DNA from: Candidatus Omnitrophota bacterium
GTDB taxonomy: Bacteria; Omnitrophota; Gorgyraeia; Gygaellales; Profunditerraquicolaceae
Direction: 5' to 3'
Length of the DNA stretch: 37,994 nt
Assembly (NCBI GenBank): GCA_028712255.1
Contig: JAQTQJ010000017.1
Coordinates: 1-37,994, forward strand
Part shown: piece after piece, positions 1 to 37,994 of the stretch
Layout: every line of letters begins with the position of its first letter
Position numbering within the stretch: the first letter of the stretch is position 1
The notes under the pieces: generated by a model
Told to the model about the DNA's origin: nothing
Seen by the model: only the letters and a program-made list of their open reading frames with translations
The model's database searches: none
Program-made: the position numbers and the translations under genes

Positions 1-61
1 GCCCAATCTTATTTTCCGCAGTAACCACAACCTCTTTACTGATACTTGCATTCTTTATCAT
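1..61 (-). CDS. Partial CDS, possibly ACT-domain protein (3' end beyond window)
   Basis: Only the first 20 codons are inside the window; the gene runs off the left edge. It starts at ATG 61-59, preceded by a strong Shine-Dalgarno (GAGGAGG, 66-73 on the complement). The ATG overlaps the stop of the upstream desulforedoxin-like gene as ATGA, so the two are probably translationally coupled. The visible N-terminus (MIKNASISKE, then VVVTAENKIG) resembles the first beta strand and Gly turn of ACT domains, where the pattern is typically a run of V/I followed by an N-K-x-G-L turn. ACT domains bind small ligands such as amino acids and often act as regulators. The family call rests on about ten residues and is weak; the reading frame itself is secure. 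Confidence 0.4.
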   Translation of the reverse strand, partial: MIKNASISKEVVVTAENKIG

Positions 62-234
62 CCCTGCCTCCTCTTATTTTTTGTAGTCGGTTTTGCTTTC
101 TTTTTCTGCATTGCTTTGCCACAGCACCAAAGAGTCTTCCTAGATACACCAAAATTACTTATTATTACCTCTCTACCACAAGGAACGCAAACCAATTTTG
201 CACCTTTCTTCGCTTTTACTTTTGCCCTTACCAT
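58..234 (-). CDS. Desulforedoxin-like small iron protein, 58 aa
   Basis: A 58-residue protein carrying C16-V-P-C19-G and, after 17 residues, L-W-C37-C38-G-K-A-M42. This matches the desulforedoxin domain, where CxxCG and CCGxxM bind one rubredoxin-type Fe(SCys)4 centre. The domain occurs as free desulforedoxin and at the N-terminus of desulfoferrodoxin (superoxide reductase). Here it is alone, with basic tails at both ends (residues 1-13 and 40-58 are rich in Lys/Arg). The start is ATG 234 with an AAGGAGGA ribosome site just upstream, and the stop overlaps the next start as ATGA. A role as a small electron carrier or redox/metal sensor in an anaerobe is inferred. A structural zinc site is the main alternative. 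The cysteine pattern is clear; the role is not. Confidence 0.75.
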   Translation of the reverse strand: MVRAKVKAKKGAKLVCVPCGREVIISNFGVSRKTLWCCGKAMQKKKAKPTTKNKRRQG

Positions 235-251
235 TGTTTCCTCCTTTCTAT

Positions 252-620
252 TTATAAACTATATTCTATTAACCAATCTTTAGCTTTTTGAATATCATCA
301 AAAGCAGAAAACTTCCTGTCTGACGAATACGATAGGATATCAATAAAAAGTTTCAGACGTTCTCCAGGCGCAACAATAGCAGAGGCTTTTATATATGGTT
401 TATTATGCTTAACGAATTCTTGCATTGCCAGAAATACATCGGGAATATATAAATTTTCATTATTAATGTCCGCTAGAGCCAAAACAGAATATTTTGGCTG
501 TTCTTTAATGATATTTTTGCTTTTCTCTATGACTCCTAAAGCATGGTTTTTACTACAGTTTGATAAATCTATAAATAGAATATTTTTATTTTTATAAGTA
601 ATGAAACTGGCTCTTTCCAT
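252..620 (-). CDS. STAS/SEC14-like (SpoIIAA-like) domain protein
   Basis: A 122-residue cytosolic protein without signal peptide or membrane segment. Its pattern is that of the small SpoIIAA-like STAS/SEC14 family: an N-terminal strand (KNKNILFIDLSN), a central strand followed by Asn/Asp (VLALADINN), then the stretch EFVKHNKPYIKASAIV, and a C-terminal FDDIQKAKDWL helix. Proteins of this fold bind lipids or nucleotides or act as anti-anti-sigma-like switches, but these stand-alone versions are uncharacterised. The length is normal for the family. It lies 17 bp upstream of the desulforedoxin-like gene on the same strand and may be cotranscribed with it. The ribosome site before ATG 620 is poor. 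I am fairly confident of the family and cannot assign a function. Confidence 0.65.
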   Translation of the reverse strand: MERASFITYKNKNILFIDLSNCSKNHALGVIEKSKNIIKEQPKYSVLALADINNENLYIPDVFLAMQEFVKHNKPYIKASAIVAPGERLKLFIDILSYSSDRKFSAFDDIQKAKDWLIEYSL

Positions 621-658
621 ATTGTTAGACCCTATTATTAATTTTTTCTCCAGTTTTT

Positions 659-1003
659 TTACATACTTCCCTGATTAAGATCCGATATTCTCCTGGCCTT
701 TAAACCGCTTGAACCATCATCGTAATAAACAACTGTAACCGGATCAGATTGCTCAATATCAGAAAGAGATATTGTTTGAGCGCCTCTTGTAATCTCAGCT
801 TCACTGGGAACAATAATATTAATCTCATCCGCCTCTCCTGAAATAAGGCTGGAATAGTTTACGGTGATTATTGATTTTACCCAATCCATATCAACTACTG
901 TACCAGAAACAGTTTTCTGAACTTGGTCATTATCAAACGCCCATCCACAGACTGCTACCATAAAAAACAGAATAAAAATAATCGCTACCCGGATTATACC
1001 CAT
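659..1003 (-). CDS. Small exported protein, unknown function
   Basis: I do not recognise a named family. The 114-residue product begins with a hydrophobic signal peptide (about residues 4-22, ending VCGWAFD), so it is probably periplasmic or outer-membrane associated. The mature part reads as alternating beta strands: VSGTVVDMDW, then KSIITVNY, then INIIVPSEAEITRG, and DPVTVVYYDD. This suggests a small OB-like or barrel fold, of the sort seen in periplasmic proteins that define a value for a 'GTV' strand. No cysteine or histidine cluster is visible outside the signal. The start ATG 1003 has an AAGGAG ribosome site eight bases upstream. It sits 38 bp upstream of the STAS-like gene, so the two may form one transcript. 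Confidence 0.55.
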   Translation of the reverse strand: MGIIRVAIIFILFFMVAVCGWAFDNDQVQKTVSGTVVDMDWVKSIITVNYSSLISGEADEINIIVPSEAEITRGAQTISLSDIEQSDPVTVVYYDDGSSGLKARRISDLNQGSM

Positions 1004-1303
1004 ACCTAAAACTCCTTTATTAAATGAAAACGTCCAAAAAAAGTGACACCCTCTAACAAATAAAGCAACTCCCTTCTTTATAGAGAATTGCCTTAAAAAC
1101 TTATCTATTCAAATTCCATATTTTTCCTTTTTAATGCTTATTTGGAATTAGAATGAATATTGCCTAATTGTTAAAAATTACCTTCTTACTAAAATATACT
1201 CTTTCTTGCTAAAAAAATAAAGAACTTTTTCTTATTATTACTGATTATTAACTTTCCTACATAAATAAATCCAGAACTTTTCTAATAAACTGGTTGAAAA
1301 TTG
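1004..1303. other. AT-rich intergenic region, no gene seen
   Basis: 300 bases without a convincing coding frame. It holds the ribosome site of the gene ending at 659 (near 1011-1017) and a weak ATAAAG/CTTTAT hairpin around 1063-1084 that could lie in that gene's leader. The rest is poly-A/poly-T-like sequence. I could not place a confident promoter here. Confidence 0.4.
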
Positions 1304-1957
1304 TTACTTCGCCCCGGCATCTTCAAGTAATTGCGCTGTATCCATGTGGTTTTTTGATTTAGCTGCCCCTAAAACTGAATAGCCAGAAGAATCTTTGATA
1401 TTAATATCCGCACCTTTATCTATCAGTAGTTTTACGGTATCATTATGGCCCAAAAATGCCGCCCTCCACAAAGCTGTTGCGCTACCAGGCCCCCTAGTAT
1501 CTATAGTCGCACCTTTATCTATTAAAATCCTGGCGACTTCGGTGTTGCCAAACGATGCCGCCCACAGAAGAGGTGTCCAACCATCAGAATCCTTAACATT
1601 AACATCTGCGCCTTTGTCTATAAGTAATTTTGCGATTTCCGGATAACCTTTAAACGAAGCCTGTATCAAAGCTGTCGTTTCGTTAGAGCTTTTAACATCC
1701 ACCTTTGCGCCTTTAGACAACAAAAGTTTGGCAATTTCGGTATAACCATAAGATGTTGCCCACATTAAAGGTGTCCAACCATCAAGAGTTTTAACAACAT
1801 TCACATCCGCACCTTCGGATATAAATTCACTAACTTTTCGGAGATCATTATTCCTTAATGCGCGCATCAACTCATCGTTAATATCTGCCAAACAAAGCGC
1901 AGGAATCAGCATTATGCTCAAAGTAAAAATAGAAAAAATCCTGACTATTTTTTTCAT
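1304..1957 (-). CDS. Exported ankyrin-repeat protein
   Basis: A 217-residue protein with a signal peptide (MKKIVRIF, then a hydrophobic run ending ALCLAD near residue 25), followed by ankyrin repeats to the C-terminus. Five clear repeats carry the diagnostic G-x-TPL or ATAL start, the A-x-x-G helix turn and the LLxxGAxxx end (for example GWTPLMWATSYGYTEIAKLL, and GWTPLLWAASFGNTEVARIL). A weaker capping repeat precedes them (residues about 27-55), giving about six units in all. Ankyrin repeats bind proteins; an exported one probably acts in the periplasm or outside the cell, with an unknown partner. The start has an AGGAGG ribosome site. The gene is followed by a long non-coding gap, so it is probably its own unit or is cotranscribed with the gene at 2018-2506. 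Confidence 0.85.
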   Translation of the reverse strand: MKKIVRIFSIFTLSIMLIPALCLADINDELMRALRNNDLRKVSEFISEGADVNVVKTLDGWTPLMWATSYGYTEIAKLLLSKGAKVDVKSSNETTALIQASFKGYPEIAKLLIDKGADVNVKDSDGWTPLLWAASFGNTEVARILIDKGATIDTRGPGSATALWRAAFLGHNDTVKLLIDKGADINIKDSSGYSVLGAAKSKNHMDTAQLLEDAGAK

Positions 1958-2017
1958 ATTTTTCCTCCTTTTATCACCACAATCACACTTTCGCTTTATA
2001 TGATATTAGCTAATAGA

Positions 2018-2506
2018 TTATTTCTTTAGCTTTTTGACAGCTTCTTGCACTTCTGAACTGTTTACGATATTCATGAATTTAGGATTTTTCAATAAGGCCT
2101 GGATATCGCCTTTTTTTGCTGCAGCCTGAAGTTGAGGATCGCTAGCCATTTGCTGAAACCCGGGATCTTTAGCCAATCCCGTAATAATAGCTGCGTTTTT
2201 CGGATTTTTCATTAACCTCTGTCCGTAAGAAGGAGGCTGGGATTGAACTGGATTATTCGCCTCAACGGTAGGCTCAATAGGTGTGGGTAAAGTATAATTT
2301 GCTGACTCAATTTTAATAACCTTTTCTCCCGCTACTTTTGTTTCTCCGAAAGCATAGGTATTTATAGTATAAACACCGTTTACATAAGAAAGTATTTCGC
2401 CATTAATTACACTGCCGTCAGCTAGCTCAATCTTGCTTAACTGTCCACAATAAACAGATATATTTAACGCTAAAATTAACAAGCAAAAAATAATAATTTT
2501 TTTCAA
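2018..2506 (-). CDS. Exported protein with C-terminal STI1-like helical domain
   Basis: A 162-residue exported protein. After a signal peptide (residues 1-20, ending ISVYCG), the first half (about 22-75) looks like a small beta domain: KIELADGSVINGEI, then YTINT, then GETKVAGEKVIKIE. A Pro/Gln-rich linker follows (residues 78-95). The C-terminal part (about 100-160) resembles an STI1/DP domain, with an A-x-DPxLQ-x-AAKKGD pattern and ALLKNPKF; such modules bind hydrophobic peptide segments in chaperone cofactors. The start appears to be TTG 2506 (TTG-AAA-AAA-ATT) with an AAAGGCGG ribosome site; no ATG lies nearby. The two-part architecture is visible; the function, perhaps envelope protein handling, is inference. 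Confidence 0.6.
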   Translation of the reverse strand: MKKIIIFCLLILALNISVYCGQLSKIELADGSVINGEILSYVNGVYTINTYAFGETKVAGEKVIKIESANYTLPTPIEPTVEANNPVQSQPPSYGQRLMKNPKNAAIITGLAKDPGFQQMASDPQLQAAAKKGDIQALLKNPKFMNIVNSSEVQEAVKKLKK

Positions 2507-2541
2507 GTATACCGCCTTTTAATTATTTTACCTTAAACAAA

Positions 2542-2574
2542 AACTCCTTGCAACATAATTTGCTGCAAGGAGTT
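2542..2574 (-). terminator. Rho-independent terminator (minus-strand transcripts)
   Basis: A perfect 11-bp stem, AACTCCTTGCA (2542-2552) with its complement at 2564-2574, and an 11-base loop. Read on the minus strand it is followed directly by TTTTTGTTT. It would stop transcripts arriving from the holin-like or MscS genes before the gene at 2018-2506. A related hairpin with compensating stem changes occurs at 33758-33790. Confidence 0.7.
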
Positions 2575-2756
2575 AACAGGCTCGCATTGTAAAAAATTTT
2601 CATAACTGGTTACATCCAGAAAACACAAGTGACCAGTTTAACGAATTTGCCTAAATTGACTAAAAGATCTCTTTAATTACGCATAAGTTTTGGATTTTGA
2701 CTTCTATTCCCTTAACATTTTCAAAGGTAGATGTTATAACGAGTAGAAAATGCTAG

Positions 2757-3389
2757 TTAGGCCTATTTACAGGGAAATTTGTAAAAAAATTCATAGGAAG
2801 AACAAACCTGAAAGTTTCTGAAATTTCATTAGGTGCTTCTGGTTTTTGGGGAGACAAATACTTCTCTGAGAAAAAGGCTTCGGCTATAGTAAATGAGGCT
2901 TTTGCGCGGGGAGTTAATTTTTTCGATACAGGACACAACTATTCGAATTTTAACGCAGAGCCTCGTCTTGGCCGGATTATTAAAGAAATACTGTCAAAAA
3001 ATGACCGATCAAGCATTATTATTTCTACGAAAGGCGGGACTATTATTGACACCGGTCAAGTTTTCCCATTTCAATACGTCAAAACCAAAGATTATTCTCC
3101 CGATGCCATAGAATTATCCTGCTCAGAGTCAATCAAAAATCTTAATTGCGGTTATTTGGATATTTTTCAACTTCAAGGAATGAGCAAAACATGGATTAAT
3201 GGGCCGCTTATTGAAAGACTATTAGATATGAAACGAAAAGTAATGTTTCGATATCTAGGTGTAAATACACATAGCGAAGCGGAAATGCTGTTGATTTCAA
3301 AGCGGCCAGAGATATTCGATATGGTATTAATTGATTATGCGGAGGAGACGGAAGAAATATATTTATTTCTCAGTAAATTTGTTGTATAA
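2757..3389 (+). pseudogene. Aldo/keto reductase remnant, no start and truncated
   Basis: The plus frame is open from just after a TAG at 2754-2756 to TAA 3387-3389 (210 codons). It reads as the N-terminal half of an aldo/keto reductase: GRTNLKVSEISLGASGFWG, then the cofactor-pocket segment ARGVNFFDTGHNYSN, then RSSIIISTKGG and the CGYLDIFQLQGMS strand. The family is normally about 300 residues, so the C-terminal half is missing; the last part ends FLSKFVV where the minus-strand holin-like gene begins to overlap. There is no ATG, GTG or TTG in the frame before residue 130, and the natural start region is replaced by a short out-of-frame stretch. I conclude this is a decayed gene whose two ends were lost. 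Confidence 0.75.
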
Positions 3390-3611
3390 CAACGCAAATA
3401 AAAAACAACCTATACCGGCATCAAAGAATCCATAGGCTGTACCTATTAAACTACCAATAGGAGTTACTGAATAGCCAATGTAGTATGACTTTGCAATTAA
3501 AGCCGCTTCTTTACTACCATAGCCTAAAATCCCAAGCCATGTAAGCACAAACATGCTGACGCTCCACAGAATTCCTCCTGCAAGACCGAACGCTCTTACA
3601 TTCAATTTCAT
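3363..3611 (-). CDS. Small holin-like membrane protein, 82 aa
   Basis: An 82-residue protein with two hydrophobic segments (about residues 8-30 and 48-76), typical of the small bacteriophage-holin-annotated proteins found on many chromosomes, which carry the pattern MKLNVxAFGLAxG at the N-terminus and PxGSLIGxxxGFxDxxIGxxxFAxLYN at the C-terminus. Both patterns are present. I chose ATG 3611 rather than the GTG nine bases earlier, because the GTG lies in the G-rich ribosome site (GGGGGGTG) and because the family begins MKLN. Chromosomal copies are probably not lysis proteins; the function is unknown. Its 3' end overlaps the truncated reductase remnant by 27 bp, tail to tail. Confidence 0.7.
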   Translation of the reverse strand: MKLNVRAFGLAGGILWSVSMFVLTWLGILGYGSKEAALIAKSYYIGYSVTPIGSLIGTAYGFFDAGIGCFLFALLYNKFTEK

Positions 3612-3662
3612 AATCCACACCCCCCCTTATAATTTATAAATTACAATGGATAGAATTGAAGA

Positions 3663-4523
3663 TCATAATACCTTGCTACTATTAATCCTTATCTGCGGCA
3701 AAGGTAAGCCTTCCTGCTTGAATCTCTTAATTAATTCTTCTCTTATTTCACAACGTAAATCCCATGCCTTAGATGAATCTGATGCTTTACACAATATCCT
3801 TAATACCATTGATTTCTCTGTAAAATCAACAACCTGTACTACAGCTATTCTTTCCGGAGTAGAATTCTTACTTATGCCTATAACTTCTTTAACCCATCCC
3901 TTAATTTTATCAACATCACATGTATAGTCTACATATATCATAACAGTTCCTATTAAAGATGGGTCCTTAATGGTCCAATTCTCGATAACTTCGTTTACCA
4001 TTATGTTATTAGGAACGACTATCCTCCTATTATCCCAAGTACGTATAATAGTATGCATCAGTGCTATTTCTTCTACCCACCCCCAATCGTTCCTAAAGAT
4101 AACCGCGTCATCTAAACGAACCGGCTGAGAAAAAGAAATACAGATGCCACCAATAATATTAGAAAGGGTATTTTGGGCTGCCATACCTATAGCTATGCCT
4201 GCAATTCCTGCAGAAGCTAAAAGCGCTGTACCTATATGGCGCATCTGCTGAAACTGCTGAAGAAAAACAACAAAAGCAAATAAATAAATGCTAGTCTCAA
4301 TAATTCTACGAATTACTGTAATCTTGGTCTCAATTGCAGAAACTCCTAAAATCCCGGCTTTTTTAAATCTTGTTATAATTCTTCTCTGCAGATGATATAG
4401 CAATACGGCTACTATTTTAGTCAGGATGACTGCAGTTAAAGCAATGATAAAAGATACCCATATCTTAGGAAATGCGTTATGCCTTATAATTACATTAATA
4501 GTATGCGAAATCTTATCAAACAT
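3663..4523 (-). CDS. MscS-family mechanosensitive channel
   Basis: A 286-residue small-conductance mechanosensitive channel. Three hydrophobic helices fill residues about 12-110. The pore helix TM3 is recognisable by its Ala/Gly-rich stretch (ALLASAGIAGIAIGMAAQ) followed by NTLSNIIGGICISFSQPVRLDD, which leads into the beta domain. The beta domain contains the usual WGWVEEI-x-x-x-HTIIRTWDNRRIVVPNN and the C-terminal alpha/beta domain follows to the end. The length equals classical MscS. It gates in response to membrane tension and releases solutes on osmotic downshock. The start ATG 4523 has a GGAGGG site. It is monocistronic by spacing: 334 bp of non-coding DNA upstream and the holin-like gene 51 bp downstream. 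Confidence 0.9.
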   Translation of the reverse strand: MFDKISHTINVIIRHNAFPKIWVSFIIALTAVILTKIVAVLLYHLQRRIITRFKKAGILGVSAIETKITVIRRIIETSIYLFAFVVFLQQFQQMRHIGTALLASAGIAGIAIGMAAQNTLSNIIGGICISFSQPVRLDDAVIFRNDWGWVEEIALMHTIIRTWDNRRIVVPNNIMVNEVIENWTIKDPSLIGTVMIYVDYTCDVDKIKGWVKEVIGISKNSTPERIAVVQVVDFTEKSMVLRILCKASDSSKAWDLRCEIREELIKRFKQEGLPLPQIRINSSKVL

Positions 4524-4800
4524 AATCCCTCCATTACTTTAGTTTTACTCCCCACAGGTATAGGTAATTATCTCTCAATTTACAAGCCCTATTATATAAA
4601 GAATGGGCTAAATTACAAGGATATTATTGGACATCAGAGATAAAGTTATAAAGTAGATTTGAGATATATCTAAAGACTCAAAACGAAAAGTTTTGAACAA
4701 AATTTCTGGATTTTTGTCCAATTTATCCATTTCTGTCACCCTTTCCAGGGGACATATAAATCATAACTACTTGTACCATATATAGTTACAGATGTCATCC
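4524..4800. other. Intergenic region holding the first copy of a dispersed hairpin element
   Basis: Non-coding. Bases 4524-4700 carry only the MscS ribosome site and AT-rich DNA. Bases about 4714 onward contain the hairpin-bearing repeat described in the next entry, which runs into the IS30 left end. Confidence 0.5.
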
Positions 4801-4806
4801 TTCGGT
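4714..4806 (-). repeat. Dispersed hairpin element, copy A
   Basis: About 90 bases here align with 33894-33985. Shared landmarks, in plus order, are TTTTGTCCA, an ATTTxTCCATTT box, a hairpin with loop TTTCCA, then ACATA-x-ATCATAA and a final ATGTC. In this copy the stem is TGTCaCCC/GGGGACA; in copy B it is ATGTCTC/GAGACAT. The stem sequence differs while pairing is largely kept, which argues for selection on RNA or DNA structure. It lies between MscS and the IS30 remnant. It could be a small mobile element end or a structured regulatory RNA. Confidence 0.5.
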
Positions 4807-5635
4807 TCAAGAAACTAATGCAACACCTTAACCTGCTATAATGGCAGGAGAAAGGAGTTGCTAATGATTAAATACCAAAGAATTACGTTCGTGGAGCGAG
4901 AAGAAATTAGCCGGTACATTGCTTCAGGATACAGTAGCCGGAAAATTGCTCAAAGCCTTAATCGGCTGCCAAGTACTATCTCTCGAGAAATTATTCGCTT
5001 GGGAGTTATAGGACGAAAATATTATCGGGCTATTTTCGCTCAACAACAATCAAACAAAATGCGCCATAAGTTACGTAAAAATCGTAAGTTTGATAACAAC
5101 ATCCCCTTGCGCGAAGTCGTGCTTTATTATTTAGCAAAAAACTGGTCACCGGAACAAATTGCCAAGAGCCTAATTATATTGTATCCTAATGACATGATTA
5201 TGCGCGTATCTCATGAAACTATTTATTCGTACCTCTATATTCTACCACGCGGAGCATTAAAACGTGAAATAGTATCATCTTTATGACGGCATCATCTGCA
5301 TCGCCGAAAAGTTCCGCCAATTGCCCAAAGGTTTAAAAAGAACATTAACCTATAATCAAGGCCGAGAGATAGCTCAACACAAACTTTTTTCAAAAGAAAA
5401 CAGAAATAACCGTTTACTTCGCGCATCCTAGCTCCCCTTGGGAACGAGGAACAAATGAAAACACGAATGGTTTAATACGAAAGTATTTTCCTAGTGAAAC
5501 AGATTTTAATAAGATCTCTATAAATAGACTTAAAGAAGTCCAAGACGAATTAAATGATAGACCGCGAAAAACACTTGGTTTTTATACACCTCTTGAAAAA
5601 TTCTGTGAAGTGTTGTGTTAGCAATTTGAATCTAC
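4801..5635 (+). mobile_element. IS30-family insertion sequence, degenerate and internally deleted
   Basis: The remnant is bounded by imperfect inverted repeats: left about 4801-4826 (ending TAATGCAACAC) and right about 5610-5635 (beginning GTGTTGTGTTAG), sharing GTGTTG and TTGAA blocks. It encloses a broken IS30 transposase. At about 0.83 kb it is shorter than intact IS30 relatives (about 1.0-1.2 kb), which fits an internal deletion. The element is not expected to move by itself. Confidence 0.75.
4864..5621 (+). pseudogene. IS30-family transposase, disrupted
   Basis: The first 140 codons from ATG 4864 (AAAGGAG site upstream) encode the IS30 N-terminal region: a helix-turn-helix (SGYSSRKIAQSLNRLPSTISREI) and the NWSPEQIAKSL segment with HETIYSYLY. 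A TGA at 5284-5286 then stops the frame. The C-terminal catalytic part continues after it in shifted frames: LTYNQGREIAQHKLF in one frame near 5340-5390 and then VYFAHPSSPWERGTNENTNG, with RPRKTLGF, in another up to TAG 5619-5621. The segment between the RRK region and LTYNQG, which carries the first catalytic Asp of the DDE triad, is missing. Both the deletion and the frameshift inactivate the enzyme. Confidence 0.88.
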
Positions 5636-5682
5636 CCACCTCTCTAGGGAGCGGACATTTTATATCTTCTTACACTTATAAC

Positions 5683-6021
5683 CTAATCATGTTCCTTCTT
5701 AACCAACAATCTGCCTACTACCATTACCACAATAATAATTAAACCTATACCTACAATTGCAGATATTATATAAGCAAAACTTAACTGCGATAGCCCCTTT
5801 CCCTCCCAACCCTTGAAAGCATAATCAGGCATAGGCGCATTCCAAAGGCTAGAGAGTTTTTCAAGACCCTGAGGAATATATCCTACAAGTTTCTGCATCT
5901 CATCAGCTCCCCATTCACCCCAAGCTGATCCAGCCTTAAAATGTTCAGGCAATAATAAGCCCAGCGGAGAAAAAATAGCTAAAATACCTAACCCTATCCA
6001 TAATTTATTAGTGAGTTTCAT
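5683..6021 (-). CDS. PDGLE/CbiN-like subunit of nickel/cobalt ECF transporter
   Basis: A 112-residue membrane protein with an N-terminal helix (about residues 5-25) and a C-terminal helix (about 82-105) separated by an external loop. The segment SPLGLLLPEHFKAG plus the loop pattern KGWEGKGL is that of the PDGLE-type partner that accompanies CbiM in nickel and cobalt uptake systems, where CbiN/NikN-like subunits help load the metal. I start at ATG 6021 (GAGGTG site), which overlaps the end of cbiM by 14 bp, rather than at the upstream GTG inside the ribosome site. The energising CbiQ and CbiO subunits are not in the window, so it depends on subunits encoded elsewhere or works as a CbiM-CbiN pair. 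Confidence 0.75.
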   Translation of the reverse strand: MKLTNKLWIGLGILAIFSPLGLLLPEHFKAGSAWGEWGADEMQKLVGYIPQGLEKLSSLWNAPMPDYAFKGWEGKGLSQLSFAYIISAIVGIGLIIIVVMVVGRLLVKKEHD

Positions 6022-6703
6022 TGGCCACCTCACTTTCCTTAATAAATTCCGGGGAATGTTTTTGTAAATATTTAATTACTAAAGCTGTAACAATCGCCTC
6101 AACCCATCCAAATATCAATAAATGCTCTCCTAGCATTACAGGCACTGCTACCTTGAAACCATACGGACAATAAAGAGATTGTCCGTTTGTAGCATGATGT
6201 AATAAAGGCTGTAGCCCGAATTCAACACCAGCAAAAAAAGCAGCGACATTAATACCTATATATCCTGCTATGCCAGCAGCTAATACTCTTCTTTTTGAAC
6301 CCATAGGTGCATTATAACTAATCGCCCTATATACATAATAACCTACAAAAGGTAGAACAAGCGCCATATTAAAACAATTAGCGCCAATAGCCGTAATTCC
6401 ACCATCACCAAACAAAAACGCTTGGATAACTAATGCTACGGTTAAAGCAATGCAAGCTGCCCAAGGGCCAAGAAGTATCGCTACCAATACCCCACCCACA
6501 GCATGTCCAGTTGTTCCTCCTGGTATTGGCACATTAAACATCATAATCACAAAACTAAATGCCGCGCCTATTGCCAACATCGGTACTTGTCTAGCTTTTA
6601 ATGTCTTCTTAACAACTTTTGATGCAACCGTCCATATCGGCAACATTACCGCGTAAAATACGCCGCAAGTTGCCGGCCCTAAATATCCATCTGGTATATG
6701 CAT
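6008..6703 (-). CDS. cbiM: CbiM-type nickel/cobalt transporter substrate component
   Basis: A 231-residue integral membrane protein that begins MHIPDGYLGP, the invariant N-terminus of CbiM/NikM in which the amino group, His2 and nearby His bind Ni(II) or Co(II). Further signatures are MFNVPIPGGTTGHAVGGVL and GDGGITAIGANCFNMALVLPF. Six to seven hydrophobic helices follow. CbiM is the substrate-capture S component of group I energy-coupling-factor transporters. It lies 11 bp after the porin gene and overlaps the PDGLE gene, so the three form an operon for metal passage across both membranes. The nearby nikR argues that the substrate is nickel rather than cobalt. I see no cobalamin riboswitch upstream. 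Confidence 0.93.
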   Translation of the reverse strand: MHIPDGYLGPATCGVFYAVMLPIWTVASKVVKKTLKARQVPMLAIGAAFSFVIMMFNVPIPGGTTGHAVGGVLVAILLGPWAACIALTVALVIQAFLFGDGGITAIGANCFNMALVLPFVGYYVYRAISYNAPMGSKRRVLAAGIAGYIGINVAAFFAGVEFGLQPLLHHATNGQSLYCPYGFKVAVPVMLGEHLLIFGWVEAIVTALVIKYLQKHSPEFIKESEVANETH

Positions 6704-6714
6704 ATTCCCTCCTT

Positions 6715-8088
6715 TTAAAAATCTATCTGCGCCCTCATCCCACCCACAAAAATTCCATTTACATCATCTACAACATCCTTACCAAAAGGATTCCAGATAT
6801 ATTGAAAATCAGGGCTGATTGACAAATGGTCATTAACATGAATGTTGTAATACGCCTCTAGGTGCCCTTCTGGCTTTGCCTTCAAGTCTGATATTTGTGT
6901 ACCGTATTTCTTATAGTCCTTTGAAGGTATAGCTTGACCAACTGCAAAGGCAAACACATCTTTCTCTCTCCCCCAAGGCTTTCCTTCCACCTGAAAACCA
7001 GTACCCCAGGAATGCGTTAGTGAATAATTCAAATCTCCTGTCGCCGTAATGTCTGGATTATATACTTTCGGATTCTGCCAGCCGTAGCGGGCAAAAAGTG
7101 TTATAATATCGTTAGCTTTCTGATCAAAGCTTAAACCAAAGCCATAGTTAGCCTCTTTTGTCTTCTCTATGTCTCGCCATTCAGTATGATAGACATTGTT
7201 ATTCCACCCTAAAAATCGGTAGTTTCCGGGTAGATTAAAGAAATTAGTTTTAAAATGTACCTGCCCGATATTAAAAAGATTGTCACCGATTTTCTCCCAA
7301 TCACTATTGCCATCAAATAAACCATATCCCAATTCCAACCATCCAACCGGCATATATGCTAAACGGATACCTGCGGTATTATCCGGAAATTCTATTGTCG
7401 GCGAATTACGGAAAATCCTGCCTAAAAATTGAGTAGTTTCATCATTAGCAACTTCGCTTTGATCAAAATATGCAGTAGGATCAAGCTTTCCAAAAGTTAA
7501 AGCAACTTTATCTTCGAATAAAGCCTGCTCATACCAAAATTCGGTGAGGCGTACATTATTATCATTATCAGCGTCACGATTGACGTTTGAGTAAAGAGTT
7601 AAATCATCCTCAAGCCCTGCTCCCTGTCCGGCTTCCAGATGTAAGAATGCCTTTCCTCCTATTTCCTTAAACTCTTTACCAAGGGTTATGTCTGCTGAAT
7701 AAGAAGCATCTGCGCGACCCTCTTTCTTGGTTACGTCGGAAGTGGCGTTATTTGTATTATTTGTACCCTGAACAATCATGGTGCCACCCGCTCCAAGCTC
7801 AAGGCCTTCCATAAGTTTCATCGGAATACCGGGTATTTCATGAAGATTTTCTTCAAATTTTGATAATTTTGTTTCGTATTCTGTAATCTTTTGCTGCTGC
7901 ACTTGGGTTGTCGTATTTTGAGCAGCAATATATATATCTTGCTCGGAAACTTTCTTCTCTAAAGTAGCAATACGTTCTTTAAGCTGATTGATTTCCTCTC
8001 TGATAGAAACCTCATCAGCAAAAACCGCTGGAGAACAAAGAAAAGAAAAAACTAGAGAAAATAATGCTACTTTCTTTAAAACCGCCAT
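6715..8088 (-). CDS. Outer-membrane porin, OprB-like, probably nickel-related
   Basis: A 457-residue porin. It has a signal peptide (MAVLKKVALF, cleaved after VFA-D near residue 25), a coiled coil (about 28-70: EINQLKERIATLEKKVSEQ and on) typical of trimerisation or peptidoglycan contact, then a beta-barrel rich in aromatic alternating strands ending in the outer-membrane signature AQIDF with C-terminal Phe. Segments such as EFWYEQALFEDKVALTFGKLDPTAYFDQ are characteristic of carbohydrate-selective OprB-type porins. ATG 8088 is preferred because an AGGGGGG ribosome site lies seven bases before it and the signal peptide starts there. Position as first gene of the cbiM operon suggests it admits nickel complexes. 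The sugar-porin name is from family resemblance only. Confidence 0.85.
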   Translation of the reverse strand: MAVLKKVALFSLVFSFLCSPAVFADEVSIREEINQLKERIATLEKKVSEQDIYIAAQNTTTQVQQQKITEYETKLSKFEENLHEIPGIPMKLMEGLELGAGGTMIVQGTNNTNNATSDVTKKEGRADASYSADITLGKEFKEIGGKAFLHLEAGQGAGLEDDLTLYSNVNRDADNDNNVRLTEFWYEQALFEDKVALTFGKLDPTAYFDQSEVANDETTQFLGRIFRNSPTIEFPDNTAGIRLAYMPVGWLELGYGLFDGNSDWEKIGDNLFNIGQVHFKTNFFNLPGNYRFLGWNNNVYHTEWRDIEKTKEANYGFGLSFDQKANDIITLFARYGWQNPKVYNPDITATGDLNYSLTHSWGTGFQVEGKPWGREKDVFAFAVGQAIPSKDYKKYGTQISDLKAKPEGHLEAYYNIHVNDHLSISPDFQYIWNPFGKDVVDDVNGIFVGGMRAQIDF

Positions 8089-8120
8089 AAATATACCCCC
8101 CTTTTCAAGTGTTGTTTGCA

Positions 8121-8329
8121 CCAGCTCAAAGTTATGGTATACTTATGGCTGGGCTTGGTTGTTTAATGTTCTTCGCCAAGTACCGCGGCCCCGCCGGATT
8201 CTTTCCAAGGAGATGGCGGGGTTGTACTTTCTTTCTTGCGACACATTCTACTGTTTCAGTAACACACTGTGATAAACTTTGAACTATTCGTGTTATTACG
8301 TTTATTAAATTCGTGCTATTAATAGGCAA
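8121..8329 (-). promoter_or_regulatory. Promoter and structured leader of the porin-cbiM operon
   Basis: A candidate promoter is TTGCCT (8324-8329), a 16-base spacer and TAATAA (8302-8307). The leader between it and the porin start folds well. One GC-rich hairpin spans 8179-8228: AGTAC/GTACT (8179-8183 with 8224-8228) and a 7-bp CCCCGCC/GGCGGGG stem (8189-8195 with 8215-8221). A second hairpin has CCAGC/GCTGG at 8121-8125 and 8148-8152. The GC-rich stem stands out in AT-rich DNA. The near-direct repeats ATTCGTG(T/C)TATTA at 8286-8298 and 8309-8321, and a GTAACAC half-site at 8259-8265, could bind NikR. It does not match any riboswitch I know; a mobile-element remnant is an alternative. Confidence 0.4.
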
Positions 8330-8344
8330 AAAAATAATACTCCT

Positions 8345-8761
8345 CTATTCTATACCTATTCCTGTTGTAGACATGCTTAACGTCGAATGTTTAACTCCCT
8401 TTACCGCTTTTAGATTCTCTGACAAGCGCTGGACTTTCTCGGGAGAGCCCTTTACCGCAAGTATCTCCAAACAGTTGTTATGATCTATATGGATATGCTG
8501 CGAGGAAATAATACAAGAGCCAAATTCATGCTGGATATCCAAAAGCGTATTCACTAACTCACGCTTGTGGTGATCATAGATAAGCGTTATAGCTCCTACA
8601 ACCTCATGGGCATCAAGCCATTCTTTCTTTACCAGTTCCTGCCGGATTAAATCCCTAAAAGCCTCGGAGCGATTGGTATAACTTTTGGATTCGATGAGTT
8701 TATCAAATTTTCCCAAAAGCCCCTTATCTAAAGAAACTCCGAATCTTGCTATTGAAGACAT
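8345..8761 (-). CDS. nikR: Nickel-responsive regulator NikR
   Basis: A 138-residue NikR. The N-terminal ribbon-helix-helix (residues 1-48: IARFGVSLDKGLLGKFD and NRSEAFRDLIRQEL) binds DNA. The C-terminal ACT-like domain holds the four high-affinity nickel ligands at the expected spacing: His78, His89, His91 and Cys97 (E. coli 76, 87, 89, 95). Nickel binding turns it into a repressor of uptake genes. It is separated from the porin gene by the structured leader and shares orientation with the nickel operon, which is its obvious target. The ATG has an AAGGAG site. Its own promoter contains a good NikR-type operator, so autoregulation is likely. Confidence 0.95.
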   Translation of the reverse strand: MSSIARFGVSLDKGLLGKFDKLIESKSYTNRSEAFRDLIRQELVKKEWLDAHEVVGAITLIYDHHKRELVNTLLDIQHEFGSCIISSQHIHIDHNNCLEILAVKGSPEKVQRLSENLKAVKGVKHSTLSMSTTGIGIE

Positions 8762-8774
8762 ATGTTTTCTCCTT

Positions 8775-8819
8775 GTATTACGAATACAAAAATTGTAACA
8801 CCAATATATTGCTTGTCAA
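8775..8819 (-). promoter_or_regulatory. nikR promoter with NikR-type operator
   Basis: On the minus strand: -35 TTGACA (8814-8819), 16-base spacer, -10 TACAAT (8792-8797). An inverted repeat GTGTTAC-N13-GTAATAC (half-sites 8795-8801 and 8775-8781) covers the -10 and the expected start of transcription. This is one mismatch from the GTGTTAC-N13/14-GTAACAC type of NikR site as I recall it. A nested perfect palindrome TTGTATT-ACG-AATACAA (8773-8789) also lies just before the ribosome site. Confidence 0.7.
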
Positions 8820-8862
8820 ATGAAATTTTAAAATCACTTTTTAAAAAATACAATGTTCCTAC

Positions 8863-8896
8863 GATTAGCTAACCTTCACATATAACTCAGCTAATC
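8863..8896 (-). terminator. Hairpin at the end of the zinc operon
   Basis: Perfect 8-bp arms GATTAGCT (8863-8870) and AGCTAATC (8889-8896) with an 18-base loop begin at the stop codon of the last zinc-operon gene. A T-rich stretch follows on the minus strand but only some ten bases later, so it is a weak terminator or an mRNA-stabilising 3' stem. Confidence 0.4.
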
Positions 8897-9488
8897 AAAA
8901 TATACGAAACCCCTGCTTCTTCTTCTGAGCCTCTGCTTCTTGAATAAAGAATAATCCCGCGAGTTTTTTCTTCCCATTTTCATCCGTAAAATATTCCTGA
9001 TGCGCGTAGAATATGCCTGTAACTTCTACAAGAGGAGTAAATGGTGGAGCTAATTTCTGGCCTTTTTTCATAGTAACGGACACTACATTAAATATTGTGG
9101 GTGGTAGACTAGCGCCCCAATCACAACATGGGCAGCCGTAGGCATTTTTCCCTAAGGCAAAATTATCAAGAGAACCATCCGCAAGATACGCATCATAGGG
9201 TATCAAAAGGTAACCTGTTAATTTCACTTTCTTACCATATAAATGAAGAATATCTATCGGGAAACCTTTTATATCATCTCCGTCTTTAGTAGCCTGGCTT
9301 TGAACTTTCTCAAGCTCTCTTATATCTAAAACATACACTTGCTCATTATCTGATTGACTAGCGAAAGCATCGTTTGGTAAACTTAATACGTGAAAAGATT
9401 GTGCTAAATTTGGTTTTTTAGTTACGAAGAATAATATAATTGATAAAATAAATACGAACCTTAGCGTATAGATTAACCCTTTATTCAT
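8895..9488 (-). CDS. DUF3299-like exported protein with CPCC motif
   Basis: A 197-residue protein with an N-terminal membrane anchor or signal (residues 7-23). The mature domain has the DUF3299-like layout: GKKVKLTGYLLIPYD, then YGC119PC121C122DWGASLPP, then a VEVTGIFY strand and a final LAGLFFIQEAE strand. DUF3299 proteins are periplasmic, uncharacterised and often sit beside metal or lipoprotein ABC transporters. The CPCC motif could bind a metal or exchange thiols. It is the last gene of the zur-znu operon; its start overlaps the TPR stop (TAATG). A periplasmic role in zinc delivery, kept reduced by the CcdA-like protein of the same operon, is inference. Confidence 0.6.
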   Translation of the reverse strand: MNKGLIYTLRFVFILSIILFFVTKKPNLAQSFHVLSLPNDAFASQSDNEQVYVLDIRELEKVQSQATKDGDDIKGFPIDILHLYGKKVKLTGYLLIPYDAYLADGSLDNFALGKNAYGCPCCDWGASLPPTIFNVVSVTMKKGQKLAPPFTPLVEVTGIFYAHQEYFTDENGKKKLAGLFFIQEAEAQKKKQGFRIF

Positions 9489-10102
9489 TATTTAATAAAT
9501 CTCCTAAGATTCGCTTTTTTTGCCATCGAACTATCTTGAGGATAATATTTCTGCAACTCTTTCAGCACCTTATCATTTTTATCAAATTCATTTAAGGCTT
9601 CGTAACATTCCGCAAGTAATCTCAATGACGATTTATGATAAGAAACAATATCTATCGTCTGTCCATTCTCATCGGGGCCAAAAGCTATAATTCGCTCGAA
9701 ATACGCTACCGCTTCTTTACATTTACTTTCAGAAGCCAGAATTACCCCAAGGCTAAAGTTCGCGCTTTTATCTTTAGGATCGGCTTTTATAGCCTGATGG
9801 TAAGCGTATATGGACTTTTCCAAATTACCATTGCTTTTATAGGCATACCCAAGCATATCCCACGCCTTAACATTTTTTTTATCAATAAATACCGCTTTTT
9901 CATAGCTCCTTATCGCATCATTGAACAACTCACACGCCATATACGAAGACGCCCGGAATACCAACTGTTTCACGATAAACGGCCTCATCACGATAAAACT
10001 CAAGGCTACAAAGGCGAAACTAAGCGAGCATCTTAAAACCAACCTAGGTCGCTTATCATGATTATACGAATTGCTACAGCTACAATTATCGTATTTTTCC
10101 AT
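9488..10102 (-). CDS. Membrane-anchored TPR protein
   Basis: A 204-residue protein with a short N-terminal cytosolic tail containing Cys-rich CSCSNSYNHDKR (about residues 7-18), one membrane helix (about 26-44) and then at least three tetratricopeptide repeats in the periplasm: AIRSYEKAVFIDKKNVKAWD, then SIYAYHQAIKADPKDKSANF, then a larger unit EAVAYFERIIAFGPDENG with LLAECYEALNEFDK. TPRs assemble protein complexes. It is ten bases from the CcdA-like gene and directly coupled to the DUF3299 gene, an arrangement reminiscent of cytochrome-c-type maturation modules but here inside a zinc operon. Its partner is probably one of those two proteins; this is inference. Confidence 0.75.
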   Translation of the reverse strand: MEKYDNCSCSNSYNHDKRPRLVLRCSLSFAFVALSFIVMRPFIVKQLVFRASSYMACELFNDAIRSYEKAVFIDKKNVKAWDMLGYAYKSNGNLEKSIYAYHQAIKADPKDKSANFSLGVILASESKCKEAVAYFERIIAFGPDENGQTIDIVSYHKSSLRLLAECYEALNEFDKNDKVLKELQKYYPQDSSMAKKANLRRFIK

Positions 10103-10111
10103 AAAGAATCC

Positions 10112-10813
10112 TTACGCGAGAATAAAGAAAAACAATGCAATTGCTATAAGAATGTTGCCTGCCACAAATTGAGTATATTTTTCTAAACTTTCAACCTTGG
10201 GAGCTAGATATTTCACTAAGCTCGTAGATGAACCAATCAATAATATCGGCATGCTTTGACCGATCGCAAAGCTTAAGAATATAATAAAAGAATAAACCCA
10301 TGAATCCCAAAAACCTACAATGCTTGCAATTACAAAAAGCACAGAAGCGCAACAAGGGCAAGCCGGCATCTCCAAGAAAGCAAACATAACACCAAATAAA
10401 AACGAACCGATAAAACCTCTTTTTTTCAACCGAGTATTCGTTTCACAATACGCATGGTGCGTTTTGCCGATTTTGATTAAACCTGCGTAAAAAACCCCAA
10501 AGATAAGTAAAACAACCCCTAAGAATATATATAGATACTTGCTTATAAGCACTAAACTAAAAGCTAAATTCTTAAGTAAGATTAAAGCTATCCCTAAAAA
10601 TGTATAACTGGTGATTAACCCTAAGGCTAAAAAAATAGCCGATAGAAAGGATTTTCTCTTAATGTCGTGTGATGCTCCTGAGACATAACCAAAAACAATT
10701 GGGATCCTAATTATCGTGCAAGAGCTCAAAGACGCGATAAACCCTGCCCAAAACACAATGAATATCGCTATAATAGGCGACTTAGTTATAATTGTTTGAA
10801 GTGTATTTGTCAT
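10112..10813 (-). CDS. CcdA/DsbD-like transmembrane thiol-disulfide protein
   Basis: A 233-residue membrane protein with about six helices, resembling CcdA and the membrane domain of DsbD, which carry electrons from cytosolic thioredoxin to periplasmic thiols. The first helix holds SLSSC32TIIRIP in place of the usual PC-x-PxxP. The fourth holds FLEMPAC152PC154C155ASVLFV, so the two redox Cys positions are present with extra cysteines around the second. It overlaps znuB by four bases (ATGA) and precedes the TPR and DUF3299 genes. A plausible role is to reduce the CPCC site of the DUF3299 protein. A cytosolic thioredoxin that could feed it is encoded at 16460-16777, outside the operon. Confidence 0.8.
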   Translation of the reverse strand: MTNTLQTIITKSPIIAIFIVFWAGFIASLSSCTIIRIPIVFGYVSGASHDIKRKSFLSAIFLALGLITSYTFLGIALILLKNLAFSLVLISKYLYIFLGVVLLIFGVFYAGLIKIGKTHHAYCETNTRLKKRGFIGSFLFGVMFAFLEMPACPCCASVLFVIASIVGFWDSWVYSFIIFLSFAIGQSMPILLIGSSTSLVKYLAPKVESLEKYTQFVAGNILIAIALFFFILA

Positions 10814-11658
10814 TTCATTAAACGCCTACTTGATAATGCTGATATACCGTAACAACCAGAAGCAAAAATAACGATCGTTGCCCCTGATGCTGTTCCCCAA
10901 TAATATGATACGATCAACCCCATGATACCGGAAAGAATGCTTATAATTACTGCCCATGCCGTATATGTGTGGATGTTCCGTGTAAAATTACGAGAGGCTG
11001 CCGCAGGCAAGATTAAAAGTGAATTTATGATTAAAATTCCTACCAACCTTATCGAAACAATCACCACTAATGCTAGAAGTATCGTAAAACTTGTCTCTAC
11101 AAGAAAAGTATTGATCCTGCGGCTACGCGCCAAAGATGAATTAACGCTCGTAAGTATCATGGCGTTACCCGCCGCATACCAATACCCCAAAACAACCACA
11201 GCTATTACAAAAAACCAAGCTATTTGCTGCGGGGTAACCGCGAGGATATCGCCAATCAAATAACTTGTATATTTTACAAATCCACCCTGTCTGCTTAAAA
11301 TAACAATACCTAGAGCCACGATAAATGCCATAAAAACACCCAAAACAGTATCAACGGAAGCTTTGGTGGTATCTTTTAACAAATTTATAGAAATAGCTAA
11401 AACCACCGCCAAACAAATCATAGGAAACGTAGGATCGTGAAAACCTAAAAGCACTCCTATGGCAATTCCCGTAAGCGCGGAATGGCCTAACACATCGGTG
11501 AAGAAAGCCATACGGTTATTTACTACCATTGTCCCTAAAATCGCAAACAACGGCGTAACAAGTAATATAGCCAAAAGCGCATTCTTCATAAAAACATAAT
11601 GCGTCCAGCTAAACGGAAGCATATCTAGCAATCTATACCAAACCTCAATGATCGCCAT
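10810..11658 (-). CDS. znuB: Zinc ABC transporter permease (ZnuB-like)
   Basis: A 282-residue ABC-3 family permease with about eight membrane helices. The start is typical (FMKNALLAILLVTPLFAILGTMVVNNRMAFFTDVLGHSALTGIAIG split across helix 1-2), and it has the GDILAVTPQQIAWFF segment and the conserved VRLVGILIINSLLILPAAASR that contacts the ATPase. It forms the channel for zinc (or manganese) released by the binding protein. It overlaps the ATPase gene by 14 bp and the CcdA-like gene by 4 bp, so coupled translation is likely. Zinc rather than manganese is inferred from the regulator and the binding protein. Confidence 0.9.
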   Translation of the reverse strand: MAIIEVWYRLLDMLPFSWTHYVFMKNALLAILLVTPLFAILGTMVVNNRMAFFTDVLGHSALTGIAIGVLLGFHDPTFPMICLAVVLAISINLLKDTTKASVDTVLGVFMAFIVALGIVILSRQGGFVKYTSYLIGDILAVTPQQIAWFFVIAVVVLGYWYAAGNAMILTSVNSSLARSRRINTFLVETSFTILLALVVIVSIRLVGILIINSLLILPAAASRNFTRNIHTYTAWAVIISILSGIMGLIVSYYWGTASGATIVIFASGCYGISALSSRRLMK

Positions 11659-12427
11659 TTTTATTATTCTCTTTTGACGTTAAGCTCGGCAAACAAGAAA
11701 TATTCCATAGGGTTGGGCCAAATGCTTTTACTAATTTTTCATTTGAAAGAACTTCTTTAGGATCTCCTTCTGCAATCACAGACCGGTTAAGGAGTATGAG
11801 CCGATCGACATAAGAAGATACGCCTGCTAAATCATGGGTTACAAGTATCACCGCAATATCATGTTTTTTCCTTAAATCATCTACGATTTGGTAAAAAAGG
11901 GACAGCCCCTTAATATCTACTCCGCTAGATGGCTCATCTAAAAGTAAAAGTTCAGGTTCAGGGGTCATAGCGATAGCTAACAGAACTCGCTGCAATTCTC
12001 CACCTGAAAGTTCCCCTACTCTTCTCTTCAATAGATGTTCCGCTGAAAATAAAGATAAAACACTTTTTACTTTTTCTGATAAGTCATTACTCACTCCAGA
12101 CCAGATAGGGCGGCGGCTTATTGCCGAAACAACAAGATCTGTAACGTTAATCGGGGAACTAAAATCAAATTGTAGTTTTTGCGGAACATATCCTATTTTG
12201 GGTTTTTTAGAAGCGCTACCGGCTATCCGAAATGTTATTTTACCTTGATAAGCGATCTCTCCCAGAATCGTGCGTAACAGAGTGGTTTTTCCGGCACCAT
12301 TCGGACCAACTACGCCAATAACTTCCCCACAGTTAACATGTAAATTAACATTATCAAGTATGGCATTATCGCCAAATTTGACGGTTAGGTTATCGACCTT
12401 AGTACAACAATGTTCACAGGTTTTCAT
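11645..12427 (-). CDS. znuC: Zinc ABC transporter ATP-binding protein (ZnuC-like)
   Basis: A 260-residue ABC ATPase with all motifs: Walker A GPNGAGKTTLL (about 40-50), Q-loop VGYVPQKLQF region, signature LSGGELQRVLLAIA (about 139-152), Walker B LLLLDEPSSGVD (about 160-171) and the switch His in ILVTHDLAG. The N-terminus has an unusual cluster, MKTCEHCCTKVDN, with three cysteines and a His that could bind zinc; most ZnuC proteins lack it. It lies between the binding protein (28 bp) and the permease (overlap). It powers zinc uptake. Confidence 0.92.
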   Translation of the reverse strand: MKTCEHCCTKVDNLTVKFGDNAILDNVNLHVNCGEVIGVVGPNGAGKTTLLRTILGEIAYQGKITFRIAGSASKKPKIGYVPQKLQFDFSSPINVTDLVVSAISRRPIWSGVSNDLSEKVKSVLSLFSAEHLLKRRVGELSGGELQRVLLAIAMTPEPELLLLDEPSSGVDIKGLSLFYQIVDDLRKKHDIAVILVTHDLAGVSSYVDRLILLNRSVIAEGDPKEVLSNEKLVKAFGPTLWNISCLPSLTSKENNKNGDH

Positions 12428-12455
12428 TAAAGCGGCTATTGCTCCATTATTTTAG

Positions 12456-13346
12456 TTATCCAAAAGCTTGTTTCAAAACCTTAAGATTATCTTCCATTAT
12501 ATCTATGTAGGCGTCATAATTATCCGGGCCAGTTACCACAGGATCAAGTACATAAACTTTAGCCCCCGTTTCCTTGGCTATAGTCTCTGCTGCAGTGGAT
12601 GGATACTGTGGTTCACTAAACAATGCCGGAATTCCATTTTTTTTAACAAGCTCAATGGTATCTGCCAATTCTTGTGCGCTGGGTTCGCTTCCCGGCTCTC
12701 TCTCGACTACAGCAGCTATCTTTAAACCGAATTCCTGAGCAAAATACGGAAATGCCTCATGAAAGGTTATAATTGATTTACCCTTATAAGGAGCTAATTC
12801 AGAATGCATCTTCTGGCGCAGCGCTTCAAGCTTTGCCACATAATTAACCGTATTCTTCGCATAAAACTCTTTATGGCTGGGATCAAGATCTTCCATTGCC
12901 TTACCTAAATTCTTTACCTGAATTATCGCATTAAAAATACTTACCCATACGTGTGGGTTATCGCCTTCGTTGCCCTCTCCTTTGATAAGAGGTATACCGC
13001 CTGTTAGCTGTACTATTTTTATATTAGGATATCCTGTTACAATCCTATCCAAAAAAGATTCCATGCCTGCGCCATTAGCCACAAAAACCTGAGCATCTGC
13101 AAGTTTTTTCATATCATTGGTAGTTACCGTATAATCATGCAAGCAGCCAGTGAGCGGAGAGGTAAGGTTCTGAACTGAAACTCCCGGGACATCTTTTACG
13201 ACATTCTTAGCCATGATATACATCGGATAGAATGAAGCAATTATCTTGATCTCTTTAGCCTCACTAGCAGCAAAGCCAACAGAAACAAAAGAATAAACCA
13301 TAAAGAAAATTACTAAAATAAATGTGAGAATGCGACACCGAAACAT
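12456..13346 (-). CDS. znuA: Zinc ABC transporter substrate-binding protein (ZnuA-like)
   Basis: A 296-residue cluster A-I metal-binding protein with a signal peptide cleaved near residue 27 (VGFAAS-E). The expected metal ligands are visible: His in GCLHDYTVT (about residue 90), His in NPHVWVS, His in TFHEAFPYFA, and an acidic residue in VLDPV near the C-terminus. A short acidic segment (KGEGNEGDN) stands where zinc-specific relatives carry a longer His-rich loop. It captures zinc in the periplasm for ZnuBC. The gene follows a small His-rich membrane protein gene by 47 bp within the Zur-controlled unit. Confidence 0.92.
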   Translation of the reverse strand: MFRCRILTFILVIFFMVYSFVSVGFAASEAKEIKIIASFYPMYIMAKNVVKDVPGVSVQNLTSPLTGCLHDYTVTTNDMKKLADAQVFVANGAGMESFLDRIVTGYPNIKIVQLTGGIPLIKGEGNEGDNPHVWVSIFNAIIQVKNLGKAMEDLDPSHKEFYAKNTVNYVAKLEALRQKMHSELAPYKGKSIITFHEAFPYFAQEFGLKIAAVVEREPGSEPSAQELADTIELVKKNGIPALFSEPQYPSTAAETIAKETGAKVYVLDPVVTGPDNYDAYIDIMEDNLKVLKQAFG

Positions 13347-13393
13347 ACTCTCTCCTTTTTAAGCTATAAAATTATCTTACAATGCTTTAAAAA

Positions 13394-13669
13394 TTAAAAA
13401 GGCGGAGCGCGGGAAAATTGAGTAGCGAAATGAAGGTAAACTGGCAGGGTAAAAGAAAATAAGCGGCAAAAACAGATAAACGTGAAAAAGATCAATAATG
13501 ATGTACCAAAAAAAACAAAAACAGTATTATTATGCAACCAAAGGCAAATCGAGCATTCATGCCCATCATCGCCATCATGATGTAGTCCGTGAGAAAGCGG
13601 ATGTAATATCACTATCCCAAGAAAAACAGCAAGAACAACCAGCAATAAAAATGCTATCCTATTTCTCAT
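13394..13669 (-). CDS. Small His-rich membrane protein of the zinc operon
   Basis: A 91-residue protein with two membrane helices (about residues 5-23 and 47-70) that flank an external loop rich in potential zinc ligands: HPLSHGLHHDGDDGHECSICLWLHN (split here by the family's Asp pair; ligands are five His before the Cys-x2-Cys). The C-terminus FSRAPPF recalls DUF2946-like small proteins of metal operons. I start at ATG 13669, which overlaps the zur stop as ATGA. It sits between zur and znuA, so Zur control is likely. It may sense or pass zinc at the membrane, but no function is established. Confidence 0.65.
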   Translation of the reverse strand: MRNRIAFLLLVVLAVFLGIVILHPLSHGLHHDGDDGHECSICLWLHNNTVFVFFGTSLLIFFTFICFCRLFSFTLPVYLHFATQFSRAPPF

Positions 13670-14082
13670 TTGCACTTTGAACACAACCCTTCTATTTGCA
13701 ATTGATGCGTCTCTACTTTAGCATTAAGTTCATTTTCGATAAACTGTGAAACACCCTTAAAATTACAGAAACCTACTTCTTCCATCTTTTTGCATTTGCG
13801 GCACGTAAAATGATGGTGGTGTTCATTGAGCAAGGTACAAAGCGCATACCGTAACTGGCGATCCTCGGATAAAAACTGCACCAGAATACCGGTATTTTTA
13901 AACTCGGCAAGTATTCTATATACGGTCGGCAATCCTACTGTCGAAAGTTTCCTCCTTAACTTCGCATACACATCATAAGGCGACAGATGCACACTGCACT
14001 TCATAAAAATCTCAATAACCGCTTTTCGTCTAGGGGTTATCTTTAAGCGATTGTCTTTTAAAACTTGAATATAAGCTTGCAT
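13666..14082 (-). CDS. zur: Fur-family zinc regulator (Zur)
   Basis: A 138-residue Fur-family repressor. The winged-helix part (residues 1-80) contains TPRRKAVIEIF and LPTVYRILAEFKNTGIL. The metal part has HEHHHHFTCRKCKKMEE-like content (His cluster followed by CxxC) and a second CxxC pair at the very end (LCSKCK), which forms the structural zinc site. Fur, PerR and Zur cannot be split by sequence alone; I call it Zur because it heads an operon with znuA, znuC and znuB and because a strong palindrome overlaps its promoter. When zinc is abundant it should shut down the whole unit. Confidence 0.85.
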   Translation of the reverse strand: MQAYIQVLKDNRLKITPRRKAVIEIFMKCSVHLSPYDVYAKLRRKLSTVGLPTVYRILAEFKNTGILVQFLSEDRQLRYALCTLLNEHHHHFTCRKCKKMEEVGFCNFKGVSQFIENELNAKVETHQLQIEGLCSKCK

Positions 14083-14091
14083 GGTTTTCTC

Positions 14092-14139
14092 ATAAATAGA
14101 AATGATTTCTATTTATATCACAAACTAGGTTTTTGTCAA
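14092..14139 (-). promoter_or_regulatory. zur promoter with palindromic Zur box
   Basis: On the minus strand: -35 TTGACA (14134-14139), 16-base spacer, -10 TATAAA (14112-14117). A perfect palindrome with 11-bp arms (ATAAATAGAAA at 14092-14102 and its complement at 14106-14116, centre TGA) overlaps the -10 and +1 region. This is the expected place for Zur to block transcription of the eight-gene zinc operon. Confidence 0.8.
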
Positions 14140-14150
14140 GAGGGATACTA

Positions 14151-14378
14151 TTAATGAATTAAATTAAGCATTGCTCCTATCAATAACGCAACTGCAATCT
14201 GTATATTGCCTACTTCTACTGTCTGGGGGCCGCGCCAGAAATGAGAACTTACCTTAGTTATTTTCTTTCCCGGCCTTAGCCCCATACTTTGTAATTTTCT
14301 TACGAGGCCATGGCCTCCCTGAATTTCTTTTACTATACCAATCTCTCCTGGCCGCATTTGAGTTAAATCTACCATCAT
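14151..14378 (-). CDS. feoA: FeoA-domain protein
   Basis: A 75-residue SH3-like FeoA domain protein: LTQMRPGEIGIVKEI, then GLVRKLQSMGLRPGKKITKV, and a final strand VEVGNIQIAVALLIGAMLNLI. FeoA is the small cytosolic partner of the iron transporter FeoB. No feoB lies in the window, and free-standing FeoA proteins are common in anaerobes with an undefined role. It closes the long co-directional run and lies 17 bp after the DsrE-like gene. The tandem ATGATG start has a GAGGA site. Confidence 0.85.
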   Translation of the reverse strand: MMVDLTQMRPGEIGIVKEIQGGHGLVRKLQSMGLRPGKKITKVSSHFWRGPQTVEVGNIQIAVALLIGAMLNLIH

Positions 14379-14394
14379 GATTAACGTATCCTCA

Positions 14395-14715
14395 TTAAAA
14401 AGTCACCACTTTATCGCTTTCTTTAACGATTTCATACATATCTTTCATCGTTGAGATAGGGCACATTTCTGAACCTTCCTGCTCCCTACTTTTAATGCAT
14501 GTTCCGCAGGCGTAAATCTTGCCTCCGGCTTGAAGCAATTTCTCTGCCTGCTCAATGGTATTAAACTTCTCTGTGCTGATTTTTTGATATTCTACGCCCT
14601 TACCCATAAAGAATACCTTAACCTTATCTTCCTGGCCAATAGCAAAATTAGCATAGCGCAAGGCATTCCAACAGGTTTCTGTATCGTTATTTGCAATAAT
14701 GATTCCTATTTTCAT
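14395..14715 (-). CDS. DsrE-family protein
   Basis: A 106-residue DsrE/DsrF-like protein. The first strand is KIGIIIANNDTETCWNALRYANFA, followed by KVFFMGKGVEYQKI and the AGGKIYACGTCIKSR segment, which places Cys residues where the sulfur-carrying Cys of DsrE/TusD proteins lies. A later Cys occurs in SEMCPIST. Family members accept or relay persulfide sulfur, or act as subunits without catalysis. It has a strong ribosome site (GGGAGG) and is 19 bp from the metallo-hydrolase gene. A role in sulfur handling for Fe-S metabolism fits the context. Confidence 0.8.
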   Translation of the reverse strand: MKIGIIIANNDTETCWNALRYANFAIGQEDKVKVFFMGKGVEYQKISTEKFNTIEQAEKLLQAGGKIYACGTCIKSREQEGSEMCPISTMKDMYEIVKESDKVVTF

Positions 14716-14734
14716 CCTCTCCCTCCCAATTAAT

Positions 14735-15448
14735 TCATAACTCTATGCTATCCCCCTCTTTGACCCTCACGAAGCCATAGCCAAACGCCCCACGCATCAT
14801 CTCTATCGCACGCTTTCCGGTGCAGTGCGTTGGAGCAACCTTACGAACACCAAACTCCCGCAGGTCTTTTATAATACGCATATTTGTTTCGTCCGTATTG
14901 TCTTTTAAATGTAAACCACCAAGAATAAAAGAAACTCTTTCCTTTAAAAAATGTTTTTTTACAGCATTTATAATGTTAACGATCCCGGGATGAGCACAAC
15001 CCGTAATAATCGTTATGTTTTTTAAAAACTTTACGGCCAACGCCTGTTCAAAAATACGCCTATCTGCGCAAGAGCTTTGGATCTGACCGGTAGAAAACAC
15101 CTCTTCTCTAATCATAGTAAACGGCTCAACTTCAACCACGCGGACGCCAAAAGAAGCAATTCTATCTTTTACTTCCTGATCAAAACCCGGACAGATATAA
15201 ACTGTAATATCTTTTCGGCCCGGTAACAAATACCACAACCCGGATATATGATCCCAATCATCGTGCGACAAAACAATGTGCTTAATCTTAGCGGCATCAA
15301 TATTAAACTTCCGCATATTGTTTAAAAGTACGCCCGGATCACCAAAGGTATCAAAAAGTACATCTTCACCAATTAAAAAAGATATGCCCCACCTACGGAT
15401 GAACCGTTCCCACTTGCTTGAACCTGTGGCAATAATTTTTATTTTCAT
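14735..15448 (-). CDS. Metallo-beta-lactamase-fold hydrolase
   Basis: A 237-residue MBL-fold protein. The metal-binding motif is present as LSHDDWDHISGLWYL (HxxxDH type), with further ligands in ITGCAHPGIVN and in FILGGLHLKD plus the last THCTGK. The pattern CAHPGI and THCTG is that of the family that includes methanopterin-related 7,8-dihydropterin-6-methyl beta-ribofuranosylaminobenzene phosphate synthase-like hydrolases. The actual substrate is unknown. It is soluble, and its start ATG 15448 lies 12 bp after the methyltransferase stop. Confidence in fold is high, in reaction low. Confidence 0.85.
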   Translation of the reverse strand: MKIKIIATGSSKWERFIRRWGISFLIGEDVLFDTFGDPGVLLNNMRKFNIDAAKIKHIVLSHDDWDHISGLWYLLPGRKDITVYICPGFDQEVKDRIASFGVRVVEVEPFTMIREEVFSTGQIQSSCADRRIFEQALAVKFLKNITIITGCAHPGIVNIINAVKKHFLKERVSFILGGLHLKDNTDETNMRIIKDLREFGVRKVAPTHCTGKRAIEMMRGAFGYGFVRVKEGDSIEL

Positions 15449-15460
15449 ATTTTATTTCGC

Positions 15461-16081
15461 TCATTTCTTTTTTGCCGATAGCACTACAAAACCACCCTTA
15501 CCAAAGCCTTTTTTGGGTTTCTCCACTGAATTCATTTTATCCGGCATTTTATATATCGTTTGATAATACGAAACCCTGCCAAAGCCTGACATCTTAAGCA
15601 AATTAGTAACTTCTTTCACGCCGAAAAAATGTGCCTGCTTATAAAACAGGCTTTTTTCCCCCTGATAGAACCTGCCTAAAAAACTATCCTTATCAATAAT
15701 GCCAATAATAATCTTGCCACGCTTCTTTAAAACCCTTTTTGCTTCTATCAATACTTCGACAGGATCTTTGACAAAACACAAAGTAATAATAATGGTAATA
15801 TAATCTAAAGTGGAACTATCAAACGGTAATCTTTCTCCTTGAGTACGGTGTACATCTATACCTCTTTTTCTGGCAATTTTAAGCATATTTTCAGAAGGAT
15901 CAACCCCGTACTTTATTCCTAATCTAGAAGCAAATCTGCCTGTGCCAACACCAATCTCCAACCCTTTTTCATTCTGCGGCAGTACTTTTCTTATTGCCCC
16001 CAGCTCTGACAAAAATGCGAATTTATGCTTATCATACCAAGCGTCATATTTCTTATAATGTTTATCGAAGGCATCACTCAT
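15461..16081 (-). CDS. SAM-dependent class I methyltransferase
   Basis: A 206-residue methyltransferase. The SAM-binding motif I reads GLEIGVGTGRFASRLG, followed by the acidic-loop region YGVDPSENML and motif LPFDSSTLDYITIIITLCFV. The fold resembles the UbiE/MenG-like and arsenite-type small methyltransferases, but no substrate can be named. I start at ATG 16081 (MSDAFDKHYK), which overlaps the stop of the DnaJ-like gene as ATGA; an upstream start would give a 25-bp overlap and no better ribosome site. It is linked to the MBL-fold gene. Confidence 0.85.
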   Translation of the reverse strand: MSDAFDKHYKKYDAWYDKHKFAFLSELGAIRKVLPQNEKGLEIGVGTGRFASRLGIKYGVDPSENMLKIARKRGIDVHRTQGERLPFDSSTLDYITIIITLCFVKDPVEVLIEAKRVLKKRGKIIIGIIDKDSFLGRFYQGEKSLFYKQAHFFGVKEVTNLLKMSGFGRVSYYQTIYKMPDKMNSVEKPKKGFGKGGFVVLSAKKK

Positions 16082-16395
16082 AAATCCAGATCTCCGAACC
16101 AACCGTCATAAAACCTTTTAAGATGCTCATATTCTTCTTTTGACATAGTATTTTTCTTGGCCTCTTTCTCTCTGAAAGAATACTGATAATTTGCGCAATA
16201 GCTTAAGATAACATCCCTTGCGTGGTTTATTTTTTTAAATATTTCTTCACAGTGTTGCTTATCTTTCGCCTTACATCTATCAGGATGGTATTTAAGGGCT
16301 AAACTTCTAAAAGCCTCTTTAATCTCTTCTATGCTCGCCTCTTCACCTAATCCTAGGATCTTTCTTGCTTCATCAATTTGCTTAAAATTCCTCAT
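16078..16395 (-). CDS. J-domain protein
   Basis: A 105-residue protein with an N-terminal J domain (residues about 8-66): ARKILGLGEEASIEEIKEAF, then ALKYHPDRCKAKD with the essential HPD loop, then EEIFKKINHARDVIL. After the J domain is a short charged tail, KEEYEHLKRFYDGW. It lacks the Gly/Phe and zinc-finger regions of DnaJ, so it is a minimal cochaperone that stimulates a DnaK partner (not in the window). J proteins of this size also assist Fe-S transfer (HscB-like), which would suit the neighbourhood, but it has no HscB C-terminal domain. Confidence 0.88.
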   Translation of the reverse strand: MRNFKQIDEARKILGLGEEASIEEIKEAFRSLALKYHPDRCKAKDKQHCEEIFKKINHARDVILSYCANYQYSFREKEAKKNTMSKEEYEHLKRFYDGWFGDLDL

Positions 16396-16459
16396 ATTAT
16401 AATCCTATTTTTATTTTCGGATAAATATTCATTTATTATCTTCTCCGCACTTTCATATA

Positions 16460-16777
16460 TCAAATATGAGATTTAATTGCAGTTTCAATCTCTGCCTTAG
16501 GAAGCGCGCCTACAATTCTATCTACTACTTCCCCATTTTTAAAGATCGCCAATGTCGGTATACTCATAATACCATAACTGGAAGCCGTCTTAGGGGCATC
16601 ATCCACGTTTAATTTACAGACTTTTAATTTTCCTTTATATTCTTTGGCAATTTGTTCGATCACCGGGGCAAGCCTGAGGCAAGGCCCGCACCATACAGAC
16701 CAAAAATCCACCAAAACTGGCAAAACTTCTTCCAATACCTCTTGTTTAAAATTAGCATCAGTTACATCAATCCCCAT
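16460..16777 (-). CDS. trxA: Thioredoxin
   Basis: A 105-residue classical thioredoxin with active site SVWCGPCLRLAP (WCGPC, about residues 28-34), cis-Pro segment GIMSIPTLAIFKNGE and the C-terminal helix. Length and layout are canonical. It reduces protein disulfides in the cytosol and could also feed electrons to the CcdA-like protein of the zinc operon. It is 31 bp from the Rrf2 regulator gene and is preceded by a GAGGAG ribosome site. Confidence 0.95.
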   Translation of the reverse strand: MGIDVTDANFKQEVLEEVLPVLVDFWSVWCGPCLRLAPVIEQIAKEYKGKLKVCKLNVDDAPKTASSYGIMSIPTLAIFKNGEVVDRIVGALPKAEIETAIKSHI

Positions 16778-16807
16778 TTTCTCTCCTCCATTGCAGCAAA
16801 TATTTCA

Positions 16808-17266
16808 TTAAGAAATCTTGTCCCGCGCATTAGAGCAAATTCGATCTTTTCTAACCTGCCTGCCCATACTCTTAAGTAATTTCGTTATGGTAAGCTGCTT
16901 TAATACGTTATTTAATTGAAACTCAATATTTTTCATCTTCCGCATTAGTAAGCATGTATCAGACTGAGGGCATATATTTTTCTCCAACAAGCAATCAATG
17001 ATATCTATCTCATTATGAAAAATACGCATTATATCTATAATACGTATTTTATCCGGATTAATTCTTAGCATAAACCCTCCGCCACTGCCTTTTAAAGACT
17101 TTAATATGCCGTGTTTACTCAATACCTGCAGGATTCTTCTTAAAAAAGCCCTGCGCATATTTAATTTCTTTACCAGCTCATTAACAGAAATCACCCTGGC
17201 GGGGTTTAAAGCAAAGTAAAGCAACGACTTAATCGCGTAGTGAATATTTTTCGTGACTAATTTCAT
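16808..17266 (-). CDS. Rrf2-family regulator with three conserved cysteines
   Basis: A 152-residue Rrf2-family winged-helix protein: NIHYAIKSLLYFALNP, then VISVNELVKKLNMRRAFLRRILQVLSKHGIL, then the wing SLKGSGGGFMLRINPDKIRI. Three cysteines, C92, C99 and C105, stand where IscR, NsrR and RsrR carry the ligands of their [Fe-S] cluster. It is probably an Fe-S or redox sensor. Its start is one base from the thiC stop, so it is cotranscribed with thiC, and it precedes thioredoxin. Its targets are unknown; the surrounding Fe-S genes are natural candidates. Confidence 0.88.
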   Translation of the reverse strand: MKLVTKNIHYAIKSLLYFALNPARVISVNELVKKLNMRRAFLRRILQVLSKHGILKSLKGSGGGFMLRINPDKIRIIDIMRIFHNEIDIIDCLLEKNICPQSDTCLLMRKMKNIEFQLNNVLKQLTITKLLKSMGRQVRKDRICSNARDKIS

Positions 17267-17267
17267 A

Positions 17268-18503
17268 CTATCTGTAAACTTTTAGCGCGCAAAATTCATC
17301 TCCGCACATAGAACAGCCACCCTTTTTTAATCGTGGAGCTTTACTAAGCAGCTCTTTAAACTTCCTGCTATCAATGGCATATTCGCGCATTTTAACCCAA
17401 TCGAGATTTTTCCTTGCCTTTGACATCAACCTATTCTGCGATATTGCCCTCTTATTGCCCCGGGCAATATCAGCAATAGAAGCAGCAATCTTTGTAATCA
17501 CAACTCCCTGGCGGACATCTTCAACATCCGGCAATCCAATATGCTCTTTAGGGGTAACATAACAAAGAAAGTCCGCTCCACAATAACCGGCTAAAGCGCC
17601 TCCTATACTACAGGCGATATGGTCATAACCTACAGCTGTATCTATAGGCAGCGGGCCTAAAACATAAAAAGGCGCGCCGCGACAGATTTTCTTCTCTAAT
17701 TCCACGTTCTTCTTAATTTCATTTAAAGGAATATGCCCCGGGCCTTCTATTATTATTTGCACACCCCTTTGCTTTGCCTTTAAAGCAAGCTCTCCTAAAA
17801 CTCCTAATTCATAAACTTGAGCCCTATCTGTCGAATCAGCAATACAACCCGGCCTTAACCCATCGCCTAAACTTATGGTGACATTATATTCCTTGGCAAT
17901 ATCCAAAATCTCATCGAAATATTCATAAAGGAAGTTTTCTTTTTTATTTTTTGCCATCCACTCAAGCAAAAAAGAACCTCCTCTTGATACAACCGGAATC
18001 TGCCTTTTTTTAACCAAACTTAAAGCTGCCCGGGTAACGCCGGAATGGATAGTAACAAAATCTACACCTTCTTTCGCCTGCCGCTGGAGCACTTTAAGAT
18101 AATCCTTTATTGCCATAGATTTAACGCCGCCGGATTCAATCGCCGCTTGATAAATAGGCACTGTCCCTAACGGACACGAGCAATGTTCAATCAATGCCTT
18201 TCTTATTTTATCAATATCCGAAGAACAGCAGACTATAGTCAAATCCATCACCGCATCCGCCCCGGCTGCTATGGCGGCATTAAGCTTTTTCAATTCGTTT
18301 TTTAGGCATAAATCTTCAGGGGAAGCGCCGATATTGGCATTAACCTTAACCGCCAGATCTTTGCCTACGGCTATCGGCCTAATGTTTTTATGATTTTTAT
18401 TCGCCAAAACAACCGCTAAGCCCCGCGCAATATTTCTTTTTAAAACATTAATATCAATGTTCTCTTCCCTGGCTATGAGCCGCAACATTTTATCAGCGAT
18501 CAT
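17268..18503 (-). CDS. thiC: Phosphomethylpyrimidine synthase ThiC
   Basis: A 411-residue ThiC, which converts aminoimidazole ribotide to hydroxymethylpyrimidine phosphate for thiamine with radical SAM chemistry. The C-terminal cluster motif C397-x2-C400-x4-C405 is intact. Core landmarks are present: DAVMDLTI, FVTIHSGVTR, SRGGSFLLEW, SLGDGLRPGCIADSTD, IEGPGHIPLNEI, YVLGPLPIDTAVGYDHI and LCYVTPKEHIGLPD. The length matches the short anaerobe/archaeal form lacking the long N-terminal domain. No TPP riboswitch fits in the 69 bp upstream. A 15-codon reading frame (18500-18547) with an AGAGGT site overlaps its start as ATGA. Confidence 0.96.
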   Translation of the reverse strand: MIADKMLRLIAREENIDINVLKRNIARGLAVVLANKNHKNIRPIAVGKDLAVKVNANIGASPEDLCLKNELKKLNAAIAAGADAVMDLTIVCCSSDIDKIRKALIEHCSCPLGTVPIYQAAIESGGVKSMAIKDYLKVLQRQAKEGVDFVTIHSGVTRAALSLVKKRQIPVVSRGGSFLLEWMAKNKKENFLYEYFDEILDIAKEYNVTISLGDGLRPGCIADSTDRAQVYELGVLGELALKAKQRGVQIIIEGPGHIPLNEIKKNVELEKKICRGAPFYVLGPLPIDTAVGYDHIACSIGGALAGYCGADFLCYVTPKEHIGLPDVEDVRQGVVITKIAASIADIARGNKRAISQNRLMSKARKNLDWVKMREYAIDSRKFKELLSKAPRLKKGGCSMCGDEFCALKVYR

Positions 18504-18572
18504 CTTTTACAAACTCCATCTCCTGAACAAAGCGAAATATCGCTCATTTTACCGCAACCTCTGTATTTATAT

Positions 18573-19079
18573 TCATAAATTAACATGTTTATCTTTAGCC
18601 TTCCAAAATTTCGGTTTAAACAACATTAGCTTTTCTAATAGCCCCAAATAATCAATAATTAGTTTTCCTTGCAAATGGCCTATTTCATGTTGTAAAACTC
18701 TTGCCAAAAGCCCCCGCGCCTCCACTTCAACAACTTTTCCCAATTCATTTAACCCGCTAACGATAATTTCCTCCGGTCGAGCGATACTGACCACTATGCC
18801 TGGAATACTTAAACACCCCTCCTCCCATTTACCGCCTGATCCTTTTGTTTCCATAATTACCGGATTAGCTAATCTGATCGCGCCTTCGCCGATATCCACA
18901 ACTATTAAACTTTTTGTAATCCCGATTTGCGGAGCAGCTAAACCAATCCCCGCAAAATGCCGCATAGTAAAAAGCATCTCTTCAAAAATCCTTACTTCTT
19001 TATCTGTAATCTCTTTTATCTCAAGCGTTTTCTTTCTTAAAACGCTATCCGGATATTTTTTTATTTCTAATGGCTCCAT
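18573..19079 (-). CDS. def: Peptide deformylase
   Basis: A 168-residue peptide deformylase that removes formyl from nascent N-terminal Met. Motif 1 is GIGLAAPQIG (about residues 44-53), motif 2 EGCLSIPG with the metal Cys, and motif 3 QHEIGHLQG, which keeps the two metal His and the catalytic Glu but has Gly in place of the usual Asp of HEIDH. The N-terminus KKYPDSVLRK is in the right place, so the ATG at 19079 is accepted even though it overlaps the end of the DUF89 gene by 35 bp and the ribosome site is weak. The C-terminal tail is longer than in E. coli and basic. Confidence 0.93.
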   Translation of the reverse strand: MEPLEIKKYPDSVLRKKTLEIKEITDKEVRIFEEMLFTMRHFAGIGLAAPQIGITKSLIVVDIGEGAIRLANPVIMETKGSGGKWEEGCLSIPGIVVSIARPEEIIVSGLNELGKVVEVEARGLLARVLQHEIGHLQGKLIIDYLGLLEKLMLFKPKFWKAKDKHVNL

Positions 19080-19947
19080 TTTTATTTAAATTGTAAAACA
19101 ATACTACATCTCTCATCTTACAGCCGGTCTCCTTTGCTATAGCCGGGCATTTCACCATAAACAAAAAGAAAATAGCCCTTTTCTCTTGCGACAAAGATTC
19201 GAAATTCCCCTGGCCCTTACTAATAACTATATCCGCACGCCTGAAAATATTTAGAAATTCATCTGAGCAGTACTTTAAAATAGTGCCCGGAGCATCAACT
19301 CCGCTGGAAATAACTTGAGCAATTTTATCTATCCCGCAAAAAACCGCGTCTTCCCTAAGGGCGTCATTAATCGCTGGTTTATCCCGAACCGCAAAAATAA
19401 CTTTCCGGTGATCGCAAAACTCTTCAATAAAAATCCGGTCAAAAACAATCTCTCCGGCATTATCGGCCAAATAAAGAACTGTTTTTGCCGATTCTAAATC
19501 ATTCTTGAAGCCTTCATATTCAAATACGCCCTTTCGGCCGGCAGTAAAATTATCTTTCAACAATTTTTGGATTTCTTCCTCAATATCCAGGGTGTTCTTT
19601 GCCGCATAATCAATAACATTACCCGCTATAGCAAATTCAATCGCTGTTAACAAACGATCCTTGGATTGTGTGACCTTTTCTTTAAGTTTCGGGTAAAGCT
19701 CCATTGCCCGGCGGTTGCTTTGATCTTTAACTGTTTTATAAAGGTCCTGCTCTCCGAATCTTTTTTCAAAAAGCTTATGCATCTTGCGAGCCATTTCCGG
19801 AGGAGTTAATCCCAGAGAAAAACCAGGGACTAGAGTCGCAACATCATTCATTATTTCTTTGTGAATAAGCTCATTCTCAGTAAATAATCGTCCTTGTTCA
19901 AGCGCTTGCCTGAAAAAACAGGGGATACAATCTAAATAAGTCTTCAC
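19045..19947 (-). CDS. DUF89/ARMT1-like damage-control phosphatase
   Basis: A 300-residue DUF89 protein. Landmarks are MKTYLDCIPCFFRQALE at the N-terminus, VLYLADNAGEIVFDRIFIEE with the conserved Asp and Asn of the metal site, KPAINDALREDA and IVISKGQGNFESLS. DUF89 enzymes are metal-dependent phosphatases that remove damaged phosphometabolites such as sugar phosphates. Two Cys near the start (C7, C10) are typical of the family's prokaryotic subgroup. It overlaps the upstream radical SAM gene by four bases (ATGA) and the deformylase start by 35 bp, so it is part of one transcript. Confidence 0.87.
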   Translation of the reverse strand: MKTYLDCIPCFFRQALEQGRLFTENELIHKEIMNDVATLVPGFSLGLTPPEMARKMHKLFEKRFGEQDLYKTVKDQSNRRAMELYPKLKEKVTQSKDRLLTAIEFAIAGNVIDYAAKNTLDIEEEIQKLLKDNFTAGRKGVFEYEGFKNDLESAKTVLYLADNAGEIVFDRIFIEEFCDHRKVIFAVRDKPAINDALREDAVFCGIDKIAQVISSGVDAPGTILKYCSDEFLNIFRRADIVISKGQGNFESLSQEKRAIFFLFMVKCPAIAKETGCKMRDVVLFYNLNKNGAIRNKKISG

Positions 19948-20735
19948 TTAACTTTGCCCCGTCTTTTCAATGTCGCTTCATCGCTTACGGACGTAATACC
20001 CTTCAATGTTCTCTCGTCATAGGCTGAAACTACATTGATTCCCTTACAAGTAGAAATAAAATAATCCTTTATCTTCAAAATATCTCCCCTGGATAATGGC
20101 CGAACATTACATGGCCTTAACGGCGTATTAACCTGAACTTCATCCGGCTTAATATAATTTGCTAGATAAATATACTTATTAATATCCTGTTTATTGTTTT
20201 CGATAAACATTATCTGTAATGCTAACTTCCCCTTATATTCATTTCGAAATTCTTTTATACCCTCTAAAATATCATCGAATCTTAATCCTTTAACAGGCCT
20301 GTTAATTTCCTGTAAAGACTCTTGGGAACAGGCATCTAACTTAACTACAACAAAATCTGCTAAAGCCAGCTCTTTCCTTACTTCATCTAACTCCATTAAA
20401 GAACTATTAGTTATAACTGCAATTGGCTCTTTGCAGATTAACTTTACTGCTTTTATCATCTCCCCTAAATTTTCAGCCAAGGTAGGCTCCCCAGCTCCTG
20501 AAAATGTTATATAATCTATTTTCAACGCAGGTAGCCTAGCCAACTCCTCAATAATCTCCTTAGCTTCAATAAATTTCTTTCTTTCATTAGTAAAAAGCCC
20601 TGTTTTGCCAATCTGACAATAAACACAATCAAAACTGCATACTTTTCTCCCTTTAGAGATCGGGTCTATACCCAAAGAACTCCCCAACCGCCAAGAAGGT
20701 ACCGGTCCATAAATATATTTAAACACGGACTTCAT
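19944..20735 (-). CDS. Radical SAM protein, COG0731-like
   Basis: A 263-residue radical SAM enzyme with cluster motif C33-x3-C37-x2-C40 in VCSFDCVYCQIGKTG. The N-terminus YGPVPSWRLGSSLGIDPI is typical of the COG0731-like group, annotated loosely as Fe-S oxidoreductases related to wyosine synthesis. Other landmarks are ITFSGAGEPTLAENL (the GEP motif) and VVVKLDACSQESLQEINRP. No extra cluster domain is present. Its substrate is unknown. It is coupled to the DUF89 gene by an ATGA overlap and lies three bases from the Mrp gene. Confidence 0.85.
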   Translation of the reverse strand: MKSVFKYIYGPVPSWRLGSSLGIDPISKGRKVCSFDCVYCQIGKTGLFTNERKKFIEAKEIIEELARLPALKIDYITFSGAGEPTLAENLGEMIKAVKLICKEPIAVITNSSLMELDEVRKELALADFVVVKLDACSQESLQEINRPVKGLRFDDILEGIKEFRNEYKGKLALQIMFIENNKQDINKYIYLANYIKPDEVQVNTPLRPCNVRPLSRGDILKIKDYFISTCKGINVVSAYDERTLKGITSVSDEATLKRRGKVK

Positions 20736-20738
20736 TAT

Positions 20739-21554
20739 CTATCTTTCGACAAATTCTTTTATTTTATCCACAATACCCATAAACGCCTCAGCGGCTTTTG
20801 ATTTCTCTTGGAAAGAAACAAACGGTGTTCCCTTATCCCCAAACTCAACAAATTCCGGTTGAAACGGCACTTCCCCCAAAAACGGGACTTTTAATCCTTG
20901 CGCAGCTTTCTCGCCGCCACCTTTTTTAAAAATATCTGTTTGGCCATGGCAATGCGGACAAATAAACCCACTCATATTTTCAATTATACCGATTACCGGT
21001 ATTTTTATTTCCTGAGCGAACAGAACGCTTTTACGCGCATCAAGTATAGCGACATCCTGCGGCGTAGTTACAATAATAATCCCACTTACATTGGGAATAA
21101 GCTGACAAGCGCTTAAAGGCTCATCTCCTGTTCCGGGAGGCGAATCAATAACTAGATAATCTAAATCACCCCAGTTCACATCGCTCAAAAATTGCCGGAT
21201 CACCGCGGCTTTGGCAGGCCCACGCCAAATTATCGGCTGATCAGGATTGTAGCCTGAAAGAGCGATACTCACCGCTTTAAGATTTGCGCTCACTAAAACG
21301 GGCTCTATCCCAAATTCACAAGAAAAGATTGTTCGGTCTTCTACTCCCAGCATTTTCGCAATATTAGGCCCGTGAAGATCAATATCTAAAATACCCACCG
21401 AATTACCGGAGAGTGAAAGTGCATACGCAAGATTAACCGCCACCGTTGTCTTTCCCACCCCGCCTTTACCGCTCATGACGATAAGAGGATACTTAATTCT
21501 AGACATCTTTTCTTTAAGCTGTTTTTCCTGCTCCATTAAATTTTGCTCATTCAT
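20739..21554 (-). CDS. Mrp/NBP35-family Fe-S carrier ATPase
   Basis: A 271-residue Mrp/ApbC-type P-loop ATPase that binds and transfers iron-sulfur clusters. The deviant Walker A is MSGKGGVGKTT (residues 28-37), the switch motifs are DIDLHGPN and DSPPGTGDE, and the cluster-binding CxxC is C199-P-H-C202 in SGFICPHCHG. The N-terminal extension of Orp/Mrp fusions is absent. It lies 16 bp from the NifU-like scaffold gene. In this cluster it probably moves clusters from the scaffold to radical SAM or MinD-ferredoxin partners. Confidence 0.93.
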   Translation of the reverse strand: MNEQNLMEQEKQLKEKMSRIKYPLIVMSGKGGVGKTTVAVNLAYALSLSGNSVGILDIDLHGPNIAKMLGVEDRTIFSCEFGIEPVLVSANLKAVSIALSGYNPDQPIIWRGPAKAAVIRQFLSDVNWGDLDYLVIDSPPGTGDEPLSACQLIPNVSGIIIVTTPQDVAILDARKSVLFAQEIKIPVIGIIENMSGFICPHCHGQTDIFKKGGGEKAAQGLKVPFLGEVPFQPEFVEFGDKGTPFVSFQEKSKAAEAFMGIVDKIKEFVER

Positions 21555-21570
21555 TTTTTAATTCCCCTTT

Positions 21571-21966
21571 TTACTTTTTTAATAAATAATCCGCGATTGC
21601 CCTGTAAAGAGTGCTTACAGAAAGTATCGAACAGTGCAAGTGATCTGCGGGTAAACCCTTCAGTTGTTTAATCACCTCTCCCGCTGAAATAGCTAATGCT
21701 TCATTGATAGTTTTGCCATAAGCCAAATGCGCGGCCATTGCAGCGCATGCCCTTGTGGCGCCGCATCCATCTGTGTAATATTTAATATCGGTAATCCTTT
21801 TATCTTCAATCACCAAACAGAACTCCATCGCGTCCCCGCAAGGCCCTTTTAAATATGACGAACTTGTGGGATCGTTCATTCTGCCAAAAAACTTTGGATC
21901 ATTCAAAAGCTTAATAACCTCTTTAGGGTAACCAAAGGATTCTTCTTTATTACTCTTGTTTTCCAT
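21571..21966 (-). CDS. NifU/IscU-like Fe-S cluster scaffold
   Basis: A 131-residue scaffold of the IscU/NifU N-terminal family. Ligand cysteines sit in the usual contexts: LKGPC43GDAMEF, TDGC68GATRACAA and LHC112SILS, the last corresponding to the third IscU cysteine. C74 is extra. I prefer ATG 21966: an AAAGGA site stands seven bases before it, it avoids overlap with the DUF2099 gene, and the longer form adds only a basic, non-conserved tail. No cysteine desulfurase is in the window, so sulfur must come from elsewhere. It lies directly between DUF2099 and Mrp genes. Confidence 0.88.
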   Translation of the reverse strand: MENKSNKEESFGYPKEVIKLLNDPKFFGRMNDPTSSSYLKGPCGDAMEFCLVIEDKRITDIKYYTDGCGATRACAAMAAHLAYGKTINEALAISAGEVIKQLKGLPADHLHCSILSVSTLYRAIADYLLKK

Positions 21967-21991
21967 ATAAGCATCCTTTCTAAAAGATTCT

Positions 21992-22981
21992 CTATCTATA
22001 CAGGCGCGTACTCGTTTTATCTTCAAAACTCAGCATGCTCTGGGCATTAACTGGCAGTTTAGACTCGCTAATAAATACCTTAAAGTTTCCTAAATGAACA
22101 CATTGCCCGCTGTGCTCATTTGAAAAAAGGTATTGCTTTTTTGTATCCAAACTATTAATGTTTCCGCTTTCGTCCGCGTAGGCAGAAACAAAATCAACTC
22201 CGTTCTTGGTTAAGACAAAAACTGGTATTTGTTTGGAAAGCTGTATTATCGCCAAAGGCCCGATCATCTGGCGCACATCAAAAGAAGCGCAGCTCCACAC
22301 CAAGTCAGCGTAATCGCGTATCATAGTAATCTTATCATTAGTTATACCAGTTGTGCATACCACCAATGAAATTATTTTAACGCTGTTTTCTTTTTCTAAT
22401 AAACGCAGCCTCTTTAAATTCTCAGCCGAATCTCCACTTATAGTAACGGCGATAGTTTTATACCCTGCTTTTATCGCTTCCTTAACCCCTTGAAACTGAT
22501 CAATAAGCGCGTTTTCAGATACTATTCGGCAACCGGCAGTTTTAAGTTTACCAATAATGCCTTTAATTGGCGATGTTAGCAACAAGCTATTCATTCGAGC
22601 GCCTATACCTTGAACAACTTCCGGCGCGTCCGTGATAACTGTACCGGCCCCTTCACAGACTACAACTGCCGCGTCAATCGCGCTCTTTCTCAGCGCGAAC
22701 ATAAGCATCTCTGAGGCCCCATATGGAATTGAAACATCTCCGCAGGAAAGCTCTCTATTATCAGTGAAAAAACCATAATCTTCTATTTTTGATTCAATTG
22801 CGCTTTTAACAGCTTCCTTATCGTTACCTTGTATTTTGCTAAAATCTTTACACAGATGTTTTGCTAATGGACAAAACCTAAGCGTTGGCTCGGTAATATT
22901 AATTACTTGCCCGTAAGATACGCTCACAAAGGATGAAAAATATTTTAATACGTGAATATCCCGCTTATTTATGGAATCCAT
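21992..22981 (-). CDS. DUF2099 protein (methanogenesis marker 8-like)
   Basis: A 329-residue protein with the marks of DUF2099: IDAAVVVCEGAGTVITDAPEVVQGIGARM, then GIIGKLKTAGCRIVSE and DQFQGVKEAIKAGYKTIAVTISG. The family was defined as a methanogenesis marker but also occurs in bacteria; no reaction is known. Three cysteines near the start (LRFCPLAKHLCKDF, C37 and C43, and the later LSCGD) could bind a cluster. It sits between a MinD-ferredoxin gene (3 bp) and the NifU-like gene. That context, next to a HydG-like enzyme, suggests work on a metallocofactor, which is inference. Confidence 0.75.
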   Translation of the reverse strand: MDSINKRDIHVLKYFSSFVSVSYGQVINITEPTLRFCPLAKHLCKDFSKIQGNDKEAVKSAIESKIEDYGFFTDNRELSCGDVSIPYGASEMLMFALRKSAIDAAVVVCEGAGTVITDAPEVVQGIGARMNSLLLTSPIKGIIGKLKTAGCRIVSENALIDQFQGVKEAIKAGYKTIAVTISGDSAENLKRLRLLEKENSVKIISLVVCTTGITNDKITMIRDYADLVWSCASFDVRQMIGPLAIIQLSKQIPVFVLTKNGVDFVSAYADESGNINSLDTKKQYLFSNEHSGQCVHLGNFKVFISESKLPVNAQSMLSFEDKTSTRLYR

Positions 22982-22984
22982 AAT

Positions 22985-23839
22985 TTAAACCTGTAGTTTT
23001 TCCCAAATGCCGCGAATCTCATCCTTAACTGGCGTATCCTTGTATTCCATAATCGTCTTACCCTCAACCATGGCCTCTACCACTGTTTTATCAAACCTGA
23101 CTTTACCGATTAACGAAATCCCGTTTTTTGCGCAATGATCTTCTATTTTTTCTGACATATCCGGGTTTAAATCATATTTATTAATTACTAGCCGCGAGGG
23201 AACATTAAAATGCTTGGTTACTTCTATAACCCTTAAAGCATCATGCAAACCGGATAACGTAGGCTCAGTTACTACTACCGCGCAATCAATTCCAGAAAGT
23301 GAAGCAATAACAGGACATCCTATACCCGGAGCGCCGTCAATAATTACCCAATCGCAATTATTCTTCTCTGCCAGCTCTTTTACCTGCTTTCTCACCAAAG
23401 AAACAAGTTTTCCTGAATTCTCTTGGGCAATCCCAAGCTTAGCGTGTACCATAGGCCCAAAGCGAGTCTCGGAAATAAACCATTCTCCCGCAAGATTCTC
23501 TTCCATCTTTATAGCGCCAACCGGGCAAATATGGCTGCAAAAACCACAACCTTCGCAAGAAACATGATCAATCACAAAACCATCACTTATAGCATTAAAC
23601 CTACAAGCTGCTATACACTTCCCGCATTGCTGACAGACTTTCTTATCAATTACAGCACTTAGTCCGCTTCTGAAATCATGGCGTTCTTTGATTTTTGGTT
23701 GTAACAATAAATGCAGATCCGCGGCATCCACATCACAATCAGCCATAACATGATTCTTCGCCAAAGCCGCAAACGCTCCGGTGATCACGGTTTTACCCGT
23801 GCCACCTTTTCCGCTGATAACTACAATTTGTTTCATCAT
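22985..23839 (-). CDS. MinD-superfamily ATPase with inserted two-cluster ferredoxin (copy 2)
   Basis: A 284-residue P-loop ATPase: Walker A GKGGTGKT (residues 10-17), MADCDVDAADLHLLL, and DGAPGIGCPV. A ferredoxin domain is inserted after the first strand-helix unit, with ligands C69, C72, C75, C79 and C95, C98, C101, C105, so it should hold two [4Fe-4S] clusters. These proteins occur with Orange-protein/NifX genes and are related to Mrp and NifH; they probably couple ATP hydrolysis to cluster or electron transfer. It lies between HydG-like and DUF2099 genes. The other copy is at 27052-27906. Confidence 0.92.
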   Translation of the reverse strand: MMKQIVVISGKGGTGKTVITGAFAALAKNHVMADCDVDAADLHLLLQPKIKERHDFRSGLSAVIDKKVCQQCGKCIAACRFNAISDGFVIDHVSCEGCGFCSHICPVGAIKMEENLAGEWFISETRFGPMVHAKLGIAQENSGKLVSLVRKQVKELAEKNNCDWVIIDGAPGIGCPVIASLSGIDCAVVVTEPTLSGLHDALRVIEVTKHFNVPSRLVINKYDLNPDMSEKIEDHCAKNGISLIGKVRFDKTVVEAMVEGKTIMEYKDTPVKDEIRGIWEKLQV

Positions 23840-23848
23840 ATTTATCTT

Positions 23849-25300
23849 TTAAAAATAAATATCCCTCTCTCCACTTTCAATCTTTTTATAATATTCAATA
23901 AGTTTTGGATAAAACGATGGCAAACGATTCTTCACCTCGCCTATTTCTTTAACAATAACTGCCTCACCAACCGCTTTCGTCTGCGGCGTCGCAAAATCAT
24001 CAAGCCATTCCCTAAATGTAAGTATCGCGTTTAATTTACAAAATTCGCCTTCTTTTCCGGAACGTAAAAGCTCCATAATACATCCTCCCGTCCTGCCACA
24101 ACGATATCCGGCAGTACAAAAAGATGTGATGTATCCCATCTGTGCCAGCTCCGCGATAACTTCATCAAGTGTGCGAATATCTCCTAATAAAAACTGTTGC
24201 CGGTCTTCTTTTTGCCCGAAAGATCTTTTACTATATGCGCCTATCCCGATACGCGTGGACGCGTCGGTTTGCGTGCACCCGATTGGAATTACTTCACGCC
24301 TAATCTTTGAACTCTCCCGAGCGGTAATAATCATGCCTGCGTAAGGTATAGCAAGCCGAATCACCGCGACAAGGCGTTTAAAATCTTCATCTGAAACTTT
24401 ATATGAAGATTCAGAGATAGACAAAGCATTCATTGCAGGCTCAAGCCGCGGAAAAGAAACTGTGTGTGGCCCGATACCATTAAAACACCTTTCTAAATCA
24501 CGGGCATGGCAGAGCAGCCCCATCACTTCAAATCTCCAATCGTATAAACCAAATAAAACACCAATACCCACATCATCAATACCCGCGTCCAAAGCCCGAT
24601 GCATACAATAAAGCCGCCGATGGTAATTCCCTTTTATAGTAGAGGCGGGATGAAGATTTTGATATGTCTTATGATGGTATGTTTCCTGAAATACCTGATA
24701 CGTGCCAATACCGGATTTTTTTAATATTTTAAGATCATCTATTGAAAGAGGAGCGCAATTCACATTCACCCGGCGAATTTGGCCAACCCCTTTCTTGGTT
24801 TTAACTTTTACTGAATAGATTGCCTCAAGCGTACCCGCGATATAGTTAACATCCGAATAAGGATGCTCACCGTAAACCGTAACCAGGCGCTTATGGCCTA
24901 TTTCACCCGCCAAAACCTTTGTTTCCTCGCGTATTTGGTCAAATGAAAGTTTCTTTCTTTCAATGGAGTTATCGCTTTTAAAGCCGCAATACGCGCAATT
25001 GTTGATACAATAATTACTACAATACATCGGCGCAAAAGTTACGATACGATTATCGTATACTTTCTTTTTTACCAAAGCCGCAGTTAAAAAAATCTCATCC
25101 CACAAATCCTTATCTTGGACATTTAATAACGCTGCTGTTTGGTCTAAATCAAGAGTTTCTATAGCTAATGATTTCTTTAGAATATCTTTTACCCTGCAAG
25201 AATCGGGATTATGATTATCCTGCAACGCCTTCTCTATGGCAGCTTCATCAATAAAATCTTCTGTCCCCATATAACGGGTAATTTCTTCTGTTTTAATCAT
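23849..25300 (-). CDS. HydG-like radical SAM enzyme with altered auxiliary-cluster motif
   Basis: A 483-residue protein closely matching HydG, which splits tyrosine into p-cresol and dehydroglycine and makes CO and CN for the [FeFe]-hydrogenase cluster. The radical SAM motif is C98-x3-C102-x2-C105, and the barrel carries VYGEHPYSDVNYI, the RRVNVNCAPLS strand and YQVFQETYHHKTY. In HydG the C-terminal domain binds a second cluster through C-x2-C-x22-C. Here C395 and C421 are kept at the right distance, but the middle Cys is Gly398 (CTAGYRC), and two new cysteines, C401 and C407, lie nearby. No hydE, hydF or hydrogenase is in the window. It may be a HydG working with a different cluster or a relative with another product. 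Confidence 0.85.
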   Translation of the reverse strand: MIKTEEITRYMGTEDFIDEAAIEKALQDNHNPDSCRVKDILKKSLAIETLDLDQTAALLNVQDKDLWDEIFLTAALVKKKVYDNRIVTFAPMYCSNYCINNCAYCGFKSDNSIERKKLSFDQIREETKVLAGEIGHKRLVTVYGEHPYSDVNYIAGTLEAIYSVKVKTKKGVGQIRRVNVNCAPLSIDDLKILKKSGIGTYQVFQETYHHKTYQNLHPASTIKGNYHRRLYCMHRALDAGIDDVGIGVLFGLYDWRFEVMGLLCHARDLERCFNGIGPHTVSFPRLEPAMNALSISESSYKVSDEDFKRLVAVIRLAIPYAGMIITARESSKIRREVIPIGCTQTDASTRIGIGAYSKRSFGQKEDRQQFLLGDIRTLDEVIAELAQMGYITSFCTAGYRCGRTGGCIMELLRSGKEGEFCKLNAILTFREWLDDFATPQTKAVGEAVIVKEIGEVKNRLPSFYPKLIEYYKKIESGERDIYF

Positions 25301-25320
25301 ATTTATACAACTTTCCTTAA

Positions 25321-26670
25321 CTATATCTTCCCGTACACATCCTGAGCAGCTAAAATAATCGGGTACATCGTCGGCGCGCTGGTTAAATAAGGATGCGTGG
25401 CTACCTGCAAAGTCTCTAGCTCCGTTGCCGACATACGCTTCTGGATAGCAATACCGATTATATTAATCATTTGCGCGCAAGACATACCACAGCTGACCTG
25501 GCCTCCTAAAATAATACCGGACTGTTTAGAGAAAATCAGCTTGATTTTACCCTTGTGTGCCCCCGGTAATAAAGCGGGATGTTTATCGACGCCGTCTATG
25601 CTACAAACGACAATTTCAAAATTCTCTTCCCGGGCAGTTTTTTCGGTAAGCCCCGCTGAACCCAAAACCAAGCCGTCAATATATGTCGAATATATGGCAA
25701 TTGTCCCCTTGTTCTCACGGATAACTTTTATCTGATAAAGATTAGCTCCCGCGATTCTGGCTTCGGCCGTAGCGGTAGACGCCAGCATCACTGAAATGGC
25801 TTTCCGGGTATAAAAATCCCTTTTACAAGCACAATCTCCAATCGCGAAAATATCCGCATCAACCGAAACACGCATATACTCATCAGTTAAAATACCCTTA
25901 CAAGACCCCAGTTCTAATCCGGCATCTACGGCTAGTTTTACATTCGGCTTTGAGCCGACACCAAGGATTACCCCCTCAATAGGTATCTCTTTACCATCAC
26001 TAAATCTCACCTTTTCAACTTTATCTTGGCCGATTATTTCTTCAACCTGGGTATTAGTTAGGACATCAACTCCTTTTTCCTTTAAACGTATTTGGGCTAT
26101 CTGCGAAAATTCTGGATCAAATGAGTTAGCCAGTAAATGCGGCAGCATTTCTACTAAGGTAACCTTTATTCCTTTTAATTTGGAAAGCTCATCAGCAAAC
26201 TCAACACCGATAAATCCTCCTCCGATCACTAAAACATTTTTACAGCGTTTAATCTGTTCTATAACGTTCTTTAAATATCCCATTTCTTTATTTATTGGAT
26301 ATACCCCTTGTTTATCTACCCCTTTAATGGGTAAGATTAAAGGCATTGAACCAATTGCCAAAACTAACTTTTCGTAGGAATATTGAATTTTATTTGCCGA
26401 ATCTACTATTCTATCTTTTCTGTTTATACTTACAGCTGCATCAATAGCTACTTCAATATTGTTCTTTTCCAAAGATGCCATCCCTAGTTTATTCTCATCA
26501 GGATTACTTAAGCTGGCAAACATATAAGGAATCCCGCAAGGAATTACTCCATCCGCAATATCTTTGATCACCGTAATGCTCTTATCAGGATAATATTTTC
26601 TTGCAGTTACCGCGCAAACCACTCCTGCGGGCCCGGCGCCGATAATTAATATGTCTGTCTTTTTATTCAT
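25321..26670 (-). CDS. FAD/NAD(P) disulfide oxidoreductase, CoA-disulfide-reductase-like
   Basis: A 449-residue flavoprotein of the pyridine-nucleotide disulfide oxidoreductase family. FAD motif ILIIGAGPAGVVCAV at the N-terminus, active-type Cys45 in GVIPCGIPYMF, NAD(P) motif VLVIGGGFIGVEFADEL, then ILGVGSKPN and AIGDCA. The C-terminal dimer domain ends VATHPYLTSAPT. This single-Cys layout is that of CoA-disulfide reductase, NADH oxidase/peroxidase and polysulfide reductase relatives. The start ATG 26670 has a GAGGAG site. It lies between HydG-like and CoA-binding genes. A role in sulfur or CoA thiol redox balance is plausible. Confidence 0.87.
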   Translation of the reverse strand: MNKKTDILIIGAGPAGVVCAVTARKYYPDKSITVIKDIADGVIPCGIPYMFASLSNPDENKLGMASLEKNNIEVAIDAAVSINRKDRIVDSANKIQYSYEKLVLAIGSMPLILPIKGVDKQGVYPINKEMGYLKNVIEQIKRCKNVLVIGGGFIGVEFADELSKLKGIKVTLVEMLPHLLANSFDPEFSQIAQIRLKEKGVDVLTNTQVEEIIGQDKVEKVRFSDGKEIPIEGVILGVGSKPNVKLAVDAGLELGSCKGILTDEYMRVSVDADIFAIGDCACKRDFYTRKAISVMLASTATAEARIAGANLYQIKVIRENKGTIAIYSTYIDGLVLGSAGLTEKTAREENFEIVVCSIDGVDKHPALLPGAHKGKIKLIFSKQSGIILGGQVSCGMSCAQMINIIGIAIQKRMSATELETLQVATHPYLTSAPTMYPIILAAQDVYGKI

Positions 26671-26681
26671 AGCTTCTCCTC

Positions 26682-27068
26682 TTATTTCAACGATTCCAAC
26701 ATTACGCAAATGCCATGAACTACTTTAATATCGTTATCATGACAAAACTTGATGGAAGCCTGGCTCTCTGCCCCAGGCTGAAGCCAGGCTCTTCTTATGC
26801 CTTTTTGCAGGCATTCTTTTAAAATGCTTTCAGTTACTAACGGAGGTGTAACAATATTAGCGACATCCACACTATATGGAATATCGCTTATAGTTTTATA
26901 ACAAACTCTGCCCTCAACTTCCCTCAAACGTGGATTAACAGGAAAAACCTCATAGCCTTTTTCTGTTAAATTAACTAAAATCTTATAGGCGAATTTGATT
27001 TCATTCCTGAATGATCCCACTACAGCGAATCGTTTCTGTTTTAGAAAATCTTTAACTAAATTTTCCAT
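26682..27068 (-). CDS. CoA-binding domain protein
   Basis: A 128-residue single-domain protein with a Rossmann-like CoA-binding fold: KRFAVVGSFRNEIKFAYKI, then KGYEVFPVNPRLREVEGRVC, then DVANIVTPPLVTESILKEC and RAWLQPGAES. Related YccU-like proteins bind CoA and are of unknown purpose. It lies between a MinD-ferredoxin gene (17-bp overlap) and the flavoprotein, so it may cooperate with the latter in CoA-thiol redox work; this is inference. Confidence 0.88.
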   Translation of the reverse strand: MENLVKDFLKQKRFAVVGSFRNEIKFAYKILVNLTEKGYEVFPVNPRLREVEGRVCYKTISDIPYSVDVANIVTPPLVTESILKECLQKGIRRAWLQPGAESQASIKFCHDNDIKVVHGICVMLESLK

Positions 27069-27906
27069 CTCTAATTATATTAAAAAGTCCCTGGAAATCT
27101 TTTTTATATTCTGGGAATGCCTGAACAATAGGTTCTCCCTTTGAATAGGCCATGGCTATTTCTCTTTTAAACGGTATTCTCATCAAGACGGGGATATTTT
27201 CTTGCTTACAATATTCTTCCGTTTTATTATTTCCTAAATCCGAGCGGTTGATGACTACCCCAAAGGGGATCTTTAATTTTCTCAAAACCTCAACCGCTAA
27301 AATCAGGTCATTCAAACCAAAAGGCGTGGGCTCAGTAACTAATACGCAAAAATCACTCCCCTTAACGGAAGTAACTACCGGACAAGACGTGCCCGGAGGA
27401 GCATCAATGATAACGGTTTTCTTAGGATTAATATGTTCTTTAACCTGGCGGATAAGCGGCGGAGACATTGCTTCGCCTATATTAAGCAAACCATGAATAA
27501 ATTCTATTTTGCCGCAACTACCTATCTCAACTACCCCAATTTCTCTGTTTACTTCTTTTATTGCCTTTTCAGGGCAAAGAGCGCTGCAGGCGCCGCAGCC
27601 ATGGCATAAATGCGCGAATACCAAAGTAGTTCCTTTTTTCCCACCTTGGCCGGGGAGTACCGCTATTGCGTTATAAACACAAACCTTAGCGCATTTACCG
27701 CAATAAACGCATTTTGAATCATCAATTTCCGGAACAGGGATATAGGCTTTATTTTGCTTTTTGATTACCGGTTTTAAAAAAATGTGGGCGTTAGGTTCTT
27801 CAACGTCACAGTCAAGAAACTGCACGTTATCAATGGATAACGCCAAATTAACCGCGACAGTAGTTTTACCCGTGCCACCTTTACCGCTAGCAATTGAAAT
27901 GATCAT
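27052..27906 (-). CDS. MinD-superfamily ATPase with inserted two-cluster ferredoxin (copy 1)
   Basis: A 284-residue protein with Walker A GKGGTGKT (residues 8-15), FLDCDVEEPNAHIFL, DAPPGTSCPV, and an inserted ferredoxin with ligands C66, C69, C72, C76 and C101, C104, C107, C111. It is paralogous to the protein at 22985-23839; the pair of copies is typical of Orange-protein-type clusters, where two MinD-like ATPases act together. It overlaps the methyltransferase gene by 20 bp and the CoA-binding gene by 17 bp. It probably serves assembly or reduction of a metal cluster for the NifX-like proteins or the HydG-like system. Confidence 0.92.
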   Translation of the reverse strand: MIISIASGKGGTGKTTVAVNLALSIDNVQFLDCDVEEPNAHIFLKPVIKKQNKAYIPVPEIDDSKCVYCGKCAKVCVYNAIAVLPGQGGKKGTTLVFAHLCHGCGACSALCPEKAIKEVNREIGVVEIGSCGKIEFIHGLLNIGEAMSPPLIRQVKEHINPKKTVIIDAPPGTSCPVVTSVKGSDFCVLVTEPTPFGLNDLILAVEVLRKLKIPFGVVINRSDLGNNKTEEYCKQENIPVLMRIPFKREIAMAYSKGEPIVQAFPEYKKDFQGLFNIIRDGKFS

Positions 27907-28522
27907 TTATTTTATTTAAGTCTTTGCTTGCAATTAATACATGCTGATACATACTTTGGATACTCCTTACTAAAAAACATTTTTCCCTTAAATAGGCCTC
28001 GGCATCTGTTAATTTAGTTTTACCCACTTCATGCTTATTGCCTTCAAGAGCGTGGATCTTATCCATAATTTTTAAACCTTCTTCGGTAAAGTCAGCTAAG
28101 ATTAATTTTCCATTTTGTGAAAGCAGCCTAATTAACTCATTAAACACTTGATAAGGATTGCGCAGATGATGGAGGACATTTACAGAAAAGACTGTGTCAA
28201 AACTGCCTTCAGAAAAACTGGTATGTTCGCCGTTTTCAATCCTAAAATCTACCTGCTTTTGGAAACCAAAATGCGCTATATTTAGTTTTGCGAAACGCTG
28301 CTCAACCGCGGATATATCAAAGGTAACAAAAGAATACCCTGCCTTAGCCAAAGCGAGCGCAAAATTCCCCTTACCAGTTCCAGCCTCAAGAATTTTCCCA
28401 TGGAGAGGCTTCGCCTGAGCTAGGATAAAATCTCTTTCCTTTTCTACATCATAGCCAAAACTTTGATAAAGCTTTTTTCTTTCAAGATATATTTTATAAT
28501 TCTCAAGAACTTCCTTATCCAA
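27887..28522 (-). CDS. SAM-dependent methyltransferase
   Basis: A 211-residue class I methyltransferase with motif I GKILEAGTGKGNFALALAKAG, acidic motif FVTFDISAVEQ, and SEGSFDTVFSVNVLHHLRNPYQVF followed by KLILADF. It has the usual UbiE/COQ5-like core without an extra domain. The substrate is unknown. It sits between the DUF5320-like zinc-ribbon gene and the MinD-ferredoxin gene, the same neighbours seen in Orange-protein-type clusters of anaerobes. It could modify a cofactor or a protein of this set. Confidence 0.88.
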   Translation of the reverse strand: MDKEVLENYKIYLERKKLYQSFGYDVEKERDFILAQAKPLHGKILEAGTGKGNFALALAKAGYSFVTFDISAVEQRFAKLNIAHFGFQKQVDFRIENGEHTSFSEGSFDTVFSVNVLHHLRNPYQVFNELIRLLSQNGKLILADFTEEGLKIMDKIHALEGNKHEVGKTKLTDAEAYLREKCFLVRSIQSMYQHVLIASKDLNKINDHFNC

Positions 28523-28532
28523 AATTTAATCC

Positions 28533-28733
28533 TTACTCTCTAACCATCATTATCCCACACTTAGGGCAATTCATTGAAGCACACGTCATACCTGCTTGAT
28601 GTACAACCTTTGTCCCACAAGCAGGGCAGACACAATTTCCTCCAGGGCCTGCGCCCTGACGATTTCCGCCACCTCTACCCCTTCCCATTCTTGGGCCTTG
28701 CCCTAAAGGGCCTGTTCCATCTCCTCTTGGCAT
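28533..28733 (-). CDS. Small Gly-rich zinc-ribbon protein, DUF5320-like N-terminus
   Basis: A 66-residue protein. It starts MPRGDGTGPLGQGPRMGRGRGGG, the Gly/Pro-rich start of DUF5320-type proteins (cut here by two positions of the family pattern), and continues into a zinc ribbon CVCPACGTKVV and MNCPKCGIMM, two CxxC pairs. ATG 28733 follows an AGGAGGTG site, so I reject the GTG nine bases earlier. Such proteins are always small and appear beside NifX-like, MinD-ferredoxin and Fur genes in anaerobes. A role as metal or cluster acceptor is suggested only by context. Confidence 0.75.
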   Translation of the reverse strand: MPRGDGTGPLGQGPRMGRGRGGGNRQGAGPGGNCVCPACGTKVVHQAGMTCASMNCPKCGIMMVRE

Positions 28734-28745
28734 ACTAATCACCTC

Positions 28746-28997
28746 CTAATCGTGCTCTTTAAACATCTTGTCTTGCGTTGGATCATTCTTTCTGATCCAT
28801 TCCATAAGCATCGCCGCGTGTTCTTTTTCCTCATTCATATTGTGCGCGAGTAACTTTTTAAGCGAATCATCATCAGTAGCATCTATTCTTTCCTGATAGA
28901 AATCAATCGCTTCAAGCTCTTCCCGCAAAGATTTCCTAGCTCTTTCTAAATCAACATGTTTCGGATCCATCTTCTCTATTGACTCAAAAAATGGCAT
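28746..28997 (-). CDS. Encapsulated-ferritin-like (EncFtn) protein, no targeting tail
   Basis: An 83-residue half-ferritin. The pattern ARKSLREELEAIDFYQERIDATDDDSLKKLLAHNMNEEKEHAAMLMEWIRKNDP matches EncFtn proteins, where Glu in ExxDxY and Glu-His in EEKEHA form the ferroxidase centre at the subunit interface of a ring-shaped decamer. Known EncFtn proteins end in a short peptide that directs them into encapsulin shells; this one ends KMFKEHD and no encapsulin gene is in the window. It probably oxidises or buffers iron in the cytosol. It lies 12 bp upstream of the zinc-ribbon gene, in the Fur-linked unit. Confidence 0.85.
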   Translation of the reverse strand: MPFFESIEKMDPKHVDLERARKSLREELEAIDFYQERIDATDDDSLKKLLAHNMNEEKEHAAMLMEWIRKNDPTQDKMFKEHD

Positions 28998-29043
28998 TCA
29001 AACCACCTCCTTTTCTTAATATCCAACTTATACATTAATTCTC

Positions 29044-29211
29044 CTAAATCGAAATTGCTTCAGTTGGGCATTGATTTACGCAAGCGCCGCATTCCACACA
29101 ATCATCGCTGATTATGGCTTTTTCGTTCTCTATCTTTATCGCATTAACCGGACAAATATCTTTGCACGTGCCACAACCATTACATTTCTTTTGATCAACT
29201 TTCGCCGCCAT
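29044..29211 (-). CDS. 2[4Fe-4S] ferredoxin, 55 aa
   Basis: A 55-residue bacterial ferredoxin with two cluster motifs, CNGCGTCKDIC-P and CVECGACVNQC-P, each Cx2Cx2Cx3CP, separated by the usual 18 residues or so. It begins MAAKVDQKK and ends EAISI. The start at ATG 29211 follows an AGGAGC site. It transfers electrons at low potential and can serve the radical SAM enzymes, the MinD-ferredoxin ATPases or hydrogen metabolism. It is between the NifX-like gene (79 bp, with two hairpins) and the EncFtn gene (46 bp). Confidence 0.95.
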   Translation of the reverse strand: MAAKVDQKKCNGCGTCKDICPVNAIKIENEKAIISDDCVECGACVNQCPTEAISI

Positions 29212-29233
29212 AGCTGCTCCTTATCTACATAAA

Positions 29234-29283
29234 CCTGCCTACCGGCAGGCAACACCCGCGCAATTCCAATTAGCGCGGGGTGT
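29234..29283 (-). repeat. Two adjacent GC-rich hairpins between NifX-like and ferredoxin genes
   Basis: The first is CCTGCC (29234-29239) paired with GGCAGG (29244-29249) and a four-base loop. The second is ACACCCGCGC (29252-29261) paired with GCGCGGGGTGT (29273-29283), with one bulge. Neither is followed by a T run on the minus strand. They could stabilise or split the polycistronic mRNA or be REP-like sequence. Confidence 0.55.
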
Positions 29284-29290
29284 CTCGTTA

Positions 29291-29668
29291 TTACTTTTTC
29301 TTATTCGGTATTCCAGAGTGCGAACCTACGCTTGGGCTGGAATTCGCCTTAAATTCTCCTTTCTTATATTTCTCAATCGTTTCTTTAACAGTACCTGATG
29401 CGCCGGTAAAAACTTCTACCCCTGCCGCTTGTAATGTTTGAAAAGCATTCGGCCCGACGTTTCCCGTAACCACAGCCTTAACCTGTTTTGAAGCAACCAA
29501 CTGCGCAGATTGAATTCCCGCTCCACCCATAGATTCGATATTCGGGTTCCCAATAGCCTCGAATTCTAAAGTATCGATATCAACAATAATAAAATTCTGA
29601 CTCCGGCCAAAACGGGGATCAACCTTGGAATCCAAATTTTCGCCTTCTGAAGTGACACATATTTTCAT
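29291..29668 (-). CDS. NifX/NafY-like dinitrogenase cofactor-family protein (1)
   Basis: A 125-residue protein of the dinitrogenase iron-molybdenum cofactor biosynthesis fold. It starts KICVTSEGENLDSKVDPRFGRSQNFIIVDID, and continues GAGIQSAQLVASKQVKAVVTGNVGPNAFQTL, with a Lys/Ser-rich tail. Free proteins of this fold include the Orange Protein of sulfate reducers, which binds a Mo-Cu-S cluster together with MinD-like ATPases. Since MinD-ferredoxin copies lie nearby and no nif genes do, an Orange-protein-like role is more likely than nitrogen fixation. Confidence 0.87.
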   Translation of the reverse strand: MKICVTSEGENLDSKVDPRFGRSQNFIIVDIDTLEFEAIGNPNIESMGGAGIQSAQLVASKQVKAVVTGNVGPNAFQTLQAAGVEVFTGASGTVKETIEKYKKGEFKANSSPSVGSHSGIPNKKK

Positions 29669-29684
29669 ATTTCAACCTTTCTTC

Positions 29685-30062
29685 TTAATGGCATCCTCCG
29701 CCATCGCCATGATCTTTACAAGCATCAAGGCCGCCCAAAGTATTATTCATAAAATCATCCAGTGCTTTTTGCACATTACCAACATAGCCAAACACTTTAA
29801 CTCCAGCGCTGGCAAATTTCTGCTGAGCGCCCATGCCCATACCTCCAGCGATAACATGGGTTATCTTATGCTTTAATATCTCATCGACTGCAACACACCC
29901 TCCCCCACCATGTACAGTATTATTCGGTACAATACGCGAACTGATTATTTTCTTCTTATCCTTATCAATATCCGCTAAGAAAAAAAACTTACACTGCCCA
30001 AAATGCGCGCAGACATTACCTTTCACTCCATTTTCATCTTCTAATACGACTCCGACTCTCAT
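29685..30062 (-). CDS. NifX/NafY-like dinitrogenase cofactor-family protein (2)
   Basis: A 125-residue homologue of the downstream gene. It reads MRVGVVLEDENG, then CAHFGQCKFFFLADID, and THVIAGGMGMGAQQKFASAGVKVFGY, ending in a Gly/His/Cys tail ACKDHGDGGGCH that may bind metal. Its core contains two further cysteines (VCAHFGQC). ATG 30062 is chosen because the GGGAGG site lies nine bases before it. The two copies differ at the metal-binding ends and could form a heterodimer or bind different metals. It is 16 bp from the other copy. Confidence 0.87.
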   Translation of the reverse strand: MRVGVVLEDENGVKGNVCAHFGQCKFFFLADIDKDKKKIISSRIVPNNTVHGGGGCVAVDEILKHKITHVIAGGMGMGAQQKFASAGVKVFGYVGNVQKALDDFMNNTLGGLDACKDHGDGGGCH

Positions 30063-30104
30063 CTTTAACACCCTCCCTTTAGTTAAGAAAATACTTGGTT
30101 ATTT

Positions 30105-30452
30105 TTAAACAGGTTTTTTCTGATTTTCCGTCTCCTGAATACGCGCTTGCGTATCATCAAGCTGTTTTTTCAATAAATCAGCTTGGATTTTTAATGTCTC
30201 CAATTCCTCCTCTTTGGAAACTGCTCGGCCAAAAACCCCAAATACCTGCATGCCTCTTTGGGCCCTAATCCAACCCGAAAGCCCCGTAGCGTTAAAACAA
30301 TTTCTATATCCACGGCCACCACCCCTACCGTAAAAACCGCGGCCGCTCATTGGCCTTACCAACGTACTATTTAATTCTACCGCGCAATACCCTCTACCAC
30401 CGCCTGTCATTGCTCCTTGGCCTCTTGGCCCTGTTCCGTCAAAACCTGGCAT
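30105..30452 (-). CDS. DUF5320 protein
   Basis: A 115-residue DUF5320 protein: MPGFDGTGPRGQGAMTGGGRG at the start (the family signature), then GRGFYGRGGGRGYRNCFNATGLSGWIRAQ, and a C-terminal coiled coil EEELETLKIQADLLKKQLDDTQARIQE. The Gly-rich head and coiled coil are typical. Function is unknown; these genes accompany NifX-like and MinD-like genes in anaerobes. ATG 30452 has an AAGGTGG site; the GTG nine bases upstream overlaps it. A Fur-like box lies just upstream at 30472-30490, so it may start an iron-regulated unit. Confidence 0.85.
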   Translation of the reverse strand: MPGFDGTGPRGQGAMTGGGRGYCAVELNSTLVRPMSGRGFYGRGGGRGYRNCFNATGLSGWIRAQRGMQVFGVFGRAVSKEEELETLKIQADLLKKQLDDTQARIQETENQKKPV

Positions 30453-30471
30453 ATATACCACCTTCCTTTCC

Positions 30472-30490
30472 GTTACCGAAAATCATTTCC
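30472..30490 (-). promoter_or_regulatory. Putative Fur box before the DUF5320 gene
   Basis: Read on the minus strand, the site matches the E. coli 19-bp Fur consensus at 12 of 19 positions and contains the core AAATGATTTTC, with GAAA/TTTC arms. It lies 20 bp before the ATG. No clear -35/-10 pair is seen beside it, so it is weaker than the sites at 31009 and 32775. Confidence 0.4.
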
Positions 30491-30515
30491 ATTAATAGGT
30501 AAAAAAATATAGCCG

Positions 30516-30989
30516 TTACTTCTTACCGCTACATTGCTCACATACACCATAAAACTGTATAAGATGATTGGTGATTCTAAACTTATATTTCTGCCCCAAC
30601 CCTTTCTCTGTCTGATTAAGCAACTCAACTTCTTCATCAATAAAATCAGTATAATCGATCACCTTATTGCATTGCGTACAAACTAAATGATGGTGATGAT
30701 GCGCTCCTTTAGGGCCTTCGGCAAATTCATAGCGTGCCCGGCCATCTCCAAAATCAAGCTTATATACCATGCCGAGATTTGACAATACTTCCAGCGTCCG
30801 GTAAACAGTAGTCAGCCCTACGCTGGGATACTTGGGATGGATTTTCATATATATATCTTCGGCGCTTAAGTGGCCTTCGGATTTAGACAGAATATCGAGG
30901 ATGGCCTCCCTACCAACAGTAAGCCTATACCCACAACCCCTGAATTTTCCGTGCCACCATCCTTGTCCTTTACAATTACCTCTTGGCAT
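30516..30989 (-). CDS. Fur-family regulator (Fur or PerR type)
   Basis: A 157-residue Fur-family protein with a Gly/Trp/His-rich N-terminal extension (MPRGNCKGQGWWHGKFRGCGY), absent from E. coli Fur. The winged helix contains LTVGREAILDIL and VGLTTVYRTLEVLSNLGMV. The metal region has AHHHHHLVCTQCNKVI and the C-terminal YGVCEQCSG, two CxxC pairs for structural zinc. The Fur-box-like sites on both sides (31009-31027 and 30472-30490) and a third at 32775 make iron the most likely signal; PerR is an alternative. The extension resembles the start of neighbouring small proteins and may carry extra metal ligands. Confidence 0.87.
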   Translation of the reverse strand: MPRGNCKGQGWWHGKFRGCGYRLTVGREAILDILSKSEGHLSAEDIYMKIHPKYPSVGLTTVYRTLEVLSNLGMVYKLDFGDGRARYEFAEGPKGAHHHHHLVCTQCNKVIDYTDFIDEEVELLNQTEKGLGQKYKFRITNHLIQFYGVCEQCSGKK

Positions 30990-31008
30990 TTTTATTCCTT
31001 ATTTTATT

Positions 31009-31027
31009 GAAAATGATTATATCAATA
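31009..31027 (-). promoter_or_regulatory. Putative Fur box over the -10 of the Fur gene
   Basis: The plus-strand sequence GAAAATGATTATATCAATA matches the E. coli Fur consensus at 12 of 19 positions and shares its first 11 bases with the box at 32775-32793. On the minus strand a TATAAT (31016-31021) lies inside it, so occupancy would block transcription of the Fur gene. I see no good -35 hexamer. The site also overlaps the last codons of the radical SAM gene. Confidence 0.55.
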
Positions 31028-32527
31028 TAATTTATTCCCCCTTCTGCCTATTGGGTCAAACCCAAACAATTCCTCCAACCGATGGGGAATCTTTTCGGAA
31101 AGAATCGATAGGCTTGCGGCAGCTAAAGCTAATTTTTCAGCAAAAAGAGCGCAACTTTTTTTATGAGGCACAGCAGGATCTCCATTAAAGAAATAGTTGA
31201 CATTCAAACAAGAGCCCGTTGATCGGCAAAGACTAAATAAATCACAATCTTTCTGGCAATATTCGAACCGCTTATTTATCTTTTTAATAAACGCCTGAAA
31301 TTTACTTTCATTGATACCTTGATCCACGTTTCCCAATTCAAATTCATGCACTCCTAGAAATGAAGTACACGGATAAATTTTACCGTCAATGCCTACCGCA
31401 ATCTGTCCTTTGGCGGCAGGACAGCCCCCTGAAACCTCGTGATTATAATACAACCTTTGCATTAATTTAAAAAACCGATTGAAGAACGTTTTACTATAAT
31501 TCAAATTTCCCGAAACAACATCATCAATATATTTCAATGCCAGTTTTTCATATGTTTTACATAAAAGCTTATAACTATCTTCCGTACTGAAAAAGCTTGT
31601 CTCTTGCCCGGGGAGAAACCTATGGCATGCATCTTCACTCTCAAAAAGTTCAATCCGCTCAAACCCTAGATTCCTTAAATTCTCATACAATTTTACCATA
31701 TCAGGAAAAAATGGAGTTACCGTAGTGCGACCTACCAGTCTTTTCATGACTGCCTTAGGCATTCTTTTAAGATTTGATAAAATTATATCAAAACTACCCT
31801 TTTGGTTAATAAGTGGCCGGTTATTATCATGTACGGCTTTAGGGCCATCGATGCTAACAGCGATTTGCACTCCTTTATCAATCAATTCTTCAGCTACATC
31901 TGGAGTTAAAAGAGTCCCATTTGTTGCCAATAGAAAATGGAACTTTGTTTTCCATTTTAATTGATTTTCCCTGCAATAGTCAACCGTTGCCCTAAGTGTT
32001 TTAAGGTTCATCAAAGGCTCGCCACCGTAAAAATCAACTACTAGATCATTATCTTTACCACGCTCACTGACTAAAATATCCACCGCTTTTAAAGCGGTTT
32101 CAACTGACATATATTCATCTTTAACATTGCTGCTAAATTCCCCTTTTTTCTTTCCCAAAAATCTTTTGTTGGAGTATTTGCCATGGTCATTCCAGCAATA
32201 AACACAGCGAAGATTACAGCTTGACGTCAAATTAAGGGTTAGATCAGTAAGACCGGCAGCCGCGTTCCTATCGGTTTTAAATGATATTTTTTTGTCAGAA
32301 ACTGGAAAAAGTTTTATTATTTCAGAGGGAATATTCAACTTCTTTGCCAAAGCTGCAGCTTTTTGCTTAAAAAAAGAAGACGAAAAAATGGATATTTCTT
32401 TATTCCACTTTTCTAATAAATTAAATATTTCCGTGGGCAGCTCGTAAAAATCTCCCGTAGATGTAGATATGCCAATATACCGACCTAATTTATGAAATAA
32501 AACAACTGGTGATAGTGCCTTAATAAT
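31022..32527 (-). CDS. Radical SAM/SPASM peptide-modifying enzyme, ATT start
   Basis: A 501-residue radical SAM protein with a SPASM domain. The frame is open to a TGA at 32531-32533 and contains no ATG, GTG or TTG before Leu60 (TTG 32350). Three ATT codons follow the TGA, and a perfect GGAGGTG site precedes them; ATT 32527 has the best spacing, so a rare ATT start is chosen. The added N-terminus (SPVVLFHKLGRYIGISTSTG) looks like the peptide-binding start of RiPP maturases. Cluster motif C104-x3-C108-x2-C111 lies in TSSCNLRCVYCWND. Further marks are GGEPLMN, and C-terminal cysteines GGCPAAKG, YPCTSFLG and EYCQKDCDLFSLCRS for two auxiliary clusters. Such enzymes crosslink short ribosomal peptides. 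The precursor candidate is just upstream (32632-32715). Confidence 0.88.
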   Translation of the reverse strand: MIKALSPVVLFHKLGRYIGISTSTGDFYELPTEIFNLLEKWNKEISIFSSSFFKQKAAALAKKLNIPSEIIKLFPVSDKKISFKTDRNAAAGLTDLTLNLTSSCNLRCVYCWNDHGKYSNKRFLGKKKGEFSSNVKDEYMSVETALKAVDILVSERGKDNDLVVDFYGGEPLMNLKTLRATVDYCRENQLKWKTKFHFLLATNGTLLTPDVAEELIDKGVQIAVSIDGPKAVHDNNRPLINQKGSFDIILSNLKRMPKAVMKRLVGRTTVTPFFPDMVKLYENLRNLGFERIELFESEDACHRFLPGQETSFFSTEDSYKLLCKTYEKLALKYIDDVVSGNLNYSKTFFNRFFKLMQRLYYNHEVSGGCPAAKGQIAVGIDGKIYPCTSFLGVHEFELGNVDQGINESKFQAFIKKINKRFEYCQKDCDLFSLCRSTGSCLNVNYFFNGDPAVPHKKSCALFAEKLALAAASLSILSEKIPHRLEELFGFDPIGRRGNKLY

Positions 32528-32602
32528 AATTCACCTCCAAAAAATACAGATTTGTACCTAGTTGTTTAATATCTAATCTGGATTTTTATAAAATTTAGAC
32601 AT

Positions 32603-32634
32603 TAAGAATCTTTCGACTAACTAAAAGATTCTTA
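32603..32634 (-). terminator. Attenuator-like hairpin between precursor and maturase
   Basis: A perfect 11-bp stem (TAAGAATCTTT, 32624-32634, with its complement at 32603-32613) and a 10-base loop. The precursor stop codon TAA is the first three bases of the stem. No long T run follows, so it is likely to reduce rather than end transcription, keeping the precursor mRNA more abundant than the enzyme mRNA, as in many RiPP operons. Confidence 0.65.
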
Positions 32635-32715
32635 CCACAAAACCCTGCCCGATCGGCAGTAACGAGAAAGTTTCTTCTTTGCTTTCGTAGTTTTATTTAT
32701 TTTCCTTACTTTCAT
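32632..32715 (-). CDS. Candidate RiPP precursor peptide, 27 aa
   Basis: A 28-codon reading frame with a strong GGAGGT ribosome site spaced correctly before ATG 32715. It begins MKVRKINKTT, continues with a basic Lys-rich run and ends YCRSGRVLW. It has a single Cys (C20), one Tyr (Y19) and a terminal Trp. Its position is typical of a precursor: directly behind a good promoter, followed by a hairpin and then the radical SAM/SPASM enzyme. A leader (residues 1-17) and core (18-27) are inferred. Candidate crosslinks involve Tyr19, Cys20, Arg21 or Trp27. The peptide is too short for homology calling. If not a precursor, it could be a leader peptide that controls the enzyme. Confidence 0.65.
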   Translation of the reverse strand: MKVRKINKTTKAKKKLSRYCRSGRVLW

Positions 32716-32774
32716 CTCTTACCTCCATTTCAAAGATATATTACCGCTAAAGTTTTTGTAAGTACTCTCTTATT

Positions 32775-32824
32775 GAAAATGATTACCAATAGCAATATTT
32801 TACACTATCTAAGATTTCTGTCAA
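32775..32824 (-). promoter_or_regulatory. Promoter with Fur box for the peptide cassette
   Basis: Minus strand: -35 TTGACA (32819-32824), 16-base spacer, -10 TAAAAT (32797-32802). Immediately after it, at the expected +1, lies a Fur-box-like site (32775-32793, plus-strand GAAAATGATTACCAATAGC) that matches the 19-bp E. coli consensus at 14 positions. Repression by Fur under iron excess is likely, so the peptide would be made when iron is scarce. Confidence 0.75.
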
Positions 32825-32849
32825 GCGTTTTCATTAAAACAACACACCG

Positions 32850-33059
32850 CTAAATAAGTTTTCTTTTTTTAGCCAGGTAATAAATATTACAACAAGGGCA
32901 AATCCGACTCCAAACAGAAACTATTTTTGCAAACTTTGATCGCGGATATCTACGAGAGATTATGCAAAGAGGGCAAGTTTTATGTATAGAAGAAAAAAAT
33001 ACCAAACATTTATTAAAAAATCCCTTCATTGTCTTTTTCTCTTCTCTTGCATTTACCAT
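32850..33059 (-). CDS. Small protein with two CxxC pairs
   Basis: A 69-codon frame with C-P-L-C (about residues 29-32) and C-P-C-C (about 57-60) separated by a basic stretch SRRYPRSKFAKIVSVW, and a C-terminal KKRK. This looks like a zinc ribbon. I see no known family for certain. The ribosome site is weak for both the ATG at 33059 and the internal ATG at 33029, which lowers confidence. It ends 26 bp before the -35 of the peptide cassette and has the same orientation. A function in that system is possible but not shown. Confidence 0.45.
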   Translation of the reverse strand: MVNAREEKKTMKGFFNKCLVFFSSIHKTCPLCIISRRYPRSKFAKIVSVWSRICPCCNIYYLAKKRKLI

Positions 33060-33162
33060 AATTGAGAAATCTACTTAATTATCATATAGCCGACGATCGC
33101 CAAAAGGCAAACGCCAAAGATTTTGCGCAGAATAACTTCAGGAAAACCAATAACTAACTTAC

Positions 33163-33185
33163 TCCTCCCCCTCTAGGACTCGAAC
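33163..33185 (-). other. tRNA 3'-end-like sequence, possible attachment-site remnant
   Basis: Read on the minus strand the sequence GTTCGAGTCCTAGAGGGGGA followed by GGA looks like the T-loop and acceptor end of a tRNA gene. The upstream T-stem half does not pair, so it is not a whole tRNA. Fragments of this type mark the far end of prophages integrated in tRNA genes. It lies at the edge of the phage block. Confidence 0.3.
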
Positions 33186-33290
33186 TGGAATTAATCTCTG
33201 CTTCTATCTCTATTTTACCGGGTCCCCGCATTAGACGAATTCAGCAAGTGGCTACTTACCGAAAACATTCAATACTTATCGGAAGATTTG

Positions 33291-33734
33291 TTATTTATTG
33301 TCTAAGATTTCCTTTTCAGTTTTTGAATCACCCTGCGTAACCTCTACTGTCACTCCACCTACTATATCTTTTGCACTAGTTTTTACACCTGGAACTTCAA
33401 TAACATCAGGAGTCATTGGATTCACAACTCCTGTAGGTATTTTCTCCTTGCCATCATACAAATACTCATTGCCCTTTTCATCATATACAATCAGATAGTC
33501 TTTAAATTCAGGTTTTGGTAAAATGCCTTTATTGACAAGAGCTACATATACAACCATTAAAATTATTACTAATATAACAATAAAAATTTCTTTCTTCAAC
33601 AATCGCTTAATAGCATCTTTTGATATAACTTTTGCGAGTTCTTGTTTCAATAGCCAGGTCACAATCAAGCCAGAGATTATTCCGCCAACAATACTTATTA
33701 ATAATTGTCCTATTATCGATATTAATGTTTGCAT
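33291..33734 (-). CDS. Membrane protein, probably leaderless mRNA
   Basis: A 147-residue protein from ATG 33734 with two hydrophobic segments (about residues 3-28 and 47-67), then a soluble part (YLIVYDEKGNEYLYDGKEKIP and VTVEVTQGDSKTEKEIL). No family is recognised. A strong promoter TTGCAA (33764-33769), 17-base spacer, TATAAT (33741-33746) lies only six bases before the ATG, so the transcript would begin at or next to the start codon. The promoter shares bases with the hairpin at 33758-33790. A GTG at 33752 would add six residues, but it lies upstream of the -10. It may be a phage accessory membrane protein, such as a spanin or immunity factor, which is speculation. Confidence 0.55.
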   Translation of the reverse strand: MQTLISIIGQLLISIVGGIISGLIVTWLLKQELAKVISKDAIKRLLKKEIFIVILVIILMVVYVALVNKGILPKPEFKDYLIVYDEKGNEYLYDGKEKIPTGVVNPMTPDVIEVPGVKTSAKDIVGGVTVEVTQGDSKTEKEILDNK

Positions 33735-33757
33735 AAAATAATTATACTTCACAGAAA

Positions 33758-33790
33758 AACCCCTTGCAAATTATTTTATTGCAGGGGGTT
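33758..33790 (-). terminator. Rho-independent terminator after the terminase operon
   Basis: Stem AACCCCTTGCAA (33758-33769) with TTGCAGGGGGTT (33779-33790), 12 pairs with one G-U. On the minus strand it is followed by TTTTTCT. It would end the terminase transcript. It is the sister of the hairpin at 2542-2574, with base changes matched on both arms. Confidence 0.75.
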
Positions 33791-33893
33791 AATTTAAAAA
33801 CTCCCCGTGTTGGTAGCACATAGAAATCTATCTCTCAATTAATGATCCTTATTGTACCACAAAATTGTCAATATTACGAATTTAGAGATAAAT

Positions 33894-33985
33894 TTTGTCC
33901 AGAAATTTGTCCATTTATGTCTCTTTTCCAAGAGACATAATATCATAAGTATATGTGGCACAACGAGTTATAGAATGTCTTACCG
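33894..33985 (-). repeat. Dispersed hairpin element, copy B
   Basis: Second copy of the element at 4714-4806. Its hairpin has a 7-bp stem ATGTCTC/GAGACAT around TTTTCCAA. On the minus strand a short reading frame passes through it (from 34005 it reads MSVGTVRHSIT and ends MSLGKET), which might be a remnant of a helix-turn-helix protein. It lies between the terminase gene and the terminator. The rest of the 300-base gap 33753-34057 has no gene. Confidence 0.5.
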
Positions 33986-34057
33986 TTCCTACGGACATAC
34001 CTATTTTATCCTTAATGTCCCACGTTTAACCAACCCGTTTTTCAATAAATCTGTTCT

Positions 34058-35746
34058 TTACAACCTAATAATATGAGCTGTCCCGCCGCCGCCGTCATCC
34101 TCATCGTCTTCATCTTGAGCATCCTCTTCCGGGGTTGTCCGCCCAAATTCTGGATGATTAATACCCCTGCCGTGGGGATCTCTTATATCTTCATCTAAAC
34201 GTACAAAACCAGTTTCATTCAGCGCTGCTTCTCGCAGAGCCATCTCCAACGCATCCGGCCCATCATCGTGATCGCCTCTAGGGAAATACTTAAGCTGGTC
34301 AAGCAATACCGTATCCTTTCGGGAGAATAGAATCGTGCCTGTTGTAATATAAGTCTCCATACCAAAGATTCTTAATTCTTTATTCTTAGTGTTGCGGATC
34401 TCCGTAAAAGACGCAACAACATTTTCCCTGTAGGCTTGTTCACGTACGGTATTTAATAAAAGCTCAGGAAACAAATTTGACTCAATAACAAATTTTTCCA
34501 TTCGGTGGCGAATTTTACAGAAATTAATAATAGCTTGAACCAAATCTTCCTGCGGCCTTGGTTTAATATCCACATCAATGACATAGAGTTTACCTCTATG
34601 TTTGGCTAAAACAATAATCGCGGAGTGATCCGAATGGCTCTTCATCACACCAACACTAGGGTCACAGGCGCCAATAATACTATAGTCATCGTCAAAAGAC
34701 CCAAGGAGTTTTTCCACGGTTGGGAATTCATCATCCCAATAATGAAATTTCTCTGGGTCATAACGGCTGTCTTTGGCATTAGCTGGGTCATTTTGTTTCT
34801 CGGATTCAAAACTATATGAACCCTCAATTGCTCTAATCTTCATCAAAGTATAATAATCTTCAACTTCTTCCCAAAGAACCTTAGTGCCTTCAAGCATCGC
34901 ATCCTTATTTTCTTGAAAGAAACTGTCTGCCGCATTCAAGCCTGCTTCATCATTATGGCTATCTCCACGGTTAAATAAAATATTCCCCCATTTCTGCCAT
35001 AAATCTTCTCGCGGAGAGAACGCAAGAACCGCCTTATCAATGCGTTTCTGCCAATCAGGAAACTCTTGCTTTTTGGTTAGGCGGCCCAGCAGTGAATCAG
35101 GATGAAGCAAAGTTCCCACTGCAATTATATTGAGCACTTTAGGTGCTCCGGCCTTAAGAACAGTTTGGGTAAACCAGTCAAAAACCTTTTTTCTGGAATC
35201 GACATTGTAGGTATTTTTTTCGCCATCAACGTCATCAAGAATAATTAAACTCGGCCTATACTGTTCATGCTTTATCCCGCGAAAATTCTGTCCCACGCTT
35301 CGGGCGGAAATCATAATATTATTAGGTGTTACAATCTCTTCCTGCGTCCATTTAGTTTTTGCCTTTTCTTTGGGATTAAAAACCTCTGGAAAATCTTCCC
35401 GCATGGTGCGGTTGGTTTCAAGGGCAGTAGAAATGCTCGATAACAACTTTTCTGACTGATTGGCAGTCGCCGAAAGGATCAGAATGAAATGCTCTTTACA
35501 ATAGCATATCAACCACATCACATAAAAGAAACTTGCTAATGTGCTTTTAGCATGTCCACGTGGCGCAGCTAAAGCAAAACGGCCGTCCCGTTTCTTAGAC
35601 ATATCCATAAGCACATCGCAAATCTCCTCATGAAACGCAGGAGATTTATGAGTTGCGTACTGCGGAAAATAGGTTTGGGCGAATTGCAGAATGGAGTTTC
35701 GGCCAATTTCCCTACGAAGCTCTCTTAGTGTTTCATTGGCGCTCAA
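34058..35746 (-). CDS. terL: Phage terminase large subunit
   Basis: A 562-residue packaging motor. The N-terminal ATPase has an atypical Walker A (APRGHAKST, about 61-69) and a Walker B SLIILDDVDG. The C-terminal nuclease has acidic residues in IGACDPSVGVMKSHSDHSAIIV, an internal EDLVQAIINF segment and a HDDGPDALEMAL end typical of RNase-H-fold terminase nucleases. It cuts concatemeric phage DNA and pumps it into capsids. The last residues are Asp/Gly-rich (EDDEDDGGGG). The downstream neighbours are not portal or capsid genes, so the prophage is broken here. Confidence 0.92.
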   Translation of the reverse strand: MSANETLRELRREIGRNSILQFAQTYFPQYATHKSPAFHEEICDVLMDMSKKRDGRFALAAPRGHAKSTLASFFYVMWLICYCKEHFILILSATANQSEKLLSSISTALETNRTMREDFPEVFNPKEKAKTKWTQEEIVTPNNIMISARSVGQNFRGIKHEQYRPSLIILDDVDGEKNTYNVDSRKKVFDWFTQTVLKAGAPKVLNIIAVGTLLHPDSLLGRLTKKQEFPDWQKRIDKAVLAFSPREDLWQKWGNILFNRGDSHNDEAGLNAADSFFQENKDAMLEGTKVLWEEVEDYYTLMKIRAIEGSYSFESEKQNDPANAKDSRYDPEKFHYWDDEFPTVEKLLGSFDDDYSIIGACDPSVGVMKSHSDHSAIIVLAKHRGKLYVIDVDIKPRPQEDLVQAIINFCKIRHRMEKFVIESNLFPELLLNTVREQAYRENVVASFTEIRNTKNKELRIFGMETYITTGTILFSRKDTVLLDQLKYFPRGDHDDGPDALEMALREAALNETGFVRLDEDIRDPHGRGINHPEFGRTTPEEDAQDEDDEDDGGGGTAHIIRL

Positions 35747-35754
35747 GCGGTCTC

Positions 35755-36414
35755 TTATCCTTTCTCAATATCTTCGATTCGAGTTTTAAGTTCCTTAATC
35801 CCTACGTTAGCTTCCGCCAAGGCAATCTGTCTTTTTACTGCTTCAATCAGCTCGGTAATTTTTTGGTCTACAATGCCCTTGGCGCTAACAATACCTTCAA
35901 GCCGGGCCAATTCTTCTTTTAAATACGCAGGAGTCAAAACTTGTTCATGGCTGTAATGAATATCCGCCTCTATTTGCATTGGCTTGGAAGGAAAATATCC
36001 TAAACTTTGAAGAAGCTTTGCCTGTTCTTCAATAGCTTTCCAAGTATAATAACCGGCCTGCGATTTTTCTTGAATTGAACCATCCTTTGAACGTGATAAT
36101 CTCATCAAGTTCTCATGAGCAGCAGTTCCTTTTGATAATAACTCGCCAATAATTTTTAATCTATCTTCCGGAGTTAATTTCTTGGCATTCCTTTCCCTGA
36201 TATCGTTCTTATCCCGCTGAATTGTCTTATCGCTTACCTGCAAGAGATGCGCCATGACAGCTGTCGGTTGAGCTTCCACATGCCATAAATGTTCAACGCA
36301 GTCTAGGCGTATTTCCGGGGCTAATTTTTTAGGGTCAAATATCCCGTCTCTTATCTGTTTTAGAATCTCAAGAACGGGAGTTTCATCATTAACAGAATTC
36401 TCATCATCAGACAT
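35755..36414 (-). CDS. Phage terminase small subunit-like protein
   Basis: A 219-residue protein located just before the terminase large subunit, the usual place of the DNA-recognition subunit. The N-terminal part includes a helix-turn-helix (VMAHLLQVSDKTIQRDKNDIRERN, about residues 54-77), then helical oligomerisation segments, and a C-terminal coiled coil (ELARLEGIVSAKG and LKTRIEDIEKG). No closer family is clear. It should bind the pac site and recruit TerL. It is eight bases upstream of terL and 14 bp downstream of the methylase gene. Confidence 0.7.
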   Translation of the reverse strand: MSDDENSVNDETPVLEILKQIRDGIFDPKKLAPEIRLDCVEHLWHVEAQPTAVMAHLLQVSDKTIQRDKNDIRERNAKKLTPEDRLKIIGELLSKGTAAHENLMRLSRSKDGSIQEKSQAGYYTWKAIEEQAKLLQSLGYFPSKPMQIEADIHYSHEQVLTPAYLKEELARLEGIVSAKGIVDQKITELIEAVKRQIALAEANVGIKELKTRIEDIEKG

Positions 36415-36428
36415 GGGTATTTACCTCC

Positions 36429-37688
36429 TTATGCCAATCCATATTTGGCTAATACCTCTTTAGAAACTTTCTCTTTCCCTGCAAGGCCTACATACCGCTT
36501 AACAATGCCGTCGCAATAAGCTGGATCAATTTCTGTGCCGAAGCATCTTCTTTTTAATGATTCTGCTGCTATCAGGGTTGTTCCTGAACCTAAGAACAAA
36601 TCCAGCACAATATCTCCCCGCTTGGAGCTGTTTCTTATGGCTCTGTGCGCTATGGCAACGGGTTTTTGGGTTGGATGGATATAATCGGCTGTATTATCGC
36701 GTTTTATCTGCCAAAGGGTAGATTCGTTATTAGGGCCGTACCATTTATGGCTTCCGCCCTTTTCCTTCCAACCATATAAACAAAATTCTGTCTGCTGTTG
36801 ATAATCACCATAGCCTAAAGCAAAAGTCGGCTTAGCCCAGGTAATTACACAAGAAATGTGAAAGTTTAATTCTGCCAACATAAGATACATCGGCCCAAAT
36901 TGCTTATGGCCGTTCCAAATATAAATAGCAGCTCCGGGTGATAGGTAAGTTGCTGCATTGGTCAAAATAGTCTTAAGCCATTTCTCGTATTCTTCCTGAG
37001 GCATGTTGTCAGAATAAATCCTATCCCATAATTTATGTGTGGCTGGACGTGATTGCTCATTGGGTCTATTTCCGCCGTAATAGTCAACATTGTAAGGTGG
37101 GTCTGTGTGAATCAAACCTACTTTTTCATTACCTAAAAGTCTGGCTAAATCTTCAGGCTTAGAAGCATCGCCGCATAAAATTCGGTGATCCCCAAGTTCG
37201 ATAATATCACCGGGCTTGGTCTTAGGATTTTTGTTATTTTTTACATCGCCGTCAAAATCAAAACCATCTTCCTTGGCTTCCTCTAACTGGTCAAGGATCT
37301 CGCTGATTTCAGGAATATCAAAGCCAGTTAAAGTAACATCAAAGTCAGGGCTTTTGTTTAATTCATCCAAAAGTGCCCCAAGTTTTTCCTCATCCCAATC
37401 ACCGCGAATCTTATTTAAGGCTAAATTCAGGGCTTTTTCCTTTTGAGGATCAAGATCAACAACGCTGACTTCCACTTCCTTAACACCTTGCTCAAGAAGT
37501 ACCTTAAAACGCTGATGCCCACCTACGAGGTTCCCGGTCTGGCTATTCCATACCAATGGTTCGACATATCCAAAAGTATTGATGCTTTTCTTGAGTTTCT
37601 CATAATCGGGATCACCGGGCTTTAAGTCAATCCTAGGATTATATGCTGCAGGATTTATTTGATTGATATGTATTTTCTGGATGTTCAT
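36429..37688 (-). CDS. ParB-like nuclease domain fused to DNA methyltransferase
   Basis: A 419-residue fusion. The N-terminal ParB/Srx domain (residues 1-105) has AAYNPRIDLKPGDPDYEKL, GYVEPLVWNSQTGNLVGGHQRFKVL (the GHQR motif). The C-terminal part is a DNA methyltransferase of the beta class: DPPYNVDYYG (motif IV) comes before DLFLGSGTTLIAAESLKRRCFGTEID (motif I). Beta-class enzymes methylate adenine N6 or cytosine N4. Such fusions are common in phages next to terminases, where they probably mark phage DNA against host restriction. The upstream gene overlaps it by ATGA. Confidence 0.93.
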   Translation of the reverse strand: MNIQKIHINQINPAAYNPRIDLKPGDPDYEKLKKSINTFGYVEPLVWNSQTGNLVGGHQRFKVLLEQGVKEVEVSVVDLDPQKEKALNLALNKIRGDWDEEKLGALLDELNKSPDFDVTLTGFDIPEISEILDQLEEAKEDGFDFDGDVKNNKNPKTKPGDIIELGDHRILCGDASKPEDLARLLGNEKVGLIHTDPPYNVDYYGGNRPNEQSRPATHKLWDRIYSDNMPQEEYEKWLKTILTNAATYLSPGAAIYIWNGHKQFGPMYLMLAELNFHISCVITWAKPTFALGYGDYQQQTEFCLYGWKEKGGSHKWYGPNNESTLWQIKRDNTADYIHPTQKPVAIAHRAIRNSSKRGDIVLDLFLGSGTTLIAAESLKRRCFGTEIDPAYCDGIVKRYVGLAGKEKVSKEVLAKYGLA

Positions 37689-37994
37689 TGTTCATACCCC
37701 AAAAAGACTGCAATTAAAGTTACCCCGGTCTTAACATTCAGCATTTCATACATTTTACTTATGCTTTTTGCGACGCGCCGGCTTACAATCACCGTGTCAC
37801 CAATTTCCCAGAAACCCGGAACCCCAAGCGCTGGATTATACATTTCCCACTTAGAATTATCGGCTAACCAAATCCGTTCATTCACTGCATCCTTAATCTT
37901 AATTTCAGTATTAAGATTAGTGTATTCTTCTGCTGAACCGTCCTTACCCAAGGATTTGCTGAGATCACCCGGTGGGTTAATCGGAACAACCCCT
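37685..37994 (-). CDS. Partial phage protein of unknown function (5' end beyond window)
   Basis: The frame is open through the right edge (residues visible: GVVPINPPGDLSKSLGKDGS and onward), so the gene begins outside. The TTG at 37951 is probably internal. About 102 residues are visible. It reads INTEIKIKDAVNERIWL-like beta strands (seen as TEIKIKDAVNERIWLADNS), then NPALGVPGFWEIGDTVIVSRRVAKSI, and ends LIAVFLGYEQ. I do not recognise a family. It overlaps the methylase start by four bases, and so is in the same phage operon. Confidence 0.6.
   Translation of the reverse strand, partial: GVVPINPPGDLSKSLGKDGSAEEYTNLNTEIKIKDAVNERIWLADNSKWEMYNPALGVPGFWEIGDTVIVSRRVAKSISKMYEMLNVKTGVTLIAVFLGYEQ

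Follow-up and report, generated by a model that had tools for sequence, protein, structure and literature searches.

This locus raises the question of whether a very short reading frame beside a radical SAM gene is a gene in its own right and, if so, whether its product is what the neighbouring enzyme works on. The window (the whole stretch of DNA that we analysed, a 38-kb contig) belongs to an Omnitrophota genome of 1.7 Mb that is 96% complete. On its minus strand a promoter and a Fur-like site are followed by a 27-codon frame, a hairpin, a radical SAM/SPASM gene, fur, a DUF5320 gene and two NifX-like genes. A preliminary description, made from sequence alone, had read this arrangement as an undescribed RiPP system with a SPASM radical SAM enzyme, yielding a cyclic peptide under iron limitation. 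Our data support an undescribed radical SAM RiPP family, of which peptide and enzyme are likely the precursor and the maturase, with the role of the peptide as substrate inferred; the cyclic product remains an inference of that description only.

A short gene with an invariant core

The 27-codon frame (32632..32715, minus strand; ATG at 32715, stop at 32634-32632) is a genuine gene, encoding the putative 27-aa precursor MKVRKINKTTKAKKKLSRYCRSGRVLW behind a GGAGG at 32726-32722. Its leader (32715-32671) contains a conserved Asn7, and its core, LSRYCRSGRVLW (32670-32635), makes up the last 12 residues before the stop. Conservation of this core is shown directly: it is identical in every enzyme-associated copy, in Omnitrophota and Elusimicrobiota alike, and is written in 19 distinct DNA versions that differ only by synonymous changes, with 0 amino-acid changes. 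Eleven of its 12 codons vary synonymously (2-5 forms each), and the twelfth is TGG. The leader is variable (15-35 residues), Lys-rich and keeps one Asn, and whole precursors are 27-47 aa long, each with a single Cys and with no Asp or Glu within or past the core. The exact back-translated tail matched 15 sites, spread over 13 of 384 Omnitrophota genomes (a reversed-pattern control gave 0); a looser pattern added just one place in the same genomes and, in 295 Elusimicrobiota genomes, matched only the three copies already known.

These results bear out much of what the preliminary description had claimed. The short frame is a real gene, and the sigma70-type promoter (TTGACA/TAAAAT) and strong ribosome site (GGAGG) assigned to it also held. 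Conservation of Y-C-R and a terminal Trp behind a variable leader had been named as the supporting outcome, and loss of the frame where the enzyme is conserved as the refuting one; both motifs proved invariant among the enzyme's partners while the leader varied, and the refuting outcome did not arise, the frame being conserved along with the enzyme. The peptide had been placed outside known precursor types, which held for types with an NCBIfam model: none of these models matches, so the peptide is none of the types that have one. The core string was absent from all papers in the literature we searched, in which we also found nothing linking Omnitrophota, Elusimicrobia and radical SAM.

A diverged pair defines the limits of this invariance. 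Locus L041 (5216-6819) encodes a second maturase (5365-6819), 40-41% identical, with its own 26-aa peptide, MIRLLNRSKGKRRYRAAFCRCGRVLW, which ends FCRCGRVLW and is separated from the enzyme by a very strong hairpin. The fixed residues are therefore Cys, Arg, Gly, Arg, Val, Leu and the terminal Trp, whereas Phe can replace Tyr and Cys can replace Ser.

The stretch between the peptide and enzyme genes is far less constant. The window hairpin (about 32606..32631, minus strand) has counterparts of unrelated sequence in some other copies and none in several, and we rejected it as a conserved element on these grounds. Very strong hairpins occur in the three Elusimicrobiota copies and before the second maturase, and neither the length nor the sequence of the spacer is conserved. 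Rfam had no match anywhere in the window.

The maturase and its genetic partners

The putative maturase (31022..32527, minus strand) has radical SAM and SPASM domains by Pfam, and its CX3CX2C motif and seven further SPASM cysteines align in all homologues that cover them, in agreement with the three cluster motifs described previously. Its nearest NCBIfam families are the PapB, QhpD-type and SCIFF maturases (237.7, 191.1 and 190.7 bits), and it falls under the cut-off of every named family. A profile of 21 homologues aligned to CteB (5WGG) over residues 6-469 (1.2e-61), and the AlphaFold model (pLDDT 83.6) found CteB first among PDB folds (5WGG/5WHY; 24% identity in the fold alignment), followed by anSME, TigE and ChlB. 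The first 90 residues of the model run strand-strand-strand-helix-helix, the order of an RRE, and the alignment spans the CteB N-terminus, though there was no Pfam RRE match; an RRE-like N-terminal domain is thus predicted by the model, without binding data.

The start of the enzyme gene is unusual. Since neither the window copy nor most close relatives have an ATG, GTG or TTG ahead of the conserved N-terminus, an AUU start is likely (32527 or 32524, behind a GGAGG at 32538-32534). The clearest cases have AUU or AUC behind GGAGGTG; starts of this type were seen in the window (32530-32520) and at L038, L041, L042, L043 and L055, with a strong GGAGGTG ahead in several. We infer that an AUU start, together with the hairpins between the genes in several copies, would favour the peptide over the enzyme.

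When the maturase was used to search about 85,000 species genomes of bacteria and archaea, it returned 18 close homologues (56-85% identical), all from Omnitrophota or Elusimicrobiota; one of these is truncated at the end of its contig. The only other match was remote and unrelated. Linkage to the peptide is shown by the 17 homologues with intact surroundings: the peptide frame lies 30-220 bp upstream of the enzyme in 15 and, in L047 and L048, is convergent and just behind it. Of the 384 Omnitrophota genomes, 13 have the peptide; the enzyme is present in these and in G386, whose enzyme copy begins at a contig end, giving 14 in all. A variable leader and conserved core in a ribosomal precursor, genetically tied to a modifying enzyme, meet the criterion for a RiPP.

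One could instead regard the short frame as a cis-acting regulator of the enzyme gene, a leader or arrest peptide as in TnaC-type attenuation, and not as a substrate. Its position upstream of the enzyme in most copies, its conservation up to the stop codon and the hairpins after it in several copies would fit such a role. However, the L047 and L048 copies are convergent and downstream of the enzyme gene, with their own promoter, so the peptide gene is not a cis leader there; a further copy in G073 (L086, G073:C39:5623-5650, with a sulfatase gene adjoining) lacks a maturase for at least 5 kb in both directions; and the spacer is not conserved. We consider attenuation very unlikely, and a ribosomal leader is ruled out by the convergent copies. 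An unlikely, but less remote, alternative would see the peptide as a small, basic protein with a structural or nucleic-acid-binding role, which the enzyme modifies without its being a trimmed precursor. The Lys-rich leader of variable length and the lack of a recognised peptidase adjoining the pair speak for this; the patchy occurrence (13/384) is unlike that of a housekeeping small protein, and the combination of variable leader, invariant core and predicted RRE-like enzyme domain resembles a precursor system. The precursor-maturase reading remains the one we prefer.

The genome of the window holds a second locus (G000:C10:36000-44000; L087, L117) with an intact 36-aa peptide. Its maturase is broken, having suffered a large deletion and acquired a stop, so the window copy, closest to that of G004 (85%), is the only intact maturase we found in this genome. 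The UbiA and variant radical SAM genes at the second locus are also broken, and B12A, B12B and a PMT gene are intact.

B12A, a BchE-like B12-binding radical SAM protein (188/481 bits), tracks the enzyme closely in Omnitrophota. At ≥70% identity it is found in 14/14 enzyme-bearing genomes and 0/370 others (Fisher 7e-26, 384 genomes; G210 was counted as positive through a contig-edge fragment), and within one genus, where the trait is patchy, in 7/7 versus 1/20 (p 9e-6). An exception is G018, a fragmented genome with B12A but without peptide or enzyme, and the copy in G408, an Omnitrophota genome outside these samples, is only 54% identical. B12A lies directly 3' of the maturase in five copies and nearby in two (L041 and the broken copy in the source genome); in the others it lies elsewhere, often outside the peptide locus among glycosyltransferase-like genes. 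Several B12-radical SAM genes were observed amid glycosyltransferase and PMT genes at L114, L119, L122 and L125 (Omnitrophota), with B12A often there. B12A is not universal, because the three Elusimicrobiota copies have no orthologue; two of these have three further B12-radical SAM genes in common near the pair.

Other neighbours recur irregularly. UbiA, prenyl synthase, glycosyltransferase and sulfatase genes are present in some loci; polyprenyl synthase, UbiA and variant radical SAM genes come after the pair in L041, and UbiA and the variant radical SAM gene adjoin B12A in G036 and G405. A prenylated product was rejected, as a close match to the variant gene occurred in only 1/9 further genomes and was broken there. 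Conversion of Cys to formylglycine, suggested by a sulfatase-like C-x-x-x-R motif and adjoining sulfatases, was also rejected (anSME model 82/349 bits; sulfatases inconsistent as neighbours). The preliminary description had suggested looking for a transporter or protease in relatives, and neither a transporter nor a peptidase gene was recognised among the examined genes adjoining the pair.

Position of the window copy in a fur operator

The window copy is preceded by a sigma70-type promoter (32797..32824, minus strand; -35 TTGACA at 32824-32819, -10 TAAAAT at 32802-32797) that aligns to the fur promoter in the loci of five relatives, with a Fur-family operator, TGGTAATCATTTTCAATAA (32770..32788), at the expected +1. 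The site had been described as a 14/19 match to the Fur box; that held with a correction to 15/19 at best, a score that is weak alone (0.4 sites expected per 38 kb, 2 seen). A stronger basis is the consensus drawn from the fur promoters of relatives, to which the window operator has 0 mismatches (a scan allowing ≤3 mismatches gave 4 sites, 0.37 expected). Where relatives carry fur without the pair, the order is TTGACA, about 17 bp, TATATT, then TGGAAA(C/T)CATTTTCA(A/T)TAAGGAG and fur; the promoter of the window peptide is this same element (CTTGACA, TAAAAT, TGGTAATCATTTTCAATAA). The fur-DUF5320-NifX-NifX group (29291-30989) also occurs in relatives G013, G011, G024 and G001, which have the operator TGGAAACCATTTTC in common, 5' of fur, where the region is covered.

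A second copy of one half of the operator, TAATCATTTTCAATAA, lies right before fur (31004..31019, minus strand) as an exact 16-bp direct repeat of 32770-32785, 1766 bp away, and the two copies enclose peptide and maturase. The Fur-family gene (30516..30989, minus strand) starts 32 bp past the maturase stop and is likely in one transcript with the maturase. While the operator match and the flanking repeat are shown, the event behind them is inferred: the simplest account is that the pair entered the fur operator and a short stretch was duplicated in the process, the 16-bp repeat being the footprint of the insertion, with no obvious transposase. On this account the pair would therefore now be under the Fur-family regulator, and sharing an operator with fur of the same lineage supports membership of the window copy in the Fur regulon.

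Fur control, which the preliminary description had attributed to the system, thus held for the window copy only: its promoter was captured from a fur gene, and such control is no feature of the peptide family. The other 18 peptide copies that we checked have ordinary promoters near the ribosome site and Fur boxes of 10-14/19 at best, only L041 reaching 14; since the site is absent from them, iron control is local to the window copy. The regulator itself scores best of its kind against the Fur equivalog (137.9/220 bits; PerR 91.8/180), which makes it Fur-family but under the curated cut-off for iron Fur. Because the promoter was captured, the proposal of synthesis under iron limitation says nothing certain about the general role of the product.

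Upstream of the pair, past 33.3 kb, weak Pfam matches point to a terminase block of phage type, with phage-like terminase and ParB/DNA methylase genes at 34058-37688 directly upstream. Neither viral contigs nor plasmids contained a close relative, and carriage by a phage or plasmid was dropped.

Proposed pathway and comparison with known systems

That the peptide is a substrate, which bond is made, what B12A does and what role the product has are all inferred, there being no product, transcript or mass data. We propose that the maturase would bind the short basic precursor, with its Lys-rich leader and invariant Asn, via the leader through its RRE-like N-terminal domain, and that this CteB/PapB-related SPASM enzyme would modify the core, which ends at a free C-terminal Trp, oxidatively and with the use of its auxiliary clusters. 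The most likely new bond would start from the single invariant Cys as a thioether and, because no Asp or Glu acceptor exists, might run to the C-terminal residue, the carboxylate of the terminal Trp being the only one at a constant place. A Cys-derived bond could, in our judgement, equally well prove right or wrong, and use of the Trp carboxylate is possible but no more than a guess; the bond type is itself a guess, as thioethers of the PapB/QhpD type need the Asp or Glu that is absent here. In Omnitrophota, the co-occurring cobalamin-dependent B12A would probably perform a later step. The product may be one fixed molecule, resembling a cofactor or a signal, and in the source genome its genes would be under the Fur-family regulator through their insertion in the fur operator.

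Antimicrobial cores usually diversify. An invariant core, a drifting enzyme and scattered presence lead us to infer that a fixed small molecule (cofactor or signal) fits better than an antimicrobial. Few radical SAM peptides keep a core of 12 residues unchanged across two phyla while the enzyme drifts to 55% identity, and this points towards a fixed molecular role and not an arms race. We lean against a cofactor-like product in particular. A bolder reading would make the core the source of an unknown ribosomal cofactor, comparable to PQQ or mycofactocin, in anaerobic Omnitrophota and Elusimicrobiota; new SPASM chemistry would join Cys to a residue lacking an acidic side chain (the C-terminal Trp, perhaps) before a cobalamin radical SAM step. 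We regard this as possible but less likely than not. For two phyla of mostly uncultured anaerobes, these data define a pathway that could be rebuilt in vitro from one or two enzymes and a peptide of 27 residues, and they pose the chemical question of what partner a CteB/PapB-like enzyme finds for Cys without any acid. The pair in the fur operator is, in addition, a clean natural case of promoter capture, tying one copy to a Fur-family regulator.

Mycofactocin offers a possible, though unlikely, alternative, in which the maturase would oxidatively decarboxylate the C-terminal aromatic residue and cyclise it to give a redox cofactor. The systems share a precursor of about 30 aa, a fixed C-terminal aromatic residue (in all copies here) and a SPASM enzyme, and the invariant core ends in an aliphatic-aromatic sequence with a free carboxylate, V-L-W, versus V-Y in MftA (PMC7491314). 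However, the mycofactocin core is VY and that of the window peptide LSRYCRSGRVLW; the window enzyme is closer to the thioether makers CteB and PapB; its predicted RRE-like domain is fused to the enzyme and it has a B12-radical SAM partner, unlike mycofactocin; no MftB/D/E/F-like set was recognised among the flanking genes scanned; and it would remain unexplained why Cys and Arg residues distant from the C-terminus are invariant.

Two other families share less. Streptide (SuiA/SuiB, KxxxW) likewise has a SPASM radical SAM enzyme and a conserved Trp, but the K-x3-W motif is missing from the core, and SuiB is a weaker fold match (E 7.8e-13) than CteB or anSME. The cobopeptide system (CbpA/CbpB) is similar in that a peptide-modifying radical SAM enzyme has a short peptide as its neighbour; the CbpB model gives the window enzyme only 68.9/375 bits, and no model matches the peptide.

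The closest likeness is to the ranthipeptide maturases CteB, PapB and QhpD, which combine radical SAM and SPASM domains with an RRE-like N-terminus (only predicted for the window enzyme), give the top family scores and, in CteB, provide the best PDB match by both sequence and fold. The conserved leader Asn parallels the Asn proposed to act in PapA-RRE binding (PMC9413430). The window maturase nonetheless fails the curated cut-offs (340 for PapB, 453 for QhpD-type, 425 for SCIFF), and its peptide, with one Cys and no Asp or Glu, matches neither the PapA/QhpC type (Cys with an Asp or Glu acceptor; Cys-X3-Asp/Glu repeats in PapA, PMC9413430) nor the SCIFF type (six Cys in about 45 residues). No known family claims the pair, because it lacks those features of ranthipeptides, mycofactocin and streptide that we tested; by inference, it likely works in the manner of the ranthipeptides.
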